This document shows positions 1-64,000 of a DNA stretch of 64,000 bases, one piece after another. How positions within the stretch are numbered: the first letter of the stretch is position 1; each line of letters starts with the position of its first letter. The stretch is from NCBI GenBank assembly GCA_003671025.1, contig QWPW01000003.1, positions 1-64,000 on the forward strand, given 5' to 3'. Under the pieces are notes generated by a model that was given only the letters and a program-made list of their open reading frames with translations, was not told the DNA's origin and ran no database searches. The position numbers were made by a program, and so were the translations under genes. This stretch comes from Planctomycetota bacterium (GTDB lineage Bacteria > Planctomycetota > Phycisphaerae > Phycisphaerales > SM1A02).

Positions 1-13
1 GCGGAGGTCTGCA

Positions 14-1561
14 TTGCACGATCCAAAACTGACTGCCGAAGCGCTCGCGGAGTTGCCCTCAGACATCGCATCAAGCCCGTTGTTTAACGGCGATCTCGCG
101 CCGACACCAATCGCGCGCCGCACGTGGACTACCTACAACTTCGCTGCGCTGTGGATCGCGATGGCGCATTGCATTCCGACTTACATGCTCGCGGGCGGTC
201 TCATCGCGCTGGGCATGAATTGGTGGCAGTCGCTGCTGACCATTGCACTGGGCAATCTGATCGTGCTGATTCCGATTCTGCTCAACGCGCATCCTGGAAC
301 GAAGTACGGCGTCCCCTTCCCCGTGCTCGCACGCAGTAGTTTCGGCACCGTAGGCGCGAATGTTCCCGCACTGCTTCGCGCCGTCGTCGCGTGTGGTTGG
401 TTCGGCATCCAGTGTTACATCGGCGGCGAAGCGGTCCGCATCTTCCTCGTTGCAGTGTGGCCATCATTCAACGATATCGGTGGGGGAGCACAATTGATGG
501 GGCTCGCTGTGCCGAGCATGATCACGTTCCTCATCTTCTGGTCGCTCAACATCGCCATCGTGTTGGTCGGCATCAACGCAGTTCGAGTGTTCGAGAATTG
601 GTCGGCGCCGCTCATCATCTTTCTCGCGCTATGGCTCTTGTGGTGGGTGGTGCAACGCGCAGGCGGACTTGGTCCCATGTTCGACCGTCCGTCCTCCTTC
701 GCGACCAACGCAGATTTCTGGAGAGTCTTCGTTCCATCTCTCACCGGCATGATCGGATTCTGGGCAACGCTCAGTCTCAACATCCCCGACTTCACGCGCT
801 TTGGCAAAGGACAGAAGCAACAGATGTGGGGACAGGCCATCGGTCTTCCCACCACGATGCTCGCCTTCAGCGCAATGGCAGTGATCATCACCAGCGCATC
901 GGAAACGGTGCTGTCAGGGTGCGACCCGAAGACGTTGTGGGATCCCGTCGTTGTGCTCGGACACATCACGAGTGCAACGCCGCCGATTGGCTTGAGTGAA
1001 CCACTTCTCGCCGATGCAACGACCCGCATCGTGATCGCGATTCTGAGTCTCGTCGGTGTCGCCATCGCCACGATCAGCACCAACATCGCAGCGAACGTGG
1101 TGAGCCCCGCCAACGACTTCTCGCATGTCGCGCCGCGGTGGATTTCCTTCAAGACTGGCGGCGTGATCACGGGAATCGTGGGGATTCTCATCATGCCGTG
1201 GAAGCTGCTCGCGAGCCCCGACGTGTACATCTTCAACTGGCTCATCGGGTACTCCGCGTTGCTTGGACCCATCGCCGGCATCATGATCGTGGACTACTGG
1301 ATGTTGCGAAAGCGCACGCTCGATGTCGCGGATCTGTATCGCACCAAGGGGCGCTACGCAGGAGTCAACTGGATCGCAATGCTCGCGCTCGCGATTGGTG
1401 TTGCGCCAAGCGTTCCCGGATTTCTCAAGAGCGTGAAGTTGCTCAGCGGCGAGCCGAATTTTTGGGATGCGATCTATCCCTACGCGTGGTTTACCGGGGT
1501 AATTCTGGCCGCGGCCGTGCACTGGATGTTCAGCCCGACGCGACACGATCGCATGCGATAG
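14..1561 (+). CDS. NCS1-family nucleobase/hydantoin-type permease
   Basis: A 515-residue polytopic inner-membrane transporter of the nucleobase-cation-symport-1 family (purines, pyrimidines, allantoin, hydantoins or thiamine by proton or sodium symport). I chose the TTG start at 14 because GGAGG lies at 3-7. Family signatures visible are TKYGVPFPVLARSSFG followed by GANVPALLRAVVACGWFG near residues 95-140, and SLNIPDFTRF near 255, equivalent to the substrate/cation-site NPDF loop of Mhp1. About twelve hydrophobic segments run to the C-terminus. It stands alone, with a sigma factor convergent downstream, so the substrate cannot be inferred from neighbours. The family call is firm; substrate specificity is unknown. 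Confidence 0.9.
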   Translation: MHDPKLTAEALAELPSDIASSPLFNGDLAPTPIARRTWTTYNFAALWIAMAHCIPTYMLAGGLIALGMNWWQSLLTIALGNLIVLIPILLNAHPGTKYGVPFPVLARSSFGTVGANVPALLRAVVACGWFGIQCYIGGEAVRIFLVAVWPSFNDIGGGAQLMGLAVPSMITFLIFWSLNIAIVLVGINAVRVFENWSAPLIIFLALWLLWWVVQRAGGLGPMFDRPSSFATNADFWRVFVPSLTGMIGFWATLSLNIPDFTRFGKGQKQQMWGQAIGLPTTMLAFSAMAVIITSASETVLSGCDPKTLWDPVVVLGHITSATPPIGLSEPLLADATTRIVIAILSLVGVAIATISTNIAANVVSPANDFSHVAPRWISFKTGGVITGIVGILIMPWKLLASPDVYIFNWLIGYSALLGPIAGIMIVDYWMLRKRTLDVADLYRTKGRYAGVNWIAMLALAIGVAPSVPGFLKSVKLLSGEPNFWDAIYPYAWFTGVILAAAVHWMFSPTRHDRMR

Positions 1562-1662
1562 GTGTTTGAAGCGCCGCATCAGTCGCGAGCCACTCAAGCA
1601 CAGCGGCTGCAGCGATCACATGGAATCAGGACGGCTGAACCTCACCAACACGCGTAAACAAA

Positions 1663-1685
1663 CAGGGCGCCAGCACGGCGCCCTG
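1663..1685. terminator. Bidirectional hairpin terminator
   Basis: A perfect 9-bp stem (CAGGGCGCC / GGCGCCCTG) with a 5-nt loop lies between the convergent NCS1 transporter and sigma factor genes. On the minus strand the stem is followed by TTTGTTTA, the better T-tract. On the plus strand it is followed only by TTCGTT. It probably ends the sigma factor transcript and may also stop the transporter transcript. Confidence 0.7.
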
Positions 1686-1727
1686 TTCGTTGGAATTAAT
1701 GGAGTTCAGTCTTCCCACTGCAGACCG

Positions 1728-3008
1728 CTAATTATGTCGCGGCAAGTCTCGCTGTCGTTGCGCCCCACTCTGCGTGGCGCCACTATCGGCGGCGAATGGG
1801 TCCATCGCCGAGGGATTGGCTGATTGCAGCGCGAGTCGGATCTTGTCCAGCGCTTTGTTTTGAATCTGGCGCACGCGCTCCTTGGTGACTCCGATGACTT
1901 GTCCCACTTGCTCAAGAGTCAACGGGGCGAGCGCTGGTGCAGGAATCTCTTGAGTCACGGTGAACACTCGCGCCATCGCGGCTGCCGCAGCTACGCCCTC
2001 GGTGTTGGTCATTCCTAGTGCCTCGCGCATTCCGTAGCGATGCCCGATGACCATGATTTCGAGTTCGGAGAGCTCGGCCTTGTTGGACAACACAATGTGG
2101 CGAACCTCATCGGCGCAGTCGCGCTCGTGGGTGGCGCGCTTGGTTGCGGGGAAGTTCGACTTCTCAAGGATTGGGTCAAACTCGGCTCCGAAGCGCTTGC
2201 GATGCGCCGTCACCTTGATGCCGTGGCGGCTGAATGCCTTGAGAATCGCGCGGCAGGCGTAGGTGGAAAACTTGAAGCCGCGTCCGCAGTCAAACTTGTC
2301 GACCGAGCGCATGAGCGCCATGTTGCCTTCGCTGATGAGGTCAGCGAAATCAACCTCGGGGAGACGCACGCGCTTGGCCATCGCAAGCACAAGCGCGAGA
2401 TTCGTTTCGGCAAGTTGCTCGCGGTATTGCTCGGCGATGGCGTTCCACCGCAAGATCTCGTGCGCCTCTTTGAGACTCACAGGACGCGAACCCGCGGTCT
2501 TCTGTACTTCAGAAATGCTGAAGCGCGCGAAGTTGTACTTCATGAACAGAATGCACTCTTGCGCGCCAGTGAGCAGAATCGAACCCTGCGACTTTGGGCT
2601 GCGCGGAGTCCGATGACGCGCCGCGATGAAGTCGTCCATGAGCGGCCGGTACCACGTGACATCGGGGCGCGCGATTTCGACGGGGCCGTAGATGCGCGTC
2701 TCTGCTCCGGGGGTGTGAAACTCTGGGTGATCGATGTAATCCATCGGTTCCGAGAGGATGACTTTGAGGACGCGTTCCTCAACGCTCGAGAGCGCGCGCA
2801 GGGAATCGTCACTGTCGCGGCGCTTCGACATCGTCGAGCGCGTGGACGACGTGCGCGTGCGCACCGCAATCGAATGTCGCTTCTGCATGCGTTGCAGCGG
2901 CGATTCACGACGCGGCGCGGCGTCTGTCTTGACAGTCTCGACAGTCTTGACGGTCTTAACGTTCTTGACGGTTGATTTCATCTTGCTTGCAGTGTTGCTC
3001 TGGGGCAT
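1728..3008 (-). CDS. Divergent sigma-70 family RNA polymerase sigma factor
   Basis: A 426-residue sigma factor. The ATG at 3008 is chosen because GGAGG sits at 3016-3020 just upstream on this strand. Region 2 spans about residues 196-260, with NLALVLAMAKR, DLISEGNMALMRSVDKFD and RGFKFSTYA. Region 4 is about 309-392, ending with an HTH that reads LTLEQVGQVIGVTKERVRQI. Two oddities are visible. The tryptophans normally following FSTYA in region 2.3-2.4 are absent (CRAILKAF instead). About 34 alanine/proline-rich residues (327-360) also interrupt region 4 between 4.1 and 4.2. The N-terminus carries a VKT-type repeat coded by a 9-bp tandem repeat, and residues 60-190 are unlike the housekeeping factor. 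Most likely an alternative, lineage-specific sigma factor rather than RpoD; its regulon is unknown. Confidence 0.85.
   Translation of the reverse strand: MPQSNTASKMKSTVKNVKTVKTVETVKTDAAPRRESPLQRMQKRHSIAVRTRTSSTRSTMSKRRDSDDSLRALSSVEERVLKVILSEPMDYIDHPEFHTPGAETRIYGPVEIARPDVTWYRPLMDDFIAARHRTPRSPKSQGSILLTGAQECILFMKYNFARFSISEVQKTAGSRPVSLKEAHEILRWNAIAEQYREQLAETNLALVLAMAKRVRLPEVDFADLISEGNMALMRSVDKFDCGRGFKFSTYACRAILKAFSRHGIKVTAHRKRFGAEFDPILEKSNFPATKRATHERDCADEVRHIVLSNKAELSELEIMVIGHRYGMREALGMTNTEGVAAAAAMARVFTVTQEIPAPALAPLTLEQVGQVIGVTKERVRQIQNKALDKIRLALQSANPSAMDPFAADSGATQSGAQRQRDLPRHN
2922..2969 (-). repeat. 9-bp tandem repeat coding VKT repeats
   Basis: Degenerate 9-bp units related to GTCAAGACT encode residues 14-29 of the sigma factor (VKNVKTVKTVETVKTD). 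The region is low-complexity and basic, outside the conserved sigma regions. Confidence 0.75.
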
Positions 3009-3240
3009 TGAAGAATCCTCCACACTCTGAGATCTGAAGTCCCTTGGGCGAGGGAGACTTCGGATCAAGGCGGGGATCGAGTCGAGCTGGTGCTCTGCAC
3101 GCGATCGGGTGAGTATCGAAAATCACGCGAATATGTTAGCCCGATGAACGCTCGCGCGCGGCGAGAGGCCGAGGTGAATCGTTCACTCTTACCTCGTTGT
3201 TCGCAATCCGCTTCGCAATCCTGTTCGCGTCGGTAGATAA

Positions 3241-3270
3241 AGTCCGATTCAGTCCGATTCAGTCCGATTC
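3241..3270 (+). repeat. 10-bp tandem repeat, three perfect copies
   Basis: Three exact copies of AGTCCGATTC are followed by the degenerate AGTTCGGCTG. They lie upstream of the sigma factor gene, and the period matches one DNA helical turn. No function is evident. Confidence 0.9.
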
Positions 3271-3566
3271 AGTTCGGCTGATCTCTTTGCGCACTCGCGT
3301 TAAATTCGGATTCAATCCGACGGGTGGTCGGCGGCTGTCACTTCCAATCAGCGGACAGAGACAGACGTGGTCTCACCCTTTGCAATTCAAATGTCTGGCG
3401 TAACTCCTCTGACAAATCACAACATACTTCGTGTCCATGTCAATTCGCCTGTGATGCCACGATCTCGCAGCAGATACACCTGATGTGGGAAACGTCCCCA
3501 TCGGTCTTGGTTGAGTCATGCAGGTGATCGCGATTGAGTGAAGAAGCGTGACGTTGACACAAAAAA

Positions 3567-3600
3567 GCGCGCGGCGATCTCGAGTGAGATCGCCGCGCGC
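3567..3600 (-). terminator. Strong intrinsic terminator of ndk
   Basis: A perfect 15-bp stem (GCGCGCGGCGATCTC and its complement) with a 4-nt GAGT loop lies downstream of ndk. On the minus strand it is followed by TTTTTTGTGT, a classical U-tract. On the plus strand the downstream sequence is CCTGTGTTTTT, so weak plus-strand function is possible. Confidence 0.9.
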
Positions 3601-3675
3601 CCTGTGTTTTTGCTGGGAAACGGCGCGTCAGTGGGGATCACGATCCCGCACCAATGCGCGCCTGTCGCAAGCGAG

Positions 3676-4146
3676 TTACTCAGCCTTGCCCGATGAGCTG
3701 TCGTAAACCCACTTGTCGGCGGCGCGTGCGAACTCCAACACGTCGCCTGCAGCGAAGAAGAGTCCGAGCTCGCGGGTTGCGGCTTCTGCGCTGTCCGAAC
3801 CGTGAATGAGATTGAACGAGTTCGACACGCCGAAGTCGCCGCGGATCGTTCCCGCAGCAGCCTTCGAACCAAAGGTCGCGCCCATCATGCTGCGACAAAT
3901 GGTGATGGCGCCGATTCCGCGCACCGCGAGCACCAACACCGGCGCGCTGGTCATGAAGCTGACGAGCCCGTTGTAGAAGCCCTTGCCTTCATGATCTTTG
4001 TAATGCGTCGCGGCGAGTTCAGGCGAGATCTGCATGAGCTTCGCGCCCACGATTTGCAGGCCTTTTTCTTCGAGGCGCGTGATGATGCGGCCCATGAGAC
4101 CGCGTTGAACGGCGTCGGGCTTCAGAATGATGAGTGTGGTTTCCAT
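3676..4146 (-). CDS. ndk: Nucleoside diphosphate kinase
   Basis: A 156-residue enzyme that transfers the gamma phosphate of ATP to nucleoside diphosphates through a phosphohistidine. It starts METTLIILKPDAVQRGLMGRI, the canonical NDK N-terminus. The active-site histidine lies in the SFNLIHGSDS motif. Length is close to the usual 140-155 residues. The ATG at 4146 is supported by AGGAAA about 9 nt upstream; the frame stays open further upstream without NDK similarity. It is monocistronic, with its own terminator at 3567-3600, and is divergent from the topoisomerase VI genes. Confidence 0.97.
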   Translation of the reverse strand: METTLIILKPDAVQRGLMGRIITRLEEKGLQIVGAKLMQISPELAATHYKDHEGKGFYNGLVSFMTSAPVLVLAVRGIGAITICRSMMGATFGSKAAAGTIRGDFGVSNSFNLIHGSDSAEAATRELGLFFAAGDVLEFARAADKWVYDSSSGKAE

Positions 4147-4318
4147 GCTGCAATTTCCTGTGAGTTGGGTGCGGTAGAAGGGCGGCGAGCATAACGGCAT
4201 CGCGCGGTGGAGGCGAGTCCGTTGACGCTGCGAAGTGTGTGGTGGGCAAGGCTCGGCGCGCGTTGTCTTGGATTGCGTTATTGTCGCTCGCGGCGAAGGA
4301 TCGCCTGGAACCAACGAC

Positions 4319-5437
4319 ATGAAAAGCGCAGTGAAGGAGCGTATCGCGCCATCCCCCAAGACTATTCGCCGCGGTGCCACCGCCGAAGAGATGTCAGCAC
4401 GGCAGAAGGAAGTCTCGGTCAGCGAGTTCTTTGTCAAGAACCGCCACCTTCTTGGCTTTGACAACGCGCGCCGAGCCCTGCTCACCACGGTGAAGGAAGC
4501 GGTCGACAACGCGTTGGATGCGTGCGAGGAAGGCGGCATCCTTCCCGAAGTCGCCGTCATCATCGAAGACCTCGACACTCGGCGGCTCGCGACGGCGAAG
4601 AGTTCGCGCTATCGCGTGACCGTGATCGACAACGGTCCTGGCATCGTGCGCAAGCAAGTCGAAAACATCTTCGGTCGACTGTTGTATGGATCCAAGTTTC
4701 ATCGCTTGAAGATGTCGCGCGGACAGCAGGGGATTGGAATTTCCGCTGCGGGAATGAACGGCTTGATCACCACCGGTCGACCGATGGTGATTCACACGAA
4801 GCCTGGTGCCAAGCAAGAGGCGCACCACATCGAATTGGCGATGAACACCAAGACCAATCGCGCAGAAGTGACGCTTGACAAGATCACCTCCGACTTTCCA
4901 CCGGCACGATTCCGCTCACTTTCCGCAGGAACCAAGCAGCTTTTTAGCGAAGGCGCATTTCTCAGCGCGGATTCGTTCGTCACCGGAACGAGCGTGTCGA
5001 TTGAGCTCGAGGGCAAGTATCAGAAGGGCCGGGGCTCTGTCGATGGTTTGGAACCAAGCAGCTTTTTAGCGAAGGCGCATTTCTCAGCGCGGATTCGTTC
5101 GTCACCGGAACGAGCGTGTCGATTGAGCTCGAGGGCAAGTATCAGAAGGGCCGAGGCTCTGTCGATGAGTTCCTCGAACTCACCGCGATTGCCAATCCGC
5201 ATGCGCGCATCGTGTTCGTGCCACCGTCGCGTGTCGCGCAAGATGATGTCGATGATCTGTTGCCCGGAACCAGCGCGGCCGCTGCGCAAGAAAGTAAATC
5301 CGACGCGCCGGCGCAGACTACTGAAACCGGTGGACTCACCGTGTTTCCCCGCGGAGTGCATGAGCTTCCGCCGGAAACGAAAGAGATTCAGCCGCATCCC
5401 AAGGGCATTGAGTTGGGCATCTTGCTGCAGATGTTGA
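4319..5437 (+). CDS. top6B: Topoisomerase VI subunit B, N-terminal fragment (frameshifted)
   Basis: This is the N-terminal part of the ATPase subunit of type IIB topoisomerase VI, which relaxes and decatenates DNA by ATP-driven double-strand passage. Residues 1-242 are authentic. The GHKL ATPase fold shows KEAVDNALDAC (N-box, 59-69), VIDNGPGIV (102-110) and GQQGIGISA (135-143). After residue 242 the frame is lost because a 122-bp segment is tandemly duplicated, and the last ~130 residues are out-of-frame arginine/serine-rich sequence. Removing 122 bp rejoins this frame exactly to the fragment at 5116-6648, giving a 735-residue protein. The ATG at 4319 is preceded by CCTGGAACC. Subunit A follows at 6691. 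The identity is firm; whether the lesion is real or an assembly error is open. Confidence 0.88.
   Translation: MKSAVKERIAPSPKTIRRGATAEEMSARQKEVSVSEFFVKNRHLLGFDNARRALLTTVKEAVDNALDACEEGGILPEVAVIIEDLDTRRLATAKSSRYRVTVIDNGPGIVRKQVENIFGRLLYGSKFHRLKMSRGQQGIGISAAGMNGLITTGRPMVIHTKPGAKQEAHHIELAMNTKTNRAEVTLDKITSDFPPARFRSLSAGTKQLFSEGAFLSADSFVTGTSVSIELEGKYQKGRGSVDGLEPSSFLAKAHFSARIRSSPERACRLSSRASIRRAEALSMSSSNSPRLPIRMRASCSCHRRVSRKMMSMICCPEPARPLRKKVNPTRRRRLLKPVDSPCFPAECMSFRRKRKRFSRIPRALSWASCCRC
4928..5167 (+). repeat. 118-bp direct repeat disrupting top6B
   Basis: Positions 4928-5045 and 5050-5167 are the same 118-bp sequence with a single mismatch (G at 5032, A at 5154), separated by four bases (GTTT). The repeat offset is 122 bp, which is not a multiple of three, so the second copy shifts the reading frame of top6B. 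The repeat lies wholly inside the coding sequence, at the end of the GHKL domain. Confidence 0.97.
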
Positions 5438-6648
5438 AGGACTACGAAGTCACCGAGAAGGGGACGCTGTACGACTTTCTGCAGACTCGATTCTGTCGCG
5501 TTTCCCCAGTGACGGCGGCGAAATTCTGCAGCGCGGTTGGTGTCACCAGTCGCACGCGCGCGAGCGATATCGAGCCGCATCAAGTCGAAAAACTTTTCGC
5601 CGTCTTCGACAGCGAGCGTCTCTCACCGCCGCCCACGGATTGCCTCGCGCCTATTGGAGTTCGTCAACTTCTCGCGGGAATGCTCAAAGGTGTGAAGGCG
5701 GAGTTTTACGCGGCGTCGACGCGCGAAGCCGCGGTCTATCGCGGTCGTCCGTTTCAGATCGAAGCGGCGATTGCCTTCGGCGGTGATTTGCCTGGCGATC
5801 AGCAAGCGCGCGTCATTCGCTTTGCCAATCGTGTGCCGCTGCTGTTTCAGCAGAGCGCGTGCTCGAGTTTCAAAGCCATCGAAGAAACCCCTTGGAAAAA
5901 CTACGCGATGCAACAGCCTCGCGGCGGTCTTCCCGTTGGCCCGTTGGTGGTGATGATTCACATGGCCAGCGTGTGGGTGCCCTTCACCAGCGAATCGAAA
6001 GAAGCGATCGCCGACTACGACGAGATTCGCAAAGAGATGCGTCTCGCGCTGATGGAGTGCGGGCGCAAACTCGGAACGTATCTGCGCAAGCGACTCAAAA
6101 TGCGCCGCGAAGGAGAGCGTCGCGATGTGTTCGAGCGCTACATCGGCGAGATCGCCAAGGCGCTCAACGCGATCACGGGCGAGGACGCCAAGCGCATCTA
6201 CGAAGCGTTGCTCGCACAAGCACGCTCGCGCACCGCGGTCGCCGATCAGCAACTCGATGAGGACGGCAAGATCGCCAAGGACGATGAGGACAACGATGAC
6301 GAAGGTGTGATCATCGTGATGAACGCGATCGCGCCTATCGAAGAATCGCAGCCGATTCTCGCGCCTAACTTTGATGCACCGGTTGCGAGTGGCGCGCGTG
6401 AGTCGACGCGCAAAACGCCGCGCAAAAATGTGAAGCCTTCGGCGAAGGACGCGAAGTCTGCTCCGGTGAAAGTCGAGAAAACCGCGGCAAAACCCGCGAA
6501 AAACGCGATCGTCACCAAGCGCGATCTCGCGGCGCGAGCACCAACGTCAACGCCGGGGCACACACCGGCCGTCACACCCGCATCGACGCGCGCACCATCG
6601 CGCCCGCTGCGCAAGCCCGACTCGGATGACGATCCGCGCCTGTTCTAA
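5116..6648 (+). CDS. top6B: Topoisomerase VI subunit B, C-terminal fragment
   Basis: This is the remainder of topoisomerase VI subunit B in the shifted frame. Its first 17 residues repeat residues 226-242 of the upstream fragment. It holds the linker/H2TH region (LLQMLKDYEVTEKGTLYDFLQTRFCRVS) and the transducer domain. The transducer shows FANRVPLLFQQSACS, KAIEETPWKNY and MASVWVPFTSESKEAIADYDEIRKEMRLAL, the latter resembling the switch-lysine and long-helix region of archaeal Top6B. The last ~80 residues are a lysine/proline/alanine-rich tail with no family equivalent. The GTG at 5116 is only the first possible start; there is no good ribosome-binding site, so separate expression is doubtful. 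Confidence 0.88.
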   Translation: MSIELEGKYQKGRGSVDEFLELTAIANPHARIVFVPPSRVAQDDVDDLLPGTSAAAAQESKSDAPAQTTETGGLTVFPRGVHELPPETKEIQPHPKGIELGILLQMLKDYEVTEKGTLYDFLQTRFCRVSPVTAAKFCSAVGVTSRTRASDIEPHQVEKLFAVFDSERLSPPPTDCLAPIGVRQLLAGMLKGVKAEFYAASTREAAVYRGRPFQIEAAIAFGGDLPGDQQARVIRFANRVPLLFQQSACSSFKAIEETPWKNYAMQQPRGGLPVGPLVVMIHMASVWVPFTSESKEAIADYDEIRKEMRLALMECGRKLGTYLRKRLKMRREGERRDVFERYIGEIAKALNAITGEDAKRIYEALLAQARSRTAVADQQLDEDGKIAKDDEDNDDEGVIIVMNAIAPIEESQPILAPNFDAPVASGARESTRKTPRKNVKPSAKDAKSAPVKVEKTAAKPAKNAIVTKRDLAARAPTSTPGHTPAVTPASTRAPSRPLRKPDSDDDPRLF

Positions 6649-6690
6649 GCCACCTTCTGACACACATGGTCCCTCGAAGGATTTCGCATC

Positions 6691-7845
6691 ATGGCCAAGA
6701 AGATCACTACGAAAACTGCAGTCGTCGCCACGCCAAACGCTGAGCGCATCAAGAAGCGCGACTCGGCGACGCAGCAAAAAATTCTCACTCTCGCGATGGA
6801 GATCGCCAAGCGATCACTCGCGGGCAACGAGCCGATTGTTCGCATTCCCATGCGCACCAAGTCGAACACGATTTGGAACAAGAAGCGCGGCATTCTCGAG
6901 ATGGGCGACGCGGCGGCGGAACGTCCGCTCTTTGATCTCAAGACCGCGAAGCAGTTCATGCAAACCATGCTGCACGCAGGAACGATCAAAGATCTGATCA
7001 ACGCGCAGAAGACCAGCAGCCTCCGTGGTGTGTTTTACAAAGCGAAGCACACCGTCGCGGGCACCAAAGAAAACACCTTTGACACGCAAGATGAGAGCGA
7101 TCCCATCTTGGAAGATCTCGAAGTCGCGCTCGGCGCGCTGCGCGAAGAACTGCACGTTTTTGCGGAGAATCGCGGCTCGATGGTGGGCAACATCACGGTG
7201 GTTGATCGAGGCGATGAGATCGATTGTCGCCGCATGGGTTCGGGCGGATACGCGCTGCCTTCGATCGTCGAGCCCGACATCATCCAGTTCAAGAAGTGCG
7301 AAGCGAAGTTTGTGCTTCACGTCGAAAAAGGCACGGTGTGGAATCGCTTCAACGAAGATCGATTCTGGGAGACGCACAACTGCATCCTCACGCACGGTGC
7401 GGGACAACCTCCGCGCGGATGTCGCCGACTCTTGCAGCGACTCAACAGCGAACTCAACTTGCCCATCATCTGCGTGCTCGACAACGATCCTTGGGGTCAC
7501 TACATCTACAGCGTGATCAAGCAAGGTTCGATTTCGTTGGCCTTCGAGTCATCGCGCTTGGCGATTCCCAGCGCGAAGTTCCTCGGCATTCGCGCCAAAG
7601 ACTTCCGCGAGTGTGGGTTGGATGACGCGGTCAAGATTGATCTCACCGACAACGACATCAAACGCGCCAACGAAATCGCCGCCTATCCCTGGTTTGAACA
7701 TCACAAGGGATGGCAGCGCGAGATCGACGGGATGTTGCGCAACGGTTTCAAGATGGAAGTTGAGTCGCTCATCACCAAGGACATCTCGTATGTCACGGAT
7801 ACGTATGTTCCGCAGCGGCTGAAAGCGAAAGACTGGTTGGAGTGA
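6691..7845 (+). CDS. top6A: Topoisomerase VI subunit A (Spo11-like DNA-cleaving subunit)
   Basis: A 384-residue catalytic subunit of topoisomerase VI, related to Spo11, that cleaves both DNA strands through a 5'-phosphotyrosyl bond. The winged-helix/CAP region contains SSLRGVFYKAKH. Tyr116 there matches the catalytic second tyrosine of the archaeal R-(D/E)-(I/V)-(Y/F)-Y motif. The Toprim domain shows FVLHVEKGT (metal-binding Glu) and VLDNDPWGHYIYS (Asp-x-Asp). Length is close to archaeal Top6A. The ATG at 6691 is preceded by GAAGGA, 42 bp after top6B, so the pair is an operon. This subunit appears fully intact, in contrast to its partner. Confidence 0.95.
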   Translation: MAKKITTKTAVVATPNAERIKKRDSATQQKILTLAMEIAKRSLAGNEPIVRIPMRTKSNTIWNKKRGILEMGDAAAERPLFDLKTAKQFMQTMLHAGTIKDLINAQKTSSLRGVFYKAKHTVAGTKENTFDTQDESDPILEDLEVALGALREELHVFAENRGSMVGNITVVDRGDEIDCRRMGSGGYALPSIVEPDIIQFKKCEAKFVLHVEKGTVWNRFNEDRFWETHNCILTHGAGQPPRGCRRLLQRLNSELNLPIICVLDNDPWGHYIYSVIKQGSISLAFESSRLAIPSAKFLGIRAKDFRECGLDDAVKIDLTDNDIKRANEIAAYPWFEHHKGWQREIDGMLRNGFKMEVESLITKDISYVTDTYVPQRLKAKDWLE

Positions 7846-7878
7846 GTGGCGAACGAGCGCCGAGCGTGCGCGACGATC

Positions 7879-8829
7879 TCAGCGCACCGCGCGAGATTGC
7901 GCGCGCGCGAGAAGGCGGTCGAGCAATGTGCGACGCGCGGTTTCTTCAGCGGCGTCCTCTCCATCATGCTGCGCCGGGCCAGCGACAGGTAGACGCACGA
8001 CGAAATCACTGCCCTTGCCTGGCTCGGAGAAGAGATCGATATGCCCGCCGTGTTCTTCGACGATGCGCCGTGTCACGGCCAGCCCTAACCCCGAGCCGCC
8101 TTTGCGCCCCGTCACGTAGGGGCGAAAGATTTCCGCATGACGCGCGGCATCAATGCCTGGACCGCTGTCGATCACGTGAATGGCGACCTCATCGGGCAGG
8201 GTGTTTTTCGCGCCGCGAAGCGCGCGTGGTGGCGGCGCGGTGAGTCGCACCAGAATCTCGCGTGTGGGCATCGATTGCGACGCGATTCCTTGCGTGGCAT
8301 TGATGAGCAAGTTGAGTAGCGACTGCTTCACCAACGCGGGATCGACGCGTGCGATCACCGGCTCGCTGGGAACATCGGCGCGCAGAATCACCTTGTGCAA
8401 GTCGCACTGCGGGCGATAGAAGTCGAGAAGTTCATCGATGACTTCGCGCAAGTCGGTCTCGACGGGCGCGAGTTTGATGCGGCCAGCGAAGCGCAAGAAG
8501 TCGTTGAGGATGTTGGCCAGTCGCATGGCCTCGCGGCCGACGGTTTCGACGCGTCGAACCAAGTGTGCGCGCGGCTCTTCGGGAAGCGCGGACTCGTGAA
8601 TCGCCTCGCAGGCGAGTTGCACATTGAGGCCGATGGTCGAGAGTGGATTCTTGATCTCGTGCGCCAGGCCGCCCGTGAGTGCGCCCAGCTCCGCGAGACG
8701 CTCATGCCGCTGCGCGCGAGCCTCGGCGGCGCGCAGCCGCACTAGTCGCTGGCGCAGCGCGCCCGCGGTCACTGCGAGTACGCCGATGCCGCCAACGGCG
8801 ACGCCAAAACCGAAAACGCTCCAATCCAT
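7879..8829 (-). CDS. Membrane sensor histidine kinase
   Basis: A 316-residue two-component histidine kinase. An N-terminal membrane helix (residues 4-25, FGFGVAVGGIGVLAVTAGAL) is followed directly by a short coiled linker and an HisKA domain with GLAHEIKNPLS (phospho-acceptor His). The HATPase domain has NLLINATQGI (N-box), DSGPGID (G1) and GGSGLGLAV (G2). There is no extracytoplasmic sensor domain, so any signal must be sensed in the membrane or through a partner. ATG at 8829 is preferred over the TTG at 8862, but neither has a clear ribosome-binding site. No response regulator is adjacent. It is convergent with top6A. Confidence 0.9.
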   Translation of the reverse strand: MDWSVFGFGVAVGGIGVLAVTAGALRQRLVRLRAAEARAQRHERLAELGALTGGLAHEIKNPLSTIGLNVQLACEAIHESALPEEPRAHLVRRVETVGREAMRLANILNDFLRFAGRIKLAPVETDLREVIDELLDFYRPQCDLHKVILRADVPSEPVIARVDPALVKQSLLNLLINATQGIASQSMPTREILVRLTAPPPRALRGAKNTLPDEVAIHVIDSGPGIDAARHAEIFRPYVTGRKGGSGLGLAVTRRIVEEHGGHIDLFSEPGKGSDFVVRLPVAGPAQHDGEDAAEETARRTLLDRLLARAQSRAVR

Positions 8830-8896
8830 CGAAGGAGGAGCGTACGGGATGAGTGATAGCAATGAGTTGAAACGGACGTTGCGACGCGCGGAGTTT

Positions 8897-9181
8897 TTAG
8901 GCCTCGGCAGTACGCACGCGATTGTTCAGACGCTCGGCAGGCGGGACGCGCGTCCCCAGGCTCTTCGCCTTGGTCGCGGACCAACCCTTGTCGCCGTTGT
9001 TCGCCGAGTACTGCACGCACTCGCCGTCACGGAGAGCGCGAAAGCCTTCCACCTGTTCGATCACTGAGAAGTGAACAAAGATGTCTTGTGATTCAGGACC
9101 GACGATGAAGCCAAATCCCTTACGCGCGTCAAACCACTTTACTACGCCTTCGATGTCATTCAGAGACTGCACTTGCGCCAT
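8897..9181 (-). CDS. Cold-shock domain protein
   Basis: A 94-residue single-stranded nucleic-acid-binding protein of the CspA family. The RNP-1 motif is KGFGFI and the RNP-2 motif is DIFVHFSVI. A GVVKWFD start of the beta-barrel is preceded by eight extra residues, and a basic tail of about 20 residues follows the fold. The ATG at 9181 is preceded by TTGGAG at good spacing. It lies downstream of the pnp terminator and so is probably transcribed from its own promoter in 9182-9300. Its proximity to pnp fits the usual link between cold shock and RNA turnover, but that is inference. Confidence 0.95.
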   Translation of the reverse strand: MAQVQSLNDIEGVVKWFDARKGFGFIVGPESQDIFVHFSVIEQVEGFRALRDGECVQYSANNGDKGWSATKAKSLGTRVPPAERLNNRVRTAEA

Positions 9182-9511
9182 TGTCGGGCTCCAATAAAAG
9201 TTCACAAAAATCAGGGGACGAACCCGCAGTCTCATTGTGAAGCGCGATTGCACATCGTGCAAGCGCGACACTCACATCAGATGAAGAATGCTAAAAAACA
9301 TATGCGGAGGCGGCGAAAATCGCCGCCTCCGCAAGAGTGTCTAAGTCATTTGCACACACGCTCGGAGTTGAGAGCAGATGCACCAAAGAAATTGGTGATC
9401 GCGCCTCGGCTCGTACCGCAAGTGCATTACACAAGTATCGGTTGCGAGACAACTTGCACCGACGCATGCATCAATGATTACTCGCGTGCCGCACCCTCTG
9501 GGCATCAATGA
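9182..9511. other. Intergenic region between pnp and the cold-shock gene
   Basis: These 330 bp contain the pnp terminator (9303-9333) and one full extra copy of the pnp 3' end (part of 9468-9535). The presumed promoter and leader of the cold-shock gene (9182-9290) should also lie here. No protein-coding potential is convincing. Confidence 0.6.
9303..9333 (-). terminator. Intrinsic terminator downstream of pnp
   Basis: A perfect 14-bp stem (TGCGGAGGCGGCGA and its complement) with an AAA loop. On the minus strand it is followed after a few bases by TTTTTT (9291-9296). It lies about 180 bp past the pnp stop and separates pnp from the cold-shock gene. Confidence 0.85.
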
Positions 9512-9535
9512 TTACTCGCGTGCCGCACCCTCTGG
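9468..9535. repeat. 34-bp tandem duplication spanning the pnp stop codon
   Basis: Two perfect 34-bp copies (9468-9501 and 9502-9535). The inner copy carries the last codons of pnp (P-E-G-A-A-R-E) and its TAA stop. The outer copy repeats the same codons and stop just downstream. The reading frame of pnp is not affected. Confidence 0.95.
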
Positions 9536-11665
9536 GATCGGCAACATGGCCTTGCGCGAGAGCTTGATGCGGCCGTTGTCGTCGATATTGATGACCTTCA
9601 CGGTCACCACGTCGCCGACCTTGACCTGCTCATCAACCTTCTTGACGTAGCCGTGTGCGAGTTCGCTCACGTGCACCATGCCGTCGGTGCCGGGAGCGAG
9701 TTCAACGAAGCAACCGAACTCCTTGATCGCGACGACCTTGCCCGTGTAGACCGCGCCAATGCGGATTTCCGCACCGAGCGCCTCGACCGCAGCCTTGGCC
9801 TGCGCGGCTTTTTCGGCGTTCGAGCACGCGATGAAGACGGTTCCGTCTTCTTCGACGTTGATCGTCGCACCGGTGGCCTCTTGGATGCCACGGATGGTCT
9901 TGCCGCCTGGGCCGATGAGCTTGCCGATCTTCTCGGGATCGATCTTGACGATGGTGATGCGCGGCGCGAGTGGCGAGATGTCGCCGCGTGGCTTGGCGAT
10001 GACCTTCTCCATCTCCGCGATGATGTGGAGACGGCCTTCCTTTGCGTGCGTGAAGATCACGTCGATCTCCTCGACCTTGAGTCCGCGCGCCTTGAGATCA
10101 AGCTGAATACCAGTGATGCCTTCGCGCGTGCCCGAGACCTTGAAGTCCATCTCGCCGAAGAAATCTTCTTCGCCGATGATGTCGGTCACGTGCTGAACCT
10201 TGCCGTCGGTGTCAGTGAAACGACCCACGGAAATGCCCGCGCAGGTGTTGCGAATAGGAACGCCTGCGTCCATGAGTGCAAGGCAACCGCCGCACACGCT
10301 GGCCATCGACGAAGAGCCGTTGCTCTCGGTGATGTCGCTCACCAAACGAATGGTGTAGGGGAAGTCTTCACTGGTTGGCAGGATGCCCAGCAGCGATCGC
10401 TCGGCCAACGCGCCGTGTCCTTGCTCGCGACGACCTGGGCCCATGATGCGGCCAGCTTCGCCGGTGCAGAACGGAGGAAAGTTGTAGTGCAGGTAGAACT
10501 TCTTGGCGTACTCGGCGAGCAGGCCGTCGACGATCTGCTCATCCTTGACGGTGCCGAGCGTGCAAGTCACGAGTGACTGCGTTTCGCCGCGCTGGAAGAA
10601 CGCCGAACCGTGCGTGCGTGGGAAGACTTCGACCGACATGTCGAGATCGCGAATCTGGTTGAGCTTGCGGCCGTCGGCGCGAATGCCGTGCTGCGCCACG
10701 AGATAGTGGGTGACCTTCTTCTCAAGAATGCGGAACGCTTCCTTCGCGTGCTTGAGCGCCTTCTCGGCAACCATGTGCGCGGAGTAGCTGATGCCCTCAG
10801 GAATCGCAAAGTGCGCCTTGAGGATTTCGCCCTTGATCGCGTCGACCGCAGCGTTGCGATCCTTCTTGCTGTTGATCTTGCGCGCTTCGACCAAGCGCGT
10901 GTACGCAGCGTCCTTGACCTTCTTGAAGATCTCTTCGCTCGGGGTGTTCAGTTCGCCCATGCGAATCGCTGGTGCGCCGCACTTGGCGCGGAGTTCTTCG
11001 ATGAGTTCAAAGATTGGCTTGACGCCTTCGTCGTAGCCGAAGCGAATCGCGCGAAGCATCGTGGCTTCGTCCATTTCCGCCGCGCCCACTTCGATCATGT
11101 TGATGCCGTCCTTGTGGCCCGAAAGCACAAGGTCGAGATCGCTGAATTCCATTTGCGCCTGAGTCGGATTGATGACGAAGCGTTCGCCTTGTTCCGTGAT
11201 GATGCGACCCACGCGCACGGTGGCGACTGGTCCCTGGTACGGCGCGTCGGTGATGTAGAGCGCGGCGCTTGCTGCGCTGCACGCGAGGACGTCAGCATCG
11301 TTCTGACCGTCGTGACTCATGACCCACGCTTGCAACTGAATTTCGTCGCAGAAGCCTTCGGGAAAGAGCGGACGAATCGGACGATCAATCATCCGCATCG
11401 TGAGAACTTCCTTCTCGTTGGGTGCGCCTTCACGCTTGCGGAAGCCGCCGGGGAACTTGCCCGCAGCGCCGGTCTTCTCGCGGTAATCGCAGGTGAGTGG
11501 GAAGAAGTCGATGCCCATGCGGGGATCGGCGCGAACGCAAGTCGCGAGCACGACGGTGTCGGCGTAGGTGGCCATGACGGCTCCGCTGGCGAGCTTGGCG
11601 ACGCGGCCGGTTTCGAAGCGAAGCATGCGCCCGCCCACGAGTCTTTCAACGATAGTGACTGCCAT
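9512..11665 (-). CDS. pnp: Polyribonucleotide nucleotidyltransferase (PNPase)
   Basis: A 717-residue phosphorolytic 3'-5' exoribonuclease, core of the RNA degradosome. It has two RNase PH domains. The second contains FFQRGETQSLVTCTLGT and RREQGHGALAERSLLGILP, with TRLVSDITESNGSSSMASVCGG at the active site. A KH domain (IGPGGKTIRGIQEATGATINVEEDG) and an S1 domain (GAVYTGKVVAIKEFGCFVELAPGTDGMVH) follow. The ATG at 11665 is preferred over the ATG at 11677 because GGAG lies between them at correct spacing. It follows rpsO in the classical order. Its extreme 3' end has been tandemly duplicated beyond the stop codon. Confidence 0.98.
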   Translation of the reverse strand: MAVTIVERLVGGRMLRFETGRVAKLASGAVMATYADTVVLATCVRADPRMGIDFFPLTCDYREKTGAAGKFPGGFRKREGAPNEKEVLTMRMIDRPIRPLFPEGFCDEIQLQAWVMSHDGQNDADVLACSAASAALYITDAPYQGPVATVRVGRIITEQGERFVINPTQAQMEFSDLDLVLSGHKDGINMIEVGAAEMDEATMLRAIRFGYDEGVKPIFELIEELRAKCGAPAIRMGELNTPSEEIFKKVKDAAYTRLVEARKINSKKDRNAAVDAIKGEILKAHFAIPEGISYSAHMVAEKALKHAKEAFRILEKKVTHYLVAQHGIRADGRKLNQIRDLDMSVEVFPRTHGSAFFQRGETQSLVTCTLGTVKDEQIVDGLLAEYAKKFYLHYNFPPFCTGEAGRIMGPGRREQGHGALAERSLLGILPTSEDFPYTIRLVSDITESNGSSSMASVCGGCLALMDAGVPIRNTCAGISVGRFTDTDGKVQHVTDIIGEEDFFGEMDFKVSGTREGITGIQLDLKARGLKVEEIDVIFTHAKEGRLHIIAEMEKVIAKPRGDISPLAPRITIVKIDPEKIGKLIGPGGKTIRGIQEATGATINVEEDGTVFIACSNAEKAAQAKAAVEALGAEIRIGAVYTGKVVAIKEFGCFVELAPGTDGMVHVSELAHGYVKKVDEQVKVGDVVTVKVINIDDNGRIKLSRKAMLPIPEGAARE

Positions 11666-11911
11666 GTGATTCTCCATTTTGCCGCGGTTTTCGCGGCGTT
11701 TGGACGCGTCATGCGTCCGGTTTCAATAGGGGTGTGAAGACTGGTTTGCGTCGCTGCGAGCCTTGACCTGTGACATGAAATTCATGTCGCTCGTCCATGG
11801 CACAACACCGACGCCGAGATGCGCATCGCGTTGCAGAGCCAAAGAGCGTGGAGTGCGCATCAAGCGCGCCAATCATCCAACGCACAGAGCCGCAGACGCG
11901 GCGCGGGATGA

Positions 11912-12163
11912 TTACTTGCGCAAGCCGAGACGCTTGATGAGCGAGAGGTAGCTCTCGCGATCAGTGGCCGCGAGGTACTTCAACAAGCTGTTGCGCTTGC
12001 CGACGAGAAGGAGCAGGCCGCGACGCGACGCGTGATCCTTCTTGTGTGCCTTGAAGTGATCCTGAAGTTCGGCGATGCGAACAGTGATGGCGGCCACTTG
12101 GACTTCGGTCGAACCCGTGTCTGTGGCGTGGTGGCGGCTGGCGTCGACGATCAAATTGCTCAT
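11912..12163 (-). CDS. rpsO: 30S ribosomal protein S15
   Basis: An 83-residue primary rRNA-binding protein of the small subunit. It shows [35 protein letters not shown] and KRNSLLKYL, all characteristic of S15. It is a few residues shorter than the usual 89, missing mainly N-terminal residues. The ATG at 12163 is preceded by GAAGGAAAC. The 246-bp gap to pnp could hold a processing site, as in the well-known rpsO-pnp operons, but no clear hairpin with a T-tract is present there. Confidence 0.97.
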
Positions 12164-12591
12164 GTGTTTCCTTCGGGCGACATTCCCGTCGCCCTCTGCT
12201 GCTTGTTTGACGAGAATCGGAGAACATACATGAGCAAGGCCTACCCACGCAAGTGCTTGAGCGATGCGCGGGCCATGTTCATGGGATGTTTGAGTCGAGT
12301 GATCGAGTCGTCTCCGATGCTCGGTCGCGCGGCGGGGTTCTCGGAACGGTTCCACGAGCGGGTGGGCGAACGAGCGATGGGAGTACGACGCGAGGTCGGC
12401 GTGCGACACCACTCCTGATTGCTCTATTCTGCGAGTGACGGTGGGCCACGGCCTAAGCGAAGCCCGTTTGCACCGAAGGCGCGCTCAGCGATTGCCTTCG
12501 ATCGCGAGGCGCGGGATTCCCGCATTCGCATGCTCATCGCCAGACAATTCGAATTCCTCACGCTGCCAACGCTCTGCTGCCACCACCCGCC
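12164..12591. other. Divergent promoter region, no gene seen
   Basis: This 428-bp stretch separates rpsO (minus) from the acyl-CoA carboxyltransferase (plus). An upstream frame continuous with rpsO is open to 12412, but its sequence is histidine/arginine-rich and unlike any ribosomal protein, so I treat it as noncoding. Promoters for both flanking genes should lie here. Confidence 0.5.
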
Positions 12592-14235
12592 ATGAACGCG
12601 ACTCCGACTCCCATCGAAACTGCCACCGCCGAATATTTTTTGGAGGCCGCCAAGATCGAAGAGGGCGGCGGAAAATCGGGAACAGAACGCCAACACCGCA
12701 ATGGCCGTCTCACCGCGCGTGAGCGCTTGGCGTTGTTGATCGATCCGGGCACGCGCGCGATGGAGTGCGGATTGTTCTCCGCGTGGAACATGTATCGCGA
12801 ATACGGCGGCGCACCCGCTGCAGGCGTGATCACCACCATCGCAGAAGTCGACGGACGTCTCACCATGATCGTGGCCAACGACGCGACGGTGAAGGCGGGC
12901 GCGTTCTTCCCCATGACTTGCAAGAAAATCATTCGCGCGCAAATGATTGCTGAGCGCGCGCGTTTGCCCTTGCTCTATCTCGTCGACAGCGCGGGTGTGT
13001 TCTTACCGTTGCAAGAAGATGTGTTTCCTGACACCGATGATTTCGGCCGCATCTTTCGCAACAACGCCGTGATCAGCGCGCAAGGCATTCCGCAGATCGC
13101 CGCAATCATGGGCAACTGCGTCGCGGGCGGCGGCTATCTCCCCGTGCTGTGCGACACGTTGTTGATGACCGAAGGAAGTGGGCTCTATCTCGCAGGCCCC
13201 GCGTTGGTGAAGGCCGCGATTGGACAAGAGGTCAGCAGCGAAGAACTCGGCGGTGCAGCGATGCACGCGCAGATTTCGGGCACGATTGATTTTCGCGAGA
13301 AGGATGATCCCGCGTGCATCACGCGCTTGCGTCGCATTTTCTCGTCGGTGCGTACGGCTCCTGCGAAAGCGCGCGCGCCGTTTGCAACAACTGCGCCCAC
13401 GCGCGCAGCTGCCGATGCGATCAAAGTTTTTCGTTCGAAAGCTGGCGAGCAGTACGACGTGGTTGAACTGCTCTCGTGCTTCGTCGATGGCGACAGTTTC
13501 GATGAATATCGCGCTGAATATGGCTGTTCGCTGGTGTGCGGCTACGCGCGCATCGATGGATTTCCATGCGGCATCGTGGCCAATCAGAAGAAGCTCACGC
13601 AACGCAAACTTCCTGGAGGCAGGACTGGTCCAACCAGTGCGACCAACATGCCTGCGGTGATCTATGACGACAGCGCGGACAAGAGCGCGCGCTTCATCAT
13701 GGACTGCAATCAGAAGGGTTTGCCCATCATCTTTGTCACCGACACCACGGGGTTCATGGTTGGTCGCGACAGTGAGCAGGGCGGCATCATTCGCGCGGGT
13801 GCGAAGATGGTCAACGCGATGGCCAACTGTGTGGTGCCCAAGATTTCGTTGGTCGTCGGCGGCGCGTTTGGCGCGGGAAATTACGCGATGTGCGGACGCG
13901 CGTTCGATCCGCTGCTTACGTTGGCGTGGCCTGGTGCTCGCTTCGCAGTGATGGGCGCGGCCCAAGCGGCGAGCACACTGTTGTCGATTGATCTCGCCGC
14001 GCGCGAACGCAAGGGCGAGAAGATTGACGAGACCATGCGCGCGCAATTGCTTGCTGCGATCACTGCAAGTTACAGCGAGCAACAAGACATTCGCTACGCC
14101 GCGAGCCGTGGATGGGTTGATCGCATCATCGATCCCGCACACACGCGTGATGAACTCGCGCTCGCACTCGCCGTTGCGGCACAGGCGCCGATGATTTCGC
14201 CTGGCGCGTTTCGCACTGGCGTGATGCAAACCTGA
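12592..14235 (+). CDS. Acyl-CoA carboxylase, carboxyltransferase (beta) subunit
   Basis: A 547-residue carboxyltransferase that moves CO2 from carboxybiotin to an acyl-CoA. It has the two crotonase-like halves, with GGAPAAGVITTIAEVDGR and MGNCVAGGGYLPVLCD in the N half, and KLPGGRTGPTSAT, GAKMVNAMANCVVPKISLVVGGAFGAGNYAM in the C half. The LPLQEDVFPDTDDFGRIF segment is most like methylcrotonyl-CoA or geranyl-CoA carboxylase beta subunits rather than propionyl-CoA carboxylase. No biotin carboxylase/carrier subunit is adjacent, so the alpha partner must be elsewhere. There is no obvious ribosome-binding site before the ATG. The substrate call is tentative. Confidence 0.9.
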   Translation: MNATPTPIETATAEYFLEAAKIEEGGGKSGTERQHRNGRLTARERLALLIDPGTRAMECGLFSAWNMYREYGGAPAAGVITTIAEVDGRLTMIVANDATVKAGAFFPMTCKKIIRAQMIAERARLPLLYLVDSAGVFLPLQEDVFPDTDDFGRIFRNNAVISAQGIPQIAAIMGNCVAGGGYLPVLCDTLLMTEGSGLYLAGPALVKAAIGQEVSSEELGGAAMHAQISGTIDFREKDDPACITRLRRIFSSVRTAPAKARAPFATTAPTRAAADAIKVFRSKAGEQYDVVELLSCFVDGDSFDEYRAEYGCSLVCGYARIDGFPCGIVANQKKLTQRKLPGGRTGPTSATNMPAVIYDDSADKSARFIMDCNQKGLPIIFVTDTTGFMVGRDSEQGGIIRAGAKMVNAMANCVVPKISLVVGGAFGAGNYAMCGRAFDPLLTLAWPGARFAVMGAAQAASTLLSIDLAARERKGEKIDETMRAQLLAAITASYSEQQDIRYAASRGWVDRIIDPAHTRDELALALAVAAQAPMISPGAFRTGVMQT

Positions 14236-14246
14236 TCATCACTCGA

Positions 14247-14684
14247 TCAGCGCTTCCGTCGCGCGATGAATCCTGTCAATCCTGTCACGGCGATCCACGC
14301 GAGTGCGCCTGGCGCGGGGATCGTTGTGAATTCAATTTCCAAACGCGGCACGATGCCGCCGACGCTTCCGCTGTAGGCGCTGTCGAAGCGTCGCGTTGTT
14401 CCCATCGTTGACTCATCGCCGAGCAGAAACCAGCCGAAATTCTGCGAAGGATCGAGTGCGAACGATCGGACATCGTTGAGCAATCCCAGCGAACTCCATG
14501 TTTGCAAGCCAGTCGTTGTCGTGAGCAGTGACGCGCTGAAAAACGCGCTGTAGTCGCCGCCGACGTTGTTCCATGCGAGGCCGCCACCCGCGCCATCGGC
14601 AGTGCGGTAGAGCCACGTCGTGTCGTTGATCAGCGCGGGCGCGCCGCTCGCTTCAGTGCCCGACGGAGTGATCCGTCGGGTCAC
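14247..14684 (-). CDS. PEP-CTERM exported protein, C-terminal fragment (frameshifted)
   Basis: The downstream, shifted-frame part of an exported protein whose N-terminus is at 14653-15018. It ends in a PEP-CTERM-like sorting signal: a P-A-P-G motif, a hydrophobic helix (ALAWIAVTGLTGF) and the basic tail ARRKR. In other bacteria this is a target for exosortase-mediated anchoring. Upstream it continues a beta-rich DNRLRE/CBM96-like domain (TTWLYRTADGAGGGLAWNNVGGDYS). Deleting one G in GTCGGGCAC near 14658-14661 would rejoin the frames. The nominal GTG start at 14684 is probably not used. The gene ends 11 bp from the convergent carboxyltransferase. Confidence 0.75.
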   Translation of the reverse strand: MTRRITPSGTEASGAPALINDTTWLYRTADGAGGGLAWNNVGGDYSAFFSASLLTTTTGLQTWSSLGLLNDVRSFALDPSQNFGWFLLGDESTMGTTRRFDSAYSGSVGGIVPRLEIEFTTIPAPGALAWIAVTGLTGFIARRKR

Positions 14685-15018
14685 TCGCGCCGGTGGTCCA
14701 CGAATTCAACGCGCGATGAACACTGACTTCGCGATCGCCACCGTTGGACTGGCTGATGTTGAGCGTGAGACGCGCGCCAGTGATCGTGGCACCGACGGGT
14801 ATCGCGGAGAACACATCGAACTGCACCAGTCCGCGGCGAATCAAATCCCCGTTGGTGCGTCCCGCAAAAAAGTATTGCCCTGCGCCGTTGGCCACTGAGC
14901 CGTCGGCCGATGGATACAGCGTGGCATTGCGCATCGCGGTGAGCGACACGAGATCCGCGTTCGTCGCGAGTGTGATCGATGCGATCACCGCGACTCCAAT
15001 CAGAAAGTTCATCCGCAT
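14653..15018 (-). CDS. PEP-CTERM/DNRLRE-type exported protein, N-terminal fragment
   Basis: N-terminal part of a secreted surface protein. The ATG at 15018 follows GGAGGACAG at ideal spacing. A signal peptide (MNFLIGVAVIASITLATNA) is followed by a DNRLRE-like start: RNATLYPSADGSVANGAG and RRGLVQFDVFSAIPVGATITGARLTL. The frame is lost at ASDPTDHSVGH, where a single-base insertion beside a perfect 9-bp inverted repeat (14659-14680) shifts into stop; the rest of the protein continues at 14247-14684. The intact protein would be about 257 residues. A sequencing or assembly slip at the hairpin is as likely as a true mutation. Confidence 0.75.
   Translation of the reverse strand: MRMNFLIGVAVIASITLATNADLVSLTAMRNATLYPSADGSVANGAGQYFFAGRTNGDLIRRGLVQFDVFSAIPVGATITGARLTLNISQSNGGDREVSVHRALNSWTTGASDPTDHSVGH
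14659..14680. repeat. Inverted repeat at the PEP-CTERM frameshift
   Basis: A perfect 9-bp inverted repeat (CCCGACGGA / TCCGTCGGG) with a 4-base loop lies inside coding sequence exactly where the frame changes. It has no T-tract. It may have promoted polymerase slippage in the cell or during sequencing. Confidence 0.85.
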
Positions 15019-15082
15019 TTCTGTCCTCCATCCCGTAGTGTGCGCATGGCGTTGAAAGTGCAAGTTTGGAGAGACCAGAATC

Positions 15083-15694
15083 ATGCAGAAGCTTGTGATC
15101 GCAACCTCAAATCCGCACAAGGTCGAAGAGATCGAAGCCGTTCTCGGACAACTTGGCATCGTGTGCGTTGCGCTTAGGCGCAGCGATATTCCCGAACCGA
15201 TTGAGGATGGCGCGACGTTCGAGGAGAACGCGCGCATCAAGGCGATTGCCTACGCGCAAGCGCTCGGCGTCACGGTGTTGGCCGATGATTCGGGGCTCGA
15301 GGTCGATGCGCTCGACGGGAGGCCCGGCGTGCACAGCGCGCGTTTTGCGGGGATTGGTGCGTCGCGCGGCGAACGCGATGAGGCCAACAACAACAAGTTG
15401 CTTGCGTTGCTTGCGGATGTTCCCGATGCAGCGCGCGGCGCGCGTTTCGTGTGCACGCTCTGCGTCGCTCGACCCGACGGCACGATCGAAGCGCAAACGC
15501 GCGGGACATTCGAAGGTCGCATCGGTCACGCGCCGCGAGGGAGCAACGGCTTCGGCTACGACCCGTTGCTCGTGCTCGAAGATGGTCGCACCAGCGCCGA
15601 ACTTTCTGCGCAAGAAAAAAACGCGCGCAGTCATCGGGGCGATGCTCTGCGCAAACTTGTCGCGTGTTGGAGCGGTGCGTCGAGTCCGCGTTGA
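15083..15694 (+). CDS. rdgB: XTP/dITP diphosphatase (house-cleaning NTPase)
   Basis: A 203-residue Ham1/RdgB pyrophosphatase that removes non-canonical purine NTPs (ITP, dITP, XTP). It begins KLVIATSNPHKVEEIEAVL, the SxNxxK substrate loop. Other signatures are DDSGLEVDALDGRPGVHSARFAG (catalytic Asp) and GSNGFGYDPLLVLEDG. The active-site histidine and arginine lie in NARSHRGDAL. The ATG at 15083 is preceded by GGAGAGACC. It is divergent from the PEP-CTERM gene and convergent with the YkgJ-like gene. Confidence 0.97.
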   Translation: MQKLVIATSNPHKVEEIEAVLGQLGIVCVALRRSDIPEPIEDGATFEENARIKAIAYAQALGVTVLADDSGLEVDALDGRPGVHSARFAGIGASRGERDEANNNKLLALLADVPDAARGARFVCTLCVARPDGTIEAQTRGTFEGRIGHAPRGSNGFGYDPLLVLEDGRTSAELSAQEKNARSHRGDALRKLVACWSGASSPR

Positions 15695-15728
15695 TGCACG
15701 CGTCGACGCGCGCGCTGATGCGTGTTCG

Positions 15729-16991
15729 TCAAATGCTTTCGCGCACGATGCGACGCAGTCCATCGTCAAGTCGGAAAAATTCCAAGCGCAAGCGTTCGCC
15801 AACTGAGCCGAGCCACGGCGCGCGTCCTGCGTGACGATCGATGCGTCCGAGTGCGTCGCGCGCATCATCAATAGTGACTTCATCGTGATGACGCGCCGCG
15901 GCCAACGCGCGCGCCAACCATGCCGTGCAAGCGAGATTGAGCGTCAACGCTTGCAAGCCGCGCACCGCGGGCCAACCGTAGTAGCCCGCGCCCCACGCGC
16001 GTCCGCCGAGAATCGTGGCGCGCGTGTATCGCGTGAACAACGCATCGATCGCGTCTCGGTCTTTGCTCAGTGAAAGTCTCGGTACGCGCGCGATGTCTGC
16101 GTAGGTGGTGTCGCGCAGAATGCCGCGCGCGACATTAGGAACAGCACCTTTTCCTCGGGTAAACGAGCGACTCGCGAGCATTTGCGTGATCACGGTGCGC
16201 ATGCGACCGAGTGCCTTGGCGCGATTGACTTGCACATCTTCGATGCGCGCATACACCGCTTGCCGCAGCAAACGCAACTGTTTGGGCAGCGCTTCATCGA
16301 GCGGCACGTGTTCGAGTTCGCCGGGAAGCGCAGTCGCCAAGAGCACCACTAACTCGGTGAATCGTTGTGCGCGCACTTGCGCCAACTTGGCGCGACCGAG
16401 ACTCGACGCGATGAACGCGAGCCCGTCGAAGCGGTCACTCATTGCAACATCGTCGCGCGCAAGAAATCGGTCGACTACTTGCGCGAGTGCCTCGAGTTCG
16501 CCGTCCTTGGCGCCGAGCGCATCGGCGAGCATCGCGCTGTAGGTCGCGACGCGCGTTTGTGGCAGCGCCTGACTCATGCGATCAATCTCGCTGAGATGGC
16601 TGCGCAACACCGCGCCTTTGTTTTCACGCACGCTTTGACAGGCGAAGGAAATTCCTACGCGCGTGCGTTGATCATCAGGCACCAACACGAAGGGAAACAG
16701 CTGGCATGCGATCGGTTTCTCGGCGAAGCCATATTCGCGGTGAATCCGGCACAAGCCATCATCCATCAGAAAAATGCACGCGCCATCTTCACGTTGCTTG
16801 AGATAGACCGTGCCGCGAAACTCAGTGGTGACACTCATCCCCAACTTTGCTTCCCACTCTTGCGCGCGCAATTTCTCCAGATCAGCCGCGCGCAATTGCA
16901 CGGTGAAATCTCGGCAGCAATTGCCACATCCATGGCAGCTGTAGTTCTGTTCGGGCAAGGGCAAGACCAAGATGGGAAGCGCGATGTTCAT
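15729..16991 (-). CDS. YkgJ-family cysteine-cluster protein
   Basis: A 420-residue protein. The N-terminal ~110 residues hold a Zn/Fe-chelating YkgJ-type cluster: SCHGCGNCCRDF near residue 18, CIFLMDDGLCRIH near 75, and CQLFPF near 97, then a further cysteine (FACQSV). The C-terminal 300 residues are helical and arginine-rich without a recognisable domain. Start ATG at 16991 overlaps the upstream gene's stop (ATGA), so it is translationally coupled to the flippase-like membrane protein. Function is unknown; metal binding is inferred from the cysteine pattern. Confidence 0.8.
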   Translation of the reverse strand: MNIALPILVLPLPEQNYSCHGCGNCCRDFTVQLRAADLEKLRAQEWEAKLGMSVTTEFRGTVYLKQREDGACIFLMDDGLCRIHREYGFAEKPIACQLFPFVLVPDDQRTRVGISFACQSVRENKGAVLRSHLSEIDRMSQALPQTRVATYSAMLADALGAKDGELEALAQVVDRFLARDDVAMSDRFDGLAFIASSLGRAKLAQVRAQRFTELVVLLATALPGELEHVPLDEALPKQLRLLRQAVYARIEDVQVNRAKALGRMRTVITQMLASRSFTRGKGAVPNVARGILRDTTYADIARVPRLSLSKDRDAIDALFTRYTRATILGGRAWGAGYYGWPAVRGLQALTLNLACTAWLARALAAARHHDEVTIDDARDALGRIDRHAGRAPWLGSVGERLRLEFFRLDDGLRRIVRESI

Positions 16992-17983
16992 GAAGAAGGC
17001 GCGCTCCGCTTGAAGGCACGCCAACACCACACTGCGCCCGCGATACCGAGTGGAATGGTGATCGCCGCTTCGCCTGCGCTCTCGAGCAGCGCCAATTGCG
17101 ATGTGAGCGCAGTGACTTCTTCCGGCGTTGCGCCGCTGTGAATCACCAACGGTGCAACCATCGCCACCAACGCTTCGCGCCAACCGATGCGGCCCAACGG
17201 ATTTCCTGCGCCCAAGATGGCAATTGATGCCAGCAGCGTCGCCTGCGCGGGACCCAATTCAACGCCAACGATTTGCGCAGCGGCCCACATGCGCAGCGAC
17301 CACATCGCAAGGTCGATGACGCGAAAGGCCAAACTTTCGGCGAGCACGCGCGGGTTGGTCAACACTCGCTCGCCGCCTTTGAGTAGGCGTGCCAGCAGCG
17401 GAATGCGACCGATGGAAAGCGTGAGCAGCGAACCCGCGACGAGGCACAGGCCAAACGTTGCCCACCACAATCCGTCGAGCGCCAACGCCTCACGACCGAG
17501 CGCAATTTGCAGCAAGCCCGCCGCGAGCGCGCAGCCGAGCGCGCCGAGCGTGACCACCGCCACGCCGGCAATCCACGCGGTCAAATCGCTGACCGACATG
17601 CGCTCGACGCGCCAGTGAAACGCGCAGCGCAGCACGAGTCCAAGACGCACGGGCGCATAGTTGAACAGCGAGGCCATCAAGTTCACGGCCTGCATTTCGA
17701 TGACGGTGAATCGTCGAATCGGCCGCGCCATCGACCAGAACGTGAAGCCCGAGCAGATGATCGAAACCAGCGTCGAACCCAGCAAAATCGCCACCAACAT
17801 CGGCGGCGCGTTGCGCAACTTCTCGAGTCCATCGCTTCCGCTTGATGCCGCGCGCATCACGCACCACACCACCAACGTGCAACCGACGAGGAATCCCAGC
17901 AGTTGCATGATGACGCGCGCGCGCGACGGCCCGGTGGGCGCTGGTGCGGTGTTGGAACTGTCCTGCGCACCTGCGTGACTCAC
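16988..17983 (-). CDS. Flippase-like integral membrane protein (LPG synthase TM/UPF0104 type)
   Basis: A 331-residue polytopic membrane protein with about eight hydrophobic segments. It resembles the AglD/MprF transmembrane family, supported by the APVRLGLVLRCAFHWRVERMSVSDLTAWI and GAGNPLGRIGWREALVAM segments. These proteins commonly flip lipid-linked molecules or accompany glycosyltransferases. The GTG at 17983 is chosen because upstream codons overlap the preceding glycosyltransferase gene. The gene lies between a GT2 glycosyltransferase (35 bp upstream) and a YkgJ-like gene (4-bp overlap). A role in glycolipid synthesis or export is inferred from that context only. Confidence 0.75.
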   Translation of the reverse strand: MSHAGAQDSSNTAPAPTGPSRARVIMQLLGFLVGCTLVVWCVMRAASSGSDGLEKLRNAPPMLVAILLGSTLVSIICSGFTFWSMARPIRRFTVIEMQAVNLMASLFNYAPVRLGLVLRCAFHWRVERMSVSDLTAWIAGVAVVTLGALGCALAAGLLQIALGREALALDGLWWATFGLCLVAGSLLTLSIGRIPLLARLLKGGERVLTNPRVLAESLAFRVIDLAMWSLRMWAAAQIVGVELGPAQATLLASIAILGAGNPLGRIGWREALVAMVAPLVIHSGATPEEVTALTSQLALLESAGEAAITIPLGIAGAVWCWRAFKRSAPSS

Positions 17984-18017
17984 GCGTTCGAGTGTAGCGC
18001 AGGCGTGCGCGCGCCCG

Positions 18018-18755
18018 TCAACGCAGGCGCATACGTGCAGTGCGGCGACGCTCGCGCCACAACACGACGAACACGCGCAGTCCATCTTTCATGCGGATCT
18101 TCTTGCCTTCGTCAAACGAGCGCGGTGCGTAGGTCACCGGAACTTCGCACACACGCAGCCCGTGACGCGCGGCGGCGGCGACAATTTGCGGCTCGATGCC
18201 AAAGCGCTCTTCGTCGAGATCAGCAATCACGCGGGCAAGCGCGGGCGCGGTGAACAGCTTGAGGCAACACTCCATGTCACGGACTTTGAGTCCAGTCATG
18301 AGATTGCTTGAAAGCGTGAGCAGTCCGTTGAGGGTGCGATGCAATGTGCGCTTGAGTCCAATCGGCGCGGTCGCGAAACGATTTCCCAGCACAAGGTCAG
18401 CTTCGCCTGCGATCGCTGGTGCGAGCAGCGGAGCAAAGTCGCGCGGGTCGTATTCGAGATCAGCGTCTTGGACCAAGATGCAATCTTCCGCGTGAGCCTT
18501 GCTCAGTGCGTGGACGAATCCGCTGCGAATCGCCGCGCCTTTGCCGCGATTCTGCGGATGGAGCAACACTTTCGCATCGCCCGAATCTCCCAGCGCTGCC
18601 ACGAGTGCTCGCGTTGGCGCATCCGATCCATCATCGACGAGCACAACCTGCGTTGACCAACCGTGGGGCAATGGCGCACTCTTCACGCGCGCCACCGCCG
18701 TCGCGAGTGTCGCCGGCTCATTGAAGACGGGCATGACCACAATCAGAGTCGGCAT
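18018..18755 (-). CDS. GT2 glycosyltransferase, dolichyl/polyprenyl-phosphate sugar synthase type
   Basis: A 245-residue soluble family-2 glycosyltransferase. The nucleotide-binding start is LIVVMPVFNEPATL. Then follow VVLVDDGSDAPT, NRGKGAAIRSGFVHA and the metal-binding DADLEYDPRDF. DMECCLKLFTAPAL and EPQIVAAAARHGLRVCEVPVTYAPRSFDEGKKI match polyprenyl-phosphate mannosyl/glucosyltransferases. No membrane helices are present. The ATG at 18755 is chosen by homology, as an upstream extension adds unrelated sequence. It probably charges a lipid carrier used with the adjacent flippase-like protein. Confidence 0.88.
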   Translation of the reverse strand: MPTLIVVMPVFNEPATLATAVARVKSAPLPHGWSTQVVLVDDGSDAPTRALVAALGDSGDAKVLLHPQNRGKGAAIRSGFVHALSKAHAEDCILVQDADLEYDPRDFAPLLAPAIAGEADLVLGNRFATAPIGLKRTLHRTLNGLLTLSSNLMTGLKVRDMECCLKLFTAPALARVIADLDEERFGIEPQIVAAAARHGLRVCEVPVTYAPRSFDEGKKIRMKDGLRVFVVLWRERRRTARMRLR

Positions 18756-18857
18756 GAACTTCGAGTCTCGTCGGCGGGTCGACTGGCCACGGTCATGTGG
18801 CGCGTCGGCCTTGAGTTGCTCAGTGATCACGCGCGCTCATGCATGATCATGGATCAA

Positions 18858-19883
18858 TCACGAGTGTGGCTGCGAGCCACCGATAGCGCTGCGCATCTGC
18901 GTGTCAGCGTTGAGATTCTGCATGCGGTAGTAATCCATGAGCCCAATCTTGCCGCTGCGCAGTGCGTCGGCGACGGCGCGAGGAATCTCTGCTTCGGCGA
19001 GCACGACCAACGCGCGGTTCTTCTGCGCTTCGGCTTGGTATTCGACTTCTTGCGCGACGGCCAATGCGCGTCGTTGTTCGGCTTGTGCTTGAAATCGCTT
19101 GGTATCCGCTTCGGCCTGCGCGGCTTGCAGTTGCGCGCCGATGTTCTCGCCGACATCGATGTCCGCGATATCGATCGAGAGAATTTCAAACGCCGTTCCC
19201 GAATCGAGTCCCTTCGCGAGCACCGTCTTTGAGATGCGATCAGGATTCTCGAGCACGCTCTTGTGATCTTCTGCCGAGCCGATGGTGGAGATGATTCCTT
19301 CGCCCACACGCGCGATGATGGTCTCTTCGGTCGCGCCGCCGACGAGGCGCGAAATCGCGGTGCGCACAGTGACGCGCGCCTTTGCACGCAACTGAATTCC
19401 ATCTTTGGCCACCGCGTCAATCGTGCTCTTGCCCGACTGCGGACTGGGGCAGTCAATCACTTTCGGATTCACCGAAGTTTGCACCGCATCAAGAATGTCG
19501 CGGCCGGCGAGATCAATCGCGGTCGCGCGATTCCAACTCAGTTCGATGCCCGCTTTGTCGGCGGCGATCATCGCGGCAACGACGCGACTGATGTTTCCGC
19601 GCGCGAGGTAATGCGCTTCCATCATGTCGGTGGGAATGTCGAGTCCGGCTTTCTTGGCGCTGATGCGGTTGAGCACCACCACATCGTGAGGCACCTTACG
19701 AAGGCGCATCATGATCAAGTCGAGCATGCTCACCTTGGCATCGCTGAACAACGCCTGCACATAAAGCTTGAGCACGCCGAGCATCACAAAGAAGATGAAC
19801 AGCGCGATGAGACCGATGATCGCGAGAAACACCCACAGGGCGATTTTTCCAGGGGGGACAGATTGGGCCAAAGTAATAGTCAT
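18858..19883 (-). CDS. floA: Flotillin-like protein FloA
   Basis: A 341-residue membrane scaffold of the UPF0365/FloA family, associated with functional membrane microdomains. An N-terminal hairpin helix (residues 13-40, [25 protein letters not shown]) is followed by [34 protein letters not shown]-like core includes [29 protein letters not shown], and a long coiled coil contains [23 protein letters not shown]. Length and order match the family fully. It lies 150 bp downstream of two NfeD genes, the standard NfeD-flotillin arrangement. The frame opens with ATG preceded by TAGGT. Confidence 0.96.
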
Positions 19884-20033
19884 GGTTTCTACCTAAGTCG
19901 CGAGGAGCAGCACGGAAGTGCGCGCAAGCTCGGTGCATAGCGCACAGTATCAGAGCATTGGAAGTGGGCGCGGTGATGGACTCGCACTGTCATATCGCGT
20001 CGAATCGTGTCGAGTCGCGCGTCACTCATGTGT

Positions 20034-20549
20034 TCATTGTCGATGAGGGCGCACGCGCACTTGACCGTCGCGCACCGAGACGACTTCGACCAACGTTCCC
20101 GCGTCGATGAGATCACCTTCGGCACTCGCGTCGACACGGCGGCCGTCAAAGCGAACGTATCCCGCAGGTCTCAGCGGCGTCATCGCTTCGCCGACCGCGC
20201 CAACTCGCGGTCCGTCATTGGCATCAGACGACGATTGTGCCTGTTGATTGGTGCGCGCGGGATCTTCTGCGCGGAGCACCATGCGTCGACCGAGCCGCGA
20301 TTTCGTGGCCATTTGCAACGCAAACATGAGCATGAATGGCGCGGCGACTGCATAGAGCGCGAGCAGGATCATCCCCGTGGTCGCGTCATACATGAAGCCT
20401 AAGACCACCGATGCGATGGCGGAAAGCGCGCACAAAATCGCCAACAAGCCGCCGGTGGGAAGTACGAACTCGAGGAAGAAGATTGCCAACGCGGCCACAC
20501 CAAGCAGCAGTGAAGCGAAGAGCGTTCCGTTTGATCCGTCGCTCGTCAT
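20034..20549 (-). CDS. NfeD-like short protein (membrane segment plus OB fold)
   Basis: A 171-residue protein. It has an N-terminal pair or trio of membrane helices (residues 10-85) and a C-terminal OB-fold NfeD domain (GAVGEAMTPLRPAGYVRFDGRRVDASAEGDLIDAGTLVEVVSVRDGQVRVRP). Its ATG overlaps the stop of the longer NfeD protease gene by 4 bp, so the two are coupled. It is a second OB-fold partner for FloA, beside the OB domain of the long NfeD protein. Confidence 0.9.
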   Translation of the reverse strand: MTSDGSNGTLFASLLLGVAALAIFFLEFVLPTGGLLAILCALSAIASVVLGFMYDATTGMILLALYAVAAPFMLMFALQMATKSRLGRRMVLRAEDPARTNQQAQSSSDANDGPRVGAVGEAMTPLRPAGYVRFDGRRVDASAEGDLIDAGTLVEVVSVRDGQVRVRPHRQ

Positions 20550-22216
20550 GAAGCAGCCGTTTCGTCAGAGTGGTGGTTCGAAACAGCGACGCGCTCGACG
20601 AGCACGGTTCCGCCAAGACGTCCGATGACGCGCACCGACTCTCCGCGCGAAATGTAGCCGCCGTCCGATTGACCATCGAAAATCGCATCGCCAAAACGCA
20701 CCCGCCCCGAGGCGCGCAAGTCAGTGTCGGCGACTCCGAGTGCGTCGCGCGAAGGCAACACTTGTTCGTTGCGCAGTGGCATCTCGGTCGCGCCACCAAC
20801 GGCTGCAGAAAGAATCGCACGCTTGAAGATCGTCGTCTCACCAAACCAACGCGAGGCAAACCATGTCGCGATGGCGCCGAGGACGAGTCCCGCAATGGTG
20901 GTCGTTGAAGCGGTGAGCAACGTGCTTCGCTGCGAGGCGCTGGTTGGATCGCTGCCGGTGAAGCTCGCGACCAATCCCACAAGAATGCACAAGCCGCCAG
21001 CAACTCCCGCGACTCCGGTGCCGGGGAGCACAAACACTTCCGCGCCGATGAGTGCGAGTCCCGCGACCACCAACAGAATTTCCCACCACTGCGCGAGTCC
21101 GAGCAATCCCGGCGCTCCCACCAGCAGCAGCAGCGCGCATCCCGCGATGGCCGCCGCGACACCGATGCCAGGATGCAGCGTCTCGATCACCAACGCAACG
21201 ATGAAGATGCCGATCAACAAGATGCGCATGGGCCAACTCACCAGCAAGCGCACCAGCGGCTCAGACCAACTCTCGTCGAATCGGGTGAGGGTCGCGCCGC
21301 CGAAAAACTGCGCGAGTTCCGCGTCGTCTTTCACTTGCGCGGCGGCGAGTCCCCAACGCATCGCCTCATCGCTTTGCACGACGAGCAGCCGCGTTGGTTC
21401 ATCGACGAGTTCGATGATCGTCCACTGTGACTGTTGCTGCGCGTTGAGTGGCGCGCTCGAAGGCATGAGCGGTTTGCGAGCAACGGCATCGACAGGTTTC
21501 GCAGGCAACGATGTGGGATCGAGTGCGAGCAATTCGAGTTCCGCACGATCGGCAAATCGTCGCGCTCCATCGCTGCTGCGCTCGATGAGCCAGAGTTCGC
21601 GATCAACAGCGACAAATGCTTGCAGCAGACGTGGGTCTTCATTGCGACGAGCCGCCGAGGCGTCGAGTTCGTCGAGCAACGGCGACTCTTGCTTCGCGCG
21701 TTCAGTCGCGGGAAGCGGGATGATTCCCATGCCGGGCATAGCCACGATCGGCGCGGCATCGCCAAACACCGAACCGGGCGCGACCACGATTTCACGACAC
21801 GCCAACGCAATGAACGTGCCCGCACTAAACGCCTTCGGGTGAATCCACGCGACGGTGTTGCTAGGAGCATCCGACTTGAGGCGCAAGCAAATGTCGAGCA
21901 TCGCGCCCACTTCGCCGCCGGGAGTATCGAGTTCGATTACCACCGCGTCGATGCCTTGTTCTTGCACTGCAGCGAGTCGGCGCTCGATCGACCAGAGCGT
22001 GACATCGTCGATGCCGCCAGTGATGGGAAGAATGGCGACGCGCTTTGCTTGCCGCGCTGCGGGAACCGCGGTGACTCCGGCAGTGGTTGTAACTTTCGTG
22101 TCTTGTGCCTTAGCGCTGTTACTCGTCGCGACATCCGCACGAGAGACGAGCGCCGTCGCTAGCCACGCAAAGACAAAGATCAGTGCGGCATGAGGCATCG
22201 CTCGTGTCCGCACCAT
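20546..22216 (-). CDS. NfeD long-type membrane-bound serine protease (ClpP-like)
   Basis: A 556-residue protein with a signal peptide (RTRAMPHAALIFVFAWLATALVSRA). A ClpP/crotonase-like protease domain follows, with VVIELDTPGGEVGAML and the Ser-containing HPKAFSAGTFIALACREIVVAPGSVFGDA. Then come about five membrane helices and a C-terminal OB-fold domain (RVRFGDAIFDGQSDGGYISRGESVRVIGRLGGTVLV). The architecture is NfeD1b-like, as found next to flotillins. I place the start at 22216 to keep the signal peptide at the N-terminus; ATG at 22288 is an in-frame alternative. Starts further upstream run into the pilin terminator. Confidence 0.88.
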   Translation of the reverse strand: MVRTRAMPHAALIFVFAWLATALVSRADVATSNSAKAQDTKVTTTAGVTAVPAARQAKRVAILPITGGIDDVTLWSIERRLAAVQEQGIDAVVIELDTPGGEVGAMLDICLRLKSDAPSNTVAWIHPKAFSAGTFIALACREIVVAPGSVFGDAAPIVAMPGMGIIPLPATERAKQESPLLDELDASAARRNEDPRLLQAFVAVDRELWLIERSSDGARRFADRAELELLALDPTSLPAKPVDAVARKPLMPSSAPLNAQQQSQWTIIELVDEPTRLLVVQSDEAMRWGLAAAQVKDDAELAQFFGGATLTRFDESWSEPLVRLLVSWPMRILLIGIFIVALVIETLHPGIGVAAAIAGCALLLLVGAPGLLGLAQWWEILLVVAGLALIGAEVFVLPGTGVAGVAGGLCILVGLVASFTGSDPTSASQRSTLLTASTTTIAGLVLGAIATWFASRWFGETTIFKRAILSAAVGGATEMPLRNEQVLPSRDALGVADTDLRASGRVRFGDAIFDGQSDGGYISRGESVRVIGRLGGTVLVERVAVSNHHSDETAAS

Positions 22217-22315
22217 CCGCGCGTATTTTCGCGGAGCAACAATGAGTGCGAGTTCACGGTGACCGCTGTGCGACAGTTTCTCACTCATGGGGCTCGGATG
22301 GTAGGGCGTAAAAAG

Positions 22316-22346
22316 CCGACGGCCGACATCAAGTGTCGGCCGTCGG
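22316..22346 (-). terminator. Intrinsic terminator after the pseudopilin pair
   Basis: A perfect 13-bp stem (CCGACGGCCGACA and its complement) with a 5-nt loop. On the minus strand it is followed by GCTTTTTACG. It lies 55-85 bp beyond the stop of the first pseudopilin gene and separates that transcript from the NfeD-floA genes. Confidence 0.9.
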
Positions 22347-22401
22347 AAATACTCAGTTGATGCGCTTCTCAATCAAAGCGTGAGGACTCGCGTCCTTCGG
22401 C

Positions 22402-23307
22402 TCAATCGTAGATCGGCGCAGTTGGGACGCCGGTGGCGTTCATGGTGTGCACCATGGCCAGCCACGAATCGCCACCGGTCGCGCCGAGTTCGTTCGCGAA
22501 GATGTTGTCATCTGCGAGAACGGTCGACGGTGGAACACTGATCTGCTGCACGCCTTCTGGTTGCAGTTTGAGATCGTAAATCACGTGATTGTCGTTGAAG
22601 CAGATGTTGCCTTCCCACTGCTTGTCGTCGCCGTGGATTTGCAGGGTCTTCGAGGTCAGGTACTTCGCCTGATCGATCTGACCGTTGGGCAGACACTCAG
22701 GGCCGCGGTTGGCGATGACAGGGAAACGCGCGTCGTAAGAAGCGCGCCACTGTCGTGCCTTGCGGGTGCCGGTGAGGACGAGCGTTCCGTAGCTCACGTT
22801 GGCGACATCGTCGAGCTTGGCGCGGAAGGTCGGATCCCAGAATTGGTCGACGACGGCCACTGGGTTGTAGACGTCGAAGTTGTAGTTCGCGAGAGCGATG
22901 ACGTTGGTGCTGGTTTCAGCAGGACCGACGAGCACGCTGGTGTCGAAGGCGCGCTTCATGACAGCCGCCGAGTAGAGGTTGGCGTGTGTGTTCTGCGTGA
23001 CGTCCTCGCCACCGCGTCCTGGGATGCTCTGGTTATTGACGGAGAGTCGGTCGATGAGTCCCGGAGTTGGGTACATGCCCGCGCTATCACCGATCGAGAG
23101 ATTCACGAATCCCTGGTGAATGCCGCGAACTTGGGTGGAATCCTTGACCTGCTTGGCGTTCGCGCGGGCGCGACCTAGAGCGGGAAGAAGGATGGCCAAC
23201 AGAAGGGCGATGATGCCCATGACGACGAGAAGTTCGATGAGGGTGAAGCCACGCTTCGCCTTCAGGCCGACTTCGGTTTGAGTGCTCTGACGCATGTTCT
23301 GGTTCAT
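22402..23307 (-). CDS. Prepilin-type pseudopilin-like exported protein (paralog 1)
   Basis: A 301-residue protein with a type IV prepilin N-terminus. A basic leader of about 19 residues ends KAKRG, with cleavage before FTLIELLVV. The hydrophobic helix MGIIALLLAILLPALGRARA follows. This is the planctomycete-type pseudopilin processed by prepilin peptidase. The body is globular with QNTHANLYSAAVMKR, GPAETSTNV and NYNFDVYNPV motifs shared with the neighbouring paralog. The ATG is preceded by GGAGCATTTATCA. It lies 62 bp downstream of paralog 2 and ends at a strong terminator. The function could be surface or secretion-related; no secretion genes are adjacent. Confidence 0.88.
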   Translation of the reverse strand: MNQNMRQSTQTEVGLKAKRGFTLIELLVVMGIIALLLAILLPALGRARANAKQVKDSTQVRGIHQGFVNLSIGDSAGMYPTPGLIDRLSVNNQSIPGRGGEDVTQNTHANLYSAAVMKRAFDTSVLVGPAETSTNVIALANYNFDVYNPVAVVDQFWDPTFRAKLDDVANVSYGTLVLTGTRKARQWRASYDARFPVIANRGPECLPNGQIDQAKYLTSKTLQIHGDDKQWEGNICFNDNHVIYDLKLQPEGVQQISVPPSTVLADDNIFANELGATGGDSWLAMVHTMNATGVPTAPIYD

Positions 23308-23369
23308 TGATAAATGCTCCGAATAAAGGTGGAGATGAATATGGATTTCGTTAGAGGCCCGGCGACGGA

Positions 23370-24299
23370 TCAGGAGGATGGAGTGCCGTCGATGCGACGC
23401 TCAGGAGCTTCGGTGTAGGTCAATTCGCTTTGAGGAGGGCTACCGATGGCCATCGTCAGCCAAGTGTCGCGCTCTTTGATGCCCTTGCAGGTTGGAAGCG
23501 GAGGGAACTCGGCAGCGAAGATGTTGTCCTTCTTCAGGTTCACACTGCCACACTCGTACTGCACGGTGTCAGGCAGCATGCTCTTCTCGAGCACCACGTG
23601 ACTGTCGCCGTAGCAAATGTTGCCTTCCCAGGTGTCGTCAGGCGAATGGAATCCGAGCGTGTAGCTGAGACCATAGTTTGCGCCGACGTACTGTCCCTTG
23701 TAGGTGCCGCGATTGCCCATGACGGGCTTCTTGTTGTCAGCCTTGTTCGACCACGTGAATCGCTTGCGGTCTCCGATGAGCGCCAAATGCGCGTAGGAGG
23801 TGCTGCAGATTGAGTCGGGCGTGCCGTCTGGTAGCTTGTGGATGTTTGCCTTGAAGGTGTCATCCCAGAAGGTTGGGTTGGCCGCGGATGGGCTGTATCC
23901 CGCGAAGTTGTAGTTCAGGTGCTTGGCGACGACCGGATTGGTCTCGACAGGCGAGATGAGAATCTCAGGGGAGATGAAGTTCTTCGCGATCATGCACGAG
24001 TAGAGGCGTGCAGTGTTGTTTTGCGTCTGATCCTCTTCGCCTTGTCCGGGGACATAGCCGATGCCGGGGACTTGGAGACGCTTGATCAGACCTGGGAGCG
24101 GCAGACGACCCTTGGAGTCGTTGTTGGCCCAGGTGAGGAAGCCCTTGTGAATTTGGCTGACGCTGGCGGCGTCCTGCGTGGTGCGCGCGGCTCGCAACGC
24201 CTTGCTGAGGGCTGGCAAAAGCAAGCCAATCAACAGGGCGATGATCGCGATCACGACGAGGAGTTCGACGAGAGTGAACCCGCTCTTCTTACGTTGCAT
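23370..24299 (-). CDS. Prepilin-type pseudopilin-like exported protein (paralog 2)
   Basis: A 309-residue relative of the neighbouring gene. A six-residue-plus leader MQRKKSG ends at the prepilin cleavage site before FTLVELLVVIAIIALLIGLLLPAL. The bodies align: QNNTARLYSCMIAKNFI, SPVETNPVV, NYNFAGYSPS and WEGNICYGDSHVV correspond to QNTHANLYSAAVMKR, GPAETSTNV, NYNFDVYNPV and WEGNICFNDNHVI. TAGGAG precedes the ATG at 24299. A 785-bp noncoding stretch lies upstream. The pair looks like a tandem duplication followed by divergence. Confidence 0.88.
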   Translation of the reverse strand: MQRKKSGFTLVELLVVIAIIALLIGLLLPALSKALRAARTTQDAASVSQIHKGFLTWANNDSKGRLPLPGLIKRLQVPGIGYVPGQGEEDQTQNNTARLYSCMIAKNFISPEILISPVETNPVVAKHLNYNFAGYSPSAANPTFWDDTFKANIHKLPDGTPDSICSTSYAHLALIGDRKRFTWSNKADNKKPVMGNRGTYKGQYVGANYGLSYTLGFHSPDDTWEGNICYGDSHVVLEKSMLPDTVQYECGSVNLKKDNIFAAEFPPLPTCKGIKERDTWLTMAIGSPPQSELTYTEAPERRIDGTPSS

Positions 24300-25084
24300 G
24301 ATGCTGTCTCCTAGAGGATGGACTTCGCCCGACGCGGGAGAAGTCGCTGGTGAATGATGCGGCGCAATAACGCGCGCCGATAACGGCAAAGGGAGGGGCT
24401 GATCGCAGCGAGCGAAGTCGGATGAGGACACGCGTCGCGGTCGATGGAGCACGGTCGCCAGAGAAAGACCGCCGCGCGTTCCGAAACTTCGACTTCGCGC
24501 GAGCCATCGAATTCGCCGGATGAGGGGCAAAGTCAACGTCTTCACGAAACACCATCGATTTGGAACGATCGCTCGAGCGTGTGCGGAACCGAACCAAATT
24601 CGCGGTTCGGATCGAAGTCCAGTTCGCTCTTTGCTTGCGACGGTCGACGGATGTCAACTGACGGGTCGCGTTGAGGCGGGGCTGGTTGCCAACGCTCGAA
24701 TGACGGCTGGCGGGTTCAGGATGTCGGCGGTTGCGGCGGGATCTGTCGGGGTTTCCGACAATGATTTTGGCGCGAGTCGTGGGTTCTCGGTGATTTGTCA
24801 GTGACGTCTCACCGCGAGGACCACGTCGGTTGCCGAATGTAGGACGGTTTGAAGTGAGCCGTGGCTCAGATCGGAATGTCCGCAACTGCCAGGTAAGCAA
24901 GAGCAGAGTAATACGACACGATTCCTTGTCAAGTTCCTGTGAGGATGAAATTCCTAGAAGAGTTTCGTGGCATGGGGTCTCTCTGCGATGCACATGCAAG
25001 GTAGATTGCTGAGCTTCCTCGATCGCGCGCGCTCGGCATCTCGAGTTTGCCCTTCGAACCTACGAGAATCTACGAGAACCTCCG
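24300..25084. other. Long noncoding stretch upstream of the pseudopilins
   Basis: No convincing gene lies in these 785 bp. An open minus-strand frame covers much of it, but its product is arginine/serine-rich without domain features. The pseudopilin promoter and leader and the ridA promoter should lie here. A 10-bp direct repeat (CTACGAGAAT/CTACGAGAAC) sits just before ridA. A long 5' untranslated leader for the pilin transcript is possible. Confidence 0.5.
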
Positions 25085-25546
25085 ATGCATGACCCACACG
25101 CTGAACTCACTCGACTTGGCCTCGTCCTGCCCGCGGCTCCCAAGCCGGTCGCCGCCTATGTGCCCGCCGTGCGCACGGGAAATCTGATTTTCGTCAGCGG
25201 GCAACTGCCTATGTCGAGCGGACAACTGCTCGCAACTGGTCCTGTCCCCTCCAAGATTTCGATTGAGGACGCGCAGAAGGCTGCCCGCCAGTGCGCGCTC
25301 AACGCGCTGGCCGTCGTGGCGGATCAACTCGGGGGAGATCTCCGTAAGATCAAGCGGGTGGTGCGTTTAGGCGTGTTTGTCCAGTCGGACGACCGCTTCG
25401 ACGGTCAACCCAAGGTCGCCAACGGCGCAAGCGAATTCATGCAAGAAGTCTTCGGCGACGCGGGCCGCCACGCGCGCGCCGCCGTCGGAACCAACGCGCT
25501 TCCGCTCGACGCCACAGTCGAAGTCGAAGTCATCTTTGAGGTGTGA
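25085..25546 (+). CDS. RidA-family (YjgF/YER057c) enamine/imine deaminase
   Basis: A 153-residue RidA-type protein that hydrolyses reactive enamine/imine intermediates such as 2-aminoacrylate. It reads LPAAPKPVAAYVPAVRTGNLIFVSGQLPM, then QCALNALAVV, KRVVRLGVFVQS and RAAVGTNALPLDATVEVEVIFEV. The usual active-site arginine of RidA (in R-x-A-V) is matched by RHARAAVGTNALP. The length is at the upper end, consistent with the TdcF/YjgF-like larger subclass. The ATG at 25085 lacks a strong ribosome-binding site. It is convergent with the kinase gene. Confidence 0.92.
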   Translation: MHDPHAELTRLGLVLPAAPKPVAAYVPAVRTGNLIFVSGQLPMSSGQLLATGPVPSKISIEDAQKAARQCALNALAVVADQLGGDLRKIKRVVRLGVFVQSDDRFDGQPKVANGASEFMQEVFGDAGRHARAAVGTNALPLDATVEVEVIFEV

Positions 25547-25566
25547 GGTCGGACCAAATCAGATGG

Positions 25567-25614
25567 CTCAGAGCAGCCAAGCCTCAGAGCAGCCAAGCCT
25601 CAGAGCAGCCAAGC
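25567..25614. repeat. 16-bp tandem repeat, three perfect copies, at the kinase stop codon
   Basis: Three exact units of CTCAGAGCAGCCAAGC (25567-25582, 25583-25598, 25599-25614). Read on the minus strand, the innermost copy encodes the last residues and stop (A-W-L-L-stop) of the Ser/Thr kinase. The two outer copies repeat these codons downstream. Confidence 0.97.
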
Positions 25615-26913
25615 TAGGAGCGCGCCGAGATTCGCGGCGATGCTGAGGGCTAAGAGAACCACCATGGTCATGACCAGCGGGTTGGAGAGGGGGCCCTCGG
25701 CTTCTTTGCGCACGACTTGCACGCTCTCGCCGCCGTTGCCGCCGAAAGTTCCCGTGGCGATGCGCGAGAGATCAATCTCTGGCTTCGCATGAGGCAGGGG
25801 CACGCTGTGCGAGCCCGCCGGGCGCTTGCGATTGGCGATGCAAACTTCGAGATCTTCGATGAGATCGCGCGCGTTGGGGTAGCGCTTGAGCAGGTCGCGC
25901 TGGAGCATGGTCTCGATGATGAGCGCCGACTGCTCGCTGAGCTTGTCGTTGCGCTGATCGGGCTGCACCAAGCGTCCATTGAGATGCGCGTGGAACACAT
26001 CGGTTTGGGTGGTGCCGTCAAACGGAACCTTGCCCGTGGCCATGTGATAGAAGGTCGCGCCGAGTCCGTAGATGTCCGTGGGAGGACCGAGGTCTTCGCG
26101 GCCGCGAATCTGCTCAGGCGAGATGTACCACGGAGTTCCGTAGGCTTTGCCCGCTTCTTGACGCGCGAGTTCCGCGTCCTCTTTCATGTCGCGCGCGAGG
26201 CCGAGATCCGCGAGTTTCGCGACACCGGCCTTGGTCATCATGATGTTTGCAGGCTTGATATCGCGGTGGAGAATGTTGCGGCCGTGCGCGTGATCAAGCG
26301 CCTGCGCCATCTGCAGAATGATCTGCAGGCACTCGTCTTCACCCATCGGATGAGGCTTGCGCGAGTCAATGCGATCCTTCACCGTATCGCCGTCGACAAA
26401 CTCCATGATGAGGTAGAGCCGTTCATCCACTTGGAGTTGCTCGACGAACTGCACGATGTTGTTGTGGCTGAGTTTGGCGCCAATGCGCGCCTCGCGGAGA
26501 AAGCGCTGCACCGCGTTTTGGCTCGCGTCGAGCTTCTTCATCTCTTTGATCGCGACCAAGCGATTGAGCGAAAGTTGGCGGCCGAGATAGACCTTGCCCA
26601 TCGCGCCCTTACCGATTTGGCGAATGATCTCGTAGCCTGGAAGCTGGCTCGAAGTTTTCGCAGTGTCGGCGTCGCCGCGCAACCGATCGAGTTGCTTGCG
26701 GGTGACGAAATCGCGTTCGACCAGAAGGTCAGCGAGCGTCGTCGGTGCCGAGGATTGCGCGCGCGTGAGGATCGCCTCGTTGCAGTCGTCGAGCTCGGTC
26801 TGCGAGAGCAATCGGCGCTCGACCACGATCTTGCCCAGCACCGTGTCGATGCTTGATCCAGCGCGCGCAGGATCATCGGTCGGGGTTGGGGTTTGATCAG
26901 ACGGCTCAGACAC
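25600..26913 (-). CDS. Membrane-anchored Ser/Thr protein kinase
   Basis: A 437-residue Hanks-type kinase. The kinase domain is about residues 93-370, with the G-loop QIGKGAMGKVY (99-109), AIKEMKKL (Lys123), HRDIKPANI (Asp218) and DLG at 236-238 in place of DFG. The activation segment carries YGTPWYISPEQIRG. Residues 22-82 precede the kinase and contain two LG-x-I-VE-x-x-L-type helical repeats, reminiscent of GspE/MshE N-terminal modules. One C-terminal membrane helix (NPLVMTMVVLLALSIAANLGALLAWLL) ends the protein, so no extracellular sensor exists. The GTG start follows GGAGGAACG. The stop codon lies inside a 16-bp triplicate repeat. Confidence 0.95.
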   Translation of the reverse strand: MSEPSDQTPTPTDDPARAGSSIDTVLGKIVVERRLLSQTELDDCNEAILTRAQSSAPTTLADLLVERDFVTRKQLDRLRGDADTAKTSSQLPGYEIIRQIGKGAMGKVYLGRQLSLNRLVAIKEMKKLDASQNAVQRFLREARIGAKLSHNNIVQFVEQLQVDERLYLIMEFVDGDTVKDRIDSRKPHPMGEDECLQIILQMAQALDHAHGRNILHRDIKPANIMMTKAGVAKLADLGLARDMKEDAELARQEAGKAYGTPWYISPEQIRGREDLGPPTDIYGLGATFYHMATGKVPFDGTTQTDVFHAHLNGRLVQPDQRNDKLSEQSALIIETMLQRDLLKRYPNARDLIEDLEVCIANRKRPAGSHSVPLPHAKPEIDLSRIATGTFGGNGGESVQVVRKEAEGPLSNPLVMTMVVLLALSIAANLGALLAWLL

Positions 26914-27391
26914 TCAGGCGTTCCTCCGCGCCAACGGGCGCTTCACACATTCCTTCACGGCAGGCCCACGTCGTTGTTCGCGGCGGTTCGCGAATTCGTG
27001 TCACTGCACTCGTCACGGCACTTGTCATGGCACTTGTCACTGCACTCGCGCGTGCTTCACACAAGCGCGCGAGCCTGAAATCCTGCGCGAAATCGTTCGC
27101 AGACTCAGAACTCCTCGCGACGGCTCGCAAGCTGTCACCCCAAATCCACGCATGCGTTTTTCGCCCCCTCACGCGCGCCGAGCCGTCAGGCTCATCATGC
27201 CGCGCGTCGCGACCATTCGTTCCGCGCGCCGCATCGGCTGCACCGCTCTCCCCGCTTATCGCCAGAAGTCGATGAGCACTTTTCATCGATGTCTCAGTTC
27301 TCGTCCTGTCGACGCATCCGACGTCGCCGAAGAATACACGAATGCGCTCGCCTTGCCGCAAGGCCGTATTCTCTCGCGCGTGGTGCAGGGC
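26914..27391. other. Intergenic region between the kinase and maf
   Basis: This 478-bp divergent region contains the kinase ribosome-binding site and a 12-bp tetramer repeat at 27000-27047. Plus-strand frames are open across it, including one continuous with maf, but the sequence upstream of 27392 lacks family similarity. Promoters for both neighbours should be here. Confidence 0.5.
27000..27047 (+). repeat. 12-bp tandem repeat, four copies
   Basis: Four units related to GTCACTGCACTC: GTCACTGCACTC, GTCACGGCACTT, GTCATGGCACTT, GTCACTGCACTC. Units 1 and 4 are identical. They lie in the divergent region upstream of the kinase and maf genes. Confidence 0.92.
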
Positions 27392-28024
27392 ATGAACTCT
27401 TCCCAACTCGACCAATGCACCGCTGAGTTCGCCCGACTCGTACTTGCGAGTGGTTCGCCGCGGCGCATCGAACTGCTCGAGGCAGCAGGCTTCGTCGCCG
27501 AGGTTGAGCCAGCGGACATTGATGACGCTTCGATTCCACTTGGGCAAGTCGATGCTCGGGCAGTTGCAGCGGCTTTGGCGCATTTCAAGGCAAAACGCGT
27601 CGCGCAGCGTCGGTATGCGCGCGGCGCCGATGCAGCATGGATTCTCGCCGCAGACACCGTGTGCGAACTCGACGGAGCCGTGCTGGGCAAGCCGCCTGAT
27701 CGCGATGCCGCGCGCGCCATGATTCGTTCGCTGTGCGCGCGTCGACATGGAGTGGTCACGGGTTGGTGCGTGTTGGGTCCTGATGGATCGTGTCGTGTCG
27801 GCCGCGCAATCGCGACGATTGAAATCGGCGAGGTCAGCGATGACGCGCTCGAATCGTTTCTCGATGAGGAGTTGTGGCGCGGAAAAGCGGGGGGCTACAA
27901 CTTGCCCGAAGTCGTGGCGCGTGGTTGGAACATCACGTGCGAGGGAGATCCGCAAACAGTGATCGGATTACCAATCACCCAATTGACGCCGATGCTGCGT
28001 TCACTGTTGCGAGGCGCGCGATGA
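27392..28024 (+). CDS. maf: Maf-family nucleotide pyrophosphatase
   Basis: A 210-residue house-cleaning pyrophosphatase (dTTP/UTP or modified nucleotides). It contains RLVLASGSPRRIELLEAAGF (the SxxR motif), a catalytic AADTVCELDGAVLGKPPDRDAA and the C-terminal KAGGYNLPEVVARGWNITCEGDPQTVIGLPI. Length fits the family when started at ATG 27392, although the frame is open upstream. It ends in an ATGA overlap with the following small membrane protein gene, so the two are coupled. Confidence 0.93.
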   Translation: MNSSQLDQCTAEFARLVLASGSPRRIELLEAAGFVAEVEPADIDDASIPLGQVDARAVAAALAHFKAKRVAQRRYARGADAAWILAADTVCELDGAVLGKPPDRDAARAMIRSLCARRHGVVTGWCVLGPDGSCRVGRAIATIEIGEVSDDALESFLDEELWRGKAGGYNLPEVVARGWNITCEGDPQTVIGLPITQLTPMLRSLLRGAR

Positions 28025-28503
28025 GCGCACGCATCCGGCTTGAACTTGATTCGTTGCGCTCGACCCTCATGAGTCACGAGATCGATCCCGCGTTGGTGGG
28101 ACGCGAACTTGGAAAGTGGCTGCAAGTCCCGCAATGGATGAGCGTCTCGCTTGCCGTGTTGCTCGCGGGCGTGTTGTGTTGGTACTTCGCTCGACTCGGC
28201 CGCCCCGATGTTTCACGCGCGCGACGGTGGATGCGGCGCGCGTCGGTGTTGTGCGCGCTCGCGGCGTTGCCGCCGTTGGTGCGTGGATTGAGTTTCGTGC
28301 ATCCCCACGAAGATCGCGTGGGCTTCGCAATTGCGTGGACGATCGCGTTGATGTTCTTGCTCGCGTGGTTCGCGTTGGCGCTGATCGATTTCCTTCTGGT
28401 GTTGCGCGAAGGGATCGGCGAGTATCGAGCGCTGCGTGACGAGACCATCGGCAACCAACGCGTGCGAGCGGCGTCAGACTCCCCCAGAGATTCACATGAG
28501 TAG
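28021..28503 (+). CDS. Small integral membrane protein of unknown function
   Basis: A 160-residue protein with three predicted membrane helices (about 40-57, 73-90 and 104-128) and charged ends. I do not recognise a family. Its ATG overlaps the maf stop (ATGA), and its own stop overlaps the start of lpxK by 8 bp. It is therefore the middle gene of a maf-orf-lpxK operon. A role in the envelope is suggested only by that context. Confidence 0.75.
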   Translation: MSARIRLELDSLRSTLMSHEIDPALVGRELGKWLQVPQWMSVSLAVLLAGVLCWYFARLGRPDVSRARRWMRRASVLCALAALPPLVRGLSFVHPHEDRVGFAIAWTIALMFLLAWFALALIDFLLVLREGIGEYRALRDETIGNQRVRAASDSPRDSHE

Positions 28504-29578
28504 TGGCATGGGCGGACCACTTCCGCGCGTGCTCGCGCCGGCGACATTTCTCGCCGCGCGCGTCTACGGAGCCGTCGTTGCCGCGCGCAACACCGCGTTC
28601 GATGCGCAGCGCGGCGTGCACACGCTCACCGTCAAAGGTGTGCGAATCCCCGTGATTTCCGTGGGAAACATCACGTCGGGCGGCACGGGTAAGAGTCCGT
28701 TCGTCGCGTGGTTGTGTGGTGAACTTGCGCAGATGGGCATGCATCCCGTCATCGCGATGCGCGGCTACCGACCACACAAAGATGTCGGCAGCAACGAGCT
28801 CTTTTCCGATGAAGCGCGCGAGTACGCCACGACCGCGCCCAGTGCGACGGTCGTCGTAGGAGCGCGTCGCCATGAAGCGTTGACCATGCGACTTGGGCAG
28901 AGCGATTGCGATGCGTGGCGCGCGCGTGCGGTGGTCGTGCTTGATGATGGGTTCCAACATCGCGCGTTGTCGCGCAACCTCGACATCGTGCTCGTCGATA
29001 CCACGCGTCCTGGACTCGCGGGCGATGTGCTTCCACATGGATGGTTGCGTGAGCCGGCAAAAAATCTTGCGCGCGCCGATCTCGTCGTGCTCACCAAAGT
29101 CGCGATGGGTGATGGAGCGGTTGACGGCTCACACGCCGCGACCGTTGCAGCCGCAGAGTTGGTGCGTAGCACACGCGGCGCGTTGCCTGACGCATGTTGC
29201 GCACATCACTGGAGCGCACTTGATGTTTATCAAGACGGTGTCGCGCGCAGCGAATCAGTGCAATGGCTCGCATCACAGCGAGTCGCAATCTGTTGTGGTT
29301 TGGGAAATCCCAAGCAGTTTGAAGCAAGCGTGCGCGCCGCTGCGGGAGCCATCGTGCGCACATGGGCGCTGCCTGATCATCGGGCACTCACTGCGTCGGC
29401 ACTGGAATCGGTGTTGCAACTTCCGGGCGAAGCACAAGCGTGCGTGATCTCACGCAAAGACCTCGTCAAACTGGATCGACTGCCCGCAATGACATTGGTC
29501 GTTCCAAAACTCGAGCTCGTGTTTGACGATGGAGTCAAGCGATTGCGCGCGGCGGTGCGGCGGGTCGTGAGCGCGTGA
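28496..29578 (+). CDS. lpxK: Tetraacyldisaccharide 4'-kinase (lipid A synthesis)
   Basis: A 360-residue inner-membrane-associated kinase that phosphorylates lipid A disaccharide at the 4' position. The Walker A loop is SVGNITSGGTGKSPF near residues 54-68, preceded by an N-terminal amphipathic/membrane anchor. VVVLDDGFQHRALSRNLDIVLVD is the family hallmark, with RPGLAGDVLPHGWLREPAKNLARADLVVLTK downstream. Length matches. Its presence implies a lipid A-containing outer membrane. It is translationally coupled to the upstream membrane protein gene. The stop codon leads directly into the 11-bp GATCA repeat array. Confidence 0.95.
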   Translation: MSSGMGGPLPRVLAPATFLAARVYGAVVAARNTAFDAQRGVHTLTVKGVRIPVISVGNITSGGTGKSPFVAWLCGELAQMGMHPVIAMRGYRPHKDVGSNELFSDEAREYATTAPSATVVVGARRHEALTMRLGQSDCDAWRARAVVVLDDGFQHRALSRNLDIVLVDTTRPGLAGDVLPHGWLREPAKNLARADLVVLTKVAMGDGAVDGSHAATVAAAELVRSTRGALPDACCAHHWSALDVYQDGVARSESVQWLASQRVAICCGLGNPKQFEASVRAAAGAIVRTWALPDHRALTASALESVLQLPGEAQACVISRKDLVKLDRLPAMTLVVPKLELVFDDGVKRLRAAVRRVVSA

Positions 29579-29647
29579 TCAATGCGCGATCAATGCGCGA
29601 TCAATGCGCGATCAATGCATGATCAACATCTGATCAAAAATTGATCA
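29577..29647. repeat. 11-bp GATCA-phased repeat array
   Basis: GATCA recurs exactly every 11 bp at 29577, 29588, 29599, 29610, 29621, 29632 and 29643. The first three units are identical (GATCAATGCGC). The later ones (GATCAATGCAT, GATCAACATCT, GATCAAAAATT) are increasingly diverged. The array starts in the lpxK stop codon and ends inside the stop-proximal codons of the convergent lipoprotein gene. It also clusters seven GATC sites in 70 bp. Confidence 0.95.
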
Positions 29648-29972
29648 GCCGCTCGCGAGTGACCGTACTCGCGCGATAGAAGGTGTAGGGACGGCCGTTG
29701 TATTCCCACTGTCGATCGGTGACCGCGATTTCAACGTCATCACTGACACGGATCAACGCATCACGATGAGCGCCCAGCGTGCTGTCGTTGCGCATCATGT
29801 CGTCGTAGTCGCCCTCACTCGCGCAGAGCACCAACGCAGCGTTGGGCGCGCGTCGCTCCGGGACGCTCATCACCACAGTTGGCGAGGCGCAACTCGTCAG
29901 CACGAAGGCGGCGAGGCAGAGGCTTGCTGCGAGCATGGCTCGAGAATTGGTTCGAATCTTCAGTTTGTGCAC
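29634..29972 (-). CDS. Small lipoprotein of unknown function
   Basis: A 112-residue exported protein. The GTG at 29972 is chosen because GAGGAG lies 7 nt upstream. A basic N-terminus and hydrophobic helix lead to the lipobox LTSC (cleavage before Cys). The mature part is polar, with a PTVVMSVPERRAPNAALVL segment and a C-terminal EYNGRPYTFYRASTV. I do not recognise a family. It is convergent with lpxK, and its last codons lie in the 11-bp repeat array. Confidence 0.7.
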   Translation of the reverse strand: MHKLKIRTNSRAMLAASLCLAAFVLTSCASPTVVMSVPERRAPNAALVLCASEGDYDDMMRNDSTLGAHRDALIRVSDDVEIAVTDRQWEYNGRPYTFYRASTVTRERLINF

Positions 29973-30256
29973 ATCAGTTCTCCTCGCTGAGCGTGGCGCG
30001 ACTCGCGTCGGAGGCAAGTCGAATGGGTCAGGATTGCCGCGTATGAGGCACTCTTGCGCCATCCAGACCGAACAGATCATCCCGCGGTAGTCCGCAAACT
30101 CATTTGCGAAGGCGCTCGACGCGTGCAAGTAAACGAACATCGTTAAAGCCTTGACTTTGCACGGTCTGTGCATGGATACTCGGTCTGTTCTCTGTTCCTT
30201 CCCTTGACATCCTTCGCGGCTTGCCGCGCTCAACCCCGCACAATCTGAGGTAAGAG

Positions 30257-30598
30257 ATGGCTACCACGACCAAGAAAGACCTGATCGAGCGCGTTGCGAC
30301 GGAGACGGATATCTCGCGCGCGGATGTGCGAAGAGCAGTGCAGAGTTTTCTCGAGCACGTCATCGATGAGCTCGCCCGCGGAAACCGCCTGGAGTTTCGC
30401 GACTTCGGAGTGTTTGAGATTCGCGAACGCGCGGAACGTGTCGCGCAAAACCCCAAGACCCTCGAGCGTGTTTCCGTTCCTGCGCGCAAGAGTGTGCGCT
30501 TCAAAGTCGGTCGCTTGATGCAGCAGTCGCTCGCAACCGGCGCAACGGGAGCATCAGGAAAGCGCGTTGCCGTTGGGGCTCTCGACGACAACGAGTGA
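30257..30598 (+). CDS. HU/IHF-family DNA-binding protein
   Basis: A 113-residue nucleoid-associated protein that bends DNA as a dimer. It reads TKKDLIERVATETDISRADVRRAVQSFLEHVIDELARGNRLEFRDFGVFEIRERAERVAQNPKT, with the minor-groove arm around VAQNPKTLERVSVPARKSVRFKVG. A proline next to the arm tip is typical. A C-terminal extension of about 18 residues beyond the normal HU end is glycine/alanine-rich. GAGGT precedes the ATG at 30257. An 11-bp tandem repeat follows its stop codon. Confidence 0.95.
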   Translation: MATTTKKDLIERVATETDISRADVRRAVQSFLEHVIDELARGNRLEFRDFGVFEIRERAERVAQNPKTLERVSVPARKSVRFKVGRLMQQSLATGATGASGKRVAVGALDDNE

Positions 30599-30625
30599 TG
30601 CTCGCGACAACACGTTGAGGCATCA

Positions 30626-30669
30626 GCGCGTGACGAGCGCGTGAAGAGCACGAGACGAGCACGAGACGG
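30626..30669 (+). repeat. 11-bp tandem repeat, four copies
   Basis: Four consecutive 11-bp units (GCGCGTGACGA, GCGCGTGAAGA, GCACGAGACGA, GCACGAGACGG) begin 28 bp after the HU stop codon. The period is the same as in the lpxK array, but the sequence differs. Confidence 0.85.
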
Positions 30670-30765
30670 AACTCGGCTCGCACACAAATCGACTGACCTG
30701 TGGGAATGCTGACATCAGCGAGTTTTCTTTCGCTTGATGCGCATTGCTCGGGTAGCCTCCCGCGC

Positions 30766-32307
30766 GTGAGCGACGACCAATCATTTGTTCAAACCCGACG
30801 CGCGCGCAATGGTCGAAAGGACCGTGATGGCCGCAGTGATGCAGCGCTCGAAGGCCAGCGCCGCGACATTGCGGCACTCTTTGGAACTGAACCGCCGGTC
30901 GCGATCGAAGCAGAGATGGGTCTCATCGGCGCGATCATCTGGGATCCCAAAGTGGTCGGCGATGTGATTGCAATCGTGCGCAGCGGCGATGATTTTTCGT
31001 CGCCGCGTCATGCGCGCATCTACGACGCGATTGTCGAAATCTACGAGCGCAACGCGACCGTCGACATTCTGCTGCTCAATCAAATGCTCACCGATCGCGG
31101 CCTCGTCGATGCGGTGGGCGGACTCGAATACATCGTGCAATTGGTGGAGAGCGTGCCCAGCGCGGTGAACGCTGTGCATTGGGCGCGCGTGGTGCGAGAG
31201 AAGGCGACGACGCGCGAACTCATTGCCGCGGCGGGCGAAATCTTGGCCGAAGCGCATAGTTCGCGCGAGCCCGCGCAGCAGTTGCTCGAAGGCGCAGAGC
31301 AAAAGATTTTCCGCATCGCGCAGAAGCGCGAGACCGGAACCATCGCCACCGCCAACGAGCTGGTCAACGAGACCATGCGTTTGATTGACGCGAGCGAAGG
31401 CAAAGGATTCATGGGAGTTCGCACGGGGTACAGCGAACTCGACGAGATGACCAACGGACTGCAAAAGGGTGAGATGCTCATTCTCGCCGCGCGTCCGTCG
31501 ATGGGAAAAACTGCGCTGGCGTTGAACTTGCTCGAGCAAATCGGGCAGTTGGGTACGCCCTCGGTGATGTTCAGTCTGGAAATGGGAAAGCAACAACTGA
31601 TTCAACGCATGTTGTGCGCGTTGGGCCAAATCGATAGTCAGAAGATGCGTAAGCACATGCTGGGCAGCGATGACTATCGCCGACTCATGGGCGCGTGCGG
31701 CGAGATCTCCAAGCTGCCCATCTTCATCGACGACACTCCAGGACTTTCGCTGTTGGCGATGCGCTCGAAAGCGCGACGACTCAAAGAGCGTCACAACATT
31801 GGCTTCATCGCGATCGACTACTTGCAGCTCATGAGTTCGGGCACGCGCGTTGAGAGTCGTCAACTTGAAGTGAGCGAAATCTCCCGCGGAATCAAGGCGA
31901 TGGCGCGCGAACTCGAAGTCCCCGTGCTCTGTCTTTCGCAGCTCAACCGCGCTGCTGAACAACGCGAAGGTCATCGTCCGCGCATGAGCGATCTGCGTGA
32001 ATCGGGTTCGATCGAACAGGACGCCGACGTGGTGATGATGCTTCACCGCGAGGAGTACTACCACAAGGCTGATCCCAACTGGGCCGACGAAAACCCCGAC
32101 AAAGTCGGCACCGCGGAAGTGATTCTCACCAAGCAACGCAACGGACCAACCGGAACCGTGCACCTCATTTGGGATGGCAACACCACGCGCTTTCGCAGCC
32201 AGTCCTATGCGACGCCGCCCGATGATCAGCACGATCGTCCGCGTCGCGTGATGGCGCCAACGCGCATGCGCGTGGCCGAGCGCAACGACGATGACTCCGA
32301 TGCGTGA
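30766..32307 (+). CDS. dnaB: Replicative DNA helicase DnaB
   Basis: A 513-residue hexameric 5'-3' helicase of the replication fork. The N-terminal domain has EAEMGLIGAIIWDPKVVGDVI. The RecA-like C-terminal domain has Walker A AARPSMGKTALALN near residue 243, FSLEMGKQQLIQRML, IDYLQLMSSG (Walker B) and LSQLNRAAEQREGHRPRMSDLRESGSIEQDADVVMMLHRE. About 35 extra basic residues precede the N domain. The start is uncertain: GTG at 30766, with a TAGCCT box just upstream, is preferred to the frame's first ATG-like codon at 30700. Confidence 0.95.
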   Translation: MSDDQSFVQTRRARNGRKDRDGRSDAALEGQRRDIAALFGTEPPVAIEAEMGLIGAIIWDPKVVGDVIAIVRSGDDFSSPRHARIYDAIVEIYERNATVDILLLNQMLTDRGLVDAVGGLEYIVQLVESVPSAVNAVHWARVVREKATTRELIAAAGEILAEAHSSREPAQQLLEGAEQKIFRIAQKRETGTIATANELVNETMRLIDASEGKGFMGVRTGYSELDEMTNGLQKGEMLILAARPSMGKTALALNLLEQIGQLGTPSVMFSLEMGKQQLIQRMLCALGQIDSQKMRKHMLGSDDYRRLMGACGEISKLPIFIDDTPGLSLLAMRSKARRLKERHNIGFIAIDYLQLMSSGTRVESRQLEVSEISRGIKAMARELEVPVLCLSQLNRAAEQREGHRPRMSDLRESGSIEQDADVVMMLHREEYYHKADPNWADENPDKVGTAEVILTKQRNGPTGTVHLIWDGNTTRFRSQSYATPPDDQHDRPRRVMAPTRMRVAERNDDDSDA

Positions 32308-32409
32308 CGAACTTGCGACCGAACTGCGTTCGCTTAGCGCGTGCACATGAACGACGGCGCAATCTCGCAATGCCGCGCAACACGGATCGTTACGCTGCGC
32401 GCGCCGACC

Positions 32410-33003
32410 ATGAATCAACCAGCGGACCTTGACCCAAGCGAGTTGGAACTGCTCCTTTCCCGTGCGGCGAAGGGTGATTCGTCTGCGTGGCGATCGGTGG
32501 TCGGCCTGTTTGCGCCGCGGATTCACGGACTCGTGCGCGCGCATTGTCTCGATCACAATCTTGCAGAAGAGATCACGCAGTCGACCCTGTGCACGGTGGC
32601 GGCCAAGATCGGCGCCTACATCGAGAGTGGTCGCTTCGAGTCTTGGGTCTTCCGCATCGCCATGAATCGGCTGCGCGACGAGATGCGCCGACGCGCGCGT
32701 CAAGCGCGTTCGATGCCTGACGATGCGATGCAGGCGATGCACGCCGCGAAGACGGCCAATCCCGCGCTCGGCGAAGACGTTCGGCGCAGCCTCGAAACCG
32801 CCCTCGCACGCCTCAGCGAAGGCGACCGCGAGATCATCGAGTTGCGCCACCTCGGCGGCATGAGCTTTCGGGCTTTATCAGACTACTACGAGGAGCCGAT
32901 CGGAACGCTGCTTGCGCGTCATCACCGGGCCCTGCGCAAACTCAAGGGACTGCTCGAGGGACTCGGCATCGACGGCTCCGATGTCGGGGCGGTGGGGTCG
33001 TGA
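32410..33003 (+). CDS. ECF-type RNA polymerase sigma factor
   Basis: A 197-residue extracytoplasmic-function sigma factor. Region 2 is about residues 15-95 (AEEITQSTLCTVAAKIGAYIESGRFESWVFRIAMNRLRDEMRRRAR). Region 4 is about 125-180 (LARLSEGDREIIELRHLGGMSFRALSDYYEEPIGTLLARHHRALRKLKGLL). No extra domains are present. A single-pass membrane protein that could be its anti-sigma factor follows after a 300-bp gap. The two are not overlapping, which is less usual for such pairs. Confidence 0.93.
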   Translation: MNQPADLDPSELELLLSRAAKGDSSAWRSVVGLFAPRIHGLVRAHCLDHNLAEEITQSTLCTVAAKIGAYIESGRFESWVFRIAMNRLRDEMRRRARQARSMPDDAMQAMHAAKTANPALGEDVRRSLETALARLSEGDREIIELRHLGGMSFRALSDYYEEPIGTLLARHHRALRKLKGLLEGLGIDGSDVGAVGS

Positions 33004-33161
33004 CGGTGAGCAGAAATATGCAGGCTGCGAAGCCGCGCGGTTTTTGTGGTGCGCGGCAATTGATCGCAACGCACGGCGTTCAGGTGTTGAGGAACTGCGC
33101 CAGTTGAGGAGCTGTCAAGACGCATCCATGACGAACCGTTTCGAGTTGAACCACTTCGAAA

Positions 33162-33210
33162 CCGAGCCAAGCCGAGCCAACGCAAGCCAACGCAAGCCAA
33201 CGCAAGCCGA
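33162..33210 (+). repeat. 10-bp tandem repeat upstream of the putative anti-sigma gene
   Basis: Three perfect copies of GCCAACGCAA (33176-33205) are flanked by partial units (GAGCCAAGCC, GCCGA). Confidence 0.9.
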
Positions 33211-33241
33211 TTTTGAGTCCGACCAATCGCGATCGCCTCTG

Positions 33242-33269
33242 CACGTCCCGTAGAACACGTCCCGCAGAA
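33242..33269 (+). repeat. 14-bp tandem repeat, two copies
   Basis: CACGTCCCGTAGAA and CACGTCCCGCAGAA follow each other directly, with a truncated third unit (CACGCGAA) after them. One mismatch separates the copies. Confidence 0.88.
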
Positions 33270-33304
33270 CACGCGAACCGCACACGATCGAATGAGTGTC
33301 AGCC

Positions 33305-34027
33305 ATGAACGACAACGTGAACGACAACATGAACGACAGCCTGAATGACGACACGCGCAAGAGCGAGGCGCTGCCTCGCGAGTTGACGTTCGTCGCGCGC
33401 GCGCTCGATGCGCGTGCCACGCACATGCGCGGTGAGCTCTCCGAGCAAGCGCTTGAGCGCATCTTCGCCGCGAGCGACATGCAACTTCCGCTAGGCGAAT
33501 ACGCGAATTCCGCGCCGATTGCAGGCCGAATCGTGCGTGCAACCAACGTGACTGGGACGAACTGGGTGACCCGCGCGCTGCGCATCGCGGCAGCAGTCGC
33601 CGTGGTTGCGGGGTTGACTGGCGTGACCATCGCGCTCGTGCGCGGCTACGTCAATCCAGTTGTTCCGGGCATGGAGCCAGGCGGCACGCTGGTTCAGGCG
33701 CCTGAAATTCCCGCGGCAGCGCCTCTCGATGTTGTCGCGCGCAATGATTCCTCAGTCAACCCAGTGATGACGCCGCGTAGCACGCCTGCCTTGACTCCCG
33801 ATCACCTCGATCAAGCGCTGTCCGCAGCATTTGTCACGCAAAGCGCTGCGAACTCAACGACGGCGATGATCGTGGCTCTCGCCGACGGCAACGTCGCAGC
33901 GGTGACCCAGTTTGCTTCGACCGCCGAGCGAGGCAGCGACTTTGAACTTGATCTTGATGCGACAACCTACGACGATCTCTCTGGCGAGATCTCTGCGATT
34001 CTCGCCGCGCCCGCGAGTCCTCACTGA
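33305..34027 (+). CDS. Single-pass membrane protein, possible anti-sigma factor
   Basis: A 240-residue protein. A low-complexity N-terminus of repeated M/V-N-D units is followed by a cytoplasmic segment of about 70 residues. One membrane helix (RIAAAVAVVAGLTGVTIALV, about 93-112) comes next, with a proline/alanine-rich extracytoplasmic part. The layout and position downstream of an ECF sigma gene fit an anti-sigma factor, but no zinc-binding HxxxCxxC motif is present. ATG 33305 or GTG 33296 are both possible. Function is not established. Confidence 0.6.
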   Translation: MNDNVNDNMNDSLNDDTRKSEALPRELTFVARALDARATHMRGELSEQALERIFAASDMQLPLGEYANSAPIAGRIVRATNVTGTNWVTRALRIAAAVAVVAGLTGVTIALVRGYVNPVVPGMEPGGTLVQAPEIPAAAPLDVVARNDSSVNPVMTPRSTPALTPDHLDQALSAAFVTQSAANSTTAMIVALADGNVAAVTQFASTAERGSDFELDLDATTYDDLSGEISAILAAPASPH

Positions 34028-34087
34028 CGCGCGCGGACAACTGATCGAAAGCTCGGTTGATCGAACAAACTTTTCCGCGAACTCCTC

Positions 34088-34972
34088 ATGCGACACACGC
34101 TTCGAACTCCGCTTGCATCTGGGCATGAGCAAGTTCATGCGCAACACGCGCGTCGTTTGATCGGCGCACTCCTCGCAAGTCTGTTGGTGAGTGCCGAGGC
34201 ACTCGCGCGACAGGCTCCGCCCGCAGATCCGCCGACACATGCGCCGACACATGCGCCAGCGGTGAACAACGATCAAGCAGCGCGCAACGATCGAGCGCCG
34301 CGCAACCAACCGCTGCCTCCCGATTGGCCGCGCGCGGGTGGCTTCGGTGCCGCCAGTGAACGGCCGATGATCGAAGGTCTCGTCGCGGAAAGCATCAACG
34401 GACCGATGCGCGCGCGACGAGAGTTGACCGACGATGACGTGATGCGCGCGATTGAGGTCGCGAAAGAAGTGGCGCCGTCGTGGGGTCAAGCACTGCAAGC
34501 GCGCGCGCAGGAAGACATGGAGCAATTCAAGATGGCGCTGCGTGGTCGCGCCCGTCGATTGCTCGAATTGCTTGCGCTCAAAGAGCGTGCGCCTGTGGTG
34601 TATCAAGCGAAAATCACCGAGTTGCGCGCGCAAGCGGATACGGAGCGCGCTGCCGCAGAGTTGCGCGCTGCGGAGCACGATGCGAGTGTCACCGCTGAGA
34701 AGTTGACGCAACTCCGCGCGGGGCTCGACGACGCTGCACGCAAACAAGTCGACGCCACATTGGCGGCACGTCGTGCAGAGTTGGTCGCACTTGATGAGCG
34801 ACTCACGCAGTTGCGCGGCAAACTCGATGCGGATGCGACGATTGCCGCGGAGTTGGCGCTTGAAGTGAAAGCGCATGCGAACCTGCCGCGCGAACAATCG
34901 CGTGGCGGCGAACGCGGCCCCGATCGGGATGACAATCGCAAACCGCCGCGTGAACCTGCACCGCGCGATTGA
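34088..34972 (+). CDS. Exported coiled-coil protein of unknown function
   Basis: A 294-residue protein. An unusually long, histidine/arginine-rich lead is followed by a signal helix (RRLIGALLASLLVSAEALA). A proline/asparagine-rich linker comes next, then an alanine/arginine/glutamate-rich coiled coil (about 130-265), and a charged tail ending PPREPAPRD. No domain is recognised. It lies 60 bp after the putative anti-sigma gene and may belong to the same transcript. A periplasmic scaffold or stress protein is possible but speculative. Confidence 0.65.
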   Translation: MRHTLRTPLASGHEQVHAQHARRLIGALLASLLVSAEALARQAPPADPPTHAPTHAPAVNNDQAARNDRAPRNQPLPPDWPRAGGFGAASERPMIEGLVAESINGPMRARRELTDDDVMRAIEVAKEVAPSWGQALQARAQEDMEQFKMALRGRARRLLELLALKERAPVVYQAKITELRAQADTERAAAELRAAEHDASVTAEKLTQLRAGLDDAARKQVDATLAARRAELVALDERLTQLRGKLDADATIAAELALEVKAHANLPREQSRGGERGPDRDDNRKPPREPAPRD

Positions 34973-35061
34973 TCGCACTTGATCGCGCGAGCACGCGCGA
35001 TCACCGCAAACACATCGAATGACAAACATCAGCGCGCCGTCGCGCGAGTAGCATTCGCGCC

Positions 35062-36132
35062 ATGCAAGACGGTGAGGATGAAGGCAACACCAGCGCGACG
35101 AGCGCAACGACAGGAGCAAGGACGAGCGCGGCACACTCACGCTCGTCACGCTCGCGTTTCGCGCTCGGCACTGCGGGACGCATCGGAGTTGCCGCGCTCC
35201 TCTTCATTCTCTTGGCCTGTGTCGCAACACTTCCGTGGTCGCTCGGCAGCGTGGCCACTGGCGCGACGCGTCTCGCGCGCTACGAAGCGTCAAACCTCTC
35301 GCTCAATCTGCTTCCACCCATTTGGAAATCGCTGCACGGCGATGATCTCACGCGCGTCGACGCCGCCGTCGCTGCGAATCAATACGTGCCCACGCGCATC
35401 CTCGGAACCGATCGACTCGGTCGCGATGTGCTCGCGCGATTACTCGCCGGCGGCGCAATCAGTTTGTTGGTGGGACTCAGCGCCGCCGCGATCGCGGTCG
35501 TCGTGGGAACGTTGTACGGATCACTCGCGGGCACCGCGGGCGGCCGCACCGATGCTCTGCTCATGCGCGTCGTTGACATTCTTTTCGGATTGCCCTCGAT
35601 CCTTTTGGTCGTGCTCCTCGCAGTAGCGGTGGACGGCGTGATGGAACGGCGCGGCGCGGATCTTTCGTTGTTCGCGCGGCAAACAATCAACATCGCGACG
35701 CTGCTCATCGCCATCGGCGGCGTCAGTTGGCTCACCATGGCTCGCGTCATTCGCGGTCAAGTGATGTCGCTGCGCGCGAAGCCGTTCATGGAGGCGTGTC
35801 GCGCGATCGGCGTCGGCGCGCCACGCCAGTTTTACGCGCATTTGCTGCCCAATCTCATCGGCCCGATCGTCGTCTATGCCGCGTTGGCCGTGCCTGCCGC
35901 GATTCTCTCGGAGAGCTTTCTGAGCTTTCTCGGCATCGGTGTGCGCGAACCGCTTCCGAGTTGGGGCAACTTGGCCGCCGATGGTTTGGGCGAACTCAAC
36001 ACCGTCGAAAGTCGCTGGTGGTTGCTCGCCGCGCCTTGCCTCTTCATTGCCATGACATTGGTCTCGCTCAATTTTTTGGGCGACGAGTTGCGGGAACGAT
36101 TCGATCCGATGCGCGGCCGTCGCAGCGGCTGA
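35062..36132 (+). CDS. ABC transporter permease, DppC/OppC type (first copy)
   Basis: A 356-residue inner-membrane permease of the peptide/nickel ABC importer family. A charged serine/threonine-rich N-terminal tail precedes TM1 (IGVAALLFILLACVATLPW). The signature ILGTDRLGRDVLARLLAGG follows, with the binding-protein-dependent EAA loop near EACRAIGVGAPRQFYAHLLPNLIGPIVVYAALAVPAAILSESFLSFLGIG. Its ATG is preceded by TAGCATTCGCGCC with no ribosome-binding site, suggesting a leaderless transcript. It is the first of five transporter genes and one of two DppC-type permeases in the set. Confidence 0.92.
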   Translation: MQDGEDEGNTSATSATTGARTSAAHSRSSRSRFALGTAGRIGVAALLFILLACVATLPWSLGSVATGATRLARYEASNLSLNLLPPIWKSLHGDDLTRVDAAVAANQYVPTRILGTDRLGRDVLARLLAGGAISLLVGLSAAAIAVVVGTLYGSLAGTAGGRTDALLMRVVDILFGLPSILLVVLLAVAVDGVMERRGADLSLFARQTINIATLLIAIGGVSWLTMARVIRGQVMSLRAKPFMEACRAIGVGAPRQFYAHLLPNLIGPIVVYAALAVPAAILSESFLSFLGIGVREPLPSWGNLAADGLGELNTVESRWWLLAAPCLFIAMTLVSLNFLGDELRERFDPMRGRRSG

Positions 36133-36201
36133 GTGACTCGCGCGCATTGTTCGCGTGCAGAGCCGTTAGGATGGCCTCTATCCAATCTGGAAGGTGCCTC
36201 T

Positions 36202-38094
36202 ATGAACAATCGCTTCGGCCTCAAGGACTTCATTCAGATCGTGCTGCTCGGCGCGGTTGTGCTCTTGGTGTGGTTGCAGATGGTGCAGCAAGATCGCGAT
36301 CGCGTCTTGCAGCAAGACGTCATCGCCAAGCTCTCTGCTATCGAGAAGAAACTTTCCAGCGGACTTGTTGCGGTGCAAAGCGCCGCGAGCAATTCTGCGA
36401 ACCAAGCGGCGTCGTCGACGCAGGCATCCGCACGCGATGAATCGTGGGCGCGCCCGGGCATCAAGATTGAATGGCAAGAGCCGTGGAACTTCGCGACCGA
36501 TCCGAATTCAATTCCCGGCTTTCAAGATGGTGGCGAGTTCACCGAGATCTTCGAAGGGCAGCCTGCGAAGGTCACGCCGTATCTCGCGAGCGATGTCTAT
36601 GCGCGACGCGTGCTTGACCGCGTCTGTGATTCGATGGGCGCGTATGACCCGAAAACCCTGCGATTTCGCGGGCTTTTGGCTGATGCATGGCAACAAGACC
36701 CCAACGGTTTCTGGATCCGCGCGCGCTTGCGCAGTGGTCTGAAGTTCTCTGACGGCGAGCCGATCACCGCCGAAGACATTCGTTGGACGTTCATGGATTT
36801 CATCTTCAATCCATCGATCGAAGCGGAGCGCACGCGCTCGACGCTCGACCAGATCACCGGTGTCACGGTCATCGATCCGCTCACGGTCGAGATCACGTTC
36901 TCCAAGGCGCTCTCGTTCAATCTCGATTACGCCTTGGGTGTCTACATCCTGCCCAAACATTTCTACTCGAAGTTCGAGCCCGCGCAGATCAATAGTTCGA
37001 CGGGGCTGTTGCTCGGCTCTGGTCCCTATCGCGTGGAGCGACTCGACGCGAGTCAGCAATGGACGCCAGGCAACGACCTCGTGTTAGTGCGCAACGAAAA
37101 TTACTACGGTGTGCGATGCCCGTTGGACAAGATGCGTTTCAAGGTCGTGCAAGATGACCTCGCGCGCTTGGTCGCGTATCGCAACGGTGAGGGCGACATG
37201 ATCATCCCCACCAGTCCGCAGTTTGTGAAGACCATCAAAGAGCCGGGCTGGGATGACGCCAATCATTCGCTCAAGTGGATCAACATGCGCTCGGGCTACT
37301 CGTTCATCGCGTGGAATTCGGGACTGCGCAACGGTCGGCAGACACCATTCGGCGACAAGCGGGTGCGCTTGGCAATGACGCTTTGCCTTGATCGTGAAAA
37401 GATGATTCGCGACATTTGGGAGGGCATCGGCGTGGTGGCCAAGGGTTCGGTGAATCCTGAGAGTCCCGCGTCGGATCCCGCGCTTTTGCCATGGCCGTTT
37501 GACCCAGAAAAGGGCAAAAAGCTGCTGAAAGAGTGCGGTTGGGAAGATCGTGATGGCGACGGCATCATCGAAAACGCAGCGGGCGAGCGCTTTGAATTTG
37601 AGTTCACGCGTTCGGGTGGCGGCGAGATTGCAGAACGCATTTCCAACTACGTCAAAGACAGTTACACCAAGGTTGGCATCGTGGTCACGGTCAAAGTGGT
37701 GGACTGGTCGATCATGCAAGAGATCACCAAGAGTCGCGACTTCGACGCGCTGACCATGGCGTGGTCCGCGAGCGCGCCCGAAAGTGATCCGCGACAGATC
37801 TTTCACTCCGAGTCGATCAAAGAAGGCGGCGACAACTTCGTGCAATGGAACTCGCCGCGCGCGGATGAGTTGATTGACAAGATTCGTTCGACGCTCGATT
37901 TCGACACACGCATGGCGGTGTGGCATGAGTTCGAAGCGACGCTGCACGATGAGCAGCCGTACACGTTCATTCGCTTGTCGCCGTGGGCGCGCTTCGTCAA
38001 GAAGTCGGTGGGCAATGTCGAGATGTACAAGACGGGACTCGAGCCGTGGGAATTCTTCCGCACTGGCGCCGAGCCCGCGCCCGCGGGTGGATGA
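36202..38094 (+). CDS. Peptide-type ABC transporter substrate-binding protein (SBP_bac_5)
   Basis: A 630-residue extracytoplasmic binding protein. It has an N-terminal signal anchor (FIQIVLLGAVVLLVWLQMV), not an obvious lipobox, then a coiled stretch and the family-5 fold. Features are RVLDRVCDSMGAYDP, LRSGLKFSDGEPITAEDIRWTF, DKRVRLAMTLCLDREKMIRDIWEGIGVVAKGSV and AWSASAPESDPRQIFHSES. GGAAGGTG precedes the ATG at 36202. The uncleaved-looking N-terminal helix suggests membrane tethering. It lies between two permease genes. Confidence 0.93.
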   Translation: MNNRFGLKDFIQIVLLGAVVLLVWLQMVQQDRDRVLQQDVIAKLSAIEKKLSSGLVAVQSAASNSANQAASSTQASARDESWARPGIKIEWQEPWNFATDPNSIPGFQDGGEFTEIFEGQPAKVTPYLASDVYARRVLDRVCDSMGAYDPKTLRFRGLLADAWQQDPNGFWIRARLRSGLKFSDGEPITAEDIRWTFMDFIFNPSIEAERTRSTLDQITGVTVIDPLTVEITFSKALSFNLDYALGVYILPKHFYSKFEPAQINSSTGLLLGSGPYRVERLDASQQWTPGNDLVLVRNENYYGVRCPLDKMRFKVVQDDLARLVAYRNGEGDMIIPTSPQFVKTIKEPGWDDANHSLKWINMRSGYSFIAWNSGLRNGRQTPFGDKRVRLAMTLCLDREKMIRDIWEGIGVVAKGSVNPESPASDPALLPWPFDPEKGKKLLKECGWEDRDGDGIIENAAGERFEFEFTRSGGGEIAERISNYVKDSYTKVGIVVTVKVVDWSIMQEITKSRDFDALTMAWSASAPESDPRQIFHSESIKEGGDNFVQWNSPRADELIDKIRSTLDFDTRMAVWHEFEATLHDEQPYTFIRLSPWARFVKKSVGNVEMYKTGLEPWEFFRTGAEPAPAGG

Positions 38095-38172
38095 TGTTGT
38101 TGATACCGATCGAGCGATCAAGCAAACCGCGGTGCGAAACCCTGATCAAGACCCTGAGCCAAGCGTGACCGG

Positions 38173-39783
38173 ATGCTGAACTACATCATCAGACGCATCC
38201 TCTTCATGCTGCCGACGGTGGTGGGAATCACGTTTCTCGTCTTCCTGTTGTTGGCGCTTTCGCCGGGCGGAATTGGCGCGGCACTCTCGGTGTCGGGTGG
38301 TCAGCAAGATGCGTCGAAAGCCGCGATTTTGCAGGCATATCTCGAAGATCGCTACGGACTCAACGATCCCGTCATCGTGCAGTACGGTCGATGGCTACAT
38401 CGCATTTCGCCGGTCAAGTTCGGCACGCGCGATCAGGTGACTCCTGCGGGCGAGCGCTTGCGCAGTCCCAAAGAAATCCCTGAGCCTCCGCTGCGCGAGT
38501 GGTTCGCGAAAGGCAAGTCGAGCGGCGCTGCTGATGCTTCGATGGCGACTGATTCAAAACTTGGATCAGGCGCAAACGAGACGCAACTTCTTGCGAGAGT
38601 CACTGCGATCATCGGGGTCGATGGCATGGCACTCGAAGGGGATGACGAAGTCGCGCGCCAACGCAGCTATCGCAAAGCTTCCAACGACGCGCTCACTGCG
38701 CGTTCGCGCTACCTCGCCTCCAAGCGCTCGTTTGAAAGCGCGCTCGCGGAGTACGCGACGGTTGCGCAGGAGCCGCAACTTCTCGACCGCAAAGGCAAGA
38801 TCGTGATTGATGCGATGGAGTCGCATCGCATCGATCATGCCAACGCCGCGTGGCCGAAAGTGGTGACCTCGGGCGACGCGATGTTGCAAGCGTTCAACGA
38901 TGCGTTGGTCGCACGCGAAGTGCTTGCGCTTGCGTTTGACGAAGGCGCGTTTCCCAACGCGGGTTTCCCGCTGATCCCCAATGTGTTGTGGGTGGGCACA
39001 CCTGACTTAGGAGTGGCGTTCTCCAAGAGTCGCCCCGTCACCGAACTCATCGCCAATGCGTTGCCCGTCACGCTGCTGCTGAACTTCTTGGCCTTCCCCT
39101 TGATCTATCTCATCGCGATTCCCTCGGGTGTGCTCGCAAGCGCGCGCGCGGGTTCGTGGTTCGACAAGATGTCTGGCGCGAGTTACGTCGCGCTGTGGTC
39201 GATTCCGACGGTGTGGGCGGGCGTGCTTGCGATTGGATATCTCGCCAATCAGCAGTATTTAGGCCTGTTTCCCGTGTCGGGATTGCATGACCGCGCTGCC
39301 GATGCGTGGACCTTCTTGCCCGGCATTCAAGCCAACGGCGTGTGGGCCATGGGTTGGTTGGTGGATTCGCTGTGGCACATCGTGTTGCCCGTGACCTGTT
39401 TGGTGTACGGCGGTTTCGCAGTGCTCTCCAAACAAACACGCGCCGCGATGCTCGACAACTTCAGCGCCGACTACGTGCGCACCGCCAAAGCTAAAGGCGT
39501 GTCGCGCAAAGATGTGGTCATCCATCATGTGTTTCGCAACAGCCTCTTGCCACTCATCACGATGTTCGTCACGGTGTTCCCCGCGACGCTCGCCGGAAGC
39601 GTGGTCATCGAGCGCATCTTCTCAGTGCCGGGAATGGGCAGCCTGATTCTTGATGCGATCAATCAACGCGATCGTGAACTCATTCTCGCCAACACCTTCA
39701 TGGTCGCGTGCGTGAACCTCGGCGCACTGCTCTGTGCCGACATCCTCTACGCATTGGCAGATCCGCGGGTGAGCTATGAGTGA
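38173..39783 (+). CDS. ABC transporter permease, DppB/OppB type, with large periplasmic insertion
   Basis: A 536-residue permease, versus about 310-340 for DppB. TM1 is standard (YIIRRILFMLPTVVGITFLVFLLLALSPG), followed by YGLNDPVIVQYGRWLHRISPVKFG. An alanine/arginine-rich, coiled-coil-like insertion of roughly 190 residues (about 80-270) comes next. Then the normal DLGVAFSKSRPVTELIANALPVTLLL and the remaining helices follow, with the EAA loop KAKGVSRKDVVIHHVFRNSLLPLI. The insertion falls exactly in the loop between TM1 and the DLG motif, so it faces the periplasm. It overlaps the next permease gene by 8 bp. Confidence 0.93.
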   Translation: MLNYIIRRILFMLPTVVGITFLVFLLLALSPGGIGAALSVSGGQQDASKAAILQAYLEDRYGLNDPVIVQYGRWLHRISPVKFGTRDQVTPAGERLRSPKEIPEPPLREWFAKGKSSGAADASMATDSKLGSGANETQLLARVTAIIGVDGMALEGDDEVARQRSYRKASNDALTARSRYLASKRSFESALAEYATVAQEPQLLDRKGKIVIDAMESHRIDHANAAWPKVVTSGDAMLQAFNDALVAREVLALAFDEGAFPNAGFPLIPNVLWVGTPDLGVAFSKSRPVTELIANALPVTLLLNFLAFPLIYLIAIPSGVLASARAGSWFDKMSGASYVALWSIPTVWAGVLAIGYLANQQYLGLFPVSGLHDRAADAWTFLPGIQANGVWAMGWLVDSLWHIVLPVTCLVYGGFAVLSKQTRAAMLDNFSADYVRTAKAKGVSRKDVVIHHVFRNSLLPLITMFVTVFPATLAGSVVIERIFSVPGMGSLILDAINQRDRELILANTFMVACVNLGALLCADILYALADPRVSYE

Positions 39784-41296
39784 TGCACGCAAGCCACTGC
39801 GCGACGGCGACGCGAGCGCGACGCCCGCGTCTATCTCCGGCATCGAAGCGATGCGCGGTGTCGGTTCGGCGCGGGCCAAAGGATTTTGGGCCGATGCATG
39901 GGATCGAATCCTCGCGCGTATCGGCGTGCGTGTTGCCTTGGCGTGGATCGGAAGCATTGCGTTTTTTGCGGTGTTTGCGCCAGTTTTGGCCAGCGCGCAT
40001 CCTCTGCTGCGCAGCAACACCGCGACCGGGACATGGGATTCGCCGCTGTGGCAAAATCTCACCAGCGTCGATTTCGTGTTGCTCGCGGGCGCAGTGTTTG
40101 GCGTTCCCTTTGTGTTCATGCCCGCGTCACTGGCGTCGCGTTTAGGCGTCGCGCAACGCTCGACACGCCTCGTGTTGATGTTGCTCATCGGCATGCAGGC
40201 GGGCATCACCGTCGTCGTGTGCGGCGCAATCTCCGCGTGGGCGCGCGACATCGACAGCGCGACGTGGATTCGCGAACTCTCGCGCGTCGCCGCATTTCCG
40301 TGGATCGCCGCAAGTGTGGTGAGCGCGGTGATGGCCGCGGTTGCGCTGCTTCTCGCGGGACGACAGTCGACGCGAGTCGCGCTGATCGCGCTCGCCGCAG
40401 TGATTGCAGTTTCATCGAGTGCGTCGCGTTGGACCGATCGTCTGGTGAACTTCGATGCTTACGACGATCAAGAAGCATCGGGCGAGTTCAGCATGATCTA
40501 CACGTTGGTGCCGTTTTCGCCCGACTTTGGTCGATCCGATTTGTACGTGCTCGAACCGATGACCAAGATTTCGCAGGCGATTCCGCAAACGGCGGGTCGG
40601 CCTATCGGCGAACGCACCGTGCTCTTGGGCAGCGACGCGATTGGCAAAGACGTGCTCTCACAGATGATGTGGGCGTGCCGATTATCGATTTCGATTGGCC
40701 TCGTCTCCACGGGGCTCGCCGTACTCATCGGCGTCACCATGGGCGCAGTGATGGGATATTTTGGCGGCTGGGTTGACCTGTTGCTCTACCGCGTGGTCGA
40801 GATCTTCATGGCCATTCCCGTGTTGTTCTTGCTCATCGTGGCGGCCGCAGTTTTGCCGCGCAACACCTACATGATGATGGCGATCATTGGATGCGTTTCA
40901 TGGACCGGCGCCGCGCGCTTCACTCGCGCGGAGTTCTACAAACTGCGCAAACAAGACTTCGTGCAAGGCGCGCAAGCAGCGGGTTTGCCCCTGCGTTCTG
41001 TGCTCTTTCGTCACATGCTTCCTAACGGCGTGACTCCAGTGTTGGTCGACGCGTCGTTCTCTGTCGCCGCCGCGATCATCGCCGAAGCGACGCTTTCGTA
41101 TCTCGGCCTTGGCCCTGATGGCCAAGCGTCTTGGGGCAAGCTGCTCTCGAGTGCGACCGGAACCACCGGCACATTCGTGTGGTGGTTGGCGATCTTCCCT
41201 GGCTTTGCGATCTTCTTCACAGTGCTCAGTTACAACATGCTCGGCGAGGCTATGCGCGACGCGATTGATCCCAAGCTCCGAAAGGCGGCGCATTGA
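39776..41296 (+). CDS. ABC transporter permease, DppC type (second copy, extended N-terminus)
   Basis: A 506-residue DppC-type permease, longer than the usual ~300. The N-terminal half adds about four membrane helices (39-60, 88-105, 125-147, 173-195 and further). The C-terminal half is canonical: [28 protein letters not shown], the EAA loop [60 protein letters not shown]. It overlaps the DppB-type gene by 8 bp and its TGA overlaps the ATG of the ATPase gene. It likely pairs with the DppB-type permease, leaving the first DppC copy as an alternate or accessory subunit. Confidence 0.93.
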
Positions 41297-42438
41297 TGCA
41301 GTCTGCCGCAAGTCCTTCGCCTGAACTCGCGCCACCGCGCACCACACCATTGCTTGAAGTCGCTGATCTCGCGGTGAGCTTCGCGAATTCCGCGGGCGGT
41401 CCGCGCATTCAAGCGGTTGCAGGCGCGTCGATGACGGTGCATCCCAATCAAACGCTCGCAGTGGTCGGTGAATCCGGTTGCGGCAAGAGCGTGACTGCGA
41501 TGAGCACCATGCAACTCATTCCGCGGCCGCCGGGAAATTACGATCGCGGTTCGATCTTGTTTGAAGGACGCGATCTGCTTTCGCTCGGCGAACGCGAGAT
41601 GCTCAAAGTGCGTGGCGGTCAGATCGCCATGATCTTCCAAGAGCCGATGACGAGTTTGAATCCGGTCTACACCATCGGCGACCAAATCGTCGAAGCGGTG
41701 TTGCTCCATCAAAACGTCGGCATGGATGAAGCGTGGAAGATCGCCATCCGCGCGCTCATTGACGTGGGCATTCCCAAAGCAGAGGAGCGCATGCGTGCGT
41801 ATCCCCATCAATTTTCTGGTGGCATGCGCCAGCGCGTGATGATTGCGATGGCACTCGCATGTCAGCCGAAGTTGCTCCTCGCGGACGAACCGACTACCGC
41901 GCTCGATGTCACGATTCAGGCGCAAATCCTCGAGCTTTTGCGTGATCTGCAGCGCAACCGTGGCATGGGCATCATGCTCATCACTCACAACTTGGGTGTC
42001 GTTGCCGAGAACGCCGATGTGGTTTGCGTCATGTATGCCGGCCGCGTGGTGGAGTACGCGCGCGTGTTTGAGTTGTTCGACAATCCGCTCCATCCCTACA
42101 CGCGCGGACTGTTCAATTCGATTCCGCTGCTCAAACAGCGCAAGCATCGATTGACCACTGTGGAAGAAATCGTGCAGGATCCTGCGCAGTTCAAGATCGC
42201 GCTTCCATCAACGCCCGCGAGTGACTCTGCGCACAAACACGTCGGTGATGTCTCTGCGCTTGTTCCGTGGTGGCCCGATCCGCCGCGCGATGTGCGACCG
42301 ACAACAGTTGCGGGGCGCGATGAGTACGCGTTGGTGCAAGTGAGTCCGACGCGCTGGGTCGGATGCTTCAACACGCGCTTCGTCGAAGATCATCCGAGTG
42401 CGCGACCAGATCTCGACTATCGCCGCACCGACCACTAG
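41296..42438 (+). CDS. Peptide-type ABC transporter ATP-binding protein (DppD/OppD type)
   Basis: A 380-residue ATPase. Walker A is [19 protein letters not shown], the Q-loop is [22 protein letters not shown], the signature is [16 protein letters not shown], and Walker B is [20 protein letters not shown]. The C-terminal oligopeptide/dipeptide extension [17 protein letters not shown] is present, without a clear cysteine cluster. The ATG overlaps the permease stop (TGATG). No second ATPase (DppF/OppF) is encoded next to it, unlike most systems of this class, so it may act as a homodimer. Confidence 0.94.
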
Positions 42439-42460
42439 GTCGACGCGGTACGCTGCGAAT

Positions 42461-42919
42461 ATGGATGCAGTCCTCATCGAGTTTCGGCGGTTGCGCGCAG
42501 GCGCGATCCTTCCCGCATACCAGTCCGAACAAGCCGCGGGCATGGACCTCTCCGCCGATCTCGACGAGCCCGTCGAAATCGAACCCGGCGACATCGTGGT
42601 GATTCCCTGCGGCTTCGCCATGGCGTTGCCCATCGGTTTCGAAGCGCAGATCCGTCCGCGCTCAGGGCTGGCCACCAAATTTGGAATCACGCTGCCTAAC
42701 GCCCCGGGCACTGTCGACTCGGACTATCGAGGCGAGATGAAAGTCCCGCTGATCAATCACGGCAAGATTCCCTTTGTTGTCGAGCCAGGGATGCGCATCG
42801 CGCAGATGATTGTGGCGCGCGTTGAACATGTGCAAATCCTTGAGGTAAAGGAACTTACGCAGACGCAACGTGGCGAGCGCGGCTTCGGCTCGACCGGCGT
42901 GGGACACGGTCCGCTCTAG
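42461..42919 (+). CDS. dut: Deoxyuridine 5'-triphosphate nucleotidohydrolase (dUTPase)
   Basis: A 152-residue trimeric dUTPase producing dUMP and keeping uracil out of DNA. The five motifs are visible: AGMDLSADLD (1), RPRSGLATKFGI (2), GTVDSDYRGEMKV (3), PGMRIAQMIVARV (4) and RGERGFGSTGVG (5). The ATG at 42461 has TACGCT 7 nt upstream and no ribosome-binding site, consistent with a leaderless message. It follows the transporter ATPase by 22 bp and precedes a 15-bp direct repeat. Confidence 0.96.
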   Translation: MDAVLIEFRRLRAGAILPAYQSEQAAGMDLSADLDEPVEIEPGDIVVIPCGFAMALPIGFEAQIRPRSGLATKFGITLPNAPGTVDSDYRGEMKVPLINHGKIPFVVEPGMRIAQMIVARVEHVQILEVKELTQTQRGERGFGSTGVGHGPL

Positions 42920-42928
42920 TTCCCTGAG

Positions 42929-42963
42929 GTCGATGCGCGGCGCATTCCGTCGATGCGAGGCGC
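42929..42963 (+). repeat. 15-bp direct repeat after dut
   Basis: GTCGATGCGCGGCGC (42929-42943) recurs as GTCGATGCGAGGCGC (42949-42963), offset 20 bp, ten bases after the dut stop codon. Confidence 0.8.
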
Positions 42964-43057
42964 GCCAACCCCTTTCCCAAACGCATCAAAAGCGTGACAA
43001 TGCGCGGCTCGCCGCAAAGGACGCGTACGCGTTCGATGTGTCGCCAAGGAGTTTTGA

Positions 43058-44269
43058 TTGCCAACTGCGACTGCATCCGCCTCTGCCGTGACTGTTCCTC
43101 TGCTTGATCTCAAGGCGCAGTACGCGACGCTGCGCGCGGAGATCGAGCCGGTGATCAAGGAAGTCATCGAGAGCCAGTACTTCATTGGTGGCCCGCACAT
43201 CGAGCAACTCGAGCGTGAGACCGCGACCTATTGCCAGACGCGCTACGCCATCGGTTGCGCCAACGGGTCGGACGCGATTCTCTTGGCGTTGCAGGCGCTC
43301 GACATCAAGGCGGGCGACGCGGTGATTTGTCCCAGCTACACCTTCTTCGCGACCGCGGGAAGTGTGCATCGCCTCGGCGCGACTCCGGTCTTCGTCGACT
43401 GCGAAGACTCGACCTACAACATTTGCCCCGAGTCCACTCGCGCGGCGTTTTGTTGTCACAAGAACATCAAAGCGATTCTTCCCGTGCATCTCTTTGGACA
43501 AGCCGCTGATCTCGATGCGATGCTTGCCATCGGAAAAGAGTTTGGTGTGGCTGTCGTCGAAGATGCCGCGCAAGCGATCGGCACCGAGGACGCGCATGGA
43601 CAACGCGTTGGTTCGCGCGGCGTGATTGGAACGTTTAGCTACTTTCCCTCGAAGAATCTCGGTGGTTTTGGCGACGGTGGAATCATCACCACCAACGACG
43701 AAGCGCTCGCGCAACGGATGAAGCGCCTGCGTAATCACGGCATGGAGCCGAAGTATTACCACGACGAAGTGGGAATCAATTCGCGTCTCGATGCGCTGCA
43801 AGCAGCGATCTTGTTGGTGAAGATGCGTCATCTCGATGCGTGGAGCTCGGGTCGTCAACGCAACGCTGCCTTCTATGGCGAGGCGTTTGCCGCAGCGGGC
43901 GCGCGCGTTTCTGGCACTGCGTTTGACCGCGACAGTTTGCCTTTGCGCACGCCCAAGCCAGCGGTGAAAGGCGCGCGCCACATCTACAACCAGTACACCA
44001 TTCGTGTGCCGGCATACATGCGAGACGCAGTGCGTCAAGATCTTGCCGAGCGCAAGATTGGCAGCGAAATCTACTATCCCGTGCCGCTTCACTTGCAGAA
44101 GTGTTTCGCATCACTCAACTACGCGAAGGGCAGTCTTCCACGCGCCGAACAAGCCGCGTTGGAAACGATTGCGCTGCCGATTTACGCGGATCTTCTGCCC
44201 GCGCAACTCCAACACGTTACGACCTCGGTGATTGAAAGCGTCCGCATGCGCGCGACGAACGCGCAATGA
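43058..44269 (+). CDS. DegT/DnrJ/EryC1-family PLP aminotransferase
   Basis: A 403-residue sugar-nucleotide aminotransferase type enzyme. Family features include VPLLDLKAQYATLRAEIEPVI, a G-x-H-I-x-x-L-E start, ANGSDAILLALQALDIKAGDAVICPSYTFFATAGSV, a PLP-phosphate region VVEDAAQAIG and the Schiff-base lysine in SYFPSKNLGGFGDGG. The start is TTG at 43058, 6 nt after AAGGAG. A 4-bp ATGA overlap joins it to RNase D. Resembles WecE/WbpE-like enzymes of surface-sugar biosynthesis, but no sugar genes are adjacent. Confidence 0.9.
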   Translation: MPTATASASAVTVPLLDLKAQYATLRAEIEPVIKEVIESQYFIGGPHIEQLERETATYCQTRYAIGCANGSDAILLALQALDIKAGDAVICPSYTFFATAGSVHRLGATPVFVDCEDSTYNICPESTRAAFCCHKNIKAILPVHLFGQAADLDAMLAIGKEFGVAVVEDAAQAIGTEDAHGQRVGSRGVIGTFSYFPSKNLGGFGDGGIITTNDEALAQRMKRLRNHGMEPKYYHDEVGINSRLDALQAAILLVKMRHLDAWSSGRQRNAAFYGEAFAAAGARVSGTAFDRDSLPLRTPKPAVKGARHIYNQYTIRVPAYMRDAVRQDLAERKIGSEIYYPVPLHLQKCFASLNYAKGSLPRAEQAALETIALPIYADLLPAQLQHVTTSVIESVRMRATNAQ

Positions 44270-45534
44270 ATCTGAACTACCGACGCAAGCAGCGCGAGCG
44301 TCAACACGCCGCATCGCAAGATGACAATCCCGAACTCACGCCGCATCTCGAGCATCAAATGGTGCCTCGTGGTGATGCGCAACTCATTACCAATAAGGAT
44401 GAACTCGCCGAAGCGTTGGCGCATGTGCGCGAACAAGGCGTCTTTGCCTATGACACTGAGTTCATCGGTGAAGAGAGCTACTGGCCGCGCATTTGCGTGG
44501 TGCAATTGGCCACCACTGAACGGGTGGTGTTGATCGATGCAGTGGCGGTGCCTGACCTCGGGCCCATCTTTGAGTTGGTCGCCGATCCCACGCTGCTCAC
44601 GATTGTGCACGCGGGCACGCAAGATCTTGAACCTGTGCGACGCGTGCTCGGACGCGAACCAGCGAACACGCTCGATGTGCAAGTTGCCGCAGCGTTCGCC
44701 GAGATGCCGTGGCCTGCGGGCTTGGAAAAACTCGTCGAGCGTTTCGCGGGACACAAAATTTCCAAGGGACACACGTTCACCAACTGGGATGCGCGTCCGC
44801 TCTCCGCTTCGCAATTGCGTTACGCCGCCGACGATGTGCGCTATCTCCCGTTGGTGTGGGAACGCTTGCGTGAAGAACTCGAGCGACGCGGCACACTCGA
44901 TTGGGCGATGCGCGAATGCGAGCTGAGCAGCAAGATTCCTGCGCGTTTCGACGAGGAATCGCAGATCCGCCGCATCATGAAGAGTTGGCCCATGAAGCCC
45001 GCGCAGATTCCCACGCTGCGATTGATCACGCGGATGCGCGACGAAATCGCGCGCGGCGAAGATCTGCCGCATCGGGTGGTGATGCCCGATGAAACGCTGG
45101 CTGAGATCGTCAAGCAACGACCCATCTCGACGCAACAGCTCGCTTCGGTGCGCGGGCTTCCCAAGCGCTTCATGAGTAAGTACGGCGACACGATTGCGCA
45201 CGCGGTCGAAGAAGGCGGACGATTGCCGCCCGAAAAACTCGCGCACGGAAAGATCAGCGAAGAGTCGGGCGATGATCGTGCGCGCATCGATGCGCTGCTC
45301 GCGATCGTCGGCGCGCGCTGTGTCGCCAGCGGCATCGCTCCAGGAATGGTGCTCACGCGCGGAGACATTTCGCGTTGGTGGATGACGCGCGAGAGCAAGT
45401 CGCCAGTGCCGTTGTTTGATGCAGGCGATTGGCGCATCGAGGCGGTGGGCAACTGGATCGAGGCTTTCCTCAAAGGCGAAGCGGGCGTATCTATCTTGTG
45501 GAAAGATGGACGACCGTTTCTCGCGGAGTCCTGA
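44266..45534 (+). CDS. rnd: Ribonuclease D (DEDDy exonuclease with HRDC domain)
   Basis: A 422-residue 3'-5' exoribonuclease involved in tRNA/RNA maturation. Exo I is FAYDTEFIGEESYWPRICVVQLA (D-x-E). Exo II contains IVHAGTQDLEPVRRV (Asp). Exo III is LRYAADDVRYLPLVWERL (Y-x-x-x-D). An HRDC domain is present around 230-300 (LPHRVVMPDETLAEIVKQRPISTQQLASVRGLPKRFMSKYGDTIAHAV). The C-terminal ~80 residues are extra. It overlaps DegT by 4 bp and the downstream dehydrogenase by one base. Confidence 0.93.
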   Translation: MNLNYRRKQRERQHAASQDDNPELTPHLEHQMVPRGDAQLITNKDELAEALAHVREQGVFAYDTEFIGEESYWPRICVVQLATTERVVLIDAVAVPDLGPIFELVADPTLLTIVHAGTQDLEPVRRVLGREPANTLDVQVAAAFAEMPWPAGLEKLVERFAGHKISKGHTFTNWDARPLSASQLRYAADDVRYLPLVWERLREELERRGTLDWAMRECELSSKIPARFDEESQIRRIMKSWPMKPAQIPTLRLITRMRDEIARGEDLPHRVVMPDETLAEIVKQRPISTQQLASVRGLPKRFMSKYGDTIAHAVEEGGRLPPEKLAHGKISEESGDDRARIDALLAIVGARCVASGIAPGMVLTRGDISRWWMTRESKSPVPLFDAGDWRIEAVGNWIEAFLKGEAGVSILWKDGRPFLAES

Positions 45535-46958
45535 TGCGCGCGATCAATCCCGCCACTGGTGAATCGTTCGGTGACGAGTTCGCGCGCTCGACGCGTGATG
45601 AGCTCGCACAGATGGCCGAGGCAGCGCTCGAGGTAGTCGACGTGCTCGCCGATGCGCCGAGTGCGCAATTGGCTGGTTTTCTCGATGATTTCGCGATGCG
45701 GCTCGAAAGCGATCGCGACGAGATTGCCGCAATCGCTCACGCGGAAACGGCGTTGCCACTCACGCCGCGACTGCGCGAGATTGAGTTCAACCGAACCACC
45801 GGACAACTGCGAATGGCCGCGAACGGCTTGCGTGATGAGTCATGGCGCGAGGTCGCGGTGGATGCCAACAACAACTTGCGCTCGACGTTGGTCCCGCTCG
45901 GTGGCGCGGTGCTGTGTCTGGGGCCGTGCAACTTTCCGCTCGCCTACAACGGTGTGAGTGGCGGCGATTTTTGCAGTGCGATCATGGCGCGCAATCCGGT
46001 GATCGCCAAGGCGCATCCCTCGCATCCCAACACTACGGCGCGCATGTTCGCGCACGCCGTTGCAGCGCGCGACGCCGCCTCACTTCCACCAGCGTCTGTG
46101 CAAATGTTTTTTGACTGCGCCAACGAAGACGGTGAGGCGCTGCTCGCACATCGCGGGGTTGCGGCGCTGGGCTTCACTGGTTCACGCGCGGCTGGTGTGC
46201 GCTTGAAGTCGGTGTGTGATGCGCTGGGAAAGCCTGCGAGCCTCGAGATGGCCAGCATCAATCCCGTCTTCGTCGCCTCGAACGCGCTGACTGCGCGCCA
46301 CGACGCGATCGCCGATGCGTGGACCGCGTCGCTGCTGATGGCCGGCGGACAACAGTGCACGAAACCGGGCGTGATCTTCGTTTCGGGCATCGATGCCGCC
46401 GCGCGCTTCATCGCTCGTGCCGAGCACAACGCGCGAGCCGTCGCGCCTGCGGTGCTGTTGAGCGAATCGATCCGCACGTACTTGTCTGATTCGATCAGCG
46501 CATGGAAAAACGTGGGCGCGTCGATTCGTTGCGGTGGCAACGCGAGTTCGCCGGGCATTCGATGGGAGCCGACGTTGTTGTCAGTCGATGCAGCGTTTGC
46601 TGCGCTCCACCGTGACCTGCTCCATCACGAAGCGTTTGGTCCGCTGGGTGTGATCGTGATCTGTGACAGCGATGCGCAACTCGTTGAGTTCGCGCGCGCA
46701 CTCGATGGTCAACTCGCGGGCACGATTGTTTCGGATGCCAGCGACGCAAACACACGTCATGCATTGCAGCGCGCGTTGCGCTTCAAGGTGGGACGCATGC
46801 TCGATGAAGCGATGCCGACCGGAGTCGTGGTGTCAAACGCGATGGTGCACGGCGGCCCGTTTCCTGCGACGGGCGATGCGCGCTTCACCGCGGTGGGACT
46901 GCCCGCATCGGCGAAGCGTTTTTCCAAGACGTTGTGTTGGGATCGCTGCCGCGCGTAA
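45534..46958 (+). CDS. Aldehyde dehydrogenase, alpha-ketoglutaric semialdehyde (2,5-dioxopentanoate) type
   Basis: A 474-residue NAD(P)-dependent dehydrogenase. It reads LGPCNFPLAYNGVSGGDFCSAIMARNPVIAKAHPSHPNT, typical of the alpha-KGSA subfamily rather than general ALDHs. LGFTGSRAAGVRLKSV binds cofactor. The catalytic glutamate is E238 in SLEMASINPVF and the nucleophile is C275 in GQQCTKPG. The ATG overlaps the RNase D stop. In hydroxyproline and some sugar-acid pathways this enzyme oxidises alpha-ketoglutaric semialdehyde to 2-oxoglutarate. That role is supported by the adjacent DHDPS-type deaminase and proline-racemase-type epimerase. Confidence 0.88.
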   Translation: MRAINPATGESFGDEFARSTRDELAQMAEAALEVVDVLADAPSAQLAGFLDDFAMRLESDRDEIAAIAHAETALPLTPRLREIEFNRTTGQLRMAANGLRDESWREVAVDANNNLRSTLVPLGGAVLCLGPCNFPLAYNGVSGGDFCSAIMARNPVIAKAHPSHPNTTARMFAHAVAARDAASLPPASVQMFFDCANEDGEALLAHRGVAALGFTGSRAAGVRLKSVCDALGKPASLEMASINPVFVASNALTARHDAIADAWTASLLMAGGQQCTKPGVIFVSGIDAAARFIARAEHNARAVAPAVLLSESIRTYLSDSISAWKNVGASIRCGGNASSPGIRWEPTLLSVDAAFAALHRDLLHHEAFGPLGVIVICDSDAQLVEFARALDGQLAGTIVSDASDANTRHALQRALRFKVGRMLDEAMPTGVVVSNAMVHGGPFPATGDARFTAVGLPASAKRFSKTLCWDRCRA

Positions 46959-47026
46959 GTCGCCCGTTCGATGAGCGCAGCACGAAAGTCACGGTTTTCG
47001 CCGCGTTTCATTGCGTTTCGCGACCG

Positions 47027-47962
47027 TCAAATCTTCGGGCGATGACTCAGCGCATGGCGAATCAATTCAATCGCGCGCGCGCGTGCGGCTCCTTCGACGG
47101 GTAGACGCGGCGCACGCACGCGTTCATCGCCGCACTCCATTTGCGCCATCACCAGTTTGATGAGTTGCACGAAATCGCTGGTCGTGTCCAGACGCAGCAG
47201 GGGAAGGAACCAACGATAGAGTTCGTCGCACGCACTGACATCGTGGGTTGCATTCGACTGCGCCAAGGCAAACAGTCGCACGCTTTCGTGAGGCATCGCG
47301 TTGGCCAGTCCCGCGATCCATCCGCACGCGCCCATGCGCGCGCCTTCGACAGCGCAATCATCAAGGCCCACCAACGCGCCCACTGGTCGCGCGCGCTCCG
47401 CACTGCCAGCGATGAGCGCGGTAAGTCTGCGTGCATCTCCCGACGAATCTTTCACTGCGACGAGATTGGCATGCTTGTCGGCGAGCGCGAAGGTTTGCTC
47501 GGCACTCACATCAACGATGTACGCCGCAGGATTGTTGTAGAGCATCATCGGCAGCGGCGCGGCAGCGAGCATCGCCTCGAAGTGCGTGCGATATTCGTTC
47601 CAACTTCCCTTGTGCACATAGGGCGGCAGAATCATGCAGCCACGCATGCCGATGCTTGCCGCAACCTCAATCTGCTTGACCGCATCGCGGGTGGACGCAG
47701 CCGAAATCGTGGCAAATGCGTGACCTTTACCTTCGCTCGCGGCGGCCATCATGCGCCAGCCCTCGACGCGTTCATCAAACGAAAGCGTCTGACCTTCGCC
47801 GAGCGATCCTGGCCACACACACCCCGTGCATCCCGCGTCGAGCATGCGATGCGTGAGTTTGGCCAAGCCGGAAACGCACAGCGAGTCGTCTTCACGAAAC
47901 GGTGTGATCAGCGCAGGAATCACCCCACAAAACGGAGAGCCGACAATGTCAGACGAATTCAT
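47027..47962 (-). CDS. DapA/DHDPS-family aldolase/deaminase, likely 1-pyrroline-4-hydroxy-2-carboxylate deaminase
   Basis: A 311-residue class-I aldolase-type TIM barrel. Features are GVIPALITPFREDDSLCVSGL, WPGSLGEGQTLSFDERV (the GT/SGE substrate loop), the tyrosine of MMLYNNPAAY (Y142) and the Schiff-base lysine K171 in LVAVKDSSGD. In hydroxyproline catabolism this family converts Pyr4H2C to alpha-ketoglutaric semialdehyde with loss of ammonia. Its neighbours, an epimerase and a semialdehyde dehydrogenase, support that call over lysine biosynthesis. It is divergent from the epimerase gene. Confidence 0.82.
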   Translation of the reverse strand: MNSSDIVGSPFCGVIPALITPFREDDSLCVSGLAKLTHRMLDAGCTGCVWPGSLGEGQTLSFDERVEGWRMMAAASEGKGHAFATISAASTRDAVKQIEVAASIGMRGCMILPPYVHKGSWNEYRTHFEAMLAAAPLPMMLYNNPAAYIVDVSAEQTFALADKHANLVAVKDSSGDARRLTALIAGSAERARPVGALVGLDDCAVEGARMGACGWIAGLANAMPHESVRLFALAQSNATHDVSACDELYRWFLPLLRLDTTSDFVQLIKLVMAQMECGDERVRAPRLPVEGAARARAIELIRHALSHRPKI

Positions 47963-48083
47963 TCACGCAGCATAGAGCCTTGATGTTGACGCGCGCGTAT
48001 GAGGCACCGTGATGGAGGTCGCAACGCGCGAGATCAGTTCATCAGTGATGAACCCGTCGAGCAGACACTCACGCCAAACCCGT

Positions 48084-49136
48084 ATGCTGCGCGGTGTGCA
48101 ATTCACTCGCTTTGTCGATAGTCACACCGAAGGCGAGCCCACGCGAGTGCTGCTTGGCCCGGATGGCGGGATGTTTCCCATCACGCTCGACGCATTGATT
48201 GCGTCATGGACGCGCGATGGTCGCGTGGTGGTTCCCGACGATTGCCTGAGTTTGGCTGGACATCCGCGCGCGGCCGATGCCACGGTGTGCGCGTGTGTTT
48301 GTCGCCCCTCGCCGCGTCACTCATCGCAGCAAGCCGCGTTGTGTGGCGTGCTGTTTTGGAATGCAGCTGGCGTGCTGGGCATGTGCGGTCACGGAACGAT
48401 TGGCATGGCGCGCACTCTGGCTCATCTTGGTGTGTGTGTGCATGGTTGCCATGTGATCGAGACTCGCGTGGGCGATGTGTCGATCGAGTTCATCGACGAC
48501 GGTCGCGTCGCGTTTGAGAATGTTCCCTCGCGCGTGCATGCGCGCGATGTCGAGGTGGTGCTCGAAGAGGGTGGCGTTGTGCGCGGTGATATCGCGTGGG
48601 GCGGCAATTGGTTTTTCATCGTGCGTCTCGAGCGAAGCATGCGCAGTCACGCCGAAGAACTTACGTTTTCATGCAGCATTTTGCGCGGTTTACAACGCGC
48701 GGGCATCGCGGCGGGAGCAGAGAACAACGGCATCATCGATCACGTGCACCTGGTGTTTCCCGCTTCGCGCAGCGACGCCAATGCGCGCAACTTCGTTCTT
48801 TGCCCCAACGGAACCTTCGATCGTTCGCCTTCGCGCAGCGACGCCAATGCGCGCAACTTCGTTCTTTGCCCCAACGGAACCTTCGATCGTTCGCCCTGCG
48901 GCACAGGGACGAGCGCGCTGTTGGCACTGCTCGCGGCGCGCGGTGAACTCGCAGCGGGCGCTCCGTGGAAACAAGAGTCTGCGATCTCGAGCATCTTCGA
49001 CGCGCGTTGGAGCGCGGGCGAAGCCGGTGCGGTGCGACCACGCATCATCGGACGCGCGTTCATCGTGGCGGAAGGAACATTGGTGCACGACGCACGCGAT
49101 CCATCGCGCAGCGGTGCGTGGAGAGAACACACATGA
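48084..49136 (+). CDS. Proline racemase-family epimerase, likely 4-hydroxyproline 2-epimerase, with in-frame duplication
   Basis: A 350-residue protein in which both catalytic cysteines of racemases are present: C101 in GVLGMCGHGTIG and C272 in DRSPCGTGTSA. This argues against a dehydratase. It interconverts trans-4-hydroxy-L-proline and cis-4-hydroxy-D-proline (inferred from neighbours). A perfect 66-bp in-frame tandem duplication (48763-48894) adds 22 residues, repeating SRSDANARNFVLCPNGTFDRSP directly before the second catalytic cysteine, which may inactivate it. Start ATG 48084 is uncertain: GTG at 48096, 7 nt after a TATGCT box, gives a more typical N-terminus. The stop overlaps the malic enzyme start (ATGA). 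Confidence 0.82.
   Translation: MLRGVQFTRFVDSHTEGEPTRVLLGPDGGMFPITLDALIASWTRDGRVVVPDDCLSLAGHPRAADATVCACVCRPSPRHSSQQAALCGVLFWNAAGVLGMCGHGTIGMARTLAHLGVCVHGCHVIETRVGDVSIEFIDDGRVAFENVPSRVHARDVEVVLEEGGVVRGDIAWGGNWFFIVRLERSMRSHAEELTFSCSILRGLQRAGIAAGAENNGIIDHVHLVFPASRSDANARNFVLCPNGTFDRSPSRSDANARNFVLCPNGTFDRSPCGTGTSALLALLAARGELAAGAPWKQESAISSIFDARWSAGEAGAVRPRIIGRAFIVAEGTLVHDARDPSRSGAWREHT
48763..48894 (+). repeat. 66-bp perfect in-frame tandem duplication in the epimerase gene
   Basis: Copies occupy 48763-48828 and 48829-48894 with no mismatch. As 66 is a multiple of three the frame is kept, and a 22-residue block is repeated. The block is the strand leading to the C-terminal catalytic cysteine. Confidence 0.97.
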
Positions 49137-50743
49137 AAGCGGACGCACAGACGATTTTGTTCAACCCGCGATTGAACAAGGGAACGGCGTTCACCGACTC
49201 TGAGCGCGAACTGCTTGGCCTCACGGGATTGTTTCCTGACGCGGTGGAATCGAGCGAACTGCAGCAACAGCGCGCACTCATGCAACTGGGGATGCGCGCC
49301 AACGATCTCGAGCGCTACGTCTATCTCAGCGAGTTGCAAGATCGCAACGAGCTTCTCTTCTATCAGTTGCTGCGCGCGGATCCTGCGCGCCATATGCCCA
49401 TCGTGTACACGCCCACTGTCGGTGAAGCGTGCCAACGATTCGGTCACATCATGCGTCGACCCAAGGGTCTCTATGTGTCGCTGCATCATCGCGGTCGTAT
49501 CAAAGAGATCTTGCGCAATTGGCCCGAGCAAGACGTGCGCATCATTTGCGTCACCGATGGCGAACGCATTCTTGGCCTCGGTGATCTCGGTGTCTGCGGC
49601 ATGGGAATTCCCGTGGGAAAACTCGCGCTTTACACGGCAATTGGTGGTGTTTCGCCCGCAGTGTGCATGCCAGTGGTGCTTGATGTGGGAACGAACAATG
49701 CGGCGTTTCTTGCAGATCCGCTGTATCCCGGTCTGCGCCAAGCGCGGGTGCGCGGCGCGGAGTTTGACGCGTTGGTCGAAGAGTTCGTCACCGCAGTGCA
49801 AGAGGTCTATCCACGCTGCTGCATTCAGTTTGAAGACTTCCACAACACCACTGCGATTCCACTTTTAGCGCGCTATCGCGATCGTGTGTGTTGCTTCAAC
49901 GATGACATTCAGGGCACGGCATCGATCGCTGTCGCGGGGTTGTTCGCGGCGTGTCGAAAGTTGGGCAACACGCTCATCGATCATCGCTACTTGTTCTTCG
50001 GCGCGGGAAGTGCGGCGACGGGCATCGCTGATCTTTTGATTCAAGCGATGAAGTCACAAGGCGCGAGCGACACTCAGGCGCGCGCACGCGTGTGGCTGCA
50101 GAACTCCAAGGGCATCGTTGTGCGCGACAACCCTGGGCTGCAACCACATCAACATGATTTCGTGCGCGAAGGTGCACTGGTTCCGACGTTGGTCGAAGCG
50201 GTGCACGCGGTGAAACCCACGGTGCTCATCGGCACGAGTACGCAAGCAGGCGCGTTCACACGCGAGGTGATTGAGGCGATGCTCGAGTACTGCGCATCAC
50301 CAGTGATCTTCCCGTACTCCAATCCCACATCAAAGTCGGAATGCACTGCGGAACAAGCGTGGACATGGACCAACGGTCGCGCGATCTTCGCGTCAGGCAG
50401 TCCGTTTGCGCCAGTAGAAATCAACGGAGTGCGCATGATTCCTGGGCAAGGAAACAATGTGTACATCTATCCCGCGGTGGGATTGGCGGTGTATGCGACG
50501 CAAGCGTCGCGCGTGACTGACGAGATGTTTCTCGCCGCGGCGCACGCGTTGGCCGCGCGCACGAGCAGTGCGGAGCTCGACGTGGGGCTGATCTATCCGC
50601 CCATTGAGCGCATCCATCACAGCGCGGTTGAGGTCGCGGTCGAAGTGGCCGAGCTCATCTTTGCGCGCGGACTTGCGCGCGTCGAGAAGCCGCACGACAT
50701 CAAGGCGTGGATCACGTCGAAGGTGTATGACCCGTCTTACTGA
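49133..50743 (+). CDS. NAD-type malic enzyme (malate dehydrogenase, oxaloacetate-decarboxylating)
   Basis: A 536-residue large-type malic enzyme converting malate to pyruvate and CO2 with reduction of NAD(P). It has YTPTVGEACQRFGHI (catalytic Tyr), GERILGLGDLGVCGMGIPVGKLALYTAIGGV (Lys), and LDVGTNNAAFLADPLYPG. The metal-binding motifs are FEDFHNTTAIPLLARYRDRVCCFNDDIQGTA, with nucleotide-binding FFGAGSAATGIADLL. GGAGAG precedes the ATG at 49133, which overlaps the epimerase stop. Coupling to hydroxyproline genes makes sense, as the pathway feeds 2-oxoglutarate into the TCA cycle. Confidence 0.96.
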   Translation: MKADAQTILFNPRLNKGTAFTDSERELLGLTGLFPDAVESSELQQQRALMQLGMRANDLERYVYLSELQDRNELLFYQLLRADPARHMPIVYTPTVGEACQRFGHIMRRPKGLYVSLHHRGRIKEILRNWPEQDVRIICVTDGERILGLGDLGVCGMGIPVGKLALYTAIGGVSPAVCMPVVLDVGTNNAAFLADPLYPGLRQARVRGAEFDALVEEFVTAVQEVYPRCCIQFEDFHNTTAIPLLARYRDRVCCFNDDIQGTASIAVAGLFAACRKLGNTLIDHRYLFFGAGSAATGIADLLIQAMKSQGASDTQARARVWLQNSKGIVVRDNPGLQPHQHDFVREGALVPTLVEAVHAVKPTVLIGTSTQAGAFTREVIEAMLEYCASPVIFPYSNPTSKSECTAEQAWTWTNGRAIFASGSPFAPVEINGVRMIPGQGNNVYIYPAVGLAVYATQASRVTDEMFLAAAHALAARTSSAELDVGLIYPPIERIHHSAVEVAVEVAELIFARGLARVEKPHDIKAWITSKVYDPSY

Positions 50744-50812
50744 TGTGACGTGCGGATGCGATGATCAGTGCGATCATCAATGCGATGCGCGCGAATTGCC
50801 CGCGCCAACAAA

Positions 50813-51463
50813 TCACACATTCGCGAGCGGATCGACGCGCTTCTTCGCCTTGGCGCGCACAATCAACGCAGGAATACCAAAGCCAAGCAGCATGATGCCG
50901 CCGCATCCCGCAGCGCACAGACCACCCGCGCCAGCGGCGATTTGCCCTGCTGAACCAGCGAGTTTGTTCACGTCCTCTTCCGTACCTGCAGCGACCATGA
51001 TTGCGGCGGGCACGCCGGTGCTGGTCTGCACATCAATCTTGTAAAGCCCCTTGGTTGGCGTTTCGAAGAAGCCGATGAGCTCGAATGGAGCACCCGGTTG
51101 CCGCGGCGAGCGATTGGGAGCGAACTCCACCGCAGTGCCAGTCGCATCGGTGATGGTCACCGTGAAAGTAACATCGGGCGGAGGCGTGCCGATGGTCTTG
51201 TCGCCCACAGTCCCGCCCGGCGAGAGCATGACCACGCCGCCGCCGACATCGAACTCAACCTCTTCCGACCCTGGTGCCGCAAAGGTGGTCGCCTTCTCGG
51301 TGAAGTTTGAAATCTGCTTTTGCACGTCAGCGACGGCACTCATCGCATCCGACGTGAGCATGAAGATCACTCCGCCCACGAGCAGCAGAAATCCCACGAC
51401 CGCGAGTCCCATGAGTGTTTGGATCAGGCAACTTCCACGACGGGTGTTGATGATTGGTGACAT
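50813..51463 (-). CDS. Membrane protein of unknown function with immunoglobulin-like middle domain
   Basis: A 216-residue protein. One membrane helix near the N-terminus (LMGLAVVGFLLLVGGVIFML) is followed by a beta-rich stretch (FTVTITDATGTAVEFAPN, APFELIGFFETPTKGLYKIDV). A second glycine-rich helix (GGIMLLGFGIPALIV) and a basic tail close the protein. The family is not recognised. The ATG at 51463 is 6 nt downstream of TAGTAT with no ribosome-binding site. It is convergent with malic enzyme and divergent from the lipid transport operon. Confidence 0.7.
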   Translation of the reverse strand: MSPIINTRRGSCLIQTLMGLAVVGFLLLVGGVIFMLTSDAMSAVADVQKQISNFTEKATTFAAPGSEEVEFDVGGGVVMLSPGGTVGDKTIGTPPPDVTFTVTITDATGTAVEFAPNRSPRQPGAPFELIGFFETPTKGLYKIDVQTSTGVPAAIMVAAGTEEDVNKLAGSAGQIAAGAGGLCAAGCGGIMLLGFGIPALIVRAKAKKRVDPLANV

Positions 51464-51713
51464 GCGCGAATACTAACGCCGTCGGTAAATCCATGCACCG
51501 CGCCGGTCGCGCGAGACAAGCGCGGATGCCCTCAGCGTGAAGTCTCGAGTTGCGGCGACATCGAGCGCGCCGCGCCGATGGCAGTACTATTCCCCTACGT
51601 CGATCGATTTGCGTCGCTGGACTTTGAACAAATCGAGACTGTGCAAAGTTTGGTCCCCATGGGGACTTCAAGATTCCAGCGCCGCGCGCGCGTCGAGCAA
51701 GAAACACAACGCG

Positions 51714-52844
51714 ATGTCCGCGAGCAAATCGATTCCGCCCACCACCGTCACCATTACGAGCACCCCAGAAGGCGTGCGCGTGGAACCCGTGGGCGATCTC
51801 ACCATCGCGACGCTCGCAGCTGTGCGCAGCGCGGTTGAACGAGAATTGCCCGCAAAACTAGGGCCTTCCATCACGCTTGATCTTGCGAAATCTGGCGAGG
51901 TTGATGCGTCGGGCGTGGGACTCGCGGTGTTCCTCTATCGCACGGCAAAGAGTCGCGGCGCATCGTTTGTATGTGTCGGCGTCACTGCCGACCGACGCGT
52001 GTTGGTCGATCTCGCGCTGCGCGGGCAAGATCCGCAAATACATGGAGCGCCGACGGGACTCGTGCGCGAAGTCGGCATCGCCTCGCTGGCAATCTATGAA
52101 CTCGCGGTTGATCTGGTGCGATTCAGCGGCGAACTCGTGTTGGTCGCGGTGCAGCTCGTGTTCAAGCCTCGCGGACTGCGTGTGCGCGACACACTCAACG
52201 CGATGGCGCGCCATGGAACCGATGCCGTTCCTGTGGTGTCACTCTTAGGACTGTTGATTGGCGCGATCATCGCCTTCCAAACATTCGATCCGCTTTCGAA
52301 GTACGGCGCGAAGTTGCAGGTCGCCGATGTGGTGGCGATTTCCATCGTGCGCGAACTCGGTCCGCTCATCACCGCGATCATTCTCGCGGGTCGCTCGGGC
52401 AGCGCGTTTGCCGCGGAAATCGGCACGATGAAGGTCACCCAAGAACTCGACGCGCTGCGCACCTTCGGCATTGATCCCGTGCGTTTCTTGGTGATGCCGC
52501 GCATGATCGCCGCGGTGTTGGTGACGCCGCTGCTTTCTGTGTGGGCATCGATGCTCGGCGTCGCTGGTGGATACGCCGTCTTGGGCGCGCATGGATTTAC
52601 CGTCGCGCAATACATGAGTGAAGTGAAGGTCGCACTTACCGTGGGCGGATTTGTGCAAGGGCTGATCAAGGCCGCGATCTTCGCGTTGCTGGTCTCGGCC
52701 ATCGGTTGTCTCGCGGGTCTGCGCACGGGGCAGGGGCCTGGCGCTGTCGGTGTGAGCACAACGCGCGCGGTCGTCGCGGGCATCGTCGCCATCATCCTTG
52801 CGGACAGCGTGCTCGGCGCGTTCTTCTACACCATCGGAATCTAA
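51714..52844 (+). CDS. MlaE-type lipid ABC permease with fused N-terminal STAS domain
   Basis: A 376-residue inner-membrane permease. An N-terminal STAS domain (about 10-105, with LDLAKSGEVDASGVGLAVFLYRTAKSRGA) is fused to an MlaE permease with GTDAVPVVSLLGLLIGAIIAFQ, GPLITAIILAGRSGSAFAAEIGTMKV and ELDALRTFGIDPVRFLVMPRMIA. In Mla of E. coli these are separate MlaB and MlaE proteins. It heads an operon with an ATPase, an MCE protein and a lipoprotein, suggesting transport of phospholipids across the envelope. The ATG at 51714 is chosen because it begins the STAS domain. Confidence 0.92.
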   Translation: MSASKSIPPTTVTITSTPEGVRVEPVGDLTIATLAAVRSAVERELPAKLGPSITLDLAKSGEVDASGVGLAVFLYRTAKSRGASFVCVGVTADRRVLVDLALRGQDPQIHGAPTGLVREVGIASLAIYELAVDLVRFSGELVLVAVQLVFKPRGLRVRDTLNAMARHGTDAVPVVSLLGLLIGAIIAFQTFDPLSKYGAKLQVADVVAISIVRELGPLITAIILAGRSGSAFAAEIGTMKVTQELDALRTFGIDPVRFLVMPRMIAAVLVTPLLSVWASMLGVAGGYAVLGAHGFTVAQYMSEVKVALTVGGFVQGLIKAAIFALLVSAIGCLAGLRTGQGPGAVGVSTTRAVVAGIVAIILADSVLGAFFYTIGI

Positions 52845-52907
52845 GGTTTTCGCGCGAAGGTTTAGCAATCTGAAGTGTGAGAGCTGAAGTTAGAAGTCTG
52901 AAGTTAG

Positions 52908-52949
52908 GGCATTGAAGTTAAGACATTGAAGTTAAGGCATTGAAGTTCG
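52908..52949 (+). repeat. 14-bp tandem repeat upstream of the lipid ABC ATPase gene
   Basis: GGCATTGAAGTTAA, GACATTGAAGTTAA and GGCATTGAAGTTCG follow each other directly, ending 4 bp before the ATG at 52954. Degenerate TGAAGT-bearing units extend back to about 52870. The array occupies the ribosome-binding region, which lacks a clear Shine-Dalgarno sequence. Confidence 0.92.
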
Positions 52950-52953
52950 ATTC

Positions 52954-53760
52954 ATGAACACCGCGGCACCAACTCCTTCCAACACCGCCGCCGTCGCGCC
53001 CGCAAGCAAAATTGCCGTGGCGTTGCGCGGCGTGTCCATTGGCTACAACGGTGTTCCCGTCGTGGAAGACATCGATCTCGAGATCTTCGCGGGCGAAATC
53101 CTCTTCATCGGTGGCGGTTCGGGATGCGGCAAGACCACGCTGCTCTCTTCGCTCAACACATTGCGTCCGCCGATTTCTGGTTCGATCAAGATCGATGGCA
53201 TCGAAATTGTGGGAGCGGACCAAGAGACATTGCAATCGGTTCGTCGTCGCTTTGGAATGATGTATCAACTGGGCGCGCTCTTCGGCGGAATGACGCTGCT
53301 GGACAATGTGCGCCTTCCGCTCGAGGAATTCACTGATCTCGATCGCGCCTCGATGGACGAAGTCGCGCGCGCCAAGCTGGGCTTGGTTGGCCTAGGAGAG
53401 CACGCGCTCAAGCAGCCTTCGGAAATTTCTGGCGGCATGCAGAAGCGCGCGGCCATCGCGCGTGCGTTGGCACTCGATCCGCAAATCATCTTTCTCGATG
53501 AGCCCAGCGCGGGATTGGATCCTGTGACGAGCGCCGATCTTGACGCGCTCATCGTCGCGCTCAATCACATGCTGGGCACGACGTTTGTCATCATTTCCCA
53601 CGAGCTCGCAAGCATCTTTGCCATCGGTCATCGCTTCGCGATGCTTGATGGCGCGCGCAAACGATTGGTGGCACTCGGGCCACCGGCAGAGTTGCGCGAT
53701 CATTCACCCGATGAGTGGGTGCGCCGATTCCTTAGTCGCGTCCCGTCTTCCGAAACCTAA
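52954..53760 (+). CDS. MlaF-type lipid ABC transporter ATPase
   Basis: A 268-residue ATPase. Walker A is GGGSGCGKTTLLSSL, the Q-loop region is FGMMYQLGALFGGMTLLDNVRLPLEEF, the signature is ISGGMQKRAAIARALALDPQIIFLDEPSAGLDPVTSADLD (including Walker B), and the H-loop is VIISHELASIFAIGHR. The QLGALFG motif is typical of MlaF. It is the second gene of the STAS-MlaE/MlaF/MlaD/lipoprotein operon. Its start is directly after a 14-bp tandem repeat. Confidence 0.95.
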   Translation: MNTAAPTPSNTAAVAPASKIAVALRGVSIGYNGVPVVEDIDLEIFAGEILFIGGGSGCGKTTLLSSLNTLRPPISGSIKIDGIEIVGADQETLQSVRRRFGMMYQLGALFGGMTLLDNVRLPLEEFTDLDRASMDEVARAKLGLVGLGEHALKQPSEISGGMQKRAAIARALALDPQIIFLDEPSAGLDPVTSADLDALIVALNHMLGTTFVIISHELASIFAIGHRFAMLDGARKRLVALGPPAELRDHSPDEWVRRFLSRVPSSET

Positions 53761-53811
53761 GTCTCTGACCATGAAGCACTGCCACGCCAACATTAATTTC
53801 CGGAGCTTCCC

Positions 53812-54960
53812 ATGAGCGCGATGAGCGAATTCAAAGTGGGCGCGTTCGTCATCACATCGGTGGCGCTCATTCTTGGCGGTGTGGTGATCCTCGGATCGGG
53901 CGCCATCTTCAAGGACACCGCGACGATCGAGACTTCCACCATGGAGTCGGTCAACGGATTGCAGATTGGCAGCCCCGTGAAGTTTCGCGGCGTCCCGATC
54001 GGCGAAGTGACGGTCATTAGTTTTGCCGATCGCTTCTATCCCGAGAACCCCTTGGGCGAAACGCAGTTTGATTACGGCAGTCCCGTGGTGATTCGCATGA
54101 AGGTGCGCATTGACGTGTTTGGTCCCGAGCAATCGGAACTCTTCACCAAAGATCTCGAACGCGGGGTGATCCAAGGACTGCGCGCGCGTCTCACTTCGGC
54201 GGGATTGACCGGCGGATTGTTCGTCGAGCTCAGCGTGCTTGATGCGGAAACAGTACCCGTGGTAAAACTGGCCTTTACCCCTGAATTTCCCTACGTTCCC
54301 AGCGCGCCTAACAAACTCGATCAAATGCTCACCAGCATAGAAACCATCACCGCGAGTCTCTCTCAGGTTGATTTCTCGTCGCTAGGCTCGAGTTTGCAAT
54401 CGACGATCAGCAGCGTCGATGACACCGTGAAGCGGCGCGTTGATCCCCTGATGGTCGACGCTGATGCGTTCGTTGACGAAGTGCGCGAAAGCAATCGTAA
54501 GTTGCAGGCGATCCTGACCAATCCCGACATTAACTCGTTCATTGCTAACGCCAACTCGATCTCGGCGGATCTCAACGATGTGCTTCATCCCAACACTGAA
54601 GGACTGCGCGCGGCGTTGCTCGATCTTCCGCTCATGATGAAATCCGCACGCGATGCCGCGGATCGCCTCGACAAGTTGGTTGCTTCGGACCAAGTCACGC
54701 GCATCTTGGCCAACGTGGATAGCGCTGCAGGTGATTTGACTCCGACGCTCGATCAGTACCGATTGCTAGGCGCAGAACTCACCAGCTTCCTCGAGTCAGA
54801 GAGCTATGAGTTGCGTCAGCTCATCACCGCGCTGCGGCAAACGTCGCAAAATCTCGAACAACTCTCCGAACGCGCCAAGCAAGATCCATCACAACTCTTG
54901 TTTGGCCAGCCACCGCCGAAGTTGGCGCCGGGTGCCACGGCTCCGAGTACTCCGCAGTAA
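53812..54960 (+). CDS. MlaD-type MCE-family lipid-binding protein
   Basis: A 382-residue protein anchored by one N-terminal helix (VGAFVITSVALILGGVVILGSG). The MCE domain is about 35-150 (VNGLQIGSPVKFRGVPIGEVTVI, GLRARLTSAGLTGGLFVELSVL). A long helical/coiled-coil C-terminal part (about 175-355) resembles longer MCE proteins such as PqiB/LetB-like or mycobacterial Mce. GGAG precedes the ATG. It lies between the ATPase and the auxiliary lipoprotein genes. Confidence 0.94.
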   Translation: MSAMSEFKVGAFVITSVALILGGVVILGSGAIFKDTATIETSTMESVNGLQIGSPVKFRGVPIGEVTVISFADRFYPENPLGETQFDYGSPVVIRMKVRIDVFGPEQSELFTKDLERGVIQGLRARLTSAGLTGGLFVELSVLDAETVPVVKLAFTPEFPYVPSAPNKLDQMLTSIETITASLSQVDFSSLGSSLQSTISSVDDTVKRRVDPLMVDADAFVDEVRESNRKLQAILTNPDINSFIANANSISADLNDVLHPNTEGLRAALLDLPLMMKSARDAADRLDKLVASDQVTRILANVDSAAGDLTPTLDQYRLLGAELTSFLESESYELRQLITALRQTSQNLEQLSERAKQDPSQLLFGQPPPKLAPGATAPSTPQ

Positions 54961-55028
54961 AGAGTTCTTGTTCGCGACGGCAAGTTCATTGCCAAAAATT
55001 TTGCATCAAGCTTCGCAAGAGTTACACC

Positions 55029-55730
55029 ATGCTTCGACATCGCTCCCTTCAACTCTTCACGTTTGTCTTGTGTTCCGCGGCGCTTGCGGGCTGCAGCTTG
55101 TTCAACCGCAAGTCGCCATCGGGCGAGATGTTTCGGCTCAATCCCATTGTGGCCGCCGAGTTTCCAGGACCGAAGTTGGGCTCGATTCTCATCGATCGCA
55201 CCAACGCAGCGCCTCCATTTGACGGCGCGGCGTTCATCTATCGCCTCGGTGATGGCTCGTGGCGCATCGATCCTTACAACGGATTCATCGCGAATCCCGG
55301 CGACATGCTGACCGCGAATCTGCTGCAAGCGTTTGATGGGAGTGGTCGCTTCACTCTCGTCGCGACATCGCGCGCGGGTGTGCGTTGCGATTTCGCGCTT
55401 GAGTCGGTGCTTACCGATTTCTACGCCGACTTCACTGACCCGCTCGCGCCCGTCGCAATCACCAACATTCGCGGTTATCTCGTGGATCGACGTGGCTTCA
55501 AGCAGGTCGTTCTCGCAGCATTCGACGGTGCAGGCAGAGCGCCCATCGAGTCCGATACACCTCGTGTCGTTGCGGATGCGTTTTCCCAGTCGAGTGCGAA
55601 CGCAATCACCGCGCTGCTGCAGCAGATTCCACAAACGATTCCTCCAATTGCGATCGGTAATGCGCCGTTGTCTACGACGACGTTCGCGCCGCCCGTAACC
55701 GAAGCGCCTCCCGCGACGCCAAGCAAATAA
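55029..55730 (+). CDS. ABC-type transport auxiliary lipoprotein (PqiC-like)
   Basis: A 233-residue lipoprotein. The signal peptide ends in the lipobox LAGC (cleavage before the Cys). The rest matches the DUF330/ABC_trans_aux pattern: GSILIDRTNAAPPFDGAAFIYRLGDGSWRIDPYNGFIANPGDMLTANLLQAF and later DVGVR-type strands. Such outer-membrane lipoproteins work with MCE transporters. The tail is proline/threonine-rich. It ends the lipid transport operon. Confidence 0.85.
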   Translation: MLRHRSLQLFTFVLCSAALAGCSLFNRKSPSGEMFRLNPIVAAEFPGPKLGSILIDRTNAAPPFDGAAFIYRLGDGSWRIDPYNGFIANPGDMLTANLLQAFDGSGRFTLVATSRAGVRCDFALESVLTDFYADFTDPLAPVAITNIRGYLVDRRGFKQVVLAAFDGAGRAPIESDTPRVVADAFSQSSANAITALLQQIPQTIPPIAIGNAPLSTTTFAPPVTEAPPATPSK

Positions 55731-55777
55731 CGCTGCACTGATCGCGCATCACATCGCGACAAGCCCGCGGCGCGCGC

Positions 55778-55806
55778 CTGACAACTTGTCGCGACTCGTC
55801 TAGGCT
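55778..55806 (+). promoter_or_regulatory. Candidate sigma-70 promoter of the men operon
   Basis: CTGACA (55778-55783), a 17-bp spacer and TAGGCT (55801-55806) lie 9 bp upstream of the menF ATG. The -35 element is one base off TTGACA; the -10 element is partial. The spacing would give a very short or absent leader. A 10-bp inverted repeat (55754-55763 / 55785-55794) overlaps it and could be an operator or the terminator of the upstream operon. Confidence 0.4.
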
Positions 55807-55815
55807 GCGCGATTC

Positions 55816-57192
55816 ATGGTCAAGGCCTCATCGCATCGAAACCTCTCGCGCGACGATGCGCCGCTCACGCCTGAGCACGGCGCGCGCGTGTTGTTCGGGC
55901 GTGTGTCAGAGCTCGTGTCCGCGCTCGCTGATTCGGCGATGCCGCGCGCGCGCGAATTCGTGCGACTGGAAACTGCGCTCGAACCGTGCGACCTGTTGCA
56001 GTGGTTACGTGGAGCGCCCGCGGGCGCGCGCCGCTACTTCCGCGATCGAAGTGCCAAGTTTGAAGTCGCCGGAATCGGCATCGCGGCTGCCGATCAGTTT
56101 GGCGCACACGAATCATGGGAACAGCGCGAGGGATCAAGCGCGACGGCATCGACATGGTTTGTCGCGTTGCCCTTTGATCCCGCACGCGCGCGCGATCCAC
56201 AGTGGGGCGCGTTCGTCGATAGTGAATGCGTCCTGCCCCTCATTGAGCTGCGCCGTTCAGGTGAAACGCATCAACTCGCGGTGAACATCACTGCGTCCAC
56301 CGATGTGGTGGCGCTGCTCGAGTTGCTTGAACGTGTCGCGAATCCCGACAAGAGTTGCATAGTCGAGCCCGCGTTGGTGCGCGAGAACGATGGCACAGGC
56401 GAGGCCGAGTGGACGCGTGCAGTATGCGCGGGGTTGACGCGCATTCGCGAGGGATCGCTGCGCAAGATCGTGTTGGCGCGCACGCGTCGCTACAGCGCCA
56501 GTGCGCCGCTTGATCCTGTCGCGGTGCTCATGCGCTTGGCCGCGCGCGAGACGCGTGGATTTCGTTTTCTGCTGGAAACCGCGCCGCGCTGCGCGTTTTT
56601 GGGTGTGACGCCGGAACGCCTCGTGTCGCGCACTGATCGCACCGTTCGCAGTGAAGCCGTCGCAGGAACGCGCCCGCGCGGAGTGGACAGCGTTGCGGAT
56701 CGCTTGCTCGGCGAGTCCTTGCTCGCGAGCGCAAAGGATCGTCGTGAACACGAACTGGTGATCGAATGTGTGCGCGATGCACTCGCCTCGCGCGCACTCA
56801 CGTTGCGGGTTGATGCGGAACCGCGACTTCTCCGCTTGGCCTATGTGCAGCATCTCGCCACGCGCGTACACGCAGAAATGCCGGCGGGAACGAGCGACGC
56901 AGATTTGGTTGCGCTTCTGCATCCCACGCCCGCCGTTGCCGGCTCACCTGTCCCGCGCGCAGTGGAAACGTTGCGCGAGTTCGAGCCGTTTGACCGCGGT
57001 CTCTACGCTGGCCCCATCGGTGTTGTCTCGCGTGATGGCGCGGAGATCGCCGTTGCGATTCGCTCCGCGCGCATTGATGGCGATGTGCTCACGGCGTTTG
57101 CTGGTGCGGGCATCGTCGAAGGATCCGATCCCGCCGAAGAGTGGCGCGAAACAGGACACAAGTTGCTCGTGTTTGAGCGACTCGCTAACTGA
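55816..57192 (+). CDS. menF: Isochorismate synthase (menaquinone pathway)
   Basis: A 458-residue chorismate-using enzyme giving isochorismate, the first step of menaquinone synthesis. It has the anthranilate/isochorismate synthase fold with LRKIVLARTRRYS, RSEAVAGTRPRG, DRREHELVIECVRDAL, HPTPAVAGSPVPRAVETLREFEPFDRGLYAGPIGVVS and AGAGIVEGSDPAEEWRETGHKL. Its first position in a men operon, 44 bp before menD, favours MenF over salicylate synthases. The ATG lacks a ribosome-binding site but follows a promoter-like box. Confidence 0.94.
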   Translation: MVKASSHRNLSRDDAPLTPEHGARVLFGRVSELVSALADSAMPRAREFVRLETALEPCDLLQWLRGAPAGARRYFRDRSAKFEVAGIGIAAADQFGAHESWEQREGSSATASTWFVALPFDPARARDPQWGAFVDSECVLPLIELRRSGETHQLAVNITASTDVVALLELLERVANPDKSCIVEPALVRENDGTGEAEWTRAVCAGLTRIREGSLRKIVLARTRRYSASAPLDPVAVLMRLAARETRGFRFLLETAPRCAFLGVTPERLVSRTDRTVRSEAVAGTRPRGVDSVADRLLGESLLASAKDRREHELVIECVRDALASRALTLRVDAEPRLLRLAYVQHLATRVHAEMPAGTSDADLVALLHPTPAVAGSPVPRAVETLREFEPFDRGLYAGPIGVVSRDGAEIAVAIRSARIDGDVLTAFAGAGIVEGSDPAEEWRETGHKLLVFERLAN

Positions 57193-57204
57193 ACCCACGA
57201 CTCG

Positions 57205-57228
57205 TTCGCAGTCACATTCGCAGTCACA
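57205..57228 (+). repeat. 12-bp tandem repeat in the menF-menD gap
   Basis: Two perfect copies of TTCGCAGTCACA fill most of the 44-bp gap between the menF stop and the menD start. Confidence 0.9.
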
Positions 57229-57236
57229 CTTGTCTT

Positions 57237-58949
57237 ATGCGCGGCGCGCCCAACATCAACCTCGCGTGGACCATGCTCGCCGCCGAGGAGTGTTCGCGTT
57301 TGGGCATGCGTCACGCGGTGATCTGTCCTGGTTCGCGCAGCGCTCCGCTCGCCGTCGCGTTTGCGCGGCACGCTGACATCGCCGTTCACATCGCACATGA
57401 TGAACGCGGCGGCGCGTTTCTCGCGCTCGCCATTGGCAAGGCGACTGGTGTTCCTGCCGCGCTGATCATGACCAGCGGCACCGCGGTGGCCAACGCTCTT
57501 CCTGCGTTGGTGGAAGCGCGCCTGACGCGCACGCCGTTGTTGTTGTTTGCAGCCGATCGTCCACCAGAACTGCGTGATTGCGGGGCAAATCAAGCGATTT
57601 CGCAGGCATCACTGCTCGATGGCGCGGTGCGTTGGTCGTGTGATTTGCCTGCGCCCACCACCGACATCGCTGCGGAGTATGTGCTCTCCACCATCGACGA
57701 AGCATTCGCGCGCGCGGTGGGTGATGCGGGTTCACAGGGCGGCGGCGTGCATCTCAATTGGCAGTTTCGCGAACCGCTCGCGCCCGAAGTGGTGCCGTGG
57801 GATATCGCGTGGTTGTGGAGCATCGCGCGTTGGACTCGAGATGGGCGCAAGCAGCGCGCGCCGTGGAGAAGTGCGGTGCGCTTGGCCCCAAGCGAGATCG
57901 TCATTGATGATGCAGTGATCGTTGCGGGGCACATGACTTCGACGCGCGCCACCCATGCGCTGCGCAAATGGCGCGGCACACTCTTGGCGGATGTCGCGAG
58001 TGGCTTGGCTTGTTCGAGCACCGTCGGCGCGGATCTCGTGTTGCGCGCGGCGGCGCAGCATCCTGCAATTCTCGATGCACTCAAGCCAAGTCAGTTAGTG
58101 GTGATCGGTGACGGAGTTGTTTCCAAGCGCGTGAACGAGTGGATGTCGCGGCTGACGTGTCACACGACGGTGGTAGGGGCGGGCGATCCTCGAGTCGATT
58201 CGTTTCATCGCGCAAACGCGTCGATTGCGGCCACTGATGTCACATGGGTCAGTAATCGCAATCTGCGCGCACATCGCGGTTGGAAGCGCGCGTTGCACTG
58301 CGCGACGCACGCGACGCAGCAAGCGTTCGCGCAAGAGAAGACGCTGTGCGAACCTGTCGCGATTCATGATGCAACTACGACGGCAGCCGCGCTTGATGGC
58401 AGCGGCACGATGTTCTACGGCTCGTCGATGCCTATTCGCGATGGCGATTTTCTCGCGATCGCGCCGCCGAGCGGTTGGGCCAGCGCGTCCAATCGCGGCG
58501 CGAGCGGGATCGACGGACTCATAGCCTCGGCGACGGGGCATGGGTTGGCAACTGCGCGTCCGGTGCTCGCGTTCATTGGCGATGTGAGCGCGTTGCATGA
58601 CATCAATAGTCTGTTGCTCGCGGCGCAATGCACCACGCCGCTGGTGCTCGTCGTGCTCAACAACGATGGCGGTGGAATCTTTCGTTACCTCCCAATCGCT
58701 AAATATCCCGAGTTTGAGCGGTGTTTTGCCACTCCGCATGGACTGCAGATTTCCGGCATCGCCCGCGCGCTGGGTGTGCGCTGCGAAACTCCCACCACGC
58801 GAAGCGCGATGTGCAAATCGGTTCACGCGGCACTGCGTCGCAGCGGAGTCACCGTGATTGAAGTGGTGTGCACTCGTGAGCAGAGCGAAGCCGCGCGCGC
58901 GCGCATTGCTGCCGCGGCGGTTGCTGCGTTGGCGCGGGAGTTCGTGTGA
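57237..58949 (+). CDS. menD: SEPHCHC synthase MenD
   Basis: A 570-residue thiamine-diphosphate enzyme that joins 2-oxoglutarate to isochorismate, giving SEPHCHC. It opens NLAWTMLAAEECSRLGMRHAVICPGSRSAPLAVAFA (Glu and isochorismate site), with VHIAHDERGGAFLALAIGKATG, NQAISQASLLDGAVRWS and the TPP-binding GLATARPVLAFIGDVSALHDINSLLLAAQ. NNDGGGIFRYLPIAKYPEFERCF matches the family. It begins ATG 57237 and ends in a 4-bp overlap with menH. Confidence 0.97.
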   Translation: MRGAPNINLAWTMLAAEECSRLGMRHAVICPGSRSAPLAVAFARHADIAVHIAHDERGGAFLALAIGKATGVPAALIMTSGTAVANALPALVEARLTRTPLLLFAADRPPELRDCGANQAISQASLLDGAVRWSCDLPAPTTDIAAEYVLSTIDEAFARAVGDAGSQGGGVHLNWQFREPLAPEVVPWDIAWLWSIARWTRDGRKQRAPWRSAVRLAPSEIVIDDAVIVAGHMTSTRATHALRKWRGTLLADVASGLACSSTVGADLVLRAAAQHPAILDALKPSQLVVIGDGVVSKRVNEWMSRLTCHTTVVGAGDPRVDSFHRANASIAATDVTWVSNRNLRAHRGWKRALHCATHATQQAFAQEKTLCEPVAIHDATTTAAALDGSGTMFYGSSMPIRDGDFLAIAPPSGWASASNRGASGIDGLIASATGHGLATARPVLAFIGDVSALHDINSLLLAAQCTTPLVLVVLNNDGGGIFRYLPIAKYPEFERCFATPHGLQISGIARALGVRCETPTTRSAMCKSVHAALRRSGVTVIEVVCTREQSEAARARIAAAAVAALAREFV

Positions 58950-59674
58950 GCGCGCGTGTGACTCTGCTGCATGGATTTCTCGGCTCGCCCGCAGATTGGG
59001 CCGACGTCCTCGCGCATCTCGCGCCGAACATCGCCTGCGATTGCGTGTCGCTCGAAGAACTCAACTGCGCTTCGATTGCCGCAGCAGCGCTCGCGCTCGA
59101 GCAGCGATTGCAAGCACGCCCCTCCGATCTCGTCGTGGGCTACTCCATGGGCGGACGCATCGCGCTTGAACTCGCCGCAACGCGAGACACCTTGCCCACG
59201 CATTCATTGTTGCTGAGTACGAGTTTGGGTATCAGCGACCAACGCGAGCGACTGCAGCGTCGAGACGAAGACCTAGAGCGATCGCGCGCGATTGGTCGCG
59301 ATGGCCTCGAAGCGTTTCTGCAGTCGTGGTATCACCTGCCGATGTTTTCTTCGTTGCGCGCGAACGCGGCCTTCGAGTCGATGCTCGCCCGGCGAAGTGT
59401 GGGAAATGCCGCGTTTTGGGCTGATTGCGTACGCAATTGCTCGCCCGGCATTGCCCAGTCGCACTGGGATCTGTTGCCTAGCATTGCCCCTCACCTCACG
59501 CTCGTCGCTGGCGCCAACGACGAGCGATATGCTCTGATGAATGTTGCAGCGCAACGCGTGGCACCTGTGATTGCGGTGCACACCATCGAAGGCGCAGGTC
59601 ACGCGTTGCCTCTTGAAGCGAGTGCGCGCGTGGCACAGCTCATCGAGCAACAACTCCATACTCTGCGCCGCTGA
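58946..59674 (+). CDS. menH: SHCHC synthase MenH (alpha/beta hydrolase)
   Basis: A 242-residue alpha/beta hydrolase-type enzyme that eliminates pyruvate from [24 protein letters not shown] holds the oxyanion region and [15 protein letters not shown] the nucleophilic serine. [11 protein letters not shown] gives the acid position and [17 protein letters not shown] the histidine. GTG start at 58946 overlaps the menD stop. Its place between menD and menB supports MenH over a generic hydrolase. Confidence 0.9.
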
Positions 59675-59709
59675 ATTCGCGATCTCCTTCACTCAACCCT
59701 CGAGCCACC

Positions 59710-60579
59710 ATGACGACTCTGCCGAAGCCTACGACCGAAACCACCGAGAAGATTCGCGTCGCCCTTGATTGGCAAGCCGTCGCCAGCGCGGCCGCGTTCA
59801 CCGAAGTGAAATTTCACAAAGCGGAATCGATCGCCAAGATCACCATCAATCGCCCCGAGGTGCGCAATTCATTCACGCCGCGCACCGTCGAAGAGATGCG
59901 CGCCGCGTTGCTTGACGCGAAGAATGATCGCGACATCGGTGTGATCATCTTGACTGGCGAAGGCGAACGCTCGTTCTGCGCGGGCGGCGATCAACGCGTG
60001 CGCGGACATGCGGGCTATCGCTCCGAGAGCGGCGATGAGATGCTCAACGTGCTCGAGTTTCAGCGCGAGATTCGCACCTGTCCTAAACCCGTCGTGGCCA
60101 TGGTGGCGGGCTGGGCCATCGGCGGAGGCCATGTGTTGCACATGATGTGCGACCTCACAATTGCCGCAGAAAACGCCCGTTTTGGACAGGTTGGTCCGCG
60201 CATGGGCAGCTTCGATGGCGGATTCGGCGCGAGTTACATGGCGCGCATCATCGGACAGAAGAAGGCGCGTGAGATGTGGTTTCTCTGCCGCAGTTACTCC
60301 GCCCAAGAGGCGCTCGACATGGGCTTGATCAACACGGTCGTTCCTGTCGCGGCTCTGGAAGAAGTCACCGTGCAGTGGTGTCGTGAGATGCTGGCCAACT
60401 CGCCCACCGCGATGCGCGCGCTCAAGGCAGCGCTCAACGCCGACTGTGATGGTCAAGCAGGATTGCAAGAGCTTTCGGGCATCGCCACCATGCTCTACTA
60501 CATGACCGATGAAGCGAAGGAAGGACGCGACGCGCAAATGGAGAAGCGTCGCCCCGACTTTCGAAAGCACGCGCCGTGA
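59710..60579 (+). CDS. menB: 1,4-dihydroxy-2-naphthoyl-CoA synthase
   Basis: A 289-residue crotonase-family enzyme that closes the second ring of the naphthoate. It shows [101 protein letters not shown], and [40 protein letters not shown]. The FDGG motif and length match MenB. The stop overlaps the GTG of menA (GTGA). Confidence 0.97.
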
Positions 60580-61487
60580 GTTCACCAAGGCGTTCGCGCA
60601 TGATCGCAGTGTGGATCAGCGCGCTGCGGCCGAAGACACTCGGCGCATCGCTCTGTCCTGTGATGATGGGTGGAGCTCTCGCATGGCATGACGGAGTGTT
60701 TGCGTTGCTGCCCGTCCTCGCCGCGTTGATCGGTGCGTGGCTCTTGCAGATCGCAAGCAACTTCGCCAATGACTTGTTTGATGGCGTGCGCGGAACCGAT
60801 TCAGTTGCGCGACTCGGTCCGCAACGCGCCGTGGCTAGCGGAGCAATCGCGCCGCGCACGATGAAGTTCGCATTGCTGTTGACACTGGTATTTGCGGCGA
60901 TTCCCGCAGTTTTCTTGACGATGCATGGCGGTCTCGCCTTCGCCGCAATCGCCGTTCTCGGCGCAGTGTGCGCGGTGGGCTACACGGGCGGACCGATGCC
61001 ATTGGCCTATGTCGGACTCGGCGACATCTTCGTGTTCGCGTTCTTCGGTCCGCTCGCCGTCGCGGGAACGCGCGCGGCGTGTGACGGAAGTTGGACCTCA
61101 CTCGCATGGTGGTGCGGAGTTGCGCCAGGCGCCATCGCGGTGGCGTTACTCGCGACCAACAATCTGCGCGACCGCGTTGGTGACGCACTCAACAACAAGC
61201 GCACGCTCGCGGTGCGATTTGGATCGAGATTCACTCGCGCGCAGATCGTGATCTGCCATCTCTGCGCCATCGTGGTTCCCGTCATCGCAGTTGTTGTCGG
61301 GAAACTTTCGCAAGGCGCACTCGCGGCGTCGCTGCTGGCGTTGCTCATGATTCCGATTTCGATTTCGATCATGGGCGGCCGTGATGGCGTGCTGCTCAAC
61401 AGAACTCTCGCCGGGTTTGGCGCGATGCTTTATCTGTACGGCGTCGCGTTTGCCATCGGCGTGCGCATGAGCGGAGTGTTTGCATGA
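60576..61487 (+). CDS. menA: 1,4-dihydroxy-2-naphthoate polyprenyltransferase
   Basis: A 303-residue UbiA-superfamily membrane enzyme that prenylates DHNA to demethylmenaquinone. It has about nine membrane helices. The first aspartate motif is [14 protein letters not shown] and the second is [25 protein letters not shown]. The GTG start at 60576 overlaps the menB stop; ATG at 60600 is a possible shorter start. It follows menB and precedes menC by a 4-bp overlap. Confidence 0.95.
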
Positions 61488-62467
61488 GCGTGGAGATGTT
61501 GCGCGTCTCGTTTCCCGTGGTCGCTAAGGCGCGCGCGCTCGTCGGTTCGCCCACGCGCGAAGCAGTCTTCTTGCGGGTAAATGACGGTGTTTGTGCAGGT
61601 TTTGGCGAGTGCGCGCCGCTCGCGGGTATGCATCACGAATCACTCGACGATGCGATGACCGCGCTCGAAGAGTGGAGCGACGGCGCGCGCGAGTTGGAAG
61701 AACTTCCGCCTTGCGCAGCCTTCGCAGCGTCGTGTGCGGTGGAGACGATGGAGGGCTTCGGGCAGCAAGCCGTGCGCAACGCCGCGGTCGCGCACCTCTT
61801 TGTCCGTGATGGCAACGCACACGATGATGAACTGTTCTTCGAGTTGCGCGACGCACGCGTGGTCAAAGTCAAGATCGGTCGCGCGAGCGCCGCGTTTGAG
61901 ATGCAGTTGCTGCGCACACTTTTGCGCGAGCTTCCGCACATTCAGCTGCGCCTCGACGGCAATCGCTCGCTCACGCGCGACGAGTGCATGGAACGCGTGC
62001 ATGGGTTGGACGCCGCGCGCATCGAGTACCTCGAAGATCCGCTGCGCAATCCTCACGAGCTCGCGTCGCTGGCCCATGCGACTGGCATTCGCATCGCGCT
62101 CGACGAAACGGTGCTGGATGATTCGATCGAAGCGATTGCGCTGCGTGAATCGCTCGCGCGTGACGGCTGCGTCGCGGCGTGGGTCTTGCGTATGTCGCGG
62201 CTTGGTTCGCTCGAATCGGTGCGCACGCGCGCGGCGCAAGCGGCTTCACTCGGCGCGGACGCCGTGCTTTCGACCGCGTTTGAGAGTTCGTACTCATTGC
62301 GCGTGGCCGTGCATTTGGCAGCCTCGATACCCAACGCGCGTCGAGCTCATGGCCTCGGCACTGCATGGGTGTTGGCCAATGATTCGTGCGCGCCCGCACT
62401 CATCGAAGACGGAGCGATCGCGGGCACACCGCTACCGATTCCTTTTGCGCAAGCGTGGGAATCATGA
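61484..62467 (+). CDS. menC: o-Succinylbenzoate synthase
   Basis: A 327-residue enolase-superfamily dehydratase converting SHCHC to o-succinylbenzoate. Conserved residues are seen in RVVKVKIGR (Lys), LRLDGNRSLTRDE (metal Asp), IEYLEDPLRNP (metal Glu), RIALDETVLDD (metal Asp) and VLRMSRLGSL; the last position normally carries the second base and reads VLRMSR rather than VLKP. Start ATG overlaps the menA stop. The end overlaps menE by 4 bp. Confidence 0.9.
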   Translation: MSVEMLRVSFPVVAKARALVGSPTREAVFLRVNDGVCAGFGECAPLAGMHHESLDDAMTALEEWSDGARELEELPPCAAFAASCAVETMEGFGQQAVRNAAVAHLFVRDGNAHDDELFFELRDARVVKVKIGRASAAFEMQLLRTLLRELPHIQLRLDGNRSLTRDECMERVHGLDAARIEYLEDPLRNPHELASLAHATGIRIALDETVLDDSIEAIALRESLARDGCVAAWVLRMSRLGSLESVRTRAAQAASLGADAVLSTAFESSYSLRVAVHLAASIPNARRAHGLGTAWVLANDSCAPALIEDGAIAGTPLPIPFAQAWES

Positions 62468-63846
62468 GGTCTTGGCGCGACGCGTTGATGGGACACTCGA
62501 TCGTGTCGCCGATCTTGTTCAGCAGCGAAGGCGCCGTTTCGCGCGGAGAAATCATCGTCGACTCGCTGTACATCGATCGATGGCTCACGCGGCGTAAAGT
62601 CGGTTCCTATGCCGTGATTGCCTGCGACGCATCGCTGTCGCGCGAGTTGGTGGCACTCATTTTCGCGGCGGCGGCGGTCGGTGCCACACTGTTTCCCATC
62701 GCGGATGGGCTTCCCCCGGCGGCGCGGGCACAGCTTGAACGCGCCGCCGGCGTCACGCTCACGCTGACCAACAGCACGTTGCGCGAGATCCTCGCCGAGG
62801 AGTCACTCACGCCTGCTCCGCCGCCACCGTTGATCGTGCGGCGAATCTTGTCGCACGCGGCATTCGCGGTTGCCACCAGCGGATCGACAGGCACGCCGCG
62901 CGTGATTTCGATTCCGTGGTCCGCGGCGCATATGAGCGCGATCAATGGAGCAAGTGTGATTCCGTTTCGCATCGGCGACGTGTGGCTCGCCTCACTCTCT
63001 TGCGCGCACATCGGCGGATTGATGATCGTGGTGCGCGCGCTTGTGCTTGGTGGTGCGGTGCGCGTCGCTACAGCACCACGACTCTGGCGTGATCTCGACG
63101 GCGTGACTCACGCATCATTAGTCGCCACGCAATTAGCGCGTTTGATGGAGGATCCGGCATCGCCTCCACCGTCACTGCGCGCAGTGATGCTCGGCGGCGG
63201 TCCGAGTTCTGCAGCGCTGCGCGACGCGGCGGTGGCGCGCATCGGCGCGCTCTACTCGACATACGGCCTCACCGAAACATCATCGCAAGTGGCCACGACG
63301 AAGTTGCAGCATGGCGATCCCGACACGCTCGTCGGCGCGCCGCTGCCTGACGTGAAAGTCGTGATTGATGCACGCAACAATGAGATCGTGCTCGATGGCC
63401 CGATGCTCGCGGACGCAGAGTTCATCGATGGTCGACGTGTGCGACTGCCGCGGCCGCTGTACACACGCGACGTCGGTTGGATCGACGACGCGCGAAGACT
63501 GCATGTCACTGGTCGACTCGACGGAATGTTCATTTCCGGCGGGAAAAACATCCATCCCGAAGAGATTGAACGTGCACTCAGTGCCATCAGCTCTGTGCGT
63601 GCCGTGTGTGTCGTCGCCGTCGCGGACGAGAAGTGGGGCGCGCGTCCAGTGGCGTTCATCGCGGTCGCGGACCACGCATACATGACGAAGTCGCAACTCA
63701 ACTCGGCTGCGCGCGCAGCGCTGGCGCCGCACCTCATCCCCGACGCGTATTTTCTGATGCCCGAGGACGAAGCCGCGCGCGCCAAGCCTTCGCGTGCCGC
63801 ACTTGCTGCGCGCCTTGCCGCGGGCGAACAGTTCACTTCGCTGTGA
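62464..63846 (+). CDS. menE: o-Succinylbenzoate-CoA ligase
   Basis: A 460-residue ANL-superfamily adenylate-forming enzyme. The P-loop is FAVATSGSTGTPRVISI, the A5 motif is LYSTYGLTETSSQ, and the hinge and lysine regions are DVGWIDDARRLHVTGRLDGMFISGGKNIHPEEIERAL and EDEAARAKPSRAAL. The ATG at 62464 overlaps the menC stop. It completes the menF-D-H-B-A-C-E set. Its 3' end overlaps a convergent thioesterase gene by 14 bp. Confidence 0.93.
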   Translation: MRSWRDALMGHSIVSPILFSSEGAVSRGEIIVDSLYIDRWLTRRKVGSYAVIACDASLSRELVALIFAAAAVGATLFPIADGLPPAARAQLERAAGVTLTLTNSTLREILAEESLTPAPPPPLIVRRILSHAAFAVATSGSTGTPRVISIPWSAAHMSAINGASVIPFRIGDVWLASLSCAHIGGLMIVVRALVLGGAVRVATAPRLWRDLDGVTHASLVATQLARLMEDPASPPPSLRAVMLGGGPSSAALRDAAVARIGALYSTYGLTETSSQVATTKLQHGDPDTLVGAPLPDVKVVIDARNNEIVLDGPMLADAEFIDGRRVRLPRPLYTRDVGWIDDARRLHVTGRLDGMFISGGKNIHPEEIERALSAISSVRAVCVVAVADEKWGARPVAFIAVADHAYMTKSQLNSAARAALAPHLIPDAYFLMPEDEAARAKPSRAALAARLAAGEQFTSL

Positions 63847-64000
63847 CGCATTGCTGAGTGTGCGTGATCCATGCGCGCAACTTTTCTGGCAGCGTCACTG
63901 AGTTGCGCGAGGCAACATCAATACCCACGCGCTTCACCGTTGCGCTCATCACCACTTGCGCGTCGAGCGTGAATGTCCACTCCAACGAATAGCTGCTTTT
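63833..64000 (-). CDS. Hotdog-fold acyl-CoA thioesterase, partial; MenI candidate
   Basis: The last 55 codons of a minus-strand gene run out of the window (stop TGA at 63833-63835). The translated C-terminus reads SYSLEWTFTLDAQVVMSATVKRVGID, then SVTLPEKLRAWI. This matches the 4HBT hotdog family's final strand and helix (x-V-x-V-D-x-x-x-x-x-x-x-LPexLR). DHNA-CoA thioesterase (MenI) is the only chorismate-to-DMK step missing from the adjacent men operon, so it is a good candidate. The 5' end and catalytic residues lie outside the window. Confidence 0.65.
   Translation of the reverse strand, partial: KSSYSLEWTFTLDAQVVMSATVKRVGIDVASRNSVTLPEKLRAWITHTQQCVTAK

Follow-up and report, generated by a model that had tools for sequence, protein, structure and literature searches.

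REP/BIME-type repeats occur in many copies near the 3' ends of genes and have a palindromic core, and the iterons of Vibrio cholerae RctB are direct repeats with a GATC-containing, TGATCA-like core. Lake Planctomycetota have been described as carrying disproportionately many structural variants, with noncoding deletions often located at intergenic tandem repeats and slippage named as a cause in the passage concerned (PMC9426551). Intergenic tandem-repeat variation in lake Planctomycetota is, as far as that passage goes, already in print. According to passages of another study, intergenic tandem repeats of 6-11 bp are over-represented in some archaea, e.g., Methanococcus voltae, and longer loops are repaired less efficiently by the mismatch repair system (PMC4060949). 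Freshwater Phycisphaerae were described in PMC6461901, in passages that do not mention such arrays. The literature searches made did not turn up a paper on stop-codon GATC arrays or on a GATC stop-codon bias.

The array described here is located between lpxK and a small convergent gene, in a window of 64,000 nucleotides (the whole stretch of DNA that was analysed). The features of the locus are:

28496-29578, plus strand: lpxK (PF02606, E 1.6e-58; gene caller)
29577-29647, no strand assigned: GATCA-core 11-bp tandem array, seven copies (sequence, TRF, shuffles)
29610-29646, no strand assigned: possible nested hairpin of units 4-7, GATCAAT/ATTGATC outer and TGATCA/TGATCA inner (fold)
29634-29936, minus strand: small convergent lipoprotein-like gene (own gene caller)

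The GATCA cores start at 29577, 29588, 29599, 29610, 29621, 29632, and 29643, with a spacing of 11 bp throughout, and the six 6-bp linkers read, from the lpxK side, ATGCGC (three times), ATGCAT, ACATCT, and AAAATT. TRF reported 4.9 copies of 11 bp at 29573-29626 and 2.5 copies of 11 bp at 29620-29647, and the short units stand head to tail, as in minisatellites and VNTRs. The earlier note had described seven GATCA in an 11-bp register with a gradient of divergence from lpxK towards the convergent gene. The register was borne out by the positions and by 100 dinucleotide shuffles of the window, which gave no four-copy match versus four (overlapping) in the real window; the gradient is seen in the linkers, which are identical at lpxK and degrade onward.

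The stop codon of lpxK (TGA, 29576-29578) falls within the first TGATCA unit. The stop codon of the convergent gene (29634-29636) is inside the sixth unit, and the last residues of its product, INF, are encoded by the array, which lies between the two reading-frame ends, 55 bp apart in the window genome. A Pfam search with the convergent ORF returned no match, and the product appears lipoprotein-like from the earlier note and a lipobox-like motif. The convergent protein was recognisable in six congeners (by eye, from a DRQ...GR motif), five of which have overlapping frame ends and one a gap of 33 bp between them; its C-terminal residues in these congeners are other than INF. A gene for an HU-like DNA-binding protein (PF00216, 2e-27) lies at 30257-30598, 0.6 kb from the array, probably by coincidence.

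In the window genome (G000), searching for at least three GATCA at 11 bp gave 46 matches, which were grouped by eye into 17 arrays, versus none in the reversed control. GATCA also recurs at 10 bp (6 arrays), at 12 bp (18 arrays, several of them inside genes), and at 13 bp (three stretches on one contig), the 10-bp and 12-bp matches being likewise grouped by eye. The 11-bp pattern was present in 15 of 41 genomes, i.e., in 12 of the 16 genomes of the genus and in 3 of the 25 from other genera, the latter with a single three-copy match each. The notion that the array might be an isolated case, which the earlier note had regarded as a refutation, fails, as similar arrays with periods of 10, 11, 12, and 13 bp are common in the genus. 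The earlier note's placing of seven GATC palindromes on a single helix face holds as geometry for the window array and does not extend to the kin arrays with periods of 10, 12, and 13 bp. Confinement of GATCA arrays to the genus was rejected, with four-copy arrays in many phyla (at least 118 stretches); since other phyla and genera carry them, a single array is not diagnostic. The linkers are locus-specific, each locus having its own unit, and the arrays are dispersed over the genome.

Most units in the 10-12 bp arrays of the genus are other than GATC. For the density of noncoding arrays, genes were called with our own hexamer caller, a single row was kept wherever TRF rows overlapped, and arrays lying >60% in genes were removed. 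Arrays with a period of 10-12 bp then numbered, per 10 kb of intergenic DNA, 4.51 in G000, 3.28 in G001, 6.25 in G008, 2.86 in G014, and 6.45 in G013; none was found in 31.6 kb of sampled intergenic DNA from outgroups (G016, G020, and the pool of G024, G025, and G028) and E. coli. Units of 13-18 bp are also common (3.75 and 5.68 per 10 kb in G001 and G008, respectively), so the unit length is about, not exactly, one helical turn. Spacings of 10-12 bp between copies of a 5-mer are over-represented in the noncoding DNA of G000 (ratios 1.66, 2.63, and 2.54); in G001, the ratio is 0.95 at 11 bp (no excess) and 3.46 at 12 bp. Small samples make such ratios noisy: the pool of G024, G025, and G028 reaches 2.74 at 12 bp without TRF arrays.

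Compared with the RctB iterons, the arrays here are spread over about 41 loci, some of them in genes, and their linkers differ from locus to locus; they do not share a common unit at a replication origin, and no Dam-type methylase was found in G000 (95.9% complete) with the PF02086 profile, the only one used. The likeness to REP/BIME-type repeats lies in the many copies near 3' ends and in the palindromic core; unlike those, no dispersed consensus element is seen here, the unit being particular to each locus. The tandem repeats of lake Planctomycetota (PMC9426551), as well as bacterial VNTRs and minisatellites, resemble the arrays in their short intergenic units and in copy number that varies among relatives. 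In the relevant passage of PMC9426551, neither unit length nor core motif nor a bias to gene ends is given; here the units cluster at 10-14 bp and a GATC subclass lies on stop codons. The archaeal repeats (PMC4060949) share a lineage-specific intergenic excess and a similar unit length; they belong to other lineages, and the passages on them hold no core motif or gene-end placement.

At the lpxK locus, no such array was present in any of 15 congeners when 420 bp downstream of lpxK were viewed; their LpxK is 48-58% identical to that of the window, and for this array only absence in distant congeners is observable. One congener (G011) has an 11-bp GATCA array about 1 kb past its lpxK. Downstream of lpxK in the same genome (L199), three copies of a longer GATCCATGCGC-containing repeat lie about 25 bp apart in or near the convergent gene, and G008 (L205) has an unrelated 12-bp array of repeated GCAAGCATGTTC-like 12-mers downstream of the lpxK homologue.

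Copy numbers were compared between two sister species, G002 and G012, in alignments that were 88-96% identical. An 11-bp GATC array has 7.2 versus 3.3 copies, a 12-bp non-GATC array 6.2 versus 3.1, and a 12-bp GATC array, which the gene calls place in coding DNA in just one of the two species, 5.1 versus 8.8. An array with a CTCAT core common to both species and differing linkers has 4.5 versus 8.1 copies, and at one locus the unit length itself differs between the two species (12 bp versus 13 bp). Two noncoding arrays are stable, one of 11-bp GATC units (3.1 versus 2.8 copies) and one of 12 bp (3.6 in both). Whole-unit variation among close relatives, the mark of VNTRs, is thus seen for the kin arrays. 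In-gene 12-bp arrays at L279 (10308-11403) differ by 12 or 24 bp between the same two species.

The GATC arrays are not placed evenly with respect to genes. Among noncoding arrays of 10-12 bp, 31 of the 44 GATC arrays are nearer to a gene 3' end than to a 5' end (non-GATC, 38 of 84). Within 40 bp of a 3' end lie 28/44 GATC versus 28/84 non-GATC arrays (Fisher p 0.0014; 25-28% under random placement), and a stop codon is covered by 16/44 versus 7/84 (Fisher p 0.00018; 10-11% expected). In 13 of the 16 stop-covering GATC arrays, a TGATC unit supplies the stop through its TGA. The 44 arrays were for the most part targeted with a pattern, one blind to gene positions, and the array-centred stretches over-sample GATC. 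In the stretches that had not been picked for GATC arrays, 6/24 arrays in G000 and 2/9 in G013 had GATC units, and 0/7, 0/11, and 0/5 in G001, G008, and G014, respectively; the G000 contigs of this set are those without 11-bp GATCA matches, so GATC is under-sampled there. Of the six GATC arrays in these G000 stretches, three lie no farther than 40 bp from a 3' end (null 25%) and one overlaps such an end, and both of those in G013 are closer to a 5' end. Arrays of other periods in G000 also lean towards 3' ends (20/60 within 40 bp, null 26%).

Within stretches not chosen for GATC arrays, a second TGATC follows 10-12 bp downstream of 3/50 TGATC stops, versus 3/815 other stops with their own 5-mer repeated (Fisher p 0.003). 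Generic stop-codon seeding is therefore insufficient, and TGATC itself seems to matter, though the numbers are small. TGATC as a favoured stop context was rejected, TC following TGA stops in 8.1% versus 9.7% in the background. A general closeness of TGATCA to stops was also rejected: overall, 20 are near and 13 far (p 0.02), but for single copies alone the counts are 10 and 7 (p 0.14). GATCA is the leading core in the G000 sequence examined, with 22 noncoding arrays, of which 17 come from the genome-wide targeting and 5 have a period of 10 or 12 bp; no unrelated 5-mer exceeds 4. After removal of arrays with exact GATCA triples, GATC fell to 17/190, about background, while TCAA (34, expected 17.4) and CATG (25, expected 11.2) were raised in the same set. 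Among 15 arrays outside the GATCA pattern, mismatches affect 14/226 of the GATC positions versus 66/447 of the others, which is a hint of constraint, although neighbouring sites of one array do not vary independently. For these arrays, the conservation rank of the GATC window averaged 0.39 (null 0.5), a weak effect; arrays without mismatches or with >30% mismatch were dropped from this test. The 43 pattern-matching arrays (16/792 versus 119/1380) are biased by choice.

We consider it probable that the window array is one of the fast-evolving intergenic minisatellites found across the genus, with units of about 10-14 bp, and that it was born by tandem duplication at the convergent junction. Its absence from all 15 congeners, together with the copy-number change of its kin, points to a young, variable minisatellite and not to a conserved site. 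The duplication would have proceeded by replication slippage or unequal recombination. Seeding on the lpxK stop codon may have come first, followed by expansion between the two convergent genes; since TGATCA reads TGA on either strand, that stop could have served as the starting point, and both frames would still end in units as the array spread. We further infer that the window copy has no dedicated function. The earlier note had proposed a decaying repeat seeded by the lpxK stop. Seeding fits an array that is species-specific, starts exactly at the stop, and has copy-number-variable kin; decay is half of the picture, as kin arrays both gain and lose copies relative to their sisters.

Plain slippage leaves the clustering of GATC at 3' ends and the lead of GATCA unexplained. 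Tentatively, TGATC(A) might actively promote or maintain tandem expansion at 3' ends with the help of a protein that recognises GATC, such as a nickase, a recombinase, or a nucleoid protein, with phased units continually rebuilding the 3' ends and supplying stops, an extension that we hold to be rather unlikely. Generic palindrome-driven slippage was rejected, 6-bp palindromes occurring in 26/173 non-GATC units (33 expected), and so was loss of mismatch repair, MutS (TIGR01070) being matched in 41/41 relatives, 35 of them over the cut-off. SbcD (TIGR00619) was over the cut-off in 0/41 genomes of this and related families, with five weak matches; it is also unmatched in genera where TRF found no arrays and does not explain the trait. 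An uptake-like dispersed word was rejected, none having a high copy number; the top intergenic 9-mer, CTGATCACG, occurs in 14/483 regions versus 2.4 expected, partly because array loci were targeted.

A methylation-sensitive site, as suggested in the earlier note, lost ground. The GATC adenine methylase that accompanies Dam/SeqA-type sites was missing from the PF02086 search of G000, and the family was matched in 2/16 genomes of the genus and in 0/9 of the better ones, G000 included; Dam-type methylation of the array is unlikely. A phased platform is also unlikely, and somewhat more so than the GATC-driven expansion above; here a dimeric protein would bind TGATCA cooperatively along one helix face, e.g., as a roadblock or in nucleoid organisation. 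The retention of the GATC core among varying linkers, in the window and in the mismatch counts, would suit such a protein, as would the leading GATCA core and the 3'-end bias. Against it stand the lack of the array at the lpxK end of all 15 congeners, a period that may be 10, 11, 12, or 13 bp and that differs (12 versus 13 bp) between sister species at one locus, and linkers specific to the locus; moreover, most arrays of the class lack GATC, which is near background once GATCA triples are removed.

At the RNA level, evenly spaced pyrimidine-C dinucleotides are an idea for the spacing of Rho loading. From the 3' UTR, the array might help to end transcripts, either by forming a weak hairpin that works in both directions or by offering a row of such Rho-loading sites. 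The location at gene 3' ends would agree with this, as would the hairpin from units 4-7 and the folding of 22/44 GATC versus 22/84 other arrays with a best-strand z below -2. As RNA, 29570-29660 has a slight folding advantage over its shuffles (z -1.76; 8/200 equal or better), but 29573-29626 alone does not (z -0.13 and -0.38). The scan of 29300-30300 revealed no intrinsic terminator (G+C-rich stem and T run) at the array, and its sole terminator-like site is inside lpxK (29438-29455, minus strand; 0.9 expected by chance). Neither a promoter nor a known RNA family falls on the array, Rfam gave no match, and homologous lpxK ends do without it, which together make a role in RNA very unlikely. 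Least credible is a six-frame stop trap, where a TGATCA per 10 or 11 bp places TGA in all frames of both strands and was either selected or captured frame ends passively. The TGATC-derived stops noted above fit it, and the convergent gene ends in the second unit that it meets, gaining INF; against it, frame-neutral 12-bp arrays (18) are as numerous as 11-bp ones (17), though several of the former are in genes, and TC is not preferred after TGA stops. Passive capture of frame ends is possible and compatible with the minisatellite explanation.

The arrays could be used directly as fast-evolving markers, and they are a natural experiment in the origin and spread of bacterial tandem duplications of roughly one helical turn. 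Should a protein lie behind the GATC preference, uncultured planctomycetes would have a DNA-binding or DNA-cutting activity that is new to science. The window also contains near-perfect two-copy tandem duplications of 122 bp (4928-5167), 34 bp (9468-9536), and 66 bp (48763-48895), which suggests that larger recent tandem duplications occur as well.
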